Assembly (NCBI GenBank): GCA_025062195.1
Contig: JANXAS010000015.1
Coordinates: forward strand, 1-52,268
Direction of reading: 5' to 3'
DNA length: 52,268 nt
Origin: Armatimonadota bacterium
Lineage (GTDB): Bacteria > Armatimonadota > Fervidibacteria > Fervidibacterales > Thermosaccharophagaceae
Shown here: positions 1 through 52,268 of the stretch, piece after piece
Numbering within the stretch: position 1 is the stretch's first letter
How the letters are laid out: every line of letters begins with the position of its first letter
The notes under the pieces: model-generated
Seen by the model: the letters and a program-made list of their open reading frames with translations, nothing else
Databases searched by the model: none
Told to the model about the DNA's origin: nothing
Position numbers and translations under genes: made by a program

Positions 1-150
1 AGCCACGAAGCGTTAGCGAAGTGGCGTCCAAAATTGTCCCTTGTCCCATTTTTGACGGCACTACGCTTCGTGCCTTACTACGAACAAAGAACTTAGTTAT
101 TCGGGGGCAAGGCTACCGCCGAGCCAAAAAGCATTTTGGAGTAAAGAACG
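1..150. repeat. Dispersed repeat family A, copy 1
   Basis: Bases 1-29 match the reverse complement of 34900-34928 at about 25 of 29 positions; both begin AGCCACGAAGCG and end GGCGTCC. Bases 57-85 (GGCACTACGCTTCGTGCC and on) match 36742-36775. Bases 101-130, reversed, match 36801-36835 around GGCTCGGC. The copy is internally palindromic: AGCCACGAAGCG at its start faces CGCTTCGTGCC at 64-74. It ends with TTTTGGAGTAAAGAACG, related to the ends of the other copies. The copy may continue left of the window. Confidence 0.6.
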
Positions 151-632
151 AACCATGGAATGGGTTTGGTATATAGAAGTTGCGCAGTTGAATGTGTGGG
201 GGCTGTTAAGCTGCCAGAGCAACTCGTTTTTGAACGATGCCCATGCTGTAAATGGCGAATTAGGTAGAGTGGCTTCAGCCATGAAAAACTTCGTTGGGGC
301 TAAAACCCTCCCGCATCCAGCTTGCCATTTACTCTGTTTGCATCGTTCGTTTGTGGTTGATTTTCGTGCAGACTGTCATCCGCATCTGCGAAACAATGTT
401 AATTGGGTAACTCCTATGCAACAAAATAGTGCCGGCTGCATAAGTCCTACGGCGTTGGGATGCGCGCTCAAGTGCGATTTAGCTTTGTGGCGAGCTGAGT
501 AAACAGCATTATCAACTTTGGGAAAAATATTGAGCGGTGTTTTCAAATGCTCAAGGCAGGCAACCTGAAATGCTATCATCGCCTTCTCGGTGCGAGACTT
601 GTAGAGCTTAACAGCATGGCTCATAGCATTAT
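1..632. other. Non-coding left edge with repeat remnants
   Basis: I see no convincing gene here; open frames on both strands have no good ribosome site and no recognisable product. The first 150 bases hold one copy of a dispersed repeat (listed separately) that recurs near 34.8 kb and 36.6 kb. The rest is unremarkable, and no promoter for the following large gene stands out. Confidence 0.6.
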
Positions 633-3600
633 GTGAACTTGGTGAATGAAATCATGAGGACGATGAATTTTATGGGGCACAGCGATGCTCACCCCATTAG
701 GGCTCGCCTCGTTACGCTCATACGCCTATACCAACTTCTTGCGTTCACTTGTGTGCAACTTCTCTCATGGAGCGCATTTGCAATATGCCTCGCAATAGCC
801 ATTCTCGTAGCAATGTTGATTTTGCACTGCGGGGATTACATGCCTGATGCACTCATTTTAGCGATTGGCTTGTTGTTGCTCTTGCAACTCGCCGCCTGTG
901 CTGCTGTTAAAGTTATCCCGTCAGCTTTCAGGTGGCTAAGCCCACTTAAAGTCGCAATTGAGCTTGAGCACCAATTTGAATCGCTGAAAGGGAAGGTGAC
1001 CTGTGGCGTTGAATTATCAATGCAAAGGGTGCTAAGTGAGGGCATATCCGAAAGGCTTGTGCAGGCGGCAATTGCCGATGCCCTGAATGGGATGTTAAGT
1101 GTGCGATGGCATTTGCCGTTGCTGAGGAGAGCCAATGCAGCTGCAAAGGTGACGGCGGTTGCTCTGATACTCTGGTTGGCAATACCGTTATGGATGAAGT
1201 TCTCGCACATTAATCCGTATGACCTGATGATGCCGTTTATTGCAGCCTATGGCTCAATAGCTTTTGCAAGACATGGCAAGCTTGTCATTGAGCCATTGCC
1301 TAAAGCTGTATTGCGCGGGAGCAACCTTATGGTGAGGGTGAGGGTAACTGGTGGAGTGCCAAAGGATGTGTGGTTGAAAGTGACCGGGATAAACACAAAG
1401 CGCATCACACATTTGAGGATGCATACCGATGTGCGCCCATCTCATTTATTTCAGCTTGATTCACTCATTCGGCGCAAATGGCGCAACCTCACATTTGAAA
1501 CGCTCTTGCATAACCTGCAGGAGGATGTTCTCGTCTCTGCACGATCAGGCAATGTCAGAAGCAAAGCCCTGCTAATCAATGTGGTTGACTTCCCGAAGGT
1601 TAAGTCAATCAGGTTCTCAGTTGAACCACCGCCATACACCGGACTTGAACCGAACGAACTATCGCCAAAGGCTGCGGATAAACTTCCTATCCCATACGGC
1701 TCTTTCGTCACCATAGTTGCGCGGTGCAATAACAAACTTAAGAACGCAACCATTAGCTGTGGGAACGGCTCCCAAGCGCCGATGCATGTGCATGGGAATG
1801 CGGCTTCAACATCGTTTGAAGTCAGGCGCAACATGCGCATCAGCATGATGCTGCATGATGTCTACGGCTTTGAAAGTCAATGGGGCAGGGTGCTGCTATC
1901 AGTAGTGCAGGATAAACCGCCAATGGTGAGGATACTCACACCGACTGAGAGCGAAGTGCGAGTGCTCCCAGTTGCCAGTGTGCCAGTTGTTGTGGGCGCT
2001 GCTGACGATTACGGTTTGAGGAAGCTCAAGGTGGTTTTCGTTGGCGATGTCACAGACGAGAGGGAAGTTGAACTTGGCTCATACAGCTTTGAAAGGGAAG
2101 CAACAGCTAACTTGCTCATGCATATCGTCGGGCTGCGCGTTGGCAGCATCATACGGTTTAGGGCTTTGGCTTATGATAACGATGAATTGCTCGGTCCAAA
2201 AGTTGGCTACAGTGATTGGCGCGCTGTGCGCGTCGTGACGATTGGTGAATTCCTGTCGGAGTTTGAAGGGCTTGAGAGAAGAATAAAGGAGATGCTGCAC
2301 AACGCTGCCGTTGAATACAAACTCGCCATTAAAGCTATTGAAGGGGCGACGAAGGCTTTAGAACAGCGCAGCCTGTCGGAAAGCAACATAAGCAACATGC
2401 GCACGGCGATAGAAAGGCTCAGCGAACTTAAGAGCAGCATTGAGCAGTTGGGTGAGGAACTCAGTTCAAAGGTTGACATGGCTCACTTGAACCAAATTGC
2501 TTCGCCGATTGATTGGCTTGAACGGCTGCTTCATCAATTCCTTATTGGAAAGTTGAGCGGCGATGTTGAATCATTCAAGAGGCTTGAAAGCGCGATTCGC
2601 CAGCAGGCTAAGTTTGATGCGCTCTCACGGATGGCAGATTCAGTTCGTTCAAGCGCTCAGATGACGATGGAGGGCATAAACCAAGCAATGATGGCATTGC
2701 GGCGTGCCAAAAGATTTTCTGAGCTTTTCAAGTTAACGCTTGAGGCTGCAAAGACAAGCAAGCTTGTCTCAGAAATAAGTGGGCAAGTTGAACGGCTGTC
2801 GGGCAAAGGTTTGCAATCAAGCCAAGTGTTCAAAAGCCTAACTGATGTAGAAAAGCGCATCCATTGGCTTAGTGGGCGCATGAAGAGCATCGCAACTGAA
2901 TGGCGCAATGACCGGGAGGAGGACTTGGCACGCATCTTGATGAATGCCTATGACAAACTGCCAATGGATGAAATCAAATTGGCGCTGACGAATGCGCATA
3001 ATGCAGTGCGCAACAATGACTTGAGCAAAGCTGCCGTTTCAATCTCAGCATTGCATCAAGCTGCTCAAAAGTTTAGCGATGTCACCTTAGAGGCTTATGA
3101 GTTGGCTCGTCTTTGGGCATACCGAAGTGACAGGGACAAATTGGCGCAAGTGTGGGGGCAAGTTATGAAGTTGCTCAAGAGGCAAAGAGAAATTGCGGCT
3201 CTAACAGCTAAGTTGCTTGAGGCAGCGCGCAATGGCAATTTAAGACGAGGTGAATACGAACAGGGTGGAGATGCGCAACTCAATCAATCGTCTGAGATAA
3301 GTATTCCCACAATTGAGGAGTTGACTAAGCGCCAAGAGAGCTTGACCGAGAGCGCCCAATCACTCCCTGGGCATGTTTCAGAGTTGCTTAGGCTCGTCCC
3401 ACAAATTGATGCTCGCATTTCTGGTAACGCTAAAAGTGCTCTGAGGGAGATGAAGTCATCGTCAATTCTCTTGAGGATGCGCAATTTGCCCTCAGCGAGC
3501 AGGGCTCAACGGAATGCCACAGCAGCGCTTGAGATGCTCTCAAGTGCGCTGTCAAATGTGTTTCATTACAGCTATGGAGTAGCCAGCCAACTTGCTGGTA

Positions 3601-4286
3601 TTGCTCAGATGGAGATGCTTGAACTCGCCTGTCTTCAGGAGAGCATCAATTTGCAGTCCGAGGGCTGGGTGCGTTTAAAAGCTGCTCACGGCGAAGCGCA
3701 ACGCAAGCTAATGGCTGTGCAAGAGAAGATGATACGCTCGGCATTAAAGCGTGCTGATAACTTGTTTGGTGTGCCATGGTCGGCTGAGTTGAGGGAGCTT
3801 GTGCACATGGCTCAAACTGATGCAAACGAAGTGGCACTTGCAATTGAGGGCGGTTCAATTGACCCATCTGTTAGAAAAAAGCAAGAGCGCATACTTCTGA
3901 CCCTCCTAAGGCTTGCAAACGAACTCTCGGGGACACCACAGGCAATGCAGATGATGCAAAGGCTCGCACAAGAGCGTGAGGGTGACGGGATGAAAGCTCA
4001 TGGGCGTAAAGAAGGCGAAAAAGAAGATGGTGGCAGAGAAGGCAATTGGAAAGATTGGCTGCGCAGCTTGCCGGATAGTCTCTTTGGTAGGTTCATTGAA
4101 CACGGTCCGCCGATGAAGAGTATCCCAGAGGCGCTGGTGTTGCGCCATGCACAGGCTACACAGAGTCTTATCAAAGGAGAGTTCAAAGGCAGCACACAAC
4201 CAATGCCGTATAACCCGGAGGTCGTCCCGCCAGCACCATACCGAAACGCCATCACGATTTATTTCAAACGGGTTGGCAATAGGTGA
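633..4286 (+). CDS. Large DUF4175-like membrane protein with long coiled-coil region
   Basis: A 1217-residue protein resembling the DUF4175 family, which is usually found beside MoxR/BatA/DUF4159 genes; function unknown. Hydrophobic segments lie near residues 40-62, 68-90, 165-185 and 190-208. A beta-rich part follows, with a PPPYTGLEP motif near 330. From about residue 540 to 1130 it is mostly charged, heptad-like helix, then a Pro-rich tail. The N-terminal membrane part plus long periplasmic helical part suggests an envelope-spanning role, which is inference. The start is uncertain: GTG 633, GTG 642, ATG 654, ATG 663 and ATG 672 are all in frame and none has a strong ribosome site. The stop overlaps the GTG/ATG start of the next gene, so the two are translationally coupled. 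Confidence 0.75.
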   Translation: MNLVNEIMRTMNFMGHSDAHPIRARLVTLIRLYQLLAFTCVQLLSWSAFAICLAIAILVAMLILHCGDYMPDALILAIGLLLLLQLAACAAVKVIPSAFRWLSPLKVAIELEHQFESLKGKVTCGVELSMQRVLSEGISERLVQAAIADALNGMLSVRWHLPLLRRANAAAKVTAVALILWLAIPLWMKFSHINPYDLMMPFIAAYGSIAFARHGKLVIEPLPKAVLRGSNLMVRVRVTGGVPKDVWLKVTGINTKRITHLRMHTDVRPSHLFQLDSLIRRKWRNLTFETLLHNLQEDVLVSARSGNVRSKALLINVVDFPKVKSIRFSVEPPPYTGLEPNELSPKAADKLPIPYGSFVTIVARCNNKLKNATISCGNGSQAPMHVHGNAASTSFEVRRNMRISMMLHDVYGFESQWGRVLLSVVQDKPPMVRILTPTESEVRVLPVASVPVVVGAADDYGLRKLKVVFVGDVTDEREVELGSYSFEREATANLLMHIVGLRVGSIIRFRALAYDNDELLGPKVGYSDWRAVRVVTIGEFLSEFEGLERRIKEMLHNAAVEYKLAIKAIEGATKALEQRSLSESNISNMRTAIERLSELKSSIEQLGEELSSKVDMAHLNQIASPIDWLERLLHQFLIGKLSGDVESFKRLESAIRQQAKFDALSRMADSVRSSAQMTMEGINQAMMALRRAKRFSELFKLTLEAAKTSKLVSEISGQVERLSGKGLQSSQVFKSLTDVEKRIHWLSGRMKSIATEWRNDREEDLARILMNAYDKLPMDEIKLALTNAHNAVRNNDLSKAAVSISALHQAAQKFSDVTLEAYELARLWAYRSDRDKLAQVWGQVMKLLKRQREIAALTAKLLEAARNGNLRRGEYEQGGDAQLNQSSEISIPTIEELTKRQESLTESAQSLPGHVSELLRLVPQIDARISGNAKSALREMKSSSILLRMRNLPSASRAQRNATAALEMLSSALSNVFHYSYGVASQLAGIAQMEMLELACLQESINLQSEGWVRLKAAHGEAQRKLMAVQEKMIRSALKRADNLFGVPWSAELRELVHMAQTDANEVALAIEGGSIDPSVRKKQERILLTLLRLANELSGTPQAMQMMQRLAQEREGDGMKAHGRKEGEKEDGGREGNWKDWLRSLPDSLFGRFIEHGPPMKSIPEALVLRHAQATQSLIKGEFKGSTQPMPYNPEVVPPAPYRNAITIYFKRVGNR

Positions 4287-5065
4287 TGCCAATGAGATGG
4301 CGGACTCACAATGGGCGCATCATGATGGCTCTCATCGTCACAGCTGTTGCCGTCGCGATAACATGCATCCTCAGTCGCCTTATAGCTCAAGAGGCTGAAT
4401 TGCCGCTCACTGGCTCTTTCCCATCCCGTGAAGTTGAAGCGAAGCACACAAAATGCCCCATTGGCTCATTTCACATTGCTCGGTTAAGATTGAGGGAAAG
4501 CACATTGCGAGTTGACCCAATGTCGGATATCAACTTGCTTACGGCGATACGCCAAAGGACAAGATTGAACATCTGCCCAAAGCGGTTTATCGTCACACTT
4601 GGCGATGACGAAATCTTCAACCATCCGTTTGTTATATTCGTTGGCGAACATGTCCCGATGAGGTTAAATCAAAGTGAGGCGGGAAGGCTTCGCCGTTACC
4701 TGCTTGGTGGTGGCTTCCTATATGTTGATGAGTGCCCAGCGAAGCTCAGTTTAAGGGAACCGTTGCGCGGTGAGTTGCAGCGGTTGCTTCCAGAATACAA
4801 GCTTGAGAGGCTATCGTTGAGCCACCCGCTTTATAACTCCTTCTATCGCATAGTTCGCATACCTATTGCTGGCAAAGGCGGCGCAAACTATCACGAAGGG
4901 ATTAGCGTAAATGGCAGGCTCGTCATCGTTTACTCAACGAATGGAGAGGGGTGCTCATGGCAAAGTTGGAAGTGGGCTGGACCACTTTGCGCGTGTCTTC
5001 CACCACCATTTGATTATGCGTTTGAGTTTGGCATCAACCTTGTTTACTATGCGATGACGCATTAG
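4283..5065 (+). CDS. DUF4159 domain protein
   Basis: A 260-residue protein with an N-terminal signal anchor (about residues 12-30), then a domain matching DUF4159, a glutamine-amidotransferase-like fold found in BatA/VWA clusters. The stretch GGGFLYVDECPA near residue 148 is the typical core of that family (a glycine loop, then a hydrophobic strand and Asp/Glu). It overlaps the upstream DUF4175-like gene by four bases (GTGATG junction), so both are probably made together. Start is either GTG 4283 or the immediately following ATG 4286. Likely faces the periplasm; no enzymatic activity can be assigned from sequence. Confidence 0.75.
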   Translation: MMPMRWRTHNGRIMMALIVTAVAVAITCILSRLIAQEAELPLTGSFPSREVEAKHTKCPIGSFHIARLRLRESTLRVDPMSDINLLTAIRQRTRLNICPKRFIVTLGDDEIFNHPFVIFVGEHVPMRLNQSEAGRLRRYLLGGGFLYVDECPAKLSLREPLRGELQRLLPEYKLERLSLSHPLYNSFYRIVRIPIAGKGGANYHEGISVNGRLVIVYSTNGEGCSWQSWKWAGPLCACLPPPFDYAFEFGINLVYYAMTH

Positions 5066-5268
5066 GTGGCTCAGGCTCTAAGCTTGTGGAATCATGAGCA
5101 AGATGCTTAATGGTCAAAATGGTGAAAGCTTTGAGCTGAGAGCTTAATAGATGTGCGCTGCGAATTTTTGTTGCGTAAATGCTTAGGATGACGATGCAGC
5201 TGATGGGCTGAAAGATTTTTGCTTTGCATGTTCGTGAAAGAGGGGTGGATTTTGTCTGCTCAGTAGAT

Positions 5269-5298
5269 TTGACTTGCGCTATCATCGTTCGCTATAAT
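5269..5298 (+). promoter_or_regulatory. Sigma70-type promoter for the tRNA cluster
   Basis: TTGACT at 5269-5274 and a perfect TATAAT at 5293-5298 are separated by 18 bases. The predicted transcript would begin about six bases before the first tRNA at 5312. This is the best promoter match I found in the window and is positioned as expected for a stable-RNA operon. Confidence 0.8.
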
Positions 5299-5311
5299 GA
5301 AGTTACGGAGT

Positions 5312-5401
5312 GCCGAGGTGGCGGAATATGGCAGACGCGCTGGCTTGAGGGGCCAGTGGTCCGAAAGGACCGTGCGGGTTCGACTCCCGCCCTCGGCACC
5401 A
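5312..5401 (+). tRNA. tRNA-Leu (GAG)
   Basis: Class II tRNA with a long variable arm. Acceptor stem GCCGAGG pairs with CCTCGGC at 5391-5397; the discriminator is A, and CCA is encoded at 5399-5401. The anticodon loop TTGAGGG gives anticodon GAG, reading CUC/CUU leucine codons. The T arm has GGGTTCGACTCCC. It is the first gene of a five-tRNA cluster, 13 bases after the promoter -10 box. Confidence 0.95.
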
Positions 5402-5432
5402 GATGGCATTTGAGAGTGTTACTATAAGTTGG

Positions 5433-5504
5433 GGGCGCGTAGCTCAGGGGGAGAGCGCTTGCTTCACAAGCAAGAGGTCCGAGGTTCAAATCCTCGCGCG
5501 CCCA
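5433..5504 (+). tRNA. tRNA-Val (CAC)
   Basis: Acceptor stem GGGCGCG pairs with CGCGCCC. The anticodon stem CTTGC/GCAAG closes the loop TTCACAA, giving anticodon CAC (GUG valine codons). The T arm contains GAGGTTCAAATCCTC. The 3' CCA is not encoded, so it must be added by the CCA-adding enzyme. It lies 31 bases after tRNA-Leu. Confidence 0.95.
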
Positions 5505-5533
5505 CATGACGAAAAAAACAGTTTTGCTATTGG

Positions 5534-5608
5534 GCGGCAGTAGCTCAGCGGAAGAGCGTCAGCTTCCCAAGCTGAAGGTCGCGGGTTCGAATCCCGTCTG
5601 CCGCTCCA
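5534..5608 (+). tRNA. tRNA-Gly (CCC)
   Basis: Acceptor stem GCGGCAG pairs with CTGCCGC. The anticodon loop TTCCCAA gives anticodon CCC (GGG glycine codons). T arm GGGTTCGAATCCC; discriminator T followed by an encoded CCA. Confidence 0.95.
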
Positions 5609-5650
5609 CATGTTGTCTGTATTATGTTTTGATAGCGTTGAAGATCGTGA

Positions 5651-5726
5651 GGCGACGTAGCCAAGTGGCTAAGGCGGCGGACTGCAAATCCGCTATTCCC
5701 GGGTTCGAATCCCGGCGTCGCCTCCA
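5651..5726 (+). tRNA. tRNA-Cys (GCA)
   Basis: Acceptor stem GGCGACG pairs with CGTCGCC. The anticodon loop CTGCAAA gives anticodon GCA, reading UGC/UGU. T arm GGGTTCGAATCCC; discriminator T (written U in RNA, as usual for tRNA-Cys), then an encoded CCA. Confidence 0.95.
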
Positions 5727-5855
5727 TTCTCTTTGTGGGAACATTAGTTTGAAATGCTCATATGAGTGAGTATGGAGAGCAATTGGGGCACACTTTTTCT
5801 TTTCACATAGTGTGGTTGTTTGCCACACAGAGGATTGATTGAGAAAGTTGAATTA

Positions 5856-5939
5856 GCCCGGGTGGCGGAATCGGCAGACGCTGAGGACTTAAAATCCTCT
5901 GCCCGAATGGGCGTGCGGGTTCGAGTCCCGCCCCGGGCA
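5856..5939 (+). tRNA. tRNA-Leu (TAA)
   Basis: Class II tRNA with a long variable arm (TGCCCGAATGGGCG). Acceptor stem GCCCGGG pairs with CCCGGGC. The anticodon loop CTTAAAA gives anticodon TAA (UUA/UUG leucine codons). Discriminator A; CCA not encoded. It sits 129 bases after tRNA-Cys, so it could be a separate unit. A perfect 6-bp hairpin (GTGTGG/CCACAC, 5810-5828) lies in that gap. Confidence 0.95.
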
Positions 5940-6202
5940 TTTGTTTTGGGTCAACATTTTCAAAAATTACGGTAACACTCAGCTTCCTCAGTTCCAGTGT
6001 TGCGGTTTGTTTACGGTGCTCTTTTAACCCCTAACCTCTGTTGTCCGGGAGTAAGTTGTTGGCTTGCTTCAACAGCAAATTTCTGCGACGGTCTTTTAAC
6101 TTCTGCCATCCACAAAGGCGACGATAAAGAATGAGGGTTTTCGTCATCCAAACGGCGGTAATGTTACTTTGCCAATGGCAGCAGCAGAGTTGCCCGTTAG
6201 GT

Positions 6203-8470
6203 TTACCAAGCCCAAGTTTTTGATAGTTCTGCCTGCATCCTGCAGAGGCGTGCGAACATGCCGTCCTTTTCCATCAACTCTTCTGGGGTGCCCATTTCAA
6301 CCAGCTGCCCTCTATCAAGGACAATCAGCTTCCTTGCGTTTTGCAATGTTGAGAATCGGTGTGCGATCGCGATTGTGGTTCGTCCTTCAATCAACCGCTC
6401 AATTGCCTCGCGAATTTTTGCTTCTGTTTCGGTGTCCACATTTGAGGTGGCTTCGTCAAGGATGAGTATCGCTGGGTCACGGAGCAGCGCCCTTGCTATT
6501 GCAATCCTTTGCTTTTCGCCACCAGAAAGATGTGAACCATGCTCTCCTACAACTGTATCGTATGCATACGGTGCTTTGCATATGAACTCATGTGCGTTAG
6601 CCAGATATGCCGCTGCAATTATTTCCTCTCGGGATGCATCCGGCTTTCCATAGGCAATGTTCTCTGAGATTGTGCCATTGAAAAGGTAAGTGTCTTGAAG
6701 GACGACTCCAATATGCCTTCTCAGCGACTCAGGGCGGACATTGCGCAGGTCATGCCCGTCAATGTAGATGTGCCCTTCATCCGGGTCGTAGAATCGGCAT
6801 ATTAGGTTTATGAGCGTGCTCTTTCCAGCGCCAGTTGGACCGACGAGCCCTATCATCTCGCCCGGCTGTATTTCAAATGAGATCTCTTTTAGAGCTTTGT
6901 TCACGCCATCATAACTGAAGCTGACATTCTCAACGACGATGTGCCCCTTTACCTCGTCAAGCTCAACTGCATCTTCTGGGATTTCCATATCTGACTCAGT
7001 GTCAAGCACCTCAAATATGCGTTCGGCTGCAGTGGCTGCATGCTGTAACCTGTGCGTAATCCTTGCAAGGTTTTGAACCGGCGCATAGAAGCGCCAAAGA
7101 TAACCCAAGAATGCGATCATCGTCCCTACGGACATTGAACCTTTTATAACCCAATAACCGCCAAAGCCCCAGATGGCTAAATAGCCGAGCGTTGTAACAA
7201 AGCCAATTGTAGGGAAGAAGACAGTCCAAAGGCGCGCTACACGGAGGCTGGCATTAAATAAGTCGTATATTGTGTCGGTGAACTTCCGTATCTCATTGTG
7301 CTCTTGCACGAACGCCTTTATGACCCTCACTCCGGGGAGCTTGTCTGCAAGCAGTGATGTCACCTGTGCCCATCTTCGCCAAGTCCGGTGAAAAAGACGC
7401 CTGACTCGCTTCCCAAATTGAACCGAGCTTATTGCCAGCAACGGCATCGGTATCATCGTCACTATGGCAAGCTTGTAATCCAGCGCGAAGAGTATGATGC
7501 CGATAGCTACACTAACAAGTGCGTCTCTGGCTATGTCCTGCAAACCCCCTGTTAGGAAATCATTTAGGCGATGTGTGTCATCAGTTATTCGTGAAATTAT
7601 TCTGCCAGTGTCGCGCCTGTCAAAGAATGTGAGCGAGAGGCTGTGGATATGCTCATATAGCCTGCGCCTTATATCAACGACGATTTTTTCACCAAGCCAT
7701 GCCATGATGTAGCCTCTGACAGCGCTCAATAGAGCCGTGAGAGCGTTTATGACCAATATTGCGGTGGCGATTATGATGAGCAATTTTATATCTCGCTGTG
7801 GGATAACCCTGTCCAAGAACAGTTTCGCAAATAACGGTTGTATTGTCTCAAACGCTGAGAGGATGAGCATGAGGACGAATGTAAAGATGGCAATGTGCCA
7901 GTATGGTCGGACAAATTCAAGCATGCGTATGAACGCTCTGCTTTTGTTCAGGCATCTTGGACATATGTCCCATCGTGGATGTATTGGATTGCCGCAACGA
8001 GGGCACAAGCCCATACGGCGCATCATGAGCGCCTTTCGCCGTTTTGCAGTGTGCTCATCAACCTTTTGTGGTTCTTCCAACTTGCCTTCTTTGAGCATGC
8101 GGGCTATCCTGACAAGGCTTTCAACCTCTCTCCTGTGGCTGTGGCTGAAACGAGCAAATGTGAAGCGTTTCCCATTTACTGTGGCGTATAACCTTGCATT
8201 CCCTATGAGCGCCTCAATTGAAAGGTCGTCAATCTCGTTGACGGGAAGCACGGTCAGTTGTGTTTCTGGTGAGCTTGAGTCACCGTCGTCCTTTGCGATA
8301 ATAAGGGCAAGGTGGTTTTTTGTGAGGACAATCCACCCATCCGAATACCGTCCATCAAGTGTTAAGTCGCATTGTGCCACCGCCAGCTTATCTTCATTGC
8401 CGATGGTTTTTTCCAAAGTGCTCTGCGCCCATTCTGGCAGTTGTAAATTAGCTCCTTCCCCCACATCCAT
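6203..8470 (-). CDS. ABC exporter with N-terminal PH-like domain and zinc ribbon
   Basis: A 755-residue half-transporter of the MsbA/LmrA exporter type. Residues 1-130 look like a bacterial PH-like domain: beta-rich, with GRYSDGWIVLT and a basic FARFSHSHRRE end. Next comes a four-cysteine zinc ribbon (C156, C159, C170, C173). Six transmembrane helices follow (about 190-480), then the ATPase domain: Walker A GPTGAGKS at 544-551, signature LSGGEKQR, Walker B ILILDEATS and the His switch AHR. All ATPase residues are present, so it should be active as a homodimer or with a partner elsewhere. Ordinary exporters begin near residue 185, so the front 180 residues are an added cytoplasmic module. Substrate unknown. 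ATG start with GGTGATGG upstream; stands alone. Confidence 0.88.
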   Translation of the reverse strand: MDVGEGANLQLPEWAQSTLEKTIGNEDKLAVAQCDLTLDGRYSDGWIVLTKNHLALIIAKDDGDSSSPETQLTVLPVNEIDDLSIEALIGNARLYATVNGKRFTFARFSHSHRREVESLVRIARMLKEGKLEEPQKVDEHTAKRRKALMMRRMGLCPRCGNPIHPRWDICPRCLNKSRAFIRMLEFVRPYWHIAIFTFVLMLILSAFETIQPLFAKLFLDRVIPQRDIKLLIIIATAILVINALTALLSAVRGYIMAWLGEKIVVDIRRRLYEHIHSLSLTFFDRRDTGRIISRITDDTHRLNDFLTGGLQDIARDALVSVAIGIILFALDYKLAIVTMIPMPLLAISSVQFGKRVRRLFHRTWRRWAQVTSLLADKLPGVRVIKAFVQEHNEIRKFTDTIYDLFNASLRVARLWTVFFPTIGFVTTLGYLAIWGFGGYWVIKGSMSVGTMIAFLGYLWRFYAPVQNLARITHRLQHAATAAERIFEVLDTESDMEIPEDAVELDEVKGHIVVENVSFSYDGVNKALKEISFEIQPGEMIGLVGPTGAGKSTLINLICRFYDPDEGHIYIDGHDLRNVRPESLRRHIGVVLQDTYLFNGTISENIAYGKPDASREEIIAAAYLANAHEFICKAPYAYDTVVGEHGSHLSGGEKQRIAIARALLRDPAILILDEATSNVDTETEAKIREAIERLIEGRTTIAIAHRFSTLQNARKLIVLDRGQLVEMGTPEELMEKDGMFARLCRMQAELSKTWAW

Positions 8471-8656
8471 TTGCCATCACCGCCATATGTAGCTTGTTGC
8501 CTTGCTATGGCATCATTATGCTTAGACGCATTTTGAAGGTGCGATCTAATAGATGCCTTCGCTCACAGTTGAATTTGAGCTTTAGCCATCAAAATTGAGT
8601 ATGAAGCACGAAATAAAGAGAGGCTAACATAGTGCGAAGGGGGCATCCCCTCACCA

Positions 8657-9268
8657 ATGAAAAGGGTCGGAATAATGGGCGGGACATTTGACCCAATACA
8701 CTTGGCTCATCTCCTCGCAGCCGAGGAGGCTCGCTTCAGGTTCAACCTTGACAAAGTAATATTTGTGCCATGTGGTGTGCCGGTGCACAAAAAGCCGTAT
8801 GAGGTCACACACGCTGAACACAGGTATGTGATGGTGCTCCTTGCCATTGCCGGCAACCCATACTTTGAGGTCTCGCGGATTGAAATAGAGAGGCAAGGTC
8901 CCTCATACGCAATTGATACCGTTAGAGCATTTAAGCAGCTTTATGGCGATGGCGTTACACTTTACTTCATCACGGGTGCTGATGCGGTGCTTGAAATACT
9001 GACTTGGAAGGATGCCGATAAGCTTGTTGAGCTGTGCAGGTTCATTGCTGTGACTCGTCCTGGATATGACCTTTCAAGGCTGAGGGAGAAACTCGGCGAA
9101 AGATATGCAAACGCAATTGATGTGCTGCCCATACCTGGGATGGATATCTCTTCAACTGGCATAAGGCAAAGGGCACGCAATGGCGAGCCAATACGATACA
9201 TGGTTCCTGAGGCGGTCTATGATTACATCATGCGCCACAGACTTTATAGTGATAAGGCGGTAAAGTGA
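8657..9268 (+). CDS. nadD: Nicotinate-nucleotide adenylyltransferase
   Basis: A 203-residue enzyme that joins nicotinate mononucleotide and ATP to give deamido-NAD, in NAD synthesis. The nucleotidyltransferase motif GGTFDPIHLAH is at residues 8-18. The second conserved motif, SSTGIRQR, is near residue 166, followed by the typical end MVPEAVYDYIMRH. Length is normal for NadD. Only 22 bases separate it from rsfS, the usual bacterial neighbour pair, so they form one operon. Confidence 0.95.
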   Translation: MKRVGIMGGTFDPIHLAHLLAAEEARFRFNLDKVIFVPCGVPVHKKPYEVTHAEHRYVMVLLAIAGNPYFEVSRIEIERQGPSYAIDTVRAFKQLYGDGVTLYFITGADAVLEILTWKDADKLVELCRFIAVTRPGYDLSRLREKLGERYANAIDVLPIPGMDISSTGIRQRARNGEPIRYMVPEAVYDYIMRHRLYSDKAVK

Positions 9269-9290
9269 GGTGCAACTAAGGAGGTGAGAA

Positions 9291-9713
9291 ATGCTATCGG
9301 TGAGTGAACTTGTATTGGACATTTGTAGGATTGCCGATGAGAAGCGTGGAAATGAAATACTCGTTATGGAGATAGCGCACTTACTGCCTATTGCAAGCTA
9401 CTTTGTTGTGGTCACATGTGAGAACCCAATACATATTGATGCGCTGGCTAGTGAGCTTGAAGAGCGGATTGAAAACAAGTGGAACATAAGGGTGAGAAGG
9501 GAAGGCGAGCCGCAGTCACGATGGGTCATACTTGACTTTGGCGATGTCATCGTGCACCTCTTTGACAATGAATTGCGCCAGTATTACGACCTCGAAGGGT
9601 TATGGGCTGATGCGCCGATGATGAAGTGGGATGGCAAGCTCACAAAGTGGGAGCGCTTAAAGCGTTCTCAGGAAGTGGCTGCGGCAAGCAAGAGAAGAAG
9701 GCAGCGAGCTTAA
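9291..9713 (+). CDS. rsfS: Ribosome silencing factor RsfS
   Basis: A 140-residue member of the RsfS/Iojap family, which binds ribosomal protein L14 and blocks subunit joining in starvation. The family pattern is clear: ASYFVVVTCENPIHIDALASELEE, then RREGEPQSRWVILDFGDVIVHLF and the end YDLEGLWADAP. A strong AAGGAGGTGAG site precedes the ATG. The last 25 residues are basic and variable. It follows nadD closely in the same operon. Confidence 0.94.
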   Translation: MLSVSELVLDICRIADEKRGNEILVMEIAHLLPIASYFVVVTCENPIHIDALASELEERIENKWNIRVRREGEPQSRWVILDFGDVIVHLFDNELRQYYDLEGLWADAPMMKWDGKLTKWERLKRSQEVAAASKRRRQRA

Positions 9714-9767
9714 AATAGACTTGCTCAGCAGTTTCAAAATCGCTTCAAGAGATAGGGGGTGATAGAG

Positions 9768-10670
9768 GTGTATGGCGTTGAGCTTGGCAGGCTGATAACA
9801 GCTATGGTTACACCATTTAACGACGATATGAGCGTCAACTACGACGAGGCGAAGAGATTGGCGTTGCATGTGGTTGAGACGGGTTCGGATGGTGTCCTTG
9901 TAGCCGGCACAACTGGTGAGTCCCCAACGCTCACGGACGAGGAGAAGATAAAACTTTTTGAGGCTGTAAAGGAGGCTCTCGGCGACAAGGCGAAGGTTAT
10001 AGCGGGGACAGGGAACTATTGCACGAGCGAGAGCGTTGAGTTGACGAAGAGAGCCGAAGAGGTCGGCGTGGATGCAGTCCTTCTTGTTTGCCCTTACTAC
10101 AACCGCCCATCTCAAGAGGGCTTATATAGGCACTTTCGCACAGTCGCCGAAGCCACTTCTTTGCCAGTCATACTCTACAATATACCGAGCCGCACCGGAA
10201 GGAACATTGAGCCTGAGACCGTAATAAGGTTGGCGAATGATGTCCCAAACATTGTCGGGATAAAAGAAGCAAGCGGTGATATGAAGCAGGTGGCAAGGAT
10301 ATGCGCAGAGGCTCCTGATAAGTTTGCCGTATGGAGTGGAAATGACGAGGACACAATACACATACTTGCTCTTGGTGGTGTTGGTGTTATCTCGGTGGCT
10401 TCTCACATTGTGGGAGGCGACCTAAAGCGAATGATTGAGTCTTTCCAGAGCGGTGATGTGGCAACGGCAAGAGAGATACACCTCAACTTGATGCCGTTCA
10501 TAAGAGCGCTCTTTCCGCCGACATCCTCAAACCCATCGCCAATCAAGGCTGCTTTAAACATGCTCGGCTTTAAGGTCGGACCACCGAGGTTGCCTCTTGT
10601 TGAGGTTACCGATAGGGAAAGGGACGAGTTAAAGCGGCAGCTTGTCCGCCTCGGCATACTCTCGGCGTGA
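9768..10670 (+). CDS. dapA: 4-hydroxy-tetrahydrodipicolinate synthase
   Basis: About 300 residues; condenses pyruvate with aspartate semialdehyde in lysine and diaminopimelate synthesis. Hallmarks are GRLITAMVTPF at the start, GTTGESPTLTDEEK, the tyrosine motif CPYYNRPSQEG, YNIPSRTGRN and the Schiff-base lysine in GIKEASGD. GTG 9759 opens the frame, but GTG 9768 is preferred because AGGGGGTG lies six or seven bases before it and the protein then begins as in relatives. It follows rsfS after about 54 bases, probably in the same transcript. Confidence 0.93.
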   Translation: MYGVELGRLITAMVTPFNDDMSVNYDEAKRLALHVVETGSDGVLVAGTTGESPTLTDEEKIKLFEAVKEALGDKAKVIAGTGNYCTSESVELTKRAEEVGVDAVLLVCPYYNRPSQEGLYRHFRTVAEATSLPVILYNIPSRTGRNIEPETVIRLANDVPNIVGIKEASGDMKQVARICAEAPDKFAVWSGNDEDTIHILALGGVGVISVASHIVGGDLKRMIESFQSGDVATAREIHLNLMPFIRALFPPTSSNPSPIKAALNMLGFKVGPPRLPLVEVTDRERDELKRQLVRLGILSA

Positions 10671-10793
10671 GGCAAGGGCAAAACAGTTTAATCGGTCGGT
10701 CAATCGGTATCGGTCCGCCTTCCATGCGCTGAATTGCATATGTGTTACTGTGTGGATGGGCATCTCTTATTGCCCTATGGGAGGTGAGTGTGA

Positions 10794-12026
10794 GTGAGGT
10801 TCAAAGTTAATGCAGGTCCGTATATTCGTGAGCATGCGCCAATTGAAATACCTTTGCCAGCGGACATTGTAGGGCGAGCTAAGCGCCAACCAGCGCATCA
10901 GTTTGGCGAACCATGTGAGGAATTAACTGAAGGGCTTAGAAAAATCAACGCTGGAGAGTTTGCCGGAACAGTCGCGGCGAGAGTAGGTGAGGGTAGGAGG
11001 GAGCTTTTAATTCCGGTGCAGGTTGAGAAAAGAGACGGCGGGAACTTTGGCACGCTTATACTGCCACGGGTTGACCCAAACGATTCTGTGAGCATCAAAT
11101 TGACGGAAGAGGAATGCACTGCACCTTTTCCTGTTTCGCTCAAGCATGTTGAGGATGAGTGCAAAGTTGAAGTGACAGTTGGCGGTATGGAATTCACAGC
11201 TTATCAATATTCAGGACGATATGTTCGCCCTTTCCTATATCCCGTTATCGGGCCATTCGGGAAGCACATCACACGCGAGCTTGAGGGTGATCCAGCGAAA
11301 GGTTTTGACCATGTGCATCATCGTTCACTATACACGGCTTGGGGAGATGTTAATGGCGTTGATGTTTGGAGCGAGCAAGGCGCACATGGTTATGTGCGCC
11401 ATCATTGCTTGAGCGGATACACTTTAGCGGATGTGTATGGAAGGCTGTGCGCACATGCCACATGGACCGACAATTCCGGAAAACCGTTGATGGAGCAGGT
11501 TACATGCTATCAATTTTATGGCATGCCAGATAGCCACAGGTTAATTGATGTTGCGATCGCCTTCCACGCAATTCATGGTGATGTGCGCTTCGGCGACACA
11601 AAGGAAGGGGGGATAATCTCGGTAAGAGTTTATCCGACTATGACAGTGCTTAGTGGTGGCAGACTCGAAAACTCATATGGGGCAATTAACGAAGCGCATG
11701 TGTGGGGCAAGAGAGCACACTGGTGCGATTATTCCGGCTTAGTTGACGGAGTATGGGTTGGGATAGCCATATTTGACCACCCGAGGAACATTCGCCACCC
11801 GACATATTGGCACGCACGAGACTATGGCTTAATGACCGCAAATCCATTTGGTCTCTCCGAATTTCTCGGCAAGGGGTATGATGGAAGCTACACCCTTTTA
11901 GGCAACCAATGGCTCATATTCCGATACAGAGTTTATTTGCATGTCGGGGATGCATCTGTTGGAAGGGTGCGAGAACATTATCTCAATTACATTGCACCAC
12001 CATCCGTTGAGGTGGTTGAAGCGTAA
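10794..12026 (+). CDS. PmoA-like DUF6807 protein
   Basis: A 410-residue protein whose second half matches the family named methane oxygenase PmoA (DUF6807). Despite that name, the family is not particulate methane monooxygenase. The signature is the His-rich run DHVHHRSLYTAWGDVNG near residue 175, with YPVIGPFGKHITRE before it and TYWHARDYGLMTANPFG near the end. Members are common in Planctomycetota and Armatimonadota and often lie among carbohydrate-degradation genes, so a carbohydrate role is likely but unproven. No signal peptide. GTG start seven bases after GGGAGGTGAG; the next upstream GTG runs straight into a stop. Confidence 0.8.
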   Translation: MRFKVNAGPYIREHAPIEIPLPADIVGRAKRQPAHQFGEPCEELTEGLRKINAGEFAGTVAARVGEGRRELLIPVQVEKRDGGNFGTLILPRVDPNDSVSIKLTEEECTAPFPVSLKHVEDECKVEVTVGGMEFTAYQYSGRYVRPFLYPVIGPFGKHITRELEGDPAKGFDHVHHRSLYTAWGDVNGVDVWSEQGAHGYVRHHCLSGYTLADVYGRLCAHATWTDNSGKPLMEQVTCYQFYGMPDSHRLIDVAIAFHAIHGDVRFGDTKEGGIISVRVYPTMTVLSGGRLENSYGAINEAHVWGKRAHWCDYSGLVDGVWVGIAIFDHPRNIRHPTYWHARDYGLMTANPFGLSEFLGKGYDGSYTLLGNQWLIFRYRVYLHVGDASVGRVREHYLNYIAPPSVEVVEA

Positions 12027-12047
12027 TTGCAAGAGGTGAGCTTTTGC

Positions 12048-13985
12048 ATGGCTTCTTTACTTGAACGGATTCGCCAACCGCAGGATTTAAAGGGGCTATC
12101 GCATGGTGAACTTGAACAACTCGCCAGAGAGTTGCGCGAGGTCATAATTCGCACAGTCTCAAAATCTGGCGGTCATCTCGCACCGGCACTTGGTGCTGTT
12201 GAAATCGCCGTAGCAGTTCATGCGACCTTGGATAGTCCGAAGGATAAAATCATCTGGGACACTGGTCATCAGGCTTATGCGCATAAGCTTCTGACGGGAC
12301 GATATGAGTGCTTTCATACGCTGAGGCAATACGGGGGCATCTCCGGTTTCCTGAGGAGAGACGAAAGTGAGCATGATGTCTGGGGTGCTGGGCATGCCGG
12401 CACCGGCTTATCAGCGGCAATGGGTTTTGCGATTGCAAGCAAGATGTGCGGGAGCAATGATACAGTTCTGGTTATCGTCGGCGATGGCGCATTGCAAGAG
12501 GGCATGGCTTGGGAGGCGCTTCACAATATTGGCGATAGCAAACTCAACATCATCGTGATCTTAAACGACAACGCGATGGCTATAGCACCATCAGTTGGCG
12601 CCCTTGAGAAGTATCTACGAAAGCTCCGCTCATCGCCACCATACCTCAGGCTGAAGGAGATGCTTGAAAGCGCCCTTCTGAGGTTGCCGAAGGGGCAAGC
12701 GCTCATTGATGTGATTGAACGGTGGAAGGATTCGGTCAAGCAGATGATCATACCACCCGGGATGATATTTGAAGAGCTGGGCTTCGCATATCTTGGTCCG
12801 ATAAATGGACACAGCATACTCACAGTTATGGAGGCGATAAGGGAAGCCAAGACAATTGGCGGCCCCGTCATAATACATGCCCTGACGCGCAAAGGCTTTG
12901 GATATGAGCCAGCGGAAAAAGACCCCTGTAAGTATCACTCCGTCCCACCGTTTGAGGTTCATACCGGTGAACTGAGGGAAAGGGGTAAGCGCACATATAC
13001 ATCTGTCTTCGGCGATACCTTGGTAAGGCTTGCAGAATCGGACCCACGCATAATCGCAATAACTGCAGCGATGCCAGATGGGACTGGCTTACGCAAGTTC
13101 TCCCAACGCTTTCCCGAACGCTATTTTGATGTTGGGATGGCGGAGCAACATGCGGTGACATTCGCAGCAGCGCTTGCCCTGAACGGTTTCAAGCCCGTAG
13201 TTGCGATCTACTCCACATTCCTTCAAAGAGCCTTTGATCAAATCGTTCACGATGTGTGCCTTCAGAGGGCACCAGTCGTGTTTGCCATTGACAGGTCTGG
13301 ACTTGTTGGTGAGGATGGGCAGACACATCATGGCACTTTTGATATAGCATTCTTGCGCATGATCCCAAACATGGTTCTTATGATGCCGAAGGACGAGAAC
13401 GAATTGCAACACATGCTCTTTACAGCCGTCCTCCATGACGGTCCGGTCGCTGTTCGTTATCCGAAGGGAGAGGGAGTTGGAGTTGAATTGGACGAACAAT
13501 TTCACCGCATTGAAATTGGGAGATGGGAGACAATTAAGGAGGGGCGGGACGCAACCATCATCGCTATAGGCGACTCAGTTTATCGCTCGCTTGAGGCGTC
13601 AGAAATATTGGGCAAGCAGCTCGGATACGATGTGGGTGTTGTGAACGCTCGCTTTGTTAAGCCGTTGGATATGGAATTGATAAAGAGGGTGGCTGAGGCG
13701 ACTGGGCGGATAATCACAGTTGAGGAGCATTGTTTAGATGGCGGCTTTGGTAGTGCTGTTCTTGAGGCGCTGAGCAACTGTCAATTTGAGCATGTCCGAA
13801 CATTGCGCATCGGCATACATGACCGTTTCGTCGAACACGGACCGATAGAAGTGCTGCGCCAAAAGCTCATGCTTGATGCTCATGGCATAGCCAGCTTGGT
13901 TGCAAGGTGGCTGTCACCGCAATCGGACGAGCTCAAAAGCGACCGTAGCTTGGATGACAGAATGATTGCATGCATAACGGGCTGA
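12048..13985 (+). CDS. dxs: 1-deoxy-D-xylulose-5-phosphate synthase
   Basis: About 645 residues; a thiamine diphosphate enzyme that makes DXP from pyruvate and glyceraldehyde 3-phosphate, the first step of the MEP isoprenoid route. Diagnostic segments are SGGHLAPALGAVE, DTGHQAYAHKLLTGR, the ThDP motif GDGALQEG...NDNAMAI, DVGMAEQHAVTFAAALA and the C-terminal transketolase domain. The frame opens at TTG 12027, but ATG 12048 lies seven bases after AAGAGGTGAG and starts like DXS relatives. Starts 21 bases after the DUF6807 gene and ends six bases before mtaB. Confidence 0.95.
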   Translation: MASLLERIRQPQDLKGLSHGELEQLARELREVIIRTVSKSGGHLAPALGAVEIAVAVHATLDSPKDKIIWDTGHQAYAHKLLTGRYECFHTLRQYGGISGFLRRDESEHDVWGAGHAGTGLSAAMGFAIASKMCGSNDTVLVIVGDGALQEGMAWEALHNIGDSKLNIIVILNDNAMAIAPSVGALEKYLRKLRSSPPYLRLKEMLESALLRLPKGQALIDVIERWKDSVKQMIIPPGMIFEELGFAYLGPINGHSILTVMEAIREAKTIGGPVIIHALTRKGFGYEPAEKDPCKYHSVPPFEVHTGELRERGKRTYTSVFGDTLVRLAESDPRIIAITAAMPDGTGLRKFSQRFPERYFDVGMAEQHAVTFAAALALNGFKPVVAIYSTFLQRAFDQIVHDVCLQRAPVVFAIDRSGLVGEDGQTHHGTFDIAFLRMIPNMVLMMPKDENELQHMLFTAVLHDGPVAVRYPKGEGVGVELDEQFHRIEIGRWETIKEGRDATIIAIGDSVYRSLEASEILGKQLGYDVGVVNARFVKPLDMELIKRVAEATGRIITVEEHCLDGGFGSAVLEALSNCQFEHVRTLRIGIHDRFVEHGPIEVLRQKLMLDAHGIASLVARWLSPQSDELKSDRSLDDRMIACITG

Positions 13986-13991
13986 TGGCTT

Positions 13992-15329
13992 ATGCGATTT
14001 TCGTTTGTTATACACACACTTGGGTGTAAGGTCAACCAATACGATTCAGAGCGTTTGGCAACGGAACTTTGCAAGCTCGGCTTCGAGCGAAGACGCTTTG
14101 GCGAACCGGCTGACATTTGCATAGTCAATACATGCGCCGTCACTCAAGTTGCCGAGCAGAAGTCACGCAAGGCTGTCTCAAGAGCGAGAAGAATGTATGA
14201 GGGGTCAATTTTGGTTGCGCTTGGATGCGCTGTTGAATTGCATCGCCTGAGGGGCGGCGGTAAGTTCAAGGGCTCCGATATATCGTTCGGTGTGTGCGAC
14301 CCACCAATTATTGCAAGTGAACTTATGCGCCACGCTGAAGCGAATCGCAGGTTGCGAAGCCAGCATACTCACAGTGAATGCAGCAATGCATCGCAAGCTG
14401 AGCCTGTAAAGGCAACCGGTGATGGGCAAAGCAGTGCTCAAAGGCGCGTCAGAAGTTTTTTGAAAGTTCAGGATGGATGTGAACGCATGTGCGCCTATTG
14501 CGTTGTTCCGTTCCTGAGGGGCAAGCCAAGAAGCCGTCCAATTGAGGATGTGTTAACCGAGGCGAAGAGGCTTGTGAATAACGGATGCAAAGAGATTGTC
14601 TTGACGGGCGTTTGTCTTGGCAGCTATGGCAGCGACCTAAACGATGGTGTGGATATTTTGAGGTTGATTGAACGGCTGTGCGAACTTGACGGATTAATTA
14701 GGTTGCGCCTGAGTTCGCTTGACCCAAAGGACATCAGTTATAGCCTGATACGGTTGGCTGCAGGCTGCGAGAAACTCTGCCCGCATTTCCACATATCACT
14801 CCAGTCGGGTGATGATGAGATATTGAAGGCGATGAACCGTGGATATACAACGGCACAGTATGAAGGCATAGTTGATTTGATACGGAATGCCATCTCCGAT
14901 GTTGCTATAACTACGGATGTGCTTGTTGGCTTCCCGGGGGAGACAAACGAGCACTTTGAAAGGACGGTCAGGTTCGTTGAACGCATGGAGTTTGCAAGGG
15001 TCCATGTTTTCAAGTTCTCGCCGCGCCCGTTCACGAAAGCCGCCTCAATGGAACCTCGTGTCACAGACGAGGAGCTTGATAAACGAACGAAAGTAATGCT
15101 CTCACTGGCTCAAGAACTTTCCCGCAGGTTTAAAGAACGATTCATCGGGCGCCAGCTTGATGTGCTCGTTGAGGAAACGGGGTTATATGGCGGCATTGCA
15201 TGCTCGGAGGGTCTAACCGGAAATTACATTCGTGTGCGAATTAATGTGCCGCTCAAGCTCGGCGATATTATTAGGGTGAATCTAACGGCAATCGGCGACG
15301 GTGATTTCGTCCTGGGCGAGCTGCAGTGA
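13992..15329 (+). CDS. mtaB: tRNA t6A37 methylthiotransferase MtaB-like
   Basis: A 445-residue radical-SAM methylthiotransferase that would convert t6A37 to ms2t6A37 in tRNAs reading ANN codons. The N-terminal cluster domain has cysteines in HTLGCKVNQYDSE, NTCAVT and ALGCAVE. The radical-SAM motif is CERMCAYCVVPF, followed by RGKPRSRP. A TRAM-like domain ends the protein. HTLGCKVNQYDSE and the conserved RGKPRSR are typical of MtaB rather than MiaB; the window also holds a MiaB at its right end. ATG start six bases after the dxs stop. Confidence 0.9.
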   Translation: MRFSFVIHTLGCKVNQYDSERLATELCKLGFERRRFGEPADICIVNTCAVTQVAEQKSRKAVSRARRMYEGSILVALGCAVELHRLRGGGKFKGSDISFGVCDPPIIASELMRHAEANRRLRSQHTHSECSNASQAEPVKATGDGQSSAQRRVRSFLKVQDGCERMCAYCVVPFLRGKPRSRPIEDVLTEAKRLVNNGCKEIVLTGVCLGSYGSDLNDGVDILRLIERLCELDGLIRLRLSSLDPKDISYSLIRLAAGCEKLCPHFHISLQSGDDEILKAMNRGYTTAQYEGIVDLIRNAISDVAITTDVLVGFPGETNEHFERTVRFVERMEFARVHVFKFSPRPFTKAASMEPRVTDEELDKRTKVMLSLAQELSRRFKERFIGRQLDVLVEETGLYGGIACSEGLTGNYIRVRINVPLKLGDIIRVNLTAIGDGDFVLGELQ

Positions 15330-15370
15330 AGTGCAGTAAACTTGATTATGATTGGGCTTGCCCGCAAAGA

Positions 15371-15461
15371 TGTGAGTGTGGATGAAGTGAGTGTGGCTCA
15401 AAAGCAACCAGTGTGGTCACAAGCTGGTCGGTGTGGTGGACCGGCAGTGGCTCAGGTGAGG
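15371..15461 (+). repeat. Run of GTGTGG repeats upstream of the SSB-like gene
   Basis: The leader of the next gene contains GTGTGG four times in about 90 bases (twice in GTGAGTGTGG, once in CAGTGTGG, once in CGGTGTGG), plus GCAGTGG. It is not translated in frame with the gene, because a TAG stop lies at 15467-15469. It could be a protein-binding array or chance purine-rich sequence. Confidence 0.35.
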
Positions 15462-15472
15462 AGGGATAGAAA

Positions 15473-15922
15473 GTGGCAGATCTCAATTTAGTGATTGTTA
15501 CCGGCATCTCCACAAAAGATGCCACGCTTAGGAGGCGTCCATCTGGCGTTATTAAGGCGGAATTCAGTATAGAGGTAGAGCGCCCGTTTGCTCGTGCCAG
15601 CGGTGAGCCGATCTCAGATCTGTTCCTCGTAGATGTTTATGGACCGCTGGCTGAGCAGTGTGCCCAACATGTTCGGCGTGGGACAAAAGTATTAGTGTTG
15701 GGCACCCTGAACAAGGAGAGCTTTATAACCCGCCTCGGGAGAAGGGAACACCTCACAGTCATCAAGGCGAAATACATCAAGCTCATTGATCAAAGCTATG
15801 TTGACTTTGGTGATGTGACCCTTGATGAGTTGCGCCGTGACCAGTGGGGCGATGCGACTGTCGCTGAATACACGAAAGCCATATGCAATGTGCTTGCTCG
15901 CCTCAGGGGCGCAAAGCAATAA
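15473..15922 (+). CDS. Single-stranded DNA-binding protein-like OB-fold protein
   Basis: A 149-residue protein with the layout of bacterial SSB: LNLVIVTGISTKDATLRRRPSG at the N-terminus, then the strand pattern DLFLVDVYGPLAEQCAQHVRRGTKVLVLGTL. It lacks the Gly/Gln-rich linker and the acidic tail ending in PF that recruits partner proteins; it ends RLRGAKQ. It is therefore either a divergent accessory SSB paralogue or an OB-fold protein with another role. GTG start after AGGAGGGATAGAAA; an in-frame TAG just upstream excludes an earlier start. Confidence 0.7.
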   Translation: MADLNLVIVTGISTKDATLRRRPSGVIKAEFSIEVERPFARASGEPISDLFLVDVYGPLAEQCAQHVRRGTKVLVLGTLNKESFITRLGRREHLTVIKAKYIKLIDQSYVDFGDVTLDELRRDQWGDATVAEYTKAICNVLARLRGAKQ

Positions 15923-16216
15923 AAACAAAGCCCTGCCTATGCCTCAAAATATAGCCCTGTTGATGCACCCATGCATCCCCGAGATTAACACCGTTTCAAA
16001 GAGTTGATGTAACATCAGACACCCCCACAGCGTTATTCACGGTGAGCCACAAAGCGATATCAAATCGGTGTCTTTGGCTTTCCTGATGGCGCTCCAATTC
16101 GTTCCGTGCCTTATACAAGCACCATTGCAGTCGCCGCTCGCATAATGAGGGGGTAAAATCCGATGAGATGTTTTGCCTATCTACCCTTTCAGCCAACGCT
16201 TTATCTCGGCGGCATC

Positions 16217-17662
16217 TCAGAGGATATACCGTGCGAGGTCTCTCTTTTGCACTATTCCCTCAAGGCGCTTCCTCACATATTCGGAATCAACCACAATCCT
16301 CTCTCCGCTTCTCTGCGGCGCTTCAAAAGATATATCCTCAAGCACTCGCTCCATGACAGTGTATAGCCGCCTTGCACCTATATCCTCCGTTTCATCATTC
16401 ACGAACTTCGCAAACCTCGCTATTTCCCTAATTCCGTCCTCTGTGAACTCAAGCCTCACGCCCTCAGTGGCCAGTAGCGCCTGATATTGCTTAACGAGTG
16501 CGTTTTCCGGCTCAACAAGTATGCGCCTGAAGTCCTCCTCAGTGAGCGGGTCAAGTTCAACCCTTATTGGCAGGCGACCTTGCAATTCCGGGATCAGGTC
16601 AGATGGCTTTGAGACATGGAATGCGCCCGCACAGATGAACAGGATATGGTGAGTGTTCACAGCCCCATAGCGCGTCATCACCGTAGTTCCCTCAATTATT
16701 GGCAGCAAGTCCCTTTGCACCCCTTCTCTTGATACATCCGGACCAAATCCCCTTTCACGCCCAGCTATCTTGTCTATTTCGTCAATGAAGACAATGCCCC
16801 GTTGCTGAACTCGCTCAAGCGCTTCCTGAGTGACTTCATCTTGGTCAATGAGCTTCCTTGCTTCCTCTTGGATCAACACACGCCGTGCTTCTCTAACCTT
16901 CATTATGCGGAGTTTCTTACGCTTGCCCAGAAGTGATTCAATCATGTCCTTTGGGTCAAAGCCGAATTGCTCTGCGCCTTGTCCGCCGATGATATCAATG
17001 AAGATTGGCAGGCGCTTTTCCTCAACCTCAATTTCAACTTCTTCATCCTCAAACTCGCCAGCCTCAATCTTGCGGAGATAGTATTCCTGCAACCGCCGTA
17101 TGCGTTCATCAAATTCGGATTGCAAATGCTCTGCATCCGCTTTCACTGTCCGCCTCACAAACCCCTCCTCATTTGATGAACCCCTTCTAACTTGGGGAAC
17201 AAGCTTCAAAGCCTCAAGCAGGCGCAAGTTGGCAAGGCGCGTCGCCTTATCCTCCACCGCTTTCATCTTCTCGCTTTCAACCATGCGCACGGCTATCTCG
17301 GTTAAATCGCGGATGATTGATTCAACATCCCTGCCAACATATCCAACCTCGGTATACTTTGTCGCCTCAACTTTGATAAATGGGGCACTTACAAGCTTTG
17401 ATATTCGGCGAGCTATCTCTGTCTTCCCGACACCTGTTGGTCCGATCATGAGTATGTTCTTTGGCGCAATTTCCTCGCGCAGGCTCTCCGGCAGGAGCAG
17501 CCTCCTGTATCTGTTGCGGAGGGCAATAGCAACAGCACGCTTTGCCCTCTCTTGCCCGATAATATACTTGTCAAGCTCGGCAACTATTCTCTCAGGCGTT
17601 AGTTCGGCTTCATAACTTAAGTCCACTACATCCCTTCGGATGATGGGGAGAAATTCACTCAT
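16217..17662 (-). CDS. hslU: HslUV protease ATPase subunit
   Basis: About 481 residues; AAA+ unfoldase that feeds the HslV peptidase. Walker A GPTGVGKT is at 74-81, an acidic intermediate (I) domain covers about 170-260, Walker B is [12 protein letters not shown], and the arginine motif is [13 protein letters not shown]. The C-terminus KRDLARYIL fits the tail that inserts into HslV. The open frame extends to 17785, but ATG 17662 has AAGGGGTGA upstream and begins like HslU ([10 protein letters not shown]); the extra 41 residues look non-coding. hslV, normally just upstream, is absent here, so the peptidase must be elsewhere. Confidence 0.94.
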
Positions 17663-17860
17663 TTGGGTGTTCACCCCTTGTGCAGCTCTGCAGCAGCTTG
17701 CTATCCGTTTAACACGCTGCCAACTGCCATTGTGACGCAAATGCTCTTTAGCGCCCCATGAACCTATACGCCCCGGAGAATTCAAACTGATATAAGATGT
17801 ATCGTGCGAGGTGTTCTTGTTACATCAACTGTTGCGCAAAAGATTACAGGGTGAGACGCA

Positions 17861-19024
17861 ATGCCGACGACTGCAGCAGGGCAGCTTGCAAAGGAGTTTG
17901 AATCAATTGCGGTGATGGCATGCAGCGCCGCAAAGTTGCAGAGCATCCTTCATGGTATTCCGTTGTTTCCCGACGAGCTTCTTACCAAGCTCCTTCACCT
18001 ATCTCTTGGTGTTTTAGTGACGCCAGTTAATGCTGTCTCAAACTTAAGGCGCTCAATCTTGCGTGGCTGTGAAAGGCTCTCTGTGCCAGTCATAAGCGTG
18101 GGCAACTTGACTTACGGTGGTTCTGGTAAAAGCCCATTTTGCAGGTGGCTTGCAAGACGGTGCATTGAGATGGGCTTCAAAGTTGGCATAGTGTTGCCGA
18201 GCTATAGCCCAGTGAGCGCGCATCATGCAGCATCATTGACCGAAGATGAACTCTTAGAACATTCCCAATATCTGCCACATGTGCCCGTTGCGATGGGGCG
18301 GAGAAGGGAAGTGGCTGCAAGGAGACTAATTGAGAGGGATGGATGTGACCTTGTGGTGCTTGATGATGGATTTCAATATCGCCTGTTGCACAGGGATCTT
18401 GACATAGTCCTTGTTGATGGACTTCATGCGCCGCATATTTTTTGCCCGATGCTTCGCGAGCCATTAAAGGCTTTGAGGAGAGCTAACATCGTTTGCCTGA
18501 CAAAGGTCAATGCTGCAAGAGCGTTTATGGGCGATGAACATTTGGGCGAGTTTGAGAACACCCTAAGGAAAGCGAGCGGCATTAGCGAGCTTGTTAAAGT
18601 GGATTACATCCCGATTGATCTCTTTCAAATCATCACTGGGGAGCTGTTACAGCAGGAGCAATTGGCTGGGGTTAAAGCGATTGGCGTTGTGGGCACTGCG
18701 GAGCCATACAGCTTTTTCTATACAGCGCGCCGGCTGGGGATTAATTTGATCAAGCTCTTCGTTTTTGAAGACCATCACTCATATAGCTCCGAAGAGGTAT
18801 CTTTCTTTTGCGAAGCGATGCGCAGGTATGGTGCCGAAGTGCTTATCACAACGCTGAAGGATGCGATGAGGTTGCGCAGTTCAATTCTTAATCTCACAGA
18901 ATGCTACAAGCGCTTTAACAGCTGGTATGCTGTGCGCATAGATGTTCGCATAATTGATGGGGTTGAAGTGCTTGAAGGAGCTTTAAACAGGGTCATGAAA
19001 ATCGGTATGGCTAAGAGGTGTTAA
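17861..19024 (+). CDS. lpxK: Tetraacyldisaccharide 4'-kinase
   Basis: A 387-residue kinase that phosphorylates the lipid A precursor at the inner membrane. The P-loop is GNLTYGGSGKSP, a variant of the usual GNLTVGGTGKTP. The family motif DDGFQYRLLHRDLDIVLVDG follows near residue 168, then the Ala/Pro-rich LREPLKALRRANIVCLTK. An N-terminal hydrophobic segment is present as in LpxK. The next gene, gmhA, starts three bases after the stop, so they are co-translated. Its presence argues for a lipid A-containing outer membrane. Confidence 0.92.
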   Translation: MPTTAAGQLAKEFESIAVMACSAAKLQSILHGIPLFPDELLTKLLHLSLGVLVTPVNAVSNLRRSILRGCERLSVPVISVGNLTYGGSGKSPFCRWLARRCIEMGFKVGIVLPSYSPVSAHHAASLTEDELLEHSQYLPHVPVAMGRRREVAARRLIERDGCDLVVLDDGFQYRLLHRDLDIVLVDGLHAPHIFCPMLREPLKALRRANIVCLTKVNAARAFMGDEHLGEFENTLRKASGISELVKVDYIPIDLFQIITGELLQQEQLAGVKAIGVVGTAEPYSFFYTARRLGINLIKLFVFEDHHSYSSEEVSFFCEAMRRYGAEVLITTLKDAMRLRSSILNLTECYKRFNSWYAVRIDVRIIDGVEVLEGALNRVMKIGMAKRC

Positions 19025-19027
19025 CTC

Positions 19028-19600
19028 ATGAGCGTTGAAGCTGTCTATGAAACACTCAATGATGTTGCCTCAGTCATGCTCGCCACAAAAATGTGTGCTG
19101 AGGACATAGTTAACCTCGCCAACCTAATCTCCGAGGCACTCAAGGGTGGCAATAAGGTCGTCATCTTCGGGAATGGCGGAAGCGCCTCAGATGCACAGCA
19201 CTTCGCTGGGGAGTTGGTCGGCAGGTTCAAACTAAGCAGGGCGCCAATGCCGGCAATATCTCTGACAGCTGATACAGCAGTTTTGACGGCGCTCGCCAAC
19301 GATTTCGGGTTTGAAAACGCTTTCAGTAAGCAGGTGGAAGCGATCGTCTCAAGTGGTGATGTCGTTATCGGCATATCAACCAGCGGTGCATCGGAGAATG
19401 TGCTTAGGGCACTCAGCACAGCAAAGCATAGAGGTGCTATCACAGCGCTGCTAACTGGCGAACGGGGAAAACATTTGCGCAACGAATTTGATGCATGTGT
19501 CGTTATACCCTCAGAGGATACACAGCGCGTTCAGGAAGCACACGGCGTTGTCCTGCACATAATTTGTGAACTCGTTGAAAGGCTCGTTTGTGTCACTTGA
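19028..19600 (+). CDS. gmhA: Phosphoheptose isomerase
   Basis: A 190-residue SIS-domain isomerase converting sedoheptulose 7-phosphate to D-glycero-D-manno-heptose 7-phosphate for lipopolysaccharide core. Motifs: FGNGGSASDAQHFAGELVGRF, ISLTADTAVLTALANDFGFE, GISTSGASENVLRAL, and the metal-binding end VQEAHGVVLHIICELVE. Full length. Follows lpxK by three bases and precedes a conserved unknown gene. Confidence 0.93.
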   Translation: MSVEAVYETLNDVASVMLATKMCAEDIVNLANLISEALKGGNKVVIFGNGGSASDAQHFAGELVGRFKLSRAPMPAISLTADTAVLTALANDFGFENAFSKQVEAIVSSGDVVIGISTSGASENVLRALSTAKHRGAITALLTGERGKHLRNEFDACVVIPSEDTQRVQEAHGVVLHIICELVERLVCVT

Positions 19601-19655
19601 CGCATAAGTGGACCGATTAAAGGTGGCATCCATTCCCCACTTGAGGTGATATTGT

Positions 19656-20597
19656 ATGCGCAAACCCATCACGCTTGAGGGCGTTAAGCCGATTTCAATT
19701 CGCCAGCGAAAGAACAAGGTGAACATAGCGCAGCTTGCGCGCCAACTTGCTTCGGGTGCGTCATTTTCTCAGTTCTTTGAGAGCCTACCACGCATACTTG
19801 CAGGTAGCTGGCTCAGAGAGCTTGTGGATGCCATTTGCAAGGCTCGCATTGATCGCAAACAGGTGCTCGTCATGTATGGTGCTCATGTCGTGAAATGCGG
19901 GCTATCACCGATTCTCATACAGCTCATGAAAGGGGGCGTCATAACTGCCCTCGCTACAAATGGTGCTGGTGCATACCACGATATTGAGCTTGCCATCTTC
20001 GGTGAAACAAGCGAGGATGTATCGGAGGGGATACTATCTGGGACATTCGGGATGGCTGCAGAGTCAGCCAACTTCATCAATCACGCAGCGCGCCTCGCTG
20101 CAAGGCGAGATAACGGCTTAGGCGAAACCATCGGCGCTCAACTCATCAAAGCGAAGGCAAAGCACGCAGACCTAAGCATACTCGCACAAGCTTACAAACT
20201 CGGCATCCCACTTACAGTCCATGTTGCCATAGGCACGGATGTCAATCACATGCATCCCAGCTTCGATGCTGCATCCTGGGGTAAGGCAACATACAATGAC
20301 TTTCGCATCATCTGTGGAATTGTTAGCGAACTCTCGGGCGGAGTTGTGCTCAATTTTGGCTCCGCTGTTATCTTGCCCCTCATATTTGAGAAGGCTCTGG
20401 CACTGGTGCGCAATATGGGGCATGATGTCAAAGGCTTTGTGGGAGCGACATTTGACTTCATACGGCATTACAGAGCAACGAATAATCCAGTCCAGCGAGC
20501 TGAGGAACTTGGTGGCAAAGGGTTTTATATCATCGGGCATCATGAACTCCTTATCCCACTCTTAGCGCAGGCGCTCCTTGAGCGCATGCCAGACTGA
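19656..20597 (+). CDS. Conserved protein of unknown function, weakly deoxyhypusine-synthase-like
   Basis: A 313-residue soluble protein with no signal peptide. I recognise no named family with confidence. The stretch VLVMYGAHVVKCGLSPILIQL, then GVITALATNGAGAYHDIELAIFG with ETSEDV, resembles the nucleotide-binding layout of deoxyhypusine-synthase-fold proteins. The later motifs GTDVNHMHPSFD and FIIGHHELLIPLLAQALLE are conserved-looking. Its position 55 bases after gmhA in the lpxK operon suggests a role in envelope sugar or lipid A metabolism, which is inference. ATG start with TGAGGTGATATTGT upstream. Confidence 0.7.
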   Translation: MRKPITLEGVKPISIRQRKNKVNIAQLARQLASGASFSQFFESLPRILAGSWLRELVDAICKARIDRKQVLVMYGAHVVKCGLSPILIQLMKGGVITALATNGAGAYHDIELAIFGETSEDVSEGILSGTFGMAAESANFINHAARLAARRDNGLGETIGAQLIKAKAKHADLSILAQAYKLGIPLTVHVAIGTDVNHMHPSFDAASWGKATYNDFRIICGIVSELSGGVVLNFGSAVILPLIFEKALALVRNMGHDVKGFVGATFDFIRHYRATNNPVQRAEELGGKGFYIIGHHELLIPLLAQALLERMPD

Positions 20598-20898
20598 TCA
20601 GCAATGAGAATTTGAGGGTCATTGAGGCAACACCCACTGCTGCAGCCATTCATGTCACCGGTGAAAGCAACGAGCGCCAAATTCATACGGCGAGAATTTT
20701 TAACGCCTTCTAAAGGCAGCGCTTGCGAACTTCGTCAGCCACTATGGGCTGAAGTTAATAGCATGGCTGGGGAGTTTTTCCGCCGGCAGCATCCGCAGTA
20801 AATAGCGAGCATGTTTATGTTCAACCACGGTGCGTTATAATGATATCCTACCGCACCGCGAGGTTTTCCCAATCCCTTTCTTGGTGGAGGTGGACTGA
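20598..20898. other. Intergenic region with one dispersed-repeat copy
   Basis: About 300 bases without a gene. A copy of repeat family B lies at about 20710-20765. A TATAAT at 20836-20841 could be a -10 box for the next gene, but no convincing -35 box sits at the right distance. Confidence 0.5.
20710..20765 (+). repeat. Dispersed repeat family B, copy 1
   Basis: A 56-base stretch from TCTAAAGGC to ATAGCAT matches 37064-37119 at about 40 of 56 positions without gaps. The central part reads GCCACTATGGGCTGAAG and contains a short inverted repeat (CAGCC/GGGCTG). Confidence 0.55.
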
Positions 20899-22485
20899 AT
20901 GTCTTTGTCAAAGCCAAACCGTTCAACAGCGACGGGGACCCGCACACGCGCTGGCGATGATGTAATGCCAACAAGCGGCATGTGCGTTGTTTGTGTTCAA
21001 GGATGCACTGGGCTATGTGAGGTTGGCATGTCGGCTTATCGTGGTGCCGAGGTAATTTATCCTCGTCCATTTGGTGTGGTAACAGCAGCCGGAGATAAGG
21101 ATTACCCAGTTGATTTTTCACATCTGAGCATTATGGGGACAGCATTCGGAGCGCATGGTGTGCCACCAGACCCAGACGAGGCTGTATTTCCAGCTGTCAA
21201 TCTTGAGACAGCTATAGGCAGGGATAAAGGGATAAAGCTCAAACTGCCGATAGTCATACCAGCGCTTGGTTCAACAGACATAGCGAAGAATAACTGGGCG
21301 GGCATCGCGATAGGCGCAGCTATCTCGGGCATCGCCCTAACCATAGGTGAGAACATTTGCGGCATGGACTCAAACGCCGAGTTCAAGAACGGTAGAGTTG
21401 TCCGAAGCCCGGATATGGAGATGCGTATAAAACTCTACCGTGACTGGCAGGAGGATGGCTATGGTGACATCATTGTGCAGGCAAATGTGGAAGACACGCT
21501 TTCAGGAGTGCATGAGTATGTAATTGAGGAGCTTGGCGTCACTTCAGTTGAGTTGAAGTGGGGGCAGGGAGCGAAGGACATCGGCGGAGAAGTCAAGGTA
21601 TCAGAACTTGAGAGAGCGTTACAGCTTGTTGATAGGGGTTACATCGTCTTGCCTGACCCGAGGGATAAAGGCATTGTCCAAGCATTTAAGAGCGGTGCAT
21701 TCAAGGAATTTGAAAGGCACTCAAGGCTTGGCATGCCAGACCGTGAAAGTTTCCTTAACCGTGTTGAGCAGCTGCGTCGTCTTGGGGCAAAATATGTTTT
21801 CCTTAAGACAGGCGCATACAGACCGGCGGATTTGGCTAAGGCAATCAAGTGGAGCTCTGAAGCTGGTGTTGATGTGATTACGATTGATGGTGCTGGTGGC
21901 GGGACCGGAATGAGCCCTTGGCGGATGATGTGTGAATGGGGCATCCCAACAGTTTACTTAGCGTCCCTTGCCTATCAATATGCCAAGAGGCTTTCCGAGA
22001 AGGGCGAGTATGTTCCTGACATACTTATTGCAGGTGGCATCTCACTTGAGGATCACATATTCAAAGCGATAGCACTTGGTTCGCCTTACTTCAAAGGTGT
22101 GGCGATGGCGAGAGCACCGCTTTGCGCTGTCATGGTCGGCAACACGATAGGCGAGCTTATTCGCAAAGGTGAGTTGCCGAAAAGCATACGGGACAACTAC
22201 GGCAATACTATTGAGCAAATTTTTATCTCCGCCATGCAGCTAAAAGAGAGGTTTGGTGACAGGTTTGAGCACATTCCAACGGGCGCAATTGGACTGTTCA
22301 CATACTTGCAACGCATAGCGCAGGGGTTGCGCCAGCTAATGGCTGGTGCAAGGAAGTTCTCGCTTGAATATCTTACCCGTGATGACCTTGCAGCACTCAC
22401 AAGGGAAGCTGCCGAAGTTACAGGATTGAGCTATGTCATGGAATTAGATGCCGAAGAGGTTGAGCGCATACTTGATAGTGGTTAA
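20899..22485 (+). CDS. Stand-alone FMN-binding glutamate synthase-like protein
   Basis: A 528-residue protein matching the synthase domain of the glutamate synthase large subunit (GltB2/archaeal-type GOGAT), which binds FMN in a TIM barrel. Residues 28-42 hold CVVCVQGCTGLC, a four-cysteine set that may bind an Fe-S cluster. Barrel motifs are SVELKWGQGAKDIGGEVK, ITIDGAGGGTGMSPWRM and PDILIAGGISLEDHIFKAIALGSPYFKGVAMARA. There is no glutaminase domain and no GltD-like partner nearby, so ammonia and electrons must come from elsewhere, or the substrate differs. ATG start seven bases after GGAGGTGG. Confidence 0.85.
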   Translation: MSLSKPNRSTATGTRTRAGDDVMPTSGMCVVCVQGCTGLCEVGMSAYRGAEVIYPRPFGVVTAAGDKDYPVDFSHLSIMGTAFGAHGVPPDPDEAVFPAVNLETAIGRDKGIKLKLPIVIPALGSTDIAKNNWAGIAIGAAISGIALTIGENICGMDSNAEFKNGRVVRSPDMEMRIKLYRDWQEDGYGDIIVQANVEDTLSGVHEYVIEELGVTSVELKWGQGAKDIGGEVKVSELERALQLVDRGYIVLPDPRDKGIVQAFKSGAFKEFERHSRLGMPDRESFLNRVEQLRRLGAKYVFLKTGAYRPADLAKAIKWSSEAGVDVITIDGAGGGTGMSPWRMMCEWGIPTVYLASLAYQYAKRLSEKGEYVPDILIAGGISLEDHIFKAIALGSPYFKGVAMARAPLCAVMVGNTIGELIRKGELPKSIRDNYGNTIEQIFISAMQLKERFGDRFEHIPTGAIGLFTYLQRIAQGLRQLMAGARKFSLEYLTRDDLAALTREAAEVTGLSYVMELDAEEVERILDSG

Positions 22486-22653
22486 TTTCTAACCGTTCAC
22501 TCGCAATTGCAACGGTAGGGGTGTCTTCGGCTGCGAACAAAATCCTTAAGTGGATAGGCGGCTAATTGGTGATTTGAAGACGGATAGGGTTTTGGGCTAA
22601 ATCCCCCCAAGCTCTCCCATAAGTGAAAGATTTAACGGTTGAGGTGAGCTTTG

Positions 22654-22938
22654 ATGCCGAACACGAGGAGCGCTATTCGGCAGCTGCGCAAGAGTTTGAA
22701 GAGAAGAGAGCGAAACAAAATGCATAAATCACGCATGCGCACATTTATCAAGTATGCCCGAGAGGCGCTTTCATCGGGCGATGTTGAGAGGGCAATTGAG
22801 GCTGTAAGAATGGCTTGTCGCGTTATAGATAAGACGGCGTCAAAGGGAATCATTAAGCCTAATACGGCTGCGAGATACAAATCAAGGCTCACTAACAGGC
22901 TTAACAAGCTAATTACTTCAGCCTCGCAGGCAACCTAA
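22654..22938 (+). CDS. rpsT: 30S ribosomal protein S20
   Basis: A 94-residue basic, all-helical protein that binds 16S rRNA. Recognisable from PNTRSAIRQLRKSLKRRERNK at the N-terminus, the central RTFIKYAREALSSGD and the KGIIKPNTAARYKSRL motif near the end. ATG 22654 is preferred over the preceding TTG because GAGGTGAG lies five bases upstream. Single gene, convergent with the M48 protease. Confidence 0.95.
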   Translation: MPNTRSAIRQLRKSLKRRERNKMHKSRMRTFIKYAREALSSGDVERAIEAVRMACRVIDKTASKGIIKPNTAARYKSRLTNRLNKLITSASQAT

Positions 22939-22949
22939 CTTTCATTACT

Positions 22950-24098
22950 TCAACGGATACCTTCGCTGCTATGACTGCTTAGATGGCGTGCTGGTATGAA
23001 AAGGCGATGAATGGCGGCAGCATAAAGTTGGGAGAGTTCCCTTGAAAGCTTTTCTGGTTCTGTGAGAAGCGAGTGCGCAGGAGTATCATCTCTGGTGAGA
23101 GCACAGCTTGTATCTTGATTCGTGACAACAGCACTTAGAGTTGTTAACCTTATGCCAAGGTTAGTGTAAAGGGATAGAGGATTTGATGGTATGCGCAGCA
23201 GTTCATCCTGAATTTGCTGCGCAGTTTTTTGTGGGATGTGGTTGGAGCAAAACTCGCGGAATGATTTCGCTATATCCGTCAGGGATTTCTTTTCAAGTGC
23301 GAGCCTCTCAATGATGTCGTGCATTACCCCATCAAAGAGCGTCTCAACAAGGGCATACTTCCTGAGCGCCGAAATGAATACCTCACTTCCACAGCACCTT
23401 GCAGCTGTTGCATCGGCGCATAGTTCGCCTCGTTGTATAATCCTGTAGGATGCAAGCGCACATAACGGTGCAAGTAAGCGCAACATCCACCATGTCGGAT
23501 TTAACCACCAAAGCCGCGCCTTAGTTCGCATATCCTCGGTAAATCTGAGCAGGCTAAGGAGCGCTTCCGAAATAAGCTTGATGGGCTTCGGTTGAAAGCG
23601 AGAGAAATGGGCAAGTTCGTGGGCAAGGAGTGAACACAATTCTCCGACGCTGAGCCAGTCAAGCGCTACTATACCAACTGAGACTGCGATTCGCCCCTTA
23701 AATGGGAACAGCGAAAATCCCTCCCTGTATGCGCCCACAGTTGCATCCGGTGTGAGCCACAGCAATTGAGGTTCTGGTGCGCCGACCGCTCTAGCGATTC
23801 TCGCCAATAGTTCTATCAAGCGTTTCGCCCTTTCAGCGTTCATCGGCATACCGATCGGCTGCGGGACGCGCCGCATGAGGGCACCCAATGACATGTAAAG
23901 TAAAAAGGATAGCAGGAGGGTGGTGCGCACCGCCGCTTTGCCACTCAAGTTCGCAATGCTCCACCATATGCCCCAAGCAATTGCAGCTGGCATAAGAACA
24001 GCGAGTGAGTAAGCGAGCACAAGCAGCAAAGCTGAGAGGAGCGCCCACAGTGTATCTGAGAGCGTGAAACGACAAAGTCTTTCATAATGCCCTGCCAC
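22950..24098 (-). CDS. M48 family membrane zinc metalloprotease
   Basis: A 382-residue protein with two strong N-terminal transmembrane segments (about residues 15-50 and 55-72), then the zinc motif HELAH in LCSLLAHELAHFSRF. A downstream GELCADATAARCCG segment supplies the third-ligand Glu and conserved Asp of the M48 family. A third hydrophobic stretch (LLAPLCALASYRII) follows HELAH, as in HtpX/Ste24-like proteases. It probably cleaves membrane or periplasmic proteins; substrate unknown. GTG start (GTGGCAGGGC) after GGTGATGC. Convergent with rpsT and divergent from the next gene. Confidence 0.85.
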   Translation of the reverse strand: MAGHYERLCRFTLSDTLWALLSALLLVLAYSLAVLMPAAIAWGIWWSIANLSGKAAVRTTLLLSFLLYMSLGALMRRVPQPIGMPMNAERAKRLIELLARIARAVGAPEPQLLWLTPDATVGAYREGFSLFPFKGRIAVSVGIVALDWLSVGELCSLLAHELAHFSRFQPKPIKLISEALLSLLRFTEDMRTKARLWWLNPTWWMLRLLAPLCALASYRIIQRGELCADATAARCCGSEVFISALRKYALVETLFDGVMHDIIERLALEKKSLTDIAKSFREFCSNHIPQKTAQQIQDELLRIPSNPLSLYTNLGIRLTTLSAVVTNQDTSCALTRDDTPAHSLLTEPEKLSRELSQLYAAAIHRLFIPARHLSSHSSEGIR

Positions 24099-24173
24099 AG
24101 TGCATCACCGCACGATGGTAACCTAAAGTTGGTTTGAACTCCCCTGCGTTTTACAACCGATATCAAATGCATC

Positions 24174-25052
24174 ATGCTGTCATCAGTGAACCGACTACCA
24201 CCTATGTTTAGCTATTCCAAGCCCTTCGCTTTGTCAATAACTTCCATCCAAGGAGGTGGGATTGTAGCCTTGCCCATCTTTCAGTATCTGCTTCTGCTAA
24301 AGCAAGTGCAAGCGGTTCTTATGTTCAACCCCAAGGTGGGCGTTACGAGGGATGCGCTTGCATGGTTGCAACACCGTCCCAGAGCCAACACCATTGGCGT
24401 GCCACCGGCGCTATTCAACTCTTCAAACGCTTTTCAACTCCCGCCATTTACAAAGCTTGTTTATCCGCACGGAAATGTCGCTCGCTTCTACGCCGAGCTA
24501 AGCCCCGATATTCCAGACTACATCCGCGAGCCAATTGTGTTGGGGAGTTGTTATGCGGTGCCAGTGCTTCTGCTTGAGCCATCGTTGTTTAGGGAGGTTA
24601 AAAGTGCATTGCTTTGGGAGAAGCGTGGTCAACCATTCTCACAGTCAGAACTCTCAAGTTTTCTTTCACCGATAGCACTGACAATACCTGAGTTCATAGA
24701 GATTGCCGAGGAGACGCTTTATGCGCTCAGAGACTTCGTCCAATCGTTAACATCAGAGGAGGAGATAATGGAGCTCGTTGAGAGGAGGGGAGAGGTTGCT
24801 CGCACGCATGCCGAGAGGAAGTTTGGCAGCAGCATTAGCAGTGACATGCCTGTTATAATGGCATGCGTTGATCCGTTGAGGCTCATACTGCCGTGGCTGC
24901 TTAAGGGCAGGCGGGATGTGCTTGTTAAACTCCCTTGGAATGATTTGATTGCCACCGGTCTGGGCATTGTCTGGATGCTAATTGTTCATCCTGAAGCACG
25001 CCGAAAAGAACGAATGCAGCGTTATAGGAATGTAAGGCAGCGACAAGCATGA
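24174..25052 (+). CDS. Unknown protein
   Basis: I recognise no family in this 292-residue protein. It has a hydrophobic N-terminal third (ALPIFQYLLLLKQVQAVLMF), a helical charged middle (LTSEEEIMELVERRGEVARTHAERK) and a final hydrophobic segment (LIATGLGIVWMLIV) followed by a very basic tail, so it may be membrane-associated with the tail in the cytoplasm. The start is uncertain: ATG 24174 has no ribosome site, whereas a near-perfect AAGGAGGTGGG lies inside the frame at 24250-24260 with only ATT 24261 and TTG 24270 as nearby candidates. Divergent from the M48 gene. Confidence 0.55.
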   Translation: MLSSVNRLPPMFSYSKPFALSITSIQGGGIVALPIFQYLLLLKQVQAVLMFNPKVGVTRDALAWLQHRPRANTIGVPPALFNSSNAFQLPPFTKLVYPHGNVARFYAELSPDIPDYIREPIVLGSCYAVPVLLLEPSLFREVKSALLWEKRGQPFSQSELSSFLSPIALTIPEFIEIAEETLYALRDFVQSLTSEEEIMELVERRGEVARTHAERKFGSSISSDMPVIMACVDPLRLILPWLLKGRRDVLVKLPWNDLIATGLGIVWMLIVHPEARRKERMQRYRNVRQRQA

Positions 25053-25124
25053 GCATTAATTGGCGCACAAGCGGTCAGGAAATTTTGAAGCGATGTCTGT
25101 GCTTACCGCAGGGATGTGTTCACC

Positions 25125-26204
25125 ATGAGTGGTGACAGGTCTGCAGCTTCTTCCGCATTGCTTGGGGAGACAAAAGAGGCGCTGCGCAGACAAGCTTGCT
25201 TCAGGCTCGCTGTTGTGCTTTTATTGCTCGCCATCCTAATCGTTGCGGCGTTTGCGTCAATGCTCGTTGGGCAGGTGAAACTCTCTATAAAGCAGCTCTT
25301 TGAGGCAATCGCGCATTCCCTGTTCAACGCGAGTTCGCTAAGTGACGAGGAACGAATTGTTGTCTTCTTCCGTCTTCCGAGGGTGGCGCTTGCCATACTT
25401 GTCGGGGCAACGCTCGCTATAAGCGGTGTCGGGTTGCAAGCCATGTTTCGCAATCCTATGGCGGATCCATATTTGCTTGGGATAAGCTCTGGCGGGGCTC
25501 TCGGCGCCGCTATTGTTACATTCTTGGATATCCACTCAAGCTGGCTCGGTATCGGCATCCAGCCATTCGTTTCATTTGCAACGGCGTTTGGCGCCGCGTG
25601 GGTTGTGGCGGTGTTGGGCAGGGTTGGTGGGGTGCTGCGCACCGACGCCGTTTTGCTTTCTGGGATTGCTGTGAATGCGCTCCTGTCAGCGATAATCTCA
25701 CTCATGATGTATCTCTCAGCGCACCGCTTAGCGCTCGCCAGAATTTACTTCTGGCTCCTCGGCGGATTCTACAATGCCACATGGCGCGATGTGCTGTTCA
25801 TGACCCCGCATGCCATCATTGGCATATTCGTCCTTTGGCTTAACTGGCGCCCTTTGAATGCCCTCCTATTGGGTGAGGAGACTGCTCACTATGTGGGAAT
25901 TGATATCAGCAGGTTAAAGTGGCTCATAATTGGCGCTGTCTCATGGTGTTGCAGTGGTGCCGTTGCTTACGCTGGTTCAATTGGATTTGTGGGATTGGTT
26001 ATGCCACACATGGCTCGCATGCTCATCGGACCGGGGCATGGCACGCTCATGCCGACAGCGATGCTATTTGGGGCTATATTTCTCGTGCTCTGTGACATGC
26101 TTTCTCGCCTCGGAAATGAGATACCAGTTGGCATATTCACGGCGCTCTCTGGCGTGCCATTCTTCCTCTTCCTTCTGCGCAAATCGCATAGGCTCTATGC
26201 CTGA
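25125..26204 (+). CDS. FecCD/BtuC-type ABC transporter permease
   Basis: About 359 residues with roughly ten transmembrane helices; the permease of an importer for vitamin B12, heme or iron chelates. The family signature is clear: FFRLPRVALAILVGATLAISGVGLQ, then FRNPMADPYLLGISSGGALGAA, and the later GSIGFVGLVMPHMARMLIGPGHG. Neither the binding protein (BtuF-like) nor the ATPase (BtuD-like) is adjacent, so this is an orphan permease in this window; partners may be encoded elsewhere. Start is ATG 25125 or GTG 25116; neither has a strong ribosome site. Confidence 0.9.
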   Translation: MSGDRSAASSALLGETKEALRRQACFRLAVVLLLLAILIVAAFASMLVGQVKLSIKQLFEAIAHSLFNASSLSDEERIVVFFRLPRVALAILVGATLAISGVGLQAMFRNPMADPYLLGISSGGALGAAIVTFLDIHSSWLGIGIQPFVSFATAFGAAWVVAVLGRVGGVLRTDAVLLSGIAVNALLSAIISLMMYLSAHRLALARIYFWLLGGFYNATWRDVLFMTPHAIIGIFVLWLNWRPLNALLLGEETAHYVGIDISRLKWLIIGAVSWCCSGAVAYAGSIGFVGLVMPHMARMLIGPGHGTLMPTAMLFGAIFLVLCDMLSRLGNEIPVGIFTALSGVPFFLFLLRKSHRLYA

Positions 26205-26275
26205 AGGAAGCGCTAAACACTTGAAAGGTGCTTTATGTGTCAATGTTGAATGCCCCACAGTGGAGGTGAGTTAAA

Positions 26276-27298
26276 ATGCCGTTGCAAGTTCCCCTGAGGG
26301 TTGGTTGCATAGGTCTTGGCATAGGCAAAGTTCACCTTCAATGCTACTCAACACGCGAAGATGTGCGCATCGCTGCAGTGTGCGATATCAACGAGGCGTT
26401 GGCTTGTGAAGTGGCGAGCACTTACGGTGCTGCAGCTTACACATCCGCTCATAAAATGCTCTCAAGCGAGCGTCTTGATGCTGTGAGTATTTGCACACCA
26501 CCGAAAACTCATGCTGAGCTTGTTGAAGCTTGTGCTGAGGCGAAGGTTCATGTGCTTTGCGAAAAGCCAATGGCAAGCAACTTGAAAGATTGCAGGCGAA
26601 TGATTGAGGCTGCCGAGGGAGCTGGCATCATCTTGATGGTGGCGCATAAAAAGCGTTTCCATCCGTTCTACTCTTTCTTGAAGCGCATGTGCGATGGCGA
26701 GTGGGGTCAAATACTCTGGGCGTCAGTTAGGTTTGCTTTAGGACGGGTTGAGAAGGGTTGGTTTTGGGATGAGGACGATGGCGGTGGACCAGTGCTTGAA
26801 AATGCGGTTCATGTGTTTGACTTGTTGAGATGGCTTATGGGTGAAGCGAAGCTTGTCTTCGGGTTTGGTGGGAATTTGTTCGCGAAGCACAGAGCACCTC
26901 AAATTGATTCAGCAGCCGTGTGCATTCAATTCTCATCGGGTGGAATTGCAGCGCTTGCAATTGGATATGCATCCGAGTGGGCGGTGGCAAGGGAGCAAGT
27001 CGCATTTGCAACGCCGTTTGTCGTCGTGGATGCTGATGGTCCTTTTGACAATGTGAGCCAATTTAGAGCTTCCACAAGGGACGATGAGCCGAAGCCGATT
27101 GACCTCAGCTTCATAACGGTCGGGGCGTTGGATGACTTTGCAAACGAGATTGAGCACTTCATCCGGTGCGTCCTCACAGGTGTAAAACCTTTGGTTGACG
27201 GATATGAGGGCATGCGGAGCGTCAAGTTGGCGCTTGCCGCAAAGCATGCCATACGCACCGGTCAAGTCGTGGATATGGAACGCTTTGAATGCGATTGA
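26276..27298 (+). CDS. Gfo/Idh/MocA family oxidoreductase
   Basis: A 340-residue NAD(P)-dependent dehydrogenase of sugars or inositols. The Rossmann motif is GCIGLGIGKVHL (residues 8-19); the catalytic-site motif CEKPMASN is near 98. The C-terminal domain has GGPVLENAVHVFDLLRWLMGEA, with the family histidine in NAVHVFD. No signal peptide, so cytoplasmic. Substrate cannot be read from sequence. ATG start after GGAGGTGAGTTAAA. A second, only distantly similar paralogue lies at 29870-30865 on the other strand. Confidence 0.88.
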   Translation: MPLQVPLRVGCIGLGIGKVHLQCYSTREDVRIAAVCDINEALACEVASTYGAAAYTSAHKMLSSERLDAVSICTPPKTHAELVEACAEAKVHVLCEKPMASNLKDCRRMIEAAEGAGIILMVAHKKRFHPFYSFLKRMCDGEWGQILWASVRFALGRVEKGWFWDEDDGGGPVLENAVHVFDLLRWLMGEAKLVFGFGGNLFAKHRAPQIDSAAVCIQFSSGGIAALAIGYASEWAVAREQVAFATPFVVVDADGPFDNVSQFRASTRDDEPKPIDLSFITVGALDDFANEIEHFIRCVLTGVKPLVDGYEGMRSVKLALAAKHAIRTGQVVDMERFECD

Positions 27299-27542
27299 GC
27301 GCGTTTGACCCTGGTCAGACCAGATTGCAAAGGCAGCGCTCACATTGCAAATGATAGCGTCAAAAGCGAACTGCGTGTGACAGCAATGAGCAAATTGTAA
27401 ATTATGGAAGGGGAGCATCTCATGGCTCATAAACTTTTGCAGGCTTCACCTGCCCATGCTTTTGCATCGCTTATAATGCCCGCATTGCCGTTGCATTATA
27501 TAGGTATCCAAAAGCTAATGGCTTTAAGACGAGGTGTTAATT

Positions 27543-29468
27543 GTGGAAGTGCAATTTGTTAACGCTGTCTTCGCCATCTTGGCACCGATAGCAGCTACAT
27601 TGCCGCTCCTCATCCACCTGCTCTCATTGAGGCGTAGGCGATATGTAACATTTACGATGCTGCGCTTGCTTGAGCGCGCAGCATTGCAGGCACAGGGTGC
27701 TCGCAGGCTCCGCGAATGGCTCATTGTTATTGTGCGCTCATTGGCTGTCCTATTCCTTTTCATCGCCCTATCACGCCCGCTGGTCCGTGGGGTTCATCTC
27801 AGCGCCTTAGGTGGTGCATCAATTTGCATCCTCGTTGACGATTCAATGAGCATGGCATTTTTAGACGGGGCTGAAAGCAGGTTTAAGGTAGCTCTTGAGT
27901 GCGCTAAGAAGTTGATACACGATTTGCCGAATGCTCGCTTTTGCATTCTCTCGCTCTCACACCCTGACAAGGTTGTGTGCCATTGGACTTCGGATGCAAA
28001 TGAAGCGCTTAAGAGACTAATGTGGATGCGTGTCGGAGTAACTCAAAGTTCCACAGGGCAAGCATTGCTCAATGCTCTCAGGGGGCTTAAGCTCGCCGAT
28101 GGCGCAAACAGCCACTTGTTTATCTTTACCGACGGACAAGTTGTGCCGGCACTTTGCAAGAATGCTCAAATGGTTGACAGGGGAAAGATTGATGTGACGG
28201 TCATTGATGTGCGCCGAAGCCCAGATGAGGATGTGAATGTTGCGGCTGTTGATTGGGATGTGAATGTGGCTCCACTCTCCTCACCTCATGCAGCGATGCT
28301 CAAATTGCTGCTGCGCAACTTCGGGAGAAAGGGATGGAACGGCACTGTCTCCGTAATCGTTGATGGCAATCTGGCTGCTGAATTGAAAGAAGCCAACATC
28401 GCCGCAAGAGGTGAGTTGAGCGCAGCAATACCGATAAAGCTCGGCAGCAGCGGTTGGCACAAAGGTTTGGTTCTTTGGCGTGATGCGCTCCCGCTTGACA
28501 ACCGATTGCACTTTGCGTTTTACAATCCGTTGCCGATGCGAGTGCTGTGCATCGGCTCTTGGAAACATGATGGCGACGGCACATTTTACATCATTAGGGC
28601 GCTTGAGAGCATTCGCGACAGTGTCGGAGCAAATTCCATCGTCATCGGTAAGAGCGCAAGTTTGCCGCAGTCATTGGATGAGCTTAAGCGCTGGCACGCA
28701 ATCATATGGTGTCATCCAAGAGGTGCAGCGCGGAGCTCTGAAGCTGCTCTCCGTGCCTGGCTTTCACTTGGCGGGACAATCATTTCCTTTGTGGATAGGC
28801 ACGCCACTGACTTACCAGACTGGCTTTCCCCAAAGAGGACGCATTACAAGCGAGGTGGCGAAAAGCCATTTCGCATCACCATCTCCGATGCTTCCCACCC
28901 TGTTACGCAGCGCATATCAAACGAACTCCTCAAGGATGTGCTTGTATTTGAGCATTCCATTGCCGATGGGGCATCGGCTGGCAGAATTGTTTTGCGGTTT
29001 GACAACGGTCATCCAGCCCTCACTGAGAAAGATTTCGGTGTGGGGAGAGCGATCACATTCTGGATGGGCGCTAACATGACGGAGAGCACTTTACCGATAT
29101 CTGTAGCCTTCGTTCCGCTGCTGTGCGAATTGCTGCAATATGCAGTGATGCAGTCACATATTGTGCTCAAGGTGGTGGGAGACGGTGGTGTCAAAATTGA
29201 GCACGGTAAAGTCGCATTGCTTTCCTCAAGGGCGATTGTGAGCAATGTTGAGTTGAGCGATTCGGACACACGCATTCCAAGTTATGAAGATTTGCGCAAG
29301 CTTGTGACGGCGGTTGGGTGGCGCTATTTAACGCTTAGCGAGTGGCACAGCGGGCTCAGAATTAATGTGCCGGTTGATGCTACTATGTTTTTTGTCGTTC
29401 TCTGCGCAATGATGCTGCTTGCTGAAACGCTGCTTGAAGTTCGTTGGATAAGACGAAAGCACCGTTAG
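27543..29468 (+). CDS. BatA/VWA-domain membrane protein
   Basis: About 641 residues. It begins with the BatA-type anchor (LAPIAATLPLLIHLLSLRRRR), then RERLREW-like linker and a second hydrophobic helix, then a von Willebrand A domain with MIDAS motif DDSMS near residue 97 and a later FTDG. A C-terminal part resembles a glutamine-amidotransferase-like fold (HAIIWCHPRGAA, GGTIISFVD), ending with a last membrane helix. Such proteins occur with MoxR ATPases, DUF58, DUF4175 and DUF4159 proteins; the latter two are at the left of this window. GTG 27534 opens the frame; GTG 27543 is preferred because CGAGGTG lies six bases upstream. Confidence 0.82.
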   Translation: MEVQFVNAVFAILAPIAATLPLLIHLLSLRRRRYVTFTMLRLLERAALQAQGARRLREWLIVIVRSLAVLFLFIALSRPLVRGVHLSALGGASICILVDDSMSMAFLDGAESRFKVALECAKKLIHDLPNARFCILSLSHPDKVVCHWTSDANEALKRLMWMRVGVTQSSTGQALLNALRGLKLADGANSHLFIFTDGQVVPALCKNAQMVDRGKIDVTVIDVRRSPDEDVNVAAVDWDVNVAPLSSPHAAMLKLLLRNFGRKGWNGTVSVIVDGNLAAELKEANIAARGELSAAIPIKLGSSGWHKGLVLWRDALPLDNRLHFAFYNPLPMRVLCIGSWKHDGDGTFYIIRALESIRDSVGANSIVIGKSASLPQSLDELKRWHAIIWCHPRGAARSSEAALRAWLSLGGTIISFVDRHATDLPDWLSPKRTHYKRGGEKPFRITISDASHPVTQRISNELLKDVLVFEHSIADGASAGRIVLRFDNGHPALTEKDFGVGRAITFWMGANMTESTLPISVAFVPLLCELLQYAVMQSHIVLKVVGDGGVKIEHGKVALLSSRAIVSNVELSDSDTRIPSYEDLRKLVTAVGWRYLTLSEWHSGLRINVPVDATMFFVVLCAMMLLAETLLEVRWIRRKHR

Positions 29469-29869
29469 GTAATGGCATCAGTGTTGTGCGTGATCACTTA
29501 ACTCGCACTGCGATGCCGAGCTTTGGCGTTGAGATACACCATTTCCAAAATTAAGTCTGTTTATTGAACCCGCTGCACCAGGTCGTCCAAGCATGGTCTG
29601 CCACCAGATATACGGCTTCGTAAAACGATTCACCAATGTATGATGGCGGTTCTTGCAAGGAAGAATGGCTTGTTCTTTGTCGCAAATGTTGTTGTGGACA
29701 ACTTCCTCCAACCATTACAGGCTTCAGGACATAGTCGTTGAAAATCGGGGAGCAAGACTATGGCTTGATGAGATTTGTTATGGGTTTGTTTGGCAAGGCG
29801 GTAGTCCTGCCTTCCGAGAGTATTGTCTTACTTTCATCGCCCACAAGTGGGTGTGGATAACAAAAAGGG
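29469..29869. other. Intergenic region with dispersed-repeat copy
   Basis: Four hundred bases between convergent genes. No open frame has a ribosome site or recognisable product. It contains one copy of repeat family C at 29659-29701; otherwise I see nothing in it. Confidence 0.5.
29659..29701 (+). repeat. Dispersed repeat family C, copy 1
   Basis: About 43 bases starting GGAAGAATGG and containing GCAAATGTTGTTG match the reverse complement of 37138-37180 at roughly 80 percent with one gap. Both copies lie in non-coding DNA. Confidence 0.5.
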
Positions 29870-30865
29870 CTAATTAGCTGCGCGCTCGTGAACGAGCTGT
29901 CGCAGCTTTTGAAGTGTCGCCACAGTTTCCATTGACCATTCCGGCTTTATGAGCGGTGTTGAGCCACTGAGTATGCACTGCGAGAAGTGCTCAATCTCAA
30001 GTGCATAAGAGTTTCGGTCTTGAAGCTCAAACCTGCGAATGTATTCTCGCCTTCTGAGCAGCCACACTTCTTTTCTTTTGCCGCGCGATGTCCAAGGGTC
30101 TGGCATCTGAACAGATGCCTCAGTCCCTATGATCTCGGCATATGTGCGTATGTCGTTTTGAAAGCCGCATTCAAACTGTGCAAGCATGCCGTTAGGGAAC
30201 TGCATTGTGCCAGCTGCCACAACTTCAACACCGCACTCGGAATCAACGATTCCGAACGCGCAAAGCCCAACTGGCACACCATTGGCTATCAGGCGCGCAA
30301 AGTCAACCGGGTAAAAGCCCATGTCAAAAATGCACCCGCCGCCAAGTTCAGGTCTGTAGCGTATGTTGGAATGGTTTGGGATCGGAAAACAGAAAGCACC
30401 ATGAAATATCCTCGGCTCACCGATTGAGCCGTCACTAATCATGCGCACGACCAATTCAACCTGCGGTTGAAACCGATACATCGCTGCTTCCATGAGCAAG
30501 ACACCATTTCGCTTGCATGCTTCAATCATGTTTTCGCACTCATCCACGGAGGTGGCGAGTGGTTTCTCACACATAACATGCTTTTTCGCCTCAGCCGCTT
30601 TTACTGTCCATTCGCAATGCAGGGAATTTGGCAAGGCGATGATGATGGCATCAACATCTTCATCAAAAAGCAAAAGGTCATATGCCTCATATGCCCTTGG
30701 CACACCGTGTTCATCCGCAAATGCTTTTGCTCTCATTCCATCTCGGCTCGCCACACCAACAAGAAGTGCATTGCTCACTTCCTTAAATGCCCTCGCGAGG
30801 CGTGAGGCAATCATGCCTGTCCCCAGCATGCCCCATTTAACTTTCTCAACGGCGCAAGCTGACAT
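29870..30865 (-). CDS. Gfo/Idh/MocA family oxidoreductase
   Basis: About 331 residues. The NAD-binding motif is GMLGTGMIASRLARAF, followed by VASRDGMRAKAFADEHG, the catalytic CEKPLATS near residue 96, and GGGCIFDMGFYPVDFARL in the C-terminal domain. The pattern of CEKPLATS plus MEAAMYRFQPQ is seen in trans-1,2-dihydrobenzene-1,2-diol/glucose-fructose-type dehydrogenases; the actual substrate is unknown. GTG 30874 opens the frame but ATG 30865 sits after GCAGGTGAG. A perfect CCCATTATGGG palindrome lies at 30878-30888, just before the ribosome site. Divergent from the PP2C gene. Confidence 0.88.
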   Translation of the reverse strand: MSACAVEKVKWGMLGTGMIASRLARAFKEVSNALLVGVASRDGMRAKAFADEHGVPRAYEAYDLLLFDEDVDAIIIALPNSLHCEWTVKAAEAKKHVMCEKPLATSVDECENMIEACKRNGVLLMEAAMYRFQPQVELVVRMISDGSIGEPRIFHGAFCFPIPNHSNIRYRPELGGGCIFDMGFYPVDFARLIANGVPVGLCAFGIVDSECGVEVVAAGTMQFPNGMLAQFECGFQNDIRTYAEIIGTEASVQMPDPWTSRGKRKEVWLLRRREYIRRFELQDRNSYALEIEHFSQCILSGSTPLIKPEWSMETVATLQKLRQLVHERAAN

Positions 30866-30877
30866 TTTGCTCACCTG

Positions 30878-30888
30878 CCCATTATGGG
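30878..30888. promoter_or_regulatory. Short palindrome, possible operator
   Basis: CCCATTATGGG is a perfect 5-1-5 palindrome in the 105-base gap between the divergent dehydrogenase and PP2C genes, right beside the dehydrogenase ribosome site. It could bind a repressor, but a sequence this short may be chance. Confidence 0.25.
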
Positions 30889-30970
30889 AGTTTCACGGGA
30901 TGTGTAACTAACGGCTAACATTACATATGGCGTTTTCAAACCGACCGATGCAAGGGAGAGGTGTTGAGAT

Positions 30971-32794
30971 GTGAAATGCAAAGGCTGTGGCGGTGAGAAT
31001 AGAGATGAAGCAAAGTTCTGCATACATTGCGGCGCTCGGCTGTGCGAGCTTGCGGAAGGAGAAGTTGGTGAGGGAGAGAAAGAGGCGATTCAAGCACCGC
31101 TGTATGAAGCCATGCATGAAGCAGGGGAGGAGCATGCCGCTGAAATTGTGGGTGAGCCTGAAGGTGAACATACGGAGGCGCAAGTAGCAGTTGGCGCCGT
31201 TGGTGTGGAGGAGGTAAAGAGCGAATTTGAAGCGCTGCCTGAAGGTGCCCTTATAAGCGATCGGAGGTATGAGCTGCGCAGCCTGTTGCGAGAAACCAGC
31301 AGCTTGAACATTTACGAAGCGCACTCAATGGAGCGTTTTAAGCGTTGTCCAAGTTGTGATAAGTTGTCAATGCCAGAACATAACTTCTGCGACAATTGCG
31401 GTGCAAGCATTGAAGGCGTCCCATCAACCAAAGTGCTTTTCACCGTCCTTGAGGTTCAAGAGGTGGATGAAAAAAAACTGGATGAGATCGCCGAAATGTG
31501 CGATGCTTCTGAGGGGGCATTGCCAAAGGTGCATGAGAAATTCGTCTATGAGCCGTATGAGGGTAGCGTTCGCAGTTACCTTGTCCTTGAGCGCTTTGAT
31601 GAATGCCCGCTAAGTGAGATAGATATTTCAACGATGCGTCTTGATGCGTTGCTCATTGTTGCGCTTAAGCTGCTCAAGTTTGTGCAGTGGCTTAGCGAAC
31701 ACTCATACCATGTGCCGAGATTGATTGAGCAGGTAACCGTGAAGGACGACAGCCTCGTCCTATTCAAGTTTGAGGCGTTACAAGAGGCAATGTCCCGTGA
31801 GGAAGCCATCAGAAGCATGCTTCCACAAGCTCGTCGTTGGTTGATTGAAGCATTGGGGCGTTTCGCTGAGGTTAAGCAATCAACCATTGAATCTCACATG
31901 GCACTTGGGTTAAAAGAGCGCTTTGAGTCATCCGAGGAGCCAATGCATGCCGATGAATTAAGTGGTCAAATTGAGGCTGCGTTGAACGAACTTCTTGGAA
32001 CTGTAGCACTTGAATATGCAAGTGCTGGCGCAACCGATATGGGCAAGATGCGCGAGTTGAACGAGGATGGCTTCATCATTTGGGAGCTAACAGGCTTTCA
32101 ACACCCAAAGCCATTCCGAATCGGGCTGTATGCTGTTGCGGACGGGATGGGTGGGCACCGAGCTGGTGAAGTGGCATGCAAGCTTGCCCTTGACACGCTG
32201 CTTGATAGCATTCAAGAGGCTATATCAAGTGAGTTGAAAAAGGGTGTCGAACGGCTCCACAAGGTCAATTGGGGGGATGTGTTGAAGACAGCATTTGAGC
32301 GCGCTAATAGGGCTGTCCAGGAAAATGCTGTTGGATTAAGGAGCGATATGGGCACAACAATGGTTGCTGCACTTGTCTTTTGCAACCGAGCGTATATTGC
32401 AAATGTTGGTGATAGCAGGGCTTATATCTTTCGGGAGGCAAAGCTTAAACAGATTACCAAAGACCATTCGCTTGTGCAGCAGTTTGTTGATATGGGGAAG
32501 CTTACACCTCACGAGGCGAAGGTTCATCCACAGCGAAATATAATTTACCGAGCCATTGGCTTGCGCCAACATATTGAAGTTGACCTGTTTGAGGAAATGC
32601 TCAGCGTCGGAGATAAACTCCTGCTTTGCTCTGACGGGCTGTGTGATATGGTTGAGGACGAGGAGATTGAGAAAGTCTTACTTACAGAGTGCGACCTGAA
32701 TGCAGCTTGCACTGAACTCATTAGGCGAGCTAATGAATATGGCGGCATGGATAACATCACAGTTGTGATTGTTGAAGCTAAGCAATCAAGCTGA
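30971..32794 (+). CDS. Zinc-ribbon / pseudokinase-like / PP2C phosphatase fusion
   Basis: A 607-residue cytoplasmic protein. A zinc ribbon lies at residues 3-20 (C3, C6, C17, C20). A second four-cysteine ribbon is at C126, C129, C140, C143. The stretch SDRRYELRSLLRETSSLNIYEA just before it reads like a Ser/Thr kinase N-lobe without its glycine loop, and YLVLERFDECPLSEI through HVPRLIEQVTVKDDSLVLFKFE reads like a kinase hinge and catalytic region lacking HRD and DFG. Residues 350-605 are a complete PP2C phosphatase with metal-site motifs RELNEDGF, VADGMGGH, NVGDSRAY, CSDGL and MDNIT. It should dephosphorylate phospho-Ser/Thr; the front parts may regulate or target it. GTG start after GAGAGGTG. 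No partner kinase is nearby. Confidence 0.85.
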   Translation: MKCKGCGGENRDEAKFCIHCGARLCELAEGEVGEGEKEAIQAPLYEAMHEAGEEHAAEIVGEPEGEHTEAQVAVGAVGVEEVKSEFEALPEGALISDRRYELRSLLRETSSLNIYEAHSMERFKRCPSCDKLSMPEHNFCDNCGASIEGVPSTKVLFTVLEVQEVDEKKLDEIAEMCDASEGALPKVHEKFVYEPYEGSVRSYLVLERFDECPLSEIDISTMRLDALLIVALKLLKFVQWLSEHSYHVPRLIEQVTVKDDSLVLFKFEALQEAMSREEAIRSMLPQARRWLIEALGRFAEVKQSTIESHMALGLKERFESSEEPMHADELSGQIEAALNELLGTVALEYASAGATDMGKMRELNEDGFIIWELTGFQHPKPFRIGLYAVADGMGGHRAGEVACKLALDTLLDSIQEAISSELKKGVERLHKVNWGDVLKTAFERANRAVQENAVGLRSDMGTTMVAALVFCNRAYIANVGDSRAYIFREAKLKQITKDHSLVQQFVDMGKLTPHEAKVHPQRNIIYRAIGLRQHIEVDLFEEMLSVGDKLLLCSDGLCDMVEDEEIEKVLLTECDLNAACTELIRRANEYGGMDNITVVIVEAKQSS

Positions 32795-33071
32795 GGAGTC
32801 AACACTATCTTAGTTGCATCGTGTGTTTATCATCGCTGTTATGCGGTTGTTGTGCGAGCATTTTGAGCGGCGCGTTGAAGCGGGGTTGGACAAATAACAT
32901 GCTCCAAAGATTGCTTTCGCTCTCCCGCAAACGGTGCAATGTTAATTTCCATCTCAGACACCCACACAGAGTGCACACAGGAGGGTCACTTTTAGGTGGG
33001 CAGGATTGTTTGCAAACCAACGCGATAAAATGGATGAGAGATTACACTTAGGTTGTGAGCATCAGCGATGC

Positions 33072-33079
33072 GAGGTGAG
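33072..33079 (+). promoter_or_regulatory. Ribosome binding site that decides an AUC start
   Basis: GAGGTGAG at 33072-33079 is the strong form used throughout the window. It contains an in-frame TGA (33076-33078), so translation cannot begin upstream. The next in-frame codons are GAA, GAC, then ATC at 33085, spaced five bases from the site; the only canonical start downstream, TTG 33121, is more than 40 bases away. Confidence 0.7.
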
Positions 33080-33084
33080 AAGAC

Positions 33085-33798
33085 ATCTTTCCGATCAAGG
33101 ATGATGTCCGTGCGAGGCGGTTGCCCATCGTTAACTACATCATAATTGCAGCCAATGTTGCTGCTTACATTTACGAGGTTTCCTTAGGTGCTGACCTTGA
33201 GAGGTTTATTAAAGAAGTGGCAGTTGTGCCTGCTGAGTATATCGGGTTCCTAAGTGGCTACAATGTTCCGCTCCAAAAGCTATTGACTGCGCCTTTTGCA
33301 TCCATGTTTCTGCACGGCGGCTTCTTGCATCTGATTGGCAACATGTGGTTCCTTTACATCTTCGGTGATAATGTTGAGGACAGAATGGGGCATTTGCGTT
33401 ACTTTCTGTTTTACCTGTTTTGCGGGTTAGCTGCAACTGCAGCACACATCCTCATATCGCCAACATCTCCTATCCCAATAATTGGCGCAAGCGGTGCTAT
33501 CTCCGGAGTCCTTGGTGCCTATCTTGCGTTGTTTCCGAGGGCAAGCATTCTTACGCTTGTCTTTTTCTTTTACTTCTTTGAAATTGTTGAGATACCAGCA
33601 CTTGTTTATTTGGGACTGTGGTTCGTAATACAGCTTAACTCCGGCATATTACAGACACTGCTAAGTCCAAGTGAGGTTCAGGGTGGTGTAGCATGGTGGG
33701 CGCATATCGGAGGGTTTGTAGCTGGACTTGTATTGCAAAGGCTTTTTCGTGAGGAACCAAGGGCACCAAGGTATAAGGAACTCTTCTACCCGTTTTAA
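33085..33798 (+). CDS. Rhomboid family intramembrane serine protease, apparent AUC start
   Basis: About 237 residues and six transmembrane helices. The catalytic serine is in GASGAISGVLGAY and the catalytic histidine in WWAHIGGFVAGLVL, both in membrane helices. HGGFLHLIGNMWFLYIFGDNVEDRMG is the family L1 region. Family members usually begin with M-(F/I)-P-(I/L)-(K/R)-D-D before the first helix; here FPIKDDVRARRLPIVNY is encoded directly after an ATC codon that sits where the initiator should be. TTG 33121 would delete this conserved segment and has no ribosome site. It likely cleaves single-pass membrane proteins. Followed 45 bases later by a second membrane protease. Confidence 0.85.
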   Translation: MFPIKDDVRARRLPIVNYIIIAANVAAYIYEVSLGADLERFIKEVAVVPAEYIGFLSGYNVPLQKLLTAPFASMFLHGGFLHLIGNMWFLYIFGDNVEDRMGHLRYFLFYLFCGLAATAAHILISPTSPIPIIGASGAISGVLGAYLALFPRASILTLVFFFYFFEIVEIPALVYLGLWFVIQLNSGILQTLLSPSEVQGGVAWWAHIGGFVAGLVLQRLFREEPRAPRYKELFYPF

Positions 33799-33843
33799 AG
33801 TTGTGTGCCACTTTTCAAAACGAAAATTAAGGGGGTGAATCCA

Positions 33844-34713
33844 ATGGAGATATTAATAGCGATTCTTTGGGCACTGCTTATAGGCTCGGCGTTCTTGCCG
33901 ATGATACAACAACGCATGCTTGAAGCTGCAAGGTTGCGCCTAATGGAAAAACTGGAAAAGAAAAGGCGCTCAAGGGTGATAGCACTTATACACAGGCAGG
34001 AACAGATGACACTGCTTGGCTTTCCAATTATGCGTTACATAACGATTGATGATTCCGAAGAGGTATTGCGGGCTATAAGGCTTACACCTGCAGATACACC
34101 AATAGACCTGATCTTGCATACTCCGGGTGGGTTGGTTTTAGCCGCTGAGCAAATTGCATTTGCCCTTAAAAAACACCCCGGCAAGATCACTGTCTTTGTG
34201 CCTCATTATGCGATGTCTGGCGGGACTTTAATAGCTCTTGCTGCTGATGAGATATGCATGGATGAGAATGCAGTTCTCGGACCTGTTGACCCACAAATAG
34301 GCACTTGTCCAGCTGCGAGTATACTTCGCGCTGTGAAGATGAAGAGCGTCAACGAGCTTGATGACCAGACACTTATAATGGCAGACATAGCTGAGAAGGC
34401 TTTGAATCAAGTGCGCCAATTTGTTGCATGTCTCCTTGGAGACAAAATGGACGCAGAGCGGGCGCAGCAAATTGCCGAGGCGCTAACCGATGGGAGATGG
34501 ACTCACGATTACCCAATAACATGTGAGCAGGCAAAGGAACTTGGCTTGCCAATTACAACGGATATGCCTGAAGAAGTCTACATGCTTATGAACCTTTACC
34601 CGCAACAGCTGCAGCGCCGTCCAACAGTCCAATACATACCGCTGCCTTATCAACCACATCCTATGCGCAGGGATAGAACTGCTATTGGTTTCACAAAAGA
34701 TAGTGATGGATGA
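33844..34713 (+). CDS. SDH-family ClpP-fold membrane serine protease
   Basis: About 289 residues. One N-terminal membrane helix (ILIAILWALLIGSAFLPM) is followed by a basic coiled stretch, then a ClpP/crotonase-fold protease domain: IDLILHTPGGLVLAAEQIA forms the oxyanion side and VPHYAMSGGTLIALAADEI holds the nucleophile serine. ENAVLGPVDPQIG is typical of the SppA-like SDH family. It probably degrades membrane or signal peptides. The frame opens at 33805, but ATG 33844 has AAGGGGGTGAA upstream. Same strand and close to the rhomboid gene, so the two proteases may share a transcript. Confidence 0.85.
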   Translation: MEILIAILWALLIGSAFLPMIQQRMLEAARLRLMEKLEKKRRSRVIALIHRQEQMTLLGFPIMRYITIDDSEEVLRAIRLTPADTPIDLILHTPGGLVLAAEQIAFALKKHPGKITVFVPHYAMSGGTLIALAADEICMDENAVLGPVDPQIGTCPAASILRAVKMKSVNELDDQTLIMADIAEKALNQVRQFVACLLGDKMDAERAQQIAEALTDGRWTHDYPITCEQAKELGLPITTDMPEEVYMLMNLYPQQLQRRPTVQYIPLPYQPHPMRRDRTAIGFTKDSDG

Positions 34714-35035
34714 AGCGGACATTGTAAACGATGCGAAAGTGGGGATGGATGTAAGTCTGCTCAGAGAAATTAAACCGATTTTGTAGCGCAAGAATTTGAA
34801 GTTTACGCTCTTTACCCAAAACTTTGTTGGTTCACAGAAAGGCACGGAGCGATGCAGAGTGCAGTGAGAAACAGGACGAGAATCGAGGGAACGGGTTTAG
34901 GACGCCGCTCCGCTTTCGCTTCGTGGCTAACTACGAATCTAACCAACAAAGTTTGTAGTAAAGAGCGGGAGTTTATGTAAGCGCTGCCGAATGATGTCGG
35001 GAAAAGATTTGACTTAATCGCACACAAATTTATGC
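34714..35035. other. Intergenic region occupied by a palindromic repeat element
   Basis: About 320 bases with no gene. Half is the family A repeat element listed at 34807-34966. The flanks show no promoter or RNA that I can recognise. Confidence 0.5.
34807..34966. repeat. Dispersed repeat family A, copy 2, with terminal inverted repeats
   Basis: A 160-base element bounded by 26-base inverted arms: GCTCTTTACCCAAAACTTTG and on at 34807-34832, and its reverse complement at 34941-34966, identical at 23 of 26 positions. Inside, 34900-34928 reversed matches window bases 1-29 (25 of 29). There is no coding capacity. The arrangement suits a MITE or REP-like element. Confidence 0.65.
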
Positions 35036-35650
35036 ATGGTGGTAGGGGCTATGTCACAAGCATTGGAAGAGGACCTGGATGAAAAGCTTAAAGAGGGCAT
35101 TCAATTAAGCTTGCGCAATGGTCTGGTTGTGATGGTTCGAAAGCTTAGGCGCACTGACGGGGAAAGTTTTTACAAATTTATGTGCAATCTTTCTCCATAT
35201 AGCCGAAGTATGTTTCACCCTCATCCGTTTGACAAGCAAGCAGCTGAGAGAGCTGCTGCTGACGCCGATTCACCGAACAGTTGTCGTTTAGTTGCCACAT
35301 ATAGTGATGAAATTATCGCATATGCATGTTGGACACATCATATATTTCGTTCACATTTTCCAATAGTTAGTATAGCAGTCGCTGATGCATTTCAGAATCA
35401 AGGTCTCGGAAGACAATTGATGAAAATTTTGATTGAAATTGCCAAAAGGAGGGCAAAGCGCGGACTTGAACTTGATGTTTACAAGGAAAACACACGCGCC
35501 ATACACCTGTATGAGTCACTGGGCTTCAAAAGAATTGGGGAAACACTGGACAAAAGACAGTATGTTATGCGACTGGAGTTTGAAGCACAGGCTGACCAAA
35601 AGAATGGTCGTGGCTTTAAGTTCATGTTAAGTTTTTGGAGGCGGAGGTGA
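35036..35650 (+). CDS. GNAT family N-acetyltransferase
   Basis: About 204 residues. The acetyl-CoA binding motif is QNQGLGRQL in SIAVADAFQNQGLGRQLMKILIEIAKRRAKRG, and the end motif NTRAIHLYESLGFKRIGE is the standard GNAT motif B. The N-terminal part (RNGLVVMVRKLRRTDGESF) forms the first strand and helix. Substrate unknown; a RimI-like protein or small-molecule acetylation is possible. Base composition looks more AT-rich than its neighbours, and it lies in a repeat-rich, gene-poor stretch, which could mean recent acquisition. Start is ATG 35036 or ATG 35051. The stop overlaps the ribosome site of the next small gene. Confidence 0.8.
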   Translation: MVVGAMSQALEEDLDEKLKEGIQLSLRNGLVVMVRKLRRTDGESFYKFMCNLSPYSRSMFHPHPFDKQAAERAAADADSPNSCRLVATYSDEIIAYACWTHHIFRSHFPIVSIAVADAFQNQGLGRQLMKILIEIAKRRAKRGLELDVYKENTRAIHLYESLGFKRIGETLDKRQYVMRLEFEAQADQKNGRGFKFMLSFWRRR

Positions 35651-35658
35651 GCATAGGC

Positions 35659-35820
35659 ATGGGCAAATGCAGACTTAGGGAAAAGGAACTCCGTAGGAAA
35701 CGCCACCGCAGGATGAAACGCCTAAAACAACGGATTAAGCAGATGATCCTTGAAGCTCAAAAGCGCAAGCAGGAAGAGATAGTTCAACAAGAAGCGCAGC
35801 CTGAAGAAGGACAGGAGTAA
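35659..35820 (+). CDS. Small very basic protein of unknown function
   Basis: A 53-residue protein: a Lys/Arg-rich helix (KELRRKRHRRMKRLKQRIKQ) and an acidic Gln/Glu-rich tail. No family recognised. A strong GGAGGTGA at 35643-35650 ends exactly at the stop of the GNAT gene and lies eight bases before the ATG, so it is very likely translated and coupled to the acetyltransferase. The charge pattern suggests nucleic-acid or ribosome binding, or that it is the acetyltransferase substrate; both are inference. Confidence 0.6.
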   Translation: MGKCRLREKELRRKRHRRMKRLKQRIKQMILEAQKRKQEEIVQQEAQPEEGQE

Positions 35821-36615
35821 TACAACAGCAACATTGAAGAAGTCGGCTAACAATTCCTGCAGTATGGAACACACTGGAATTTATCAAAATGTGAAACGCT
35901 GAAATTGGACTGGATCTTATGGTGCAGAAATTTGAACTCCTTAGGCAACAACTCTGCTGTTGCAAGGTTGAACAAGTTTTGTGCCTTCATTAGCGCTGCC
36001 ACTTGTGTGCGACGGAATTAAACAACAGTTGTGGACAAACCACGATGCTACATAGGCAAGTTTTGCGCCCTAAAGTTTTACAGAGTGTTCCCGTTGTGTT
36101 CAAGTTAAGCCCGATGAATTTGAACATGGCTTTATGGCGGAGGTTTATTTTGAAAATGGTATTAGCTGAGTTTTATGGCACAAGAAGTTTAATGTGCTCT
36201 CGCTGTGTTAAAGTCAAGCCTAACAGGATTAAGGTGAATTTGCAGCGGTGGAGGGTTAATATCAAAAAATCAAGCCAAAAGTTGCCGTTGGAGGAGGACC
36301 CCTCAATGTCTGATAATATTCCTTATGTTGAATTACCTTTTCACAAAATTGACAATCAAATACCGGGTTTTTAAAAATTTTCGGCACAGCTGAGGGTGAA
36401 AACAGATAAGATAGCTGTCAAAAGTGATGACCGTAAACAATATTGGCTTTGTCACCTAATGGCTTTATCACCTATAAAAGTGAGATTTCGTTCTTTACCC
36501 CAAAATTTGCTGGCGCTCAGCCATTTATGCCGCTGACTTCAGCTAATAGTTGCTTTTGAAAACAATCATGCCAAATTCATTTGGCGGAAAATTCTATGCC
36601 GGTTAAGAGTCACAT

Positions 36616-36840
36616 GGAGGGCAAGCCTACTGGATTGCCGATTTTTCGTCCCATTTTTTTCGGTTGGGCAGTAGCCTGACCCTCCAATTGCAGCATGGTT
36701 CGTAGTGAACCATAAAGGGATAGCGTAATGGCGTTTTCAACGGCACTCCACTTCGTTTCGTGCCTTACTACAAACTGCCCCATTGGATTTTTTCGCTCAT
36801 TAGGTTTTTTCGGCTCGGCAGTAACCTCGCCCTCCAAAAC
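36616..36840. repeat. Dispersed repeat family A, copy 3, with internal duplications
   Basis: A motif near GGAGGGCAAGCCTACTG occurs at 36616-36632, inverted at 36669-36685 (14 of 17 paired), and again in the inverted sense at 36817-36835. A relative is present at window bases 104-121. 36742-36775 matches 57-85 through CTTCGT...GTGCCTTACTAC. The region can fold into a long hairpin. Confidence 0.55.
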
Positions 36841-37063
36841 AAACTCTGCATCCAAAACCTGCACCCAACTTGGCTTGATAGTGCAAAAAGCGAAGAATCT
36901 GATTATCTGTCAGGACAATGACGATATTCTTTGGGGATTGCTTCAAAAAGACAACAACCTCTTTGTTGTTCACTACCCACTAACGGTATAGAAATCGTCC
37001 GGTGGAAAATGATGCAAGTGGCTTAACAGTCACCTTATATCCGTTTGCAAAGCTCCTGCGCGA

Positions 37064-37119
37064 TCTAAAGGCGGCTCTCAAAAATTTTGCTGGCCATTAT
37101 GGGCTAAAGCCCATAGCAT
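37064..37119 (+). repeat. Dispersed repeat family B, copy 2
   Basis: Ungapped match to 20710-20765 at about 40 of 56 bases; shared core GGCCATTATGGGCTAAAG versus GCCACTATGGGCTGAAG, both flanked by TCTAAAGGC and ATAGCAT. Confidence 0.55.
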
Positions 37120-37137
37120 ATTTGTGAATGTGAAATG

Positions 37138-37180
37138 GTGTTCACCAACAACATTTGCAACAAGGAGCAGGTAGTCTTCC
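37138..37180 (-). repeat. Dispersed repeat family C, copy 2
   Basis: On the minus strand this reads GGAAGACTACCTGCTCC and then TTGCAAATGTTGTTGG, matching 29659-29701. It begins 18 bases after repeat B, so two families abut here. Confidence 0.5.
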
Positions 37181-37444
37181 GCTTAGTGACTCAAACGGGT
37201 ATGTGTAAGGCTGTTGTTGAAGGTTTTCGTTGGCGGGATGCCTATGCCACACAATATTTATTGAAAAGATTGCCTGCCGAAAACAGCGGACAGCTGCCCT
37301 ACCCCAAGCTGGATGAGTTTGCAAGCGTTGGCAAACAATGCTATGCTTAAACGGTTGGGCATTGAGGGGGGCTATCTTTGTGCAGTTGAAATAATTTGGG
37401 CGCTAAGCGTGTATGAGAAACCTCCCAAACTCTAATGCGAACAC

Positions 37445-38443
37445 ATGGTGGTGATGGAGATGGGTTTTCCAACTGTGCGAATGCGCAGGATGAGGCGGAA
37501 CAAGCTCATCAGGCGCATGGTTAGGGAGACACATTTGAGCGTGGATGATTTTGTGTATCCGATGTTTGTGCAGCATGGCGATGGCATCGTTCAAGAAGTG
37601 CCGTCAATGCCCGGAGTGTATCGCTATTCGGTGGACATGCTTTTAAAAGCTGTTGAAGAGGTTATTGAGCTTGGCATACCTGCTATATTGCTGTTTGGCA
37701 TCCCAGAACATAAGGATGAATTTGCAAGTGAGGCTTATGCCGAGGATGGAATCGTCCAAACCGCTGTGAGGCAAATAAAGGGGTCGTTCGGGGGCGACAT
37801 CGTCGTGATCACAGATGTGTGTTTGTGTGGTTATACCTCTCATGGGCACTGTGGGATTGTGTCGGAAGACGGCACCGTGTTAAACGATGCCACACTTGAC
37901 GTATTGGTGAAGGTCGCGCTTTCACATGCTGCCGCAGGTGCCGACATCGTTGCCCCGTCCGACATGATGGATGGGCGAATTAAAGCCATACGAAGCGCCC
38001 TTGATGGGGATGGATTTGAAAATGTGCTAATAATGTCTTATGCAGCGAAGATGGCATCCTCATTTTATGGACCTTTTAGAGAGGCTGCTGAGTCGGCACC
38101 GCAATTTGGCGATAGACGAAGCTATCAGATGGATTACGCAAACAGGCGTGAGGCAATGCGTGAACTCTCTCTTGATATTGAGGAAGGCGCCGACATCGTC
38201 ATGATTAAGCCAGCCCTCGCATACCTTGATGTCATTCATCAGGCAAGAAACCTTTTTGATGTCCCAATTGCAGCATACAATGTCAGTGGCGAATATGCGA
38301 TGGTAAAAGCTGCAGCTATGAACGGCTGGCTGAGTGAAAAAGATATCGCAATTGAGATTTTGACGGCGATAAAGCGCGCTGGTGCCGACATCATAATCAC
38401 CTACTTTGCTAAAGACGCAGCCAGTTGGCTTAGTGAGAGGTAA
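37445..38443 (+). CDS. hemB: Delta-aminolevulinic acid dehydratase (porphobilinogen synthase)
   Basis: A 332-residue enzyme that joins two aminolevulinate molecules in heme synthesis. The active-site lysines are K202 ([14 protein letters not shown]) and K255 ([11 protein letters not shown]). The zinc-site cysteines C126, C128 and C136 ([14 protein letters not shown]) are all present, so this is the zinc-dependent form. Length is normal. Start is ATG 37445 or ATG 37460; the latter follows GGTGATGGAG. hemL follows after 46 bases, so both belong to one heme operon using the C5 (glutamate) route. Confidence 0.95.
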
Positions 38444-38489
38444 ACGAGGATAGAAGGAAGTCACGGCACTCGCGAGCGAGGTGAATGGG

Positions 38490-39785
38490 TTGAGGTTTGA
38501 CCGCTCAGAAATGCTTTTTAAGCGCGCAAAGGAACTCATACCCGGCGGCGTCAATTCACCTGTGCGCGCTTTCAAAGCGGTTGGTGGGACACCGCCGTTC
38601 ATAGCTTACGGTTTTGGCTCTCGGTTGGTTGATGTGGATGGAAACGAATTCATTGACTATGTTTGCTCATGGGGAGCTCTTATCTTGGGGCACGCTCATC
38701 CAGAAGTCGTGAGCGCTGTTAAGGCTACAATTGAGCGAGGCAGTTCATTTGGCGCCTCAACCGAAGCTGAAGTGACATTCGCAGAGATGCTTTGCGAGGC
38801 TATACCATCGGTTGAGATGGTGCGGCTCGTCAACTCCGGCACCGAGGCAGTGATGAGTGCAATAAGAGTTGCAAGGGCATTCACGGGACGCCAAAAAGTG
38901 ATCAAGTTCATCGGATGTTATCATGGGCATGTGGATTACCTTCTCGTCAAAGCCGGCTCTGGCATCGCCACATTTGCTGTGCCAGATAGCGCTGGCGTTC
39001 CAAGCGAGTTTGCATCATTGACGATTGCCCTACCCTACAACGACACGGATGCATTCGTTTCAACGATGCGACAATTCGGGAGCGAAATCGCCGCGGTGAT
39101 CGTTGAACCAGTTGCTGGCAACATGGGTGTTGTGTTGCCTAAGCACGGCTTCCTTGAAGCGCTGAGAGAAGAGACAGAAAGGTATAGATGCGTGCTCATC
39201 TTTGACGAAGTCATAACTGGCTTCAGGTTATGCTATGGCGGTGCACAAAATTTGTTCAATGTGACGCCTGACATAACTGTGCTTGGGAAAATCATTGGCG
39301 GTGGCTTTCCAATAGGCGCATACGGCGGGCGAAGGGAGTTGATGGAACTTGTAGCTCCACTTGGGAGTGTCTACCAAGCCGGAACACTCTCGGGCAATCC
39401 AATAGCAGTAGCAGCTGGCATTGCCACATTGAATGTCCTTAAGCGTGAGCAGCCATACGAAAAACTGAGCGAGTATTCAAAGGTTCTATCGCAGGCGCTA
39501 ATTGAGGCTGCAGCGAAGGCGAAGATTAAGTTGCATGTCAATTTCATCGGCTCAATGTTGACCCCGTTCTTTACGGACACAACAGTATCTAACTTTGACG
39601 ATGTTTCACGGTGCGATACAGGGCTTTATGCGCGCTTCTTTCACCAGATGCTTTCCCGAGGAGTTTATATGCCGCCCTCCCAATTTGAGGCGGCGTTCGT
39701 TTCAACAACTCATTCAGATGAGGATCTGGAACGCACAATTGAGGCAATCAACGAGGCATTAACGGCATGCACTGATAGCGCATAG
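38490..39785 (+). CDS. hemL: Glutamate-1-semialdehyde 2,1-aminomutase
   Basis: About 431 residues; PLP enzyme making 5-aminolevulinate. It opens with RFDRSEMLFKRAKELIPGGVNSPVRAF, contains the PLP-phosphate site and the lysine K267 in LGKIIGGGFPIGAYGG, and VQAGTLSGNPIAVAAG-type sequence (VYQAGTLSGNP). The frame opens at GTG 38481, but TTG 38490 lies five bases after GAGGTGA and starts exactly like relatives, so a TTG start is preferred. Same operon as hemB; converges on lysS with 43 bases between them. Confidence 0.95.
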   Translation: MRFDRSEMLFKRAKELIPGGVNSPVRAFKAVGGTPPFIAYGFGSRLVDVDGNEFIDYVCSWGALILGHAHPEVVSAVKATIERGSSFGASTEAEVTFAEMLCEAIPSVEMVRLVNSGTEAVMSAIRVARAFTGRQKVIKFIGCYHGHVDYLLVKAGSGIATFAVPDSAGVPSEFASLTIALPYNDTDAFVSTMRQFGSEIAAVIVEPVAGNMGVVLPKHGFLEALREETERYRCVLIFDEVITGFRLCYGGAQNLFNVTPDITVLGKIIGGGFPIGAYGGRRELMELVAPLGSVYQAGTLSGNPIAVAAGIATLNVLKREQPYEKLSEYSKVLSQALIEAAAKAKIKLHVNFIGSMLTPFFTDTTVSNFDDVSRCDTGLYARFFHQMLSRGVYMPPSQFEAAFVSTTHSDEDLERTIEAINEALTACTDSA

Positions 39786-39828
39786 ATGTGTGCATTCTAA
39801 AAGCTGTCAAATACCAACAGGGAAGCAT

Positions 39829-41289
39829 TTACTCGCTGCGCAGCAAAGGGAATAAGATGACATCCCTAATTGATGGTGAGTCAGTGAGGAGCATAACAAG
39901 CCTATCAACTCCAATTCCAAGCCCACCAGTTGGTGGCATACCATATTCAAGTGCTCTGACAAAGTCCCAATCCATTTGGTGTGCTTCCTCATCACCCGCT
40001 TCACGCCTTCTCATTTGCTCCTCAAAGCGCTCCCGTTGCTCAATTGGGTCGTTTAACTCAGAGAACGCATTTGCCACCTCAAGTCCGCCGATGAAGGCTT
40101 GGAAGCGCTCTGTGAGCGATGGGTCTTGTTGGCTACGCTTTGCCAAGGGTGATATCTCAACCGGGTAGCCGATCAAAAATGTCGGCTGGATAAGTTTTGG
40201 CGCAACTCGCTTCTTGAGAATTTCATCTATAATCCTACCTCTGTCATCTGTTGGCATAACTTCAAGTCCAAGCTCGTTTGCAGCAACTCTTGCCTCTTCA
40301 TCCGTGCATATAGCTGCAAAGTCAACGCCAGTGTGGTCAGATATTGCATCAAACAACTTTATACGAGCCCATGGTGGAGTTAAGTCAATCTCGTTGCCTT
40401 GATAGGTAAACTTTGGTGTGCCAAGCACCCTTACAGCCACATAGTGGATTAATTCCTCCGTCAGGCACATGATTGCCTCATAATCAACATAAGCCCAATA
40501 AACTTCCATCATTGTGAACTCCGGGTTGTGGCGCGGGCTTATCCCCTCATTTCTGAAGTTGCGCCCAATCTCATAAACCTTCTCAAAGCCGCCAACAATT
40601 AGGCGCTTAAGATATAACTCTGGAGCGATACGAAGGTATAAGTCCATGTCAAGGGCGTTGTGGTGCGTCACGAACGGTTTTGCAAGCGCTCCACCAGGTA
40701 TAGGGTGCATCATTGGTGTCTCAACTTCCATAAACCCTTGTGCGTCCATGAATTCTCGTATGGCGCGGATAATCTGCGTCCGCTTGATGAACACATCCCT
40801 TGAAGTTGGATTGGTGAGTAAATCAAGGTAGCGGTAGCGATAGCGTATCTCAACATCCTTTATGCCGTGCCACTTTTCCGGCATCGGTCTCAGCGCCTTA
40901 GCGAGCAAGGTAAACTCAATTACATCAACCGATATTTCTCCCCTCCTTGATTTGGTCAGTGTGCCGCATGCGCCTATGATATCGCCAACATCTAGATCAA
41001 CGAATTGCAAATAGCGTTCCTTGCCGAGCTGCTCCTCACGAGCCATGAGTTGTAACCTTCCGCTTGCGTCCTGCAAACTTGCAAACGAAATTCTGCCGTG
41101 ATGCCTAAGCGCCATCAGCCTTCCGGCAACACGCAAAGCCTGCCCTTCAAGTTCATCAAACCGCTCACGAAGTTCGGATAATGTGTGGGTGCGTGCATAT
41201 TGAGTGTGCGAATATGGGTCTATTCCACTCTCACGCAGTTGCTTCAGCTTCTTAAGCTGCGTCATGTATAGCTGCTCTTCGGGTGTCAT
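39829..41289 (-). CDS. lysS: Lysyl-tRNA synthetase, class II
   Basis: A 486-residue enzyme charging tRNA-Lys. An N-terminal OB-fold (VAGRLMALRHHGRISFASLQDASGRLQL) binds the anticodon. The class II core has motif 2 in GRNFRNEGISPRHNPEFTMME and motif 3 in GLGIGVDRLVMLLTDSPSIRDVILFP. Full length. Its GGTGAGGG ribosome site overlaps the stop codon of greA eight bases upstream, so the two are coupled. Confidence 0.96.
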   Translation of the reverse strand: MTPEEQLYMTQLKKLKQLRESGIDPYSHTQYARTHTLSELRERFDELEGQALRVAGRLMALRHHGRISFASLQDASGRLQLMAREEQLGKERYLQFVDLDVGDIIGACGTLTKSRRGEISVDVIEFTLLAKALRPMPEKWHGIKDVEIRYRYRYLDLLTNPTSRDVFIKRTQIIRAIREFMDAQGFMEVETPMMHPIPGGALAKPFVTHHNALDMDLYLRIAPELYLKRLIVGGFEKVYEIGRNFRNEGISPRHNPEFTMMEVYWAYVDYEAIMCLTEELIHYVAVRVLGTPKFTYQGNEIDLTPPWARIKLFDAISDHTGVDFAAICTDEEARVAANELGLEVMPTDDRGRIIDEILKKRVAPKLIQPTFLIGYPVEISPLAKRSQQDPSLTERFQAFIGGLEVANAFSELNDPIEQRERFEEQMRRREAGDEEAHQMDWDFVRALEYGMPPTGGLGIGVDRLVMLLTDSPSIRDVILFPLLRSE

Positions 41290-41297
41290 TCAATCCC

Positions 41298-41858
41298 TCA
41301 CCGTCCAAGCGCAACCACTTTGTAACGCTTCAACCCGACTGGCACCCTCACCTCAACGATATCGCCAACCCGCTTACCCATAAGGCGCTCACCAAGCGGA
41401 GATTCGTAGGAGATACGACCCTTTAGTGGATCAGCCTCAAATGGTCCAACGATTTGATATGTGACCCTCTTCTGTGTATCCAAGTCCTCAAGTTCAACTA
41501 TTGTCCCGAATCCAACCCTATCAGTGGGCACATATCTCTTTGGGACAACACGCACGAGGCGAAGTATCTCCTGTAGCTCTTGAATTCGCCCCTCAATCAG
41601 CGCTTGCTCCTTTTTAGCGTCGTCGTAATCCGAGTCCTCAATAAACTCGCCCATCCGCCTTGACTCCCTAATATCAGCAAGCACATGCTTTCGGTCATGC
41701 GAAAGCAACTTATGCAATTCCCCCTCAAGACTCTCCTTGCCCTCCTCAGTCATATAGATGACTTCGGGACTTGGCTCAAATTTGAAGACTTCTTCCCTTC
41801 GCCTCTTGCGTCTCTCCAAAGACTTTTGTTGCTTTCCCTTCATCGTCATCGGCTTCAC
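41298..41858 (-). CDS. greA: Transcription elongation factor GreA
   Basis: A 186-residue factor that rescues backtracked RNA polymerase. The coiled coil carries the acidic tip EFIEDSDYDDAKKEQA and GRIQELQEIL; the C-terminal domain ends GDIVEVRVPVGLKRYKVVAL. Relative to typical GreA (about 158 residues) it has a basic extension of about 30 residues (KGKQQKSLERRKRRREEVFK). Starts at 41858 or one of two nearby ATGs. Co-transcribed with lysS. Confidence 0.93.
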   Translation of the reverse strand: MKPMTMKGKQQKSLERRKRRREEVFKFEPSPEVIYMTEEGKESLEGELHKLLSHDRKHVLADIRESRRMGEFIEDSDYDDAKKEQALIEGRIQELQEILRLVRVVPKRYVPTDRVGFGTIVELEDLDTQKRVTYQIVGPFEADPLKGRISYESPLGERLMGKRVGDIVEVRVPVGLKRYKVVALGR

Positions 41859-42027
41859 CTTCCTTAGTCATTGCAAATTGAAAGTTGACTCATAATACCC
41901 TGAGATATCATCACAAGTGCTTCATCTGCCCGCAGGTAAAGCCTGCCAGCTGTTAGAGGACATCCCCAAAAAGATAAACAAAACCAATGACTTGAAAGGA
42001 GCATCTCTTTTGGGGTCACCACTATCC

Positions 42028-42056
42028 ATTATAGCCCGCCTTTGCTGTTGAATAAC
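42028..42056 (-). promoter_or_regulatory. Possible greA-lysS promoter
   Basis: On the minus strand a perfect TATAAT followed by GG lies at 42033-42028, about 170 bases before greA. The -35 region at the right distance is only GTTATT, so support rests on the -10 box. The leader contains a small hairpin GCAGG-CTTTA-CCTGC near 41936-41950. Confidence 0.35.
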
Positions 42057-42080
42057 ATTCGCGCTTAAAGTGAACGCACT

Positions 42081-42773
42081 TTAAACTCTAACTCCTCTGA
42101 CGGCGCTCATTATGACATGGCGAAGCTCCCTAACGCTCTCACTTATGCTCATACCTTTGACGAAAACGCTTGATGAGCCACCCACAAGTATGCGCGCTCC
42201 ATTCCGTATCATTATTGGCGCCAGTTCAAAACTAACATTGCCATCAACTTGAATGAAGGCGTTGCTGCCAAGCTGCTCAATCCGTTCTTTCACATCGGCG
42301 ATCTTCCTTACGGCTGCTGATACTGCCACCTGCCCTGAAAAGCCAGGGTTGACGGTCATAACAAGCACTCCGTCGGCATCTTCAAGCAAGTAATCAATAA
42401 CACATGGCGGTGTTGCAGGGTTAAGCGCAACGATTGCTGACACACCGGCATCTTTGACCTGCCTTATGGCGCGGTGCACATGTGGAGTGCTTTCAAAGTG
42501 GACCGAAATGAACTGAATGCCTATCTGCACAAACCTGTCAATGTAGCGCTCTGGCTCCTCAACCATCAGGTGAACATCAAACGGCAATTGAGTTATTTGG
42601 CGGAGCGAGCGCACTATATCAAAACCCATCGTCAGGTTTGGAACGAAGTGCCCATCCATAATGTCAAAGTGCAAGCCGTCAATGCCTGCAGATTCAAGTT
42701 CACGGATGTCACCCTCAAGGTTGCACCAGTTAGCGCACATCACCGATGCAAACACTTTTACTGATTCGCTCAT
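42081..42773 (-). CDS. rpe: Ribulose-phosphate 3-epimerase
   Basis: A 230-residue TIM-barrel enzyme interconverting ribulose and xylulose 5-phosphates. Metal and catalytic motifs: LHFDIMDGHFVPNLTMG, DVHLMVEEPERYI, VMTVNPGFSGQ and IQVDGNVS. It overlaps the upstream dehydrogenase by four bases (ATGA), so it is the last gene of a four-gene operon. That placement suggests a pathway-specific epimerase feeding a pentose 5-phosphate product into central metabolism. Confidence 0.92.
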   Translation of the reverse strand: MSESVKVFASVMCANWCNLEGDIRELESAGIDGLHFDIMDGHFVPNLTMGFDIVRSLRQITQLPFDVHLMVEEPERYIDRFVQIGIQFISVHFESTPHVHRAIRQVKDAGVSAIVALNPATPPCVIDYLLEDADGVLVMTVNPGFSGQVAVSAAVRKIADVKERIEQLGSNAFIQVDGNVSFELAPIMIRNGARILVGGSSSVFVKGMSISESVRELRHVIMSAVRGVRV

Positions 42774-43816
42774 GGTTGTATCACCACTTTCATTGCTTCT
42801 CGCTCCTCAACTGCTTTGATTGCCTTAAGCACATCCTCAAGTGCAAAATTGTGCGTAAAATAGCGCTCCGCTTTTATCCTGCCATCTGAGAGCAACTTTA
42901 AAGCCGCTTTGTGGTGCCTCGGAACACTACCATGAGAGCCGAAAATGAAAGCCTCCCTGTAGTGAATGAAGTTTGAGTCAAGCTCAATCTTCCTTGCACC
43001 CGGTGGCAAGCCAGCAAACAAGTTCACTCTGCCGCGATGAGCCACCATCTTTATCGCTTGCTCCTGTGCTTCCTCACTTGCACATGCAGTCAATATCACA
43101 TCCGAACCTTTGCCCTCTGTTTCTTCAAGCACCCTTTTAACTGGGTCTTCTTCGGAGGCGCACACAAACACATCCGCCGGTATTCCCATTTCAATCGCCA
43201 TTTGAAGGCGCTTTCTTGAGCGCTGTATTGCTATCACCTTGCCTGCACCAAGAGCTTTAGCCACTTCAATAAGCAGGCAGCCAACCGGACCAAGACCAAA
43301 GACAACCACCGTCTCACCCGGTGATAGGTTTGCAAGTTCATACGCATTCAGGCAACAGGCAAGCGGCTCTGCAAGTGTCGCAGCGATGTCGCTAACTCCA
43401 TCAGGAATGTGATGCACCGGTCCATACTTCATTGTTATCTCGTTGAGCAGGATGAATTCGGCAAAGCCACCTTGGAACTGATAACCGATGGCATAGTTGA
43501 TTGGGCAGTTGTTTCCAAGACCTCGTTTGCACATCTCACAAACCCCGCATGGCACATCAGCACCTATCGCCACTCTATCGCCAACTTTGAATTGCGTTAT
43601 CGCATCGCCAACCTTAACTACCTCGCCCGCTATTTCATGCCCAAGTATTGCTGGTGGGCGAACCCTCGGATTACCGTGATGAAAAATTCTCACATCCGAC
43701 CCACAAACCGCGCACGCCCTTACCCTAACAAGCATTTCCCACGGGAGATTCACCGATGGAGTTTCAACCTCCCTAACCTCCATCCTCCCCGGACCGAGAA
43801 ACAAAGCAGCCTTCAT
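42770..43816 (-). CDS. Zinc-binding medium-chain alcohol/polyol dehydrogenase
   Basis: About 348 residues. GHEIAGEVV plus the structural zinc cysteines in CGVCEMCKRGLGNNC, the catalytic CAVCGSDVRIF and the NAD motif VFGLGPVGCLLIEVAK place it in the threonine/sorbitol dehydrogenase group. The frame extends upstream to 43879, but ATG 43816 has AAGGGGTGA before it and starts MKAALFLGPG, as expected. It lies seven bases after the preceding dehydrogenase and overlaps rpe by four bases. Probably oxidises a polyol; substrate unknown. Confidence 0.87.
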   Translation of the reverse strand: MKAALFLGPGRMEVREVETPSVNLPWEMLVRVRACAVCGSDVRIFHHGNPRVRPPAILGHEIAGEVVKVGDAITQFKVGDRVAIGADVPCGVCEMCKRGLGNNCPINYAIGYQFQGGFAEFILLNEITMKYGPVHHIPDGVSDIAATLAEPLACCLNAYELANLSPGETVVVFGLGPVGCLLIEVAKALGAGKVIAIQRSRKRLQMAIEMGIPADVFVCASEEDPVKRVLEETEGKGSDVILTACASEEAQEQAIKMVAHRGRVNLFAGLPPGARKIELDSNFIHYREAFIFGSHGSVPRHHKAALKLLSDGRIKAERYFTHNFALEDVLKAIKAVEEREAMKVVIQP

Positions 43817-43823
43817 CAACCCA

Positions 43824-44849
43824 TCACCCCTTAAGCTGTGGGGAGCAAACGGCGAGCACTTTAATAGCTCGCAGTTCACCAGAGCTCAGCTTAACAAACG
43901 CCTCTGGGAGTTCTTCCAGGTTCACCCTATGCGTGATCAAAGGCTCAATTATTAAGTCACCGTTTGCCATCCAGTTTAAAACTTGGCTCCACTCAGGTTC
44001 CGGGACAGAGTTCCAACTGCCAACGATGCAAAGTTCACTGCGAAGCAATTTTGATAGAAGCATCCTCTCAACCGTTACATCGTCATGCGGGTTACCGAGC
44101 AAAAGTATGCGGCTTCGCTTATCGGCAGCCCTGAGCGCCATCGGAAATATGCTTGGTGCGCCGGCAGCATCAACGATGACATCAATCCTTCCAAGTTTGC
44201 CTTTGGCAATTTCCGTTTCGCTCACGCTCTTTGCCCAACCGTTCCTTTCGGCAACTTCCATCTTCCAATCAGCCACATCAAATACAAACACATTTTGTGA
44301 GCGCATCGCCTTGGCTATCTGGCAAACAAGTAGACCGACCGTGCCAGCACCAAAGACAAGCAAGTTTTCACCGCCTCTCAGTTCCGCTCTCGTTAATCCG
44401 TGCAATGCAACTGCAGCCGGTTCACTAAGCGCTGCATGCTCAACGCTTACCCCACTCGGTATCAGCACAAGGTTGGACGCAGGTGCTGCTGCAAACTCAG
44501 CGAACCCACCATCACTTCTTGAGCCAAGGTAATCGTAATTCTCGCAAAGGTTTAGCATATTATTTGCGCACTGCTCGCATTCACCACACGGTATGAGCGG
44601 ATACACTGCCACGGCTGTTCCAATAAGCGATTCATCAACGCCCTCACCTACACTTTCCACATACCCAGCGAATTCATGCCCAGGTATTATCGGGTGCCGA
44701 TATGCGCCTGTTTCCATCACCCTTGGGATGTCAGAGCCACATATACCGCACGCGGCAACGCGAACAAGCACTTCACCATATTTTGGACTTGGTATTGGAA
44801 CATCTCGGACATCAAATTTGCTTGGCGCATCAAGCAAAAAAGCCCTCAC
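43824..44849 (-). CDS. Zinc-binding polyol-phosphate dehydrogenase-like protein
   Basis: A 341-residue medium-chain dehydrogenase. The catalytic zinc region is CGICGSDIPRV with GHEFAGYVESVGEGV; the structural zinc cysteines are CGECEQCANNMLNLC; the NAD motif is VFGAGTVGLLVCQIAK. It resembles galactitol-1-phosphate 5-dehydrogenases most, but that is a family-level guess. It starts six bases after the isomerase gene, forming the second gene of the operon. The presence of two distinct dehydrogenases in one operon suggests two successive or stereospecific oxidations. Confidence 0.86.
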   Translation of the reverse strand: MRAFLLDAPSKFDVRDVPIPSPKYGEVLVRVAACGICGSDIPRVMETGAYRHPIIPGHEFAGYVESVGEGVDESLIGTAVAVYPLIPCGECEQCANNMLNLCENYDYLGSRSDGGFAEFAAAPASNLVLIPSGVSVEHAALSEPAAVALHGLTRAELRGGENLLVFGAGTVGLLVCQIAKAMRSQNVFVFDVADWKMEVAERNGWAKSVSETEIAKGKLGRIDVIVDAAGAPSIFPMALRAADKRSRILLLGNPHDDVTVERMLLSKLLRSELCIVGSWNSVPEPEWSQVLNWMANGDLIIEPLITHRVNLEELPEAFVKLSSGELRAIKVLAVCSPQLKG

Positions 44850-44855
44850 AGCTTT

Positions 44856-45806
44856 TCACTCCCTCACATAGGCACGCCAGTAGCGAACTGATTCAATTAG
44901 ATCGCTCAAGACCCTATCTTCAAACGGTCGGCGCTCACGATGAGAGATTTCAAGGGTCAGCGTAACTTCCCTCGCCCCGGAGCGCTTGAGCGCCTCAATG
45001 ACTGGCTTTGGATGGACTTTGCCATTGCGGTTATACTCATCTGTGAATGGCCAATGCCCACCCTTGTCTTGAAGGCTTTGCTTCATGTGCACAACCGGTG
45101 TGATGCTCCCGAACTCTTCAAGCCATGCGTATGGGTCTGTGTCACGAGGGTCATCGGAAAGCACATCCCCATGGTCAACATCTAAGCACATCAGAAATGG
45201 CACAGCAGCATTCTCGTTTACAGCCTCATAAAGCATTCTCGCCTTCGCAATTGTCTCACCCATCTCCCTTGGGATTGACATCGGTTCAAACATAAGGAAT
45301 TTAAGACCAAGATCACTCGCCACTTTTGTCAGCTCCTGCCATAACCTCACACCCTCTCGCAGCATCTCTGTATATCTCTTTGGGTCACGACAGTCCGTTA
45401 CAGACATGATACCAAAGTGGCTTCCGCTGCCGATGGCACCAAGTTCTTTGCTTAACTTGAAGAAGCGCTTGAACCAGTTAAACCACATGCGACGCACCAA
45501 CGGATCGGGATGAAGAAGATGATTGACCCTCGTGAAGGCACTTGTAAATGTCGTCTCAATCACGATTCCATAGCGCTGTGTTGCCTCTTTCACCCTCGCC
45601 AATTGATCAGCAATGACTTCTTCATCCCAAAATGGATTGAGCAAGTCAGCAACGAATTGGCAGTAGCGCAACCCGAGAACCTCACCAACTATGCGAGCCC
45701 ATACTTCGGGTTCGGGGAAGCGATTTATCGCAAATCCACAGTTGATGCCGAGCTTTAACCTCAAGGCACCATCAGAGTGCGCTGCTGTCGCTAAGGTTCC
45801 ATTCAT
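44856..45806 (-). CDS. TIM-barrel sugar isomerase/epimerase family protein
   Basis: About 316 residues of the AP-endonuclease-2-like xylose isomerase superfamily, which needs a divalent metal. Probable metal ligands are the Glu in MFEPMS, the Asp-His in CLDVDHGD, HMKQS and the Glu in LTLEISH. The first 25 residues are not conserved-looking. The frame opens at 45821, but ATG 45806 has GAGGTGTGAAGG upstream. First gene of the operon; together with two dehydrogenases and rpe it implies catabolism of a sugar or sugar alcohol. No kinase or transporter is encoded beside it. Confidence 0.8.
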   Translation of the reverse strand: MNGTLATAAHSDGALRLKLGINCGFAINRFPEPEVWARIVGEVLGLRYCQFVADLLNPFWDEEVIADQLARVKEATQRYGIVIETTFTSAFTRVNHLLHPDPLVRRMWFNWFKRFFKLSKELGAIGSGSHFGIMSVTDCRDPKRYTEMLREGVRLWQELTKVASDLGLKFLMFEPMSIPREMGETIAKARMLYEAVNENAAVPFLMCLDVDHGDVLSDDPRDTDPYAWLEEFGSITPVVHMKQSLQDKGGHWPFTDEYNRNGKVHPKPVIEALKRSGAREVTLTLEISHRERRPFEDRVLSDLIESVRYWRAYVRE

Positions 45807-46539
45807 ACCTTCACACCTCAACGAAAGTAAAATGCATCTTCACAAAAGCATTCACATAAGTTCGTGACAGCAGTTCAAGACGAATCCTGTCGTCAACTAA
45901 AAGGGCTTTCATCGCGCCCATGAATTTTCGGGCACATTCTATTTGCTCCCATACTTAGTCAGCAGTCCTCACCGTCTCAATTATGAGCCGCCGCTACCTG
46001 AACAAGTTTGTCGGTTTTAATCAGCAATCAGCGCGAGAGCTACGCAGTTGGATGTGGCGGTGGCTGTTAGGCTTTTCACGCCATTCGTTTTATTGTTCGT
46101 CTGTTTTTGGCTGACCCTTGTTCGTCCCCACAAAAACGGCGCTAACTGCGTAACTCCCACAGCGATGAGTTAATGGGCGCAGGCTTTTTAATCTGTAGCA
46201 GTTTGCTTTGCGTAAAGGATGCCTTAACGAGCCGACACAGCCGACCACCGACAGCTTTTGCCAGAAGGACAGGACGCTGCTTCCCAAGGCAGCGGGCGTC
46301 TTAAAAACTGCATACTGCAATATACTATATCACGCCGCAGGATGCCCCAGCGTCTAAGGTATGAGCTTTTTAAAAGCCAATGCCACGCTGGCAATGCAGC
46401 GGCGTAAGCATATTGGCTACGATTTCACAGCCTTGAAGCCTATACCGCATTACAATGCATAGGATAGGTATCCTGCACATGATTTCGTGAGCTTAAAGCT
46501 AATGCAACTTCCCCAATTAGCGAACTGGGGGTGAGCGAT
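45807..46539. other. Intergenic region with a MITE-like element
   Basis: About 730 bases between divergent transcription units. No gene is supported. It holds the MITE-like element at 46035-46158, a hairpin at 46275-46302 (GACG-CTGC...GCAG-CGGG-CGTC) and a perfect GCTTTTTAAAAGC palindrome near 46367-46379. Promoters for both flanking units must lie here, but I cannot place them with confidence. Confidence 0.5.
46035..46158. mobile_element. MITE-like element, copy 1
   Basis: About 124 bases with imperfect inverted ends: GAGAGCTACGCAGTTGGA at 46035-46052 and its counterpart GGGAGTTACGCAGTTAGC (reverse complement of 46141-46158), sharing TACGCAGTT. The same end sequence bounds the 49813-49941 element, and the interiors show weak similarity (around ATTCGTTTTATTGTTCGTC). 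No coding capacity; a target-site duplication is not evident. Confidence 0.5.
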
Positions 46540-47574
46540 ATGGGCAACGAACGCTTTGAGCACCTGCAAGGTGAAGATGCTTTCGGGTCAGAATCAAGGC
46601 GTGAATTTATCCGCAATCTAACTAACCTGTGCGTTGGCGGATTGGCATGCCTTTTAGGGCTCGGTCAATCAACTGGCGCCACCAAGATGCCACCTCAAGG
46701 CAGGGTGATAATTGTCAGGAGCAAGCGCCCGTTTAAAGCACCGCTGCGCCCGGACAAAGACGAACTTGAAAAAATGCTTGACAGAGGGATGATAGCACTT
46801 ACCGGTGAGCCTACAGCACAACGCGCGTGGGAAAAGTTATTTAGTTCAGATGAGCGTGTTGGGATCAAACCAAACGGACTTGGTGGTCCAACCTGCTCAA
46901 CTTCAAAGGAGTTGATTGAGGTCTGCATAGAGCGTTTGACCGGCATAGGAATAAAAGCCGAGAACATTTACCTGTGGGATCAGAATCCGAGCTTCATACG
47001 AAACTGGGGGTTTGATGTCAGACCAAAGGGTCCAGGCGTTCGTGTCTTAAATGTTCAGGAGACATTTGGCGATGTTGTGAAGCATGGCACATTTCGTGGG
47101 CGCATAACGCGCATCATTACGCATCATGTGGACGCTATCATAAATATGCCGATACTCAAAGACCATAACATTGCTGGCGTAACAGCGGCTCTAAAAAACC
47201 ATTACGGCAGCATAGACAATCCGGCAGCACATCATGCAAACGGATGCGACCCATATATAGCCCACTTAAATTCATTCCCTCACATCAAACAGAAGACGCG
47301 CCTAATTATTGGTGACGCACTCAGACCACTGTGTGAGGGCGGACCGCAAGATAGACCACAATTTAGGTGGGTGTATGGCGGCGTGATATTGAGTTGTGAT
47401 CCAGTGGCTCATGACGCTGTGGCACTGCGCATCATTGAGGAACGGAGAAAAGAGGTCGGGTTGCCGCCACTTGAGAGTGTTGGGCGCCCAGCAAGGCACA
47501 TTGCTACCGCTGCAAAACTTGGCTTGGGCGTAGCTGACCCCAAGAAGCTGCAATTGGTAATGCTCAATATCTGA
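46540..47574 (+). CDS. Tat-exported DUF362 protein
   Basis: About 344 residues. The N-terminus has a twin-arginine signal, SRREFIRNL, then a hydrophobic segment (LCVGGLACLLGLG) ending in an Ala-containing cleavage region, so the protein is exported folded. The rest matches DUF362: KPNGLGGPTCSTSKELIEV, NMPILKDHNIAGVTAALKNHYG and the end DPVAHDAVALRIIE. Family members without ferredoxin domains have no established reaction; metal or cofactor binding is plausible given Tat export. GTG 46531 opens the frame; ATG 46540 follows GGGGGTGAG. Convergent with xdhC. Confidence 0.82.
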   Translation: MGNERFEHLQGEDAFGSESRREFIRNLTNLCVGGLACLLGLGQSTGATKMPPQGRVIIVRSKRPFKAPLRPDKDELEKMLDRGMIALTGEPTAQRAWEKLFSSDERVGIKPNGLGGPTCSTSKELIEVCIERLTGIGIKAENIYLWDQNPSFIRNWGFDVRPKGPGVRVLNVQETFGDVVKHGTFRGRITRIITHHVDAIINMPILKDHNIAGVTAALKNHYGSIDNPAAHHANGCDPYIAHLNSFPHIKQKTRLIIGDALRPLCEGGPQDRPQFRWVYGGVILSCDPVAHDAVALRIIEERRKEVGLPPLESVGRPARHIATAAKLGLGVADPKKLQLVMLNI

Positions 47575-47585
47575 GTGATGGGCAT

Positions 47586-48647
47586 CTAAAGCGCGTCACG
47601 ATACGATGCGATCACTTCAGCGATGACGCTAATTCCGAGTTCCATTGGAGTGACTGCACCAATTCTCATCCCAATGGGAGCATGCACCCTTTTAAGCTTT
47701 TGCGGTTCAATGCCCTTTGCAATTAGCGATTCAAAGATACGCCTCACTTTAAGCTTACTTCCCATCATGCCGATGTATCTGGCACCCGTATTGATGCATG
47801 CTTCAAGAGCCATTTCATCAAGCTCATGGCTGCGAGTCACGATGACCACGAATGTGAATTCATCAATGCTGAGCGTATTCAACGCCCTGACAATGTCATC
47901 ACAAATGACCGCTTCAGCAAACGGCAGCGTGCTCTTATCGGCATACTCCGCCCTCTCATCAATGACGATGACTTCAAGACCGACAAGAGAGCCAACTTGA
48001 GCCACACATCTTCCGACATGCCCAGCGCCAACTACTATAAGCCTAAACAGTGGCAATATAGGTTCGGCATAAATCCATTCACGCTCCCCAAAGCGCTTGA
48101 GAATAGGCTTGCAAGGACGCTTATAAGCTAAGGTGGTGAGCAACTGAGTTGGGATTCCTTCGCCACTGACATCGGCGAAATTATCCCCACGCAATGCTAC
48201 GAACATCCAATCGTGATTTAACAACTCGCCGTCTTCAACAGACATGCGCACAATGAGAAAACCTTTGCCCCTGCTCTCTATAACCTTCGTAAGCATTCCG
48301 ATAATGTGGGAATGCCTTTCAAGGCAACCATCAATTAGAATGCTCATTCTGCCACCGCACCTTAGCGGATACTTTTCGTCCTTCTCAGATGTGCGTGGGG
48401 TGAAGATGCAGGAAACACTTTTGTTAACGCAAACCCTTGCCACTTCAACTGTCTGTGCTTCAACCATCCCTCCGCCAACCGTCCCTAAAGTTGAGCCACC
48501 CTCAAGGAGGAGTTTTGCACCAATCCTTTGAGGCGTTGAGCCGACTGCCTCAATGACAATAGCGAGTGCACATGGACGGTGTCCATCCACACATTCACGC
48601 ACTTTGTTCCAAATTAGGGTGTCGTCCTTCAACACGGCTCTCACCAT
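47586..48647 (-). CDS. XdhC/CoxI family protein
   Basis: A 353-residue molybdenum-enzyme maturation factor: family members bind molybdenum cofactor and assist its sulfuration for xanthine dehydrogenase or CO dehydrogenase. The N-terminal XdhC/CoxI domain has AIVIEAVGSTPQRIGAKLLLE and GTVGGGMVEAQ; the C-terminal Rossmann domain has VVGAGHVGRCVAQVG and GARYIGMMGSKLKV. No molybdo-hydroxylase gene is in the window. It follows dprA by 20 bases on the same strand; that pairing has no obvious functional logic. Confidence 0.88.
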   Translation of the reverse strand: MVRAVLKDDTLIWNKVRECVDGHRPCALAIVIEAVGSTPQRIGAKLLLEGGSTLGTVGGGMVEAQTVEVARVCVNKSVSCIFTPRTSEKDEKYPLRCGGRMSILIDGCLERHSHIIGMLTKVIESRGKGFLIVRMSVEDGELLNHDWMFVALRGDNFADVSGEGIPTQLLTTLAYKRPCKPILKRFGEREWIYAEPILPLFRLIVVGAGHVGRCVAQVGSLVGLEVIVIDERAEYADKSTLPFAEAVICDDIVRALNTLSIDEFTFVVIVTRSHELDEMALEACINTGARYIGMMGSKLKVRRIFESLIAKGIEPQKLKRVHAPIGMRIGAVTPMELGISVIAEVIASYRDAL

Positions 48648-48667
48648 GTGAAGTTGAGCTTAATTCA

Positions 48668-49588
48668 TTAAAGTTCAGTGAAACACCCGCGCGAATCTCG
48701 CATAACTTGAAAATGCTGCTCCATCAACATGCACATCTCTTCAACGGCGCTCTCATCCGGCGGGATTGAAAGAGTAGCCCTCTCTTTCAAAATTTGGTTG
48801 CCAATATGAACCGGTATATCATCATCCCAAGATACGACAAATAGCAACCTGCCCTGTTTTAAAGCCGTTGTGGCTGCATGCACACTACCGCTCCTTTCAG
48901 CCCCCTCAACCATTAGAGTGCCAACTGACAATCCAGTGACAAGCCTGTTTCTTGCAAGCCAATTTTTTACGGACACACTCGCAGTTGGGTGAAGCTCGGA
49001 GAGCAGCGCACCGCTCCTTTCAATTCTCAGTGCAAGTTGTGGGTTCTCCGGGACGAGTATTCCAGAACCGAGAGCCGCTATAGTCCTTCCGCCGCAATCT
49101 ATTGCGCCAGTGTGCGCTTCTGTATCAATTCCGGATGCAAGCCCGCTGACGACAGTCCAACCCAATTTCGCAAAAGCTATAGCTAAACGCCTCGCCAAGT
49201 TTAGTCCATCATGAGTAGCCATGCGTGAGCCAACGATGGCTACAGCGCGCTCATCGGACGGAAAAATCTGCCCCCGCACAAATATGACCGGAGGTGCATC
49301 GTCAATGAGACGGAGGTTACGAGGGTAAGTATCGTCTTGAAGAGTCATTACACTCACATCCATGGAGCCAAGTTCGTTAAGCATCGTCTCAATCTCGTGA
49401 AGTTGCTCACGGCGCGTGCAAATGCTCTCAATTAACTCGGGAGTTACTCCAACCTCAGTCAAACTCTCCTTGCTTGCCATCAGTGCGTTTTCAGCGCTGC
49501 CAAAGACGCTCACAAGCTTGTGGAAGAACCTTGCAGTCATGCCACCAGACAGCCACAATGCCACCCATTCCACCTTCACAGGAAGCAC
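48668..49588 (-). CDS. dprA: DNA processing protein DprA (Smf)
   Basis: A 306-residue protein that loads RecA on incoming single-stranded DNA in natural transformation. The Rossmann-fold core has VAIVGSRMAT, LGWTVVSGLASGIDTEAHTGAI and ALGSGI, then SGALLSELHP and ARNRLVTGLSVGTLMVEGAERSGSV, all family hallmarks. The N-terminal part resembles a helix-hairpin-helix/SAM-like segment. The usual C-terminal winged-helix domain appears missing or very short. Upstream partner of xdhC. Confidence 0.9.
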   Translation of the reverse strand: MLPVKVEWVALWLSGGMTARFFHKLVSVFGSAENALMASKESLTEVGVTPELIESICTRREQLHEIETMLNELGSMDVSVMTLQDDTYPRNLRLIDDAPPVIFVRGQIFPSDERAVAIVGSRMATHDGLNLARRLAIAFAKLGWTVVSGLASGIDTEAHTGAIDCGGRTIAALGSGILVPENPQLALRIERSGALLSELHPTASVSVKNWLARNRLVTGLSVGTLMVEGAERSGSVHAATTALKQGRLLFVVSWDDDIPVHIGNQILKERATLSIPPDESAVEEMCMLMEQHFQVMRDSRGCFTEL

Positions 49589-50029
49589 CTCACCTACTCT
49601 ACCGAAATTTATGCCGATAGGTGTTTTCAGACTCGCATGGGAGTTTATAAGGCAGCCTCAATGCAACATTTCGTCGCTATACTCAAGATAATGCAAACTC
49701 ACATCCGGCGCAACATCCAACAGGGCTTGCACAGTTAGCGTTATCTTGCATTGTTGGGGGAATAGCCTGACTGAAAAACTAAGGATAAGGATGGCTTTAC
49801 AGTCGCCACTATGTAGAGGTTACGCAGATGGATTGCTTTGTAGGGGCGTATGATAGTCCGTCTGATAAATGCTAACAAAACAAAAACGAGTGGTGCGGGC
49901 GACCTAAAAACTGCCCCTGAATTCAACTGCGTAACCTCTACTTAACATTTAACCGTGTGATTTCTAATCCGGTTTGTATTTGGCAGCAACACTGTGAGCA
50001 TCTTCTGGTGGATTTAAGGGGGGGTCAGA
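49589..50029. other. Intergenic region with a MITE-like element
   Basis: About 440 bases between divergent genes, dprA and the pseudopilin-like gene. It holds the MITE-like element at 49813-49941 and no supported gene. No promoter stands out. Confidence 0.5.
49813..49941. mobile_element. MITE-like element, copy 2
   Basis: A 129-base element with 22-base terminal inverted repeats: left end GTAGAGGTTACGCAGATG at 49813 on, right end reversed GTAGAGGTTACGCAGTTG, identical at 20 of 22 positions. Size and end core (TTACGCAG) match the 46035-46158 element. It has no open frame and would need a transposase supplied in trans. No clear target duplication. Confidence 0.65.
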
Positions 50030-50791
50030 ATGTTGACAAAACGGCTTCAGGCATCGGGCGCTGATAGAACAAGCTTAAACTGCCAAAGCGAAAATGCCTT
50101 CTCTCTAATTGAGTTGTTAATAGTGGTTGCTGTTGTCAGCCTGCTTATCGGTTTGCTTTACCCAGCATTGGTGCGTGCACGGGAGCAAGCAAGAAAGACA
50201 GCCTGTGCATCTAACCTTCGCCAGATAGGTTTGGCGCTGATGATGTATACGGCAGATTATGACGAATCGTTTCCCAACGATGGTAACCCATATCTATGGT
50301 GGGGGCGATATTGGCGTTGGTTGCTTATGCCATATCTTGGATTGCTTCAAATGCATAGCGGCAATCCGCTGAAGGCTACAAGCGGTGCGCCGGATGTTTT
50401 TCTGTGCCCGAGCGATTACATTGCGCCTCAAAGATGGGATTCAACATCATATGGCTATTCGGCAGCGTTCTATCACAGTGCGGAGCAAATTAACCAGATG
50501 AGGACTGAAGACCTTTATATGCGAGACCCAACCAACTATCCATTCCCAAACATCACTCAAAAGCTCGCGCAGGTGACATACCCATCTCATAAAGCGATAG
50601 TTGCCGAGTGGCTCACAAATCACGATCCGGATGTGAAGGTTGGCTGGTGGGATTGGCGTGGCTCACGAAACTATCTTTTCGTGGATGGGCATGTGAAGTT
50701 TCTTAGGGCTGCCGAGATTTTGCCCGCAGTCAACGGCTATCCCGACATCAACCTAACGAAAGATGGAATCAGTGGCAGGGATATATGGTGA
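50030..50791 (+). CDS. Type II pseudopilin-like protein (DUF1559 type)
   Basis: A 253-residue exported protein. The prepilin N-terminal motif is NAFSLIELLIVVAVVSLLIGLLYPALVRAREQA, with cleavage expected before Phe; the -1 residue is Ala rather than the usual Gly. The body has ASNLRQIGLALMMYTADYDESFPNDG and the C-terminal NYLFVDGHVKFLRA motif, both typical of the large pseudopilin-like family expanded in Planctomycetota and Armatimonadota. Probably part of a pilus-like or secretion system, or simply surface-exposed. ATG start after AAGGGGGGGTC. Stand-alone. Confidence 0.88.
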   Translation: MLTKRLQASGADRTSLNCQSENAFSLIELLIVVAVVSLLIGLLYPALVRAREQARKTACASNLRQIGLALMMYTADYDESFPNDGNPYLWWGRYWRWLLMPYLGLLQMHSGNPLKATSGAPDVFLCPSDYIAPQRWDSTSYGYSAAFYHSAEQINQMRTEDLYMRDPTNYPFPNITQKLAQVTYPSHKAIVAEWLTNHDPDVKVGWWDWRGSRNYLFVDGHVKFLRAAEILPAVNGYPDINLTKDGISGRDIW

Positions 50792-50924
50792 GCCAGCGAT
50801 TCCAAGACATGTTAATTGCTCCCAACTCACATGATTATGATTAAATGTGAGGCAACATTCTAAATTGGGATGAGTGAAATACCGCATGGTGAAACACTGC
50901 TACCGCACAAGGTGAACTGCAATC

Positions 50925-52268
50925 ATGCGCTACTACATCATCACATTTGGATGCCAAATGAATGTGCATGATTCCGAGATAATGGCTGGCTTGCTTGAGG
51001 GGATGGGTTATACCCAGGCAAAATCAATGGAGGATGCCGATATCGTGCTCATTAACACATGCACTGTGCGCTCAAAGCCGGTTGAGAAAACTTTTTCATA
51101 CCTTGGGCAGTTGCAAAAACTGAAGCGGCGCAATCCTAAAATGATTATAGGTGTCTGCGGGTGCATGGCGCAGCGTGATGCCGAGTTGATAAAGCAGCGC
51201 GCACCGTTCGTTGACCTGCTTTTAGGTCCGAGAAACCTGCACCACCTTCCGGAGCTAATTGAGCAGGCTATCGTGGATTCGCACATCGTTGAGCTCCGTG
51301 ATTTAACGGAACAGCCACAACCGCCATCGCTCATAAAGCGGCGAAGTGACATAAGCGCTTATGTGACCATCATTCACGGCTGTAACAGGCAATGCACATT
51401 CTGTGTCGTCCCAACAGCAAGAGGAGCACAATGGAGTGTTCCACCCGATGTCGTCCTCAAACAAGTTGAAGAGCTAATTGAGAGTGGTTACAAGGAAATC
51501 ATCTTGCTCGGACAGAATGTGGATGCTTATGGGCACGACATTAAGAATAGAGAGATAACTCTTGCGTGGCTGCTTGAGCGAATTGACGAGATGATAGCAC
51601 AAAAGAGGGTGCGAGTGCGCTTCACGACAAACTACCCATTGTATGTGACGGATGAGCTGATAAATGCCATTGCGGAGCTTGAAAGCGTTTGCGAGTCAAT
51701 ACACATGCCAGTGCAATCCGGCGACAACTACATCCTCAGGCTGATGCGCCGTGGCTATAGTGTTGAGCAATATTTGCGGGTGGTTGAGAAGCTTCGTGAG
51801 CGGGTCCAAAAGATAGCGATTGCCACCGATGTCATGGTTGGCTTTCCGGGGGAGCGTGAGGAACACTTCCAAAACACGATTAAGCTTATGGAGAGGGTTG
51901 AGTTTGATCAGGCGTTCATGTTTGCATACTCACCGCGCCCAAACACTGCAGCCGCAAGTATGCCTGAGCAGGTTCCGATGGATGTGAGATTGCGAAGGCT
52001 GCGCGAGTTGATAGCCTTACAGAATGAGATACAGCAGCGAAAGAATGAGAGAGAGCTCGGCGAAGTTGTTGAAGTGCTAATTGAAGGCGAAAGCGAAAAG
52101 GACAGGACGAAGCTTTCGGGAAGGACTCGCACAAATAAAGTCGTGGTGTTGGATGGCGATGCGAGTTTACAAGGCAAGTTCGTCAATGTGAGGCTCACCA
52201 AAGCATACCTTTGGGGCTTTGAGGGTGAGCTTGTCAAAGACGATTGTTCACCTTCGCCGCTCAGAAAA
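50925..52268 (+). CDS. miaB: tRNA-2-methylthio-N6-dimethylallyladenosine synthase, cut by window end
   Basis: The first 448 codons are present with no stop before the right edge; MiaB is usually about 440-470 residues, so nearly complete. It converts i6A37 to ms2i6A37. N-terminal cluster cysteines are in FGCQMNVHDSE, NTCTVR and GVCGCMAQRD. The radical-SAM motif is HGCNRQCTFCVVP, followed by RGAQWS, and a TRAM domain begins near residue 375. The FGCQMN start is typical of MiaB, unlike the MtaB at 13992. ATG start about nine bases after AAGGTGAA. Confidence 0.92.
   Translation, partial: MRYYIITFGCQMNVHDSEIMAGLLEGMGYTQAKSMEDADIVLINTCTVRSKPVEKTFSYLGQLQKLKRRNPKMIIGVCGCMAQRDAELIKQRAPFVDLLLGPRNLHHLPELIEQAIVDSHIVELRDLTEQPQPPSLIKRRSDISAYVTIIHGCNRQCTFCVVPTARGAQWSVPPDVVLKQVEELIESGYKEIILLGQNVDAYGHDIKNREITLAWLLERIDEMIAQKRVRVRFTTNYPLYVTDELINAIAELESVCESIHMPVQSGDNYILRLMRRGYSVEQYLRVVEKLRERVQKIAIATDVMVGFPGEREEHFQNTIKLMERVEFDQAFMFAYSPRPNTAAASMPEQVPMDVRLRRLRELIALQNEIQQRKNERELGEVVEVLIEGESEKDRTKLSGRTRTNKVVVLDGDASLQGKFVNVRLTKAYLWGFEGELVKDDCSPSPLRK

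Follow-up and report, generated by a model that had tools for sequence, protein, structure and literature searches.

AUU and AUC starts are very rare, with the IF3-autoregulated infC gene as the classic case, and to our knowledge conserved natural non-canonical starts have been demonstrated experimentally in only a few bacterial genes. Streptomyces sigR starts with GTC or GTT behind AGGAGGTG, and its repression by IF3 has been shown experimentally (PMC5472188). The S. aureus genes cvfC1 and ccpN start with AUU and AUA, respectively, downstream of extended Shine-Dalgarno (SD) sequences, and their yield is reduced (PMC13009471). Here we compare with these systems a rhomboid protease gene located in the window, the whole 52,268-nucleotide stretch of Armatimonadota DNA that was analysed, on the forward strand of which all features described below lie. 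The gene appears to begin with a genuine AUC codon at position 33085, a reading of the sequence to which we assign a probability of roughly 0.88.

Initiation site of the rhomboid gene and its orthologs

The rhomboid gene (33085-33798) comprises 237 codons and a stop codon (33796-33798), and its product matches Pfam family PF01694 with an E-value of 1.6e-35 and a score of 122.9 bits, against a curated cut-off of 22.6. The predicted catalytic residues Ser136, in a GASG motif, and His207, in AHIGG, are invariant among the three members of the order that could be compared, as is the conserved asparagine N86. A search of the PDB at E 0.001 returned no sequence match to the rhomboid, and no solved structure was found. 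Two rhomboid paralogs in the same genome have ATG starts.

For the SD of this cistron, GAGGTGAG (33072-33079), pairing with an anti-SD assumed to be standard was calculated at -11.8 kcal/mol. This SD contains an in-frame TGA (33076-33078), which excludes an N-terminally extended frame and leaves two open codons upstream of the putative initiation codon, ATC (33085-33087), and the five bases between the SD and this ATC are filled by AAGAC (33080-33084). This arrangement of SD, stop codon and ATC, which had been pointed out in the initial annotation, was confirmed in the sequence. The codons directly after the ATC read as FPIKDDVRARRLP, and the proposal that this segment is a rhomboid N-terminus agrees with the orthologs that start at position 1. 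Searches for an Rfam family and for a sigma-70-like promoter gave no match, and mRNA structure around the start was no stronger than in shuffled sequences in any of the three order members.

Outside the order, 106 orthologs were aligned, and 102 of these have a canonical codon at the exact initiator position (ATG in 83, GTG in 12 and TTG in 7). Three further orthologs with apparently non-canonical starts proved to be misalignments with an ATG one or two codons upstream, while the sole real exception, L108 from Pelotomaculum sp. UBA10960, carries GAAGGAGGGGTTACC-ATA. Within the order, four other genomes were compared, the window's genome being the only one of its family in this set. Two of them contain a clear rhomboid ortholog (L005 and L006, from another family, 61-63% amino acid identity), and no usable rhomboid ortholog was found in the remaining two, which are 61-63% complete. 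The start region of L005 reads AAGGGGGGAGACAGCG-ATT-TTT-CCG-TTA-AAG-GAC-GAC and that of L006 GAGAGGAGGTCGCTGGTC-ATT-TTA-CCG-TTG-AAG-GAT-GAT, with GGGGGGAG and GAGGAGGT as their respective SDs. The aligned initiator is thus ATC, ATT and ATT in three genera of one order, represented by only three genomes, all of them drafts in many contigs, and the three sequences form a single clade with an SH-aLRT value of 99. Neither L005 nor L006 has a plausible canonical in-frame start. The frame of L005 stays open for 56 codons and runs into the upstream gene, its ATG codons lying 39 and 50 codons up; that of L006 is open for seven codons, and its TTG at codon 4 and its CTG, two codons before the ATT, are both poorly spaced from its SD. 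Conservation of an AUH codon across the order suggests a weak start that evolution has retained, and speaks strongly against a sequencing error.

Candidate non-canonical starts in the genome and in a second lineage

About 7.5% of the window's genome (257 kb, 183 coding ORFs) was scanned blind for near-cognate codons that follow a strong SD, precede the first canonical start and face no competing canonical site, with the final sorting done by reading. This left only two ORFs that combine a strong SD with AUH, namely the rhomboid gene and infC, which has ATC behind GGAGGTGA. A third candidate, C33:78, resembled a SurE motif at first sight but was discarded; its sequence reads like a DegT-type aminotransferase truncated at the contig edge, and the SurE of this genome lies on another contig. 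Across the order infC starts with ATC, ATC, ATT and ATC (genomes G000-G003) behind GGAGGTG-type SDs, and in the Pelotomaculum family it starts with ATT or ATC wherever the start is readable, indicating that both groups make use of AUH codons as starts. The infC genes of other members of the phylum (L114, L116, L118, L119, L124 and L125) also appear to begin with ATC or ATA.

The second lineage, the Firmicutes order of Pelotomaculum, was sampled with L108, 21 further genes from the search of its family and 68 more from the wider order, L145 being the same gene as L108 and counted once. At the rhomboid initiator position, 17 genes of this order carry ACG, 5 carry ATA and 1 carries ATT, the others having TTG, GTG or ATG. 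Control neighbours at the same loci start canonically, cobB with ATG in 15 cases and GTG in 3, and tsaD in all. The ACG genes (L147, L149-L153, L155, L158, L159, L164, L168, L169, L171-L173, L176 and L184) have strong SDs and mostly lack an upstream canonical in-frame start. A natural ACG start conserved in bacteria would be very unusual, if real, and a literature search of incomplete coverage returned no account of SD-preceded ACG starts occurring naturally in bacteria. At several Pelotomaculum-family loci among L148-L165 a lipase-like neighbour, encoding an ILFVHGMG protein, also seems to be without a canonical start, with ATA, ATT or TTT around the place where one would be expected.

SD strength, computed throughout against the assumed standard anti-SD, differed between start codons, with median energies of -4.1 for ATG, -8.95 for GTG, -10.25 for TTG, -11.7 for ACG, -12.7 for ATA and -13.2 for ATT, and a value of -11.8 for the single ATC. 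The 26 non-canonical sites have stronger SDs than the 169 canonical ones (p 1e-11, a statistic that ignores relatedness and taxon), and the same comparison inside the Firmicutes order, 22 sites against 67, gave p 3e-5, again with relatedness ignored. The three members of the window's order have energies of -11.8, -12.0 and -13.2 kcal/mol, to be read against an ATG median that comes from orthologs of other taxa. On a quick tree built without codon 1, in which some branches are long, the canonical or non-canonical label requires five changes, at least three of them forced by starred branches, the window's order appears as one starred clade, and the start codon itself (ATG, GTG, TTG, ACG, ATA, ATT or ATC) changes at least 26 times across the rhomboid family.

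By analogy with infC, sigR (PMC5472188) and the S. aureus genes (PMC13009471), the AUC codon may lower expression of the rhomboid protease and be sensed through IF3. The strong SD would set the initiator tRNA on a codon mispaired at its third position, with Met as the presumed first residue, and IF3 would destabilise this mispaired complex, such that protease yield would be low and would rise when IF3 discrimination is weak. This regulatory half of the interpretation has one rival, in which the AUC start is real and has arisen by near-neutral drift under a strong SD, with no regulatory role. The wide variation of start codons over the family tree and the association of strong SDs with weak start codons are in line with such drift, but the order has retained AUH throughout, the 257-kb genome sample yields no outstanding case besides infC and the rhomboid gene, and one mutation would restore a canonical start; we regard drift as possible, though the less likely account. 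That start-codon attenuation has repeatedly targeted rhomboid genes, with lineages in two phyla independently adopting AUC/AUU or AUA/AUU/ACG behind strong SDs, is a proposal for which we see the odds as even.

Other readings of the ATC codon

Translation from the TTG at 33121-33123, or from another internal codon, would leave the conserved upstream codons untranslated. This TTG is the first canonical in-frame codon, the point at which the ORF listing begins and the choice of gene callers. It lies 41 bases after the SD, too distant to be served by it, and a start there would cost the protein the conserved FPIKDD...R segment; the initial annotation had noted the 41-base distance and this loss, and our analysis bears both out. 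L005 and L006 have TTT at the aligned position, with no canonical codon there, and the best SD energy of any canonical start within the rhomboid ORF is -7.0, versus -11.8 at ATC 33085 (anti-SD assumed standard). Codons 2-12 match the N-terminus of orthologs starting at position 1, and between the order members they keep an FP/LP-x-KDD motif while undergoing synonymous changes, which fits a translated sequence. On this evidence TTG 33121 was rejected as the main start, and we consider internal initiation improbable.

Still harder to credit is that the ATC reflects an error of sequencing or assembly, or that ATG mutated to ATC recently in this genome alone. The genome is a draft in 170 contigs and ATC is one base from ATG, but the remainder of the initiation site is intact, and the three order members form their clade at 61-63% identity. 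A check for ATG in sister genomes, set beforehand as the refutation of an AUC start, found ATT at the aligned codon in both L005 and L006 instead. Of the two explanations originally put forward, a true AUC start is favoured by this run of ATC, ATT and ATT through one clade, and an ATG-to-ATC change confined to this genome is disfavoured by the ATT of its relatives. In the least credible scenario, translation would begin at ATG 33068, upstream and out of frame, and then shift into the rhomboid frame. This scenario draws on the presence of that ATG in another frame, but L005 and L006 have neither a corresponding ATG nor a shared slippery site, and the SD lies downstream of ATG 33068.

Gene context and relation to known systems

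The gene upstream of the rhomboid, encoding a zinc-ribbon PP2C phosphatase (30971-32794), is not conserved beside it; in L005 and L006 the upstream gene encodes an M24-type peptidase, recognised by reading the sequence, and not a PP2C phosphatase. Downstream, a gene for an SDH-type (ClpP-like) serine protease (33844-34713; Pfam PF01972, E 6.8e-127) begins 45 nt after the rhomboid gene with a canonical ATG and an SD of its own, AAGGGGGTGA (33829-33838). Of 141 rhomboid loci examined, 16, from several phyla and with L005 among them, have such a gene alongside, at a spacing within 5-135 nt. This spacing suggests that the two genes are co-transcribed, with the SDH-type protease as second cistron. 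Given an AUC start on the first cistron, the second would be translated normally from its own SD and ATG, and the weak first and normal second start may yield unequal amounts of the two proteins, by analogy with sigR-rsrA (PMC5472188).

If the proposal of recurrent attenuation in two phyla is true, an intramembrane protease would join infC in the IF3-controlled set, and ACG would become a conserved natural bacterial initiator. Were AUC/AUU truly conserved in one order, and ACG/AUA in a phylum far from it, the part that weak starts and IF3 play in membrane-protease dosage could be tested directly. Gene callers that assume ATG, GTG or TTG would then cut short many rhomboid proteins at the N-terminus or put their start in the wrong place. 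Our literature search, incomplete in its coverage, returned no paper tying rhomboid genes to non-AUG starts.

Among the known systems, infC resembles the rhomboid gene in having an AUH initiator behind a strong SD that is conserved across species, and differs in its autoregulatory loop, whereas the rhomboid product is a membrane protease without such a loop. Streptomyces sigR (PMC5472188) shows a comparable wobble drift, GTC/GTT there versus ATC/ATT here, together with a strong ribosome-binding site, and, like the rhomboid gene in its presumed operon, it is a first cistron followed by a second cistron with its own ribosome-binding site; its start is GTC and not AUH, and IF3 repression has been shown there, whereas the rhomboid case is known from sequence. 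The S. aureus genes cvfC1 and ccpN (PMC13009471), established by initiation-site profiling and reporters, are other genes in another phylum, but they share with the rhomboid gene a conserved AUH start behind an extended SD.
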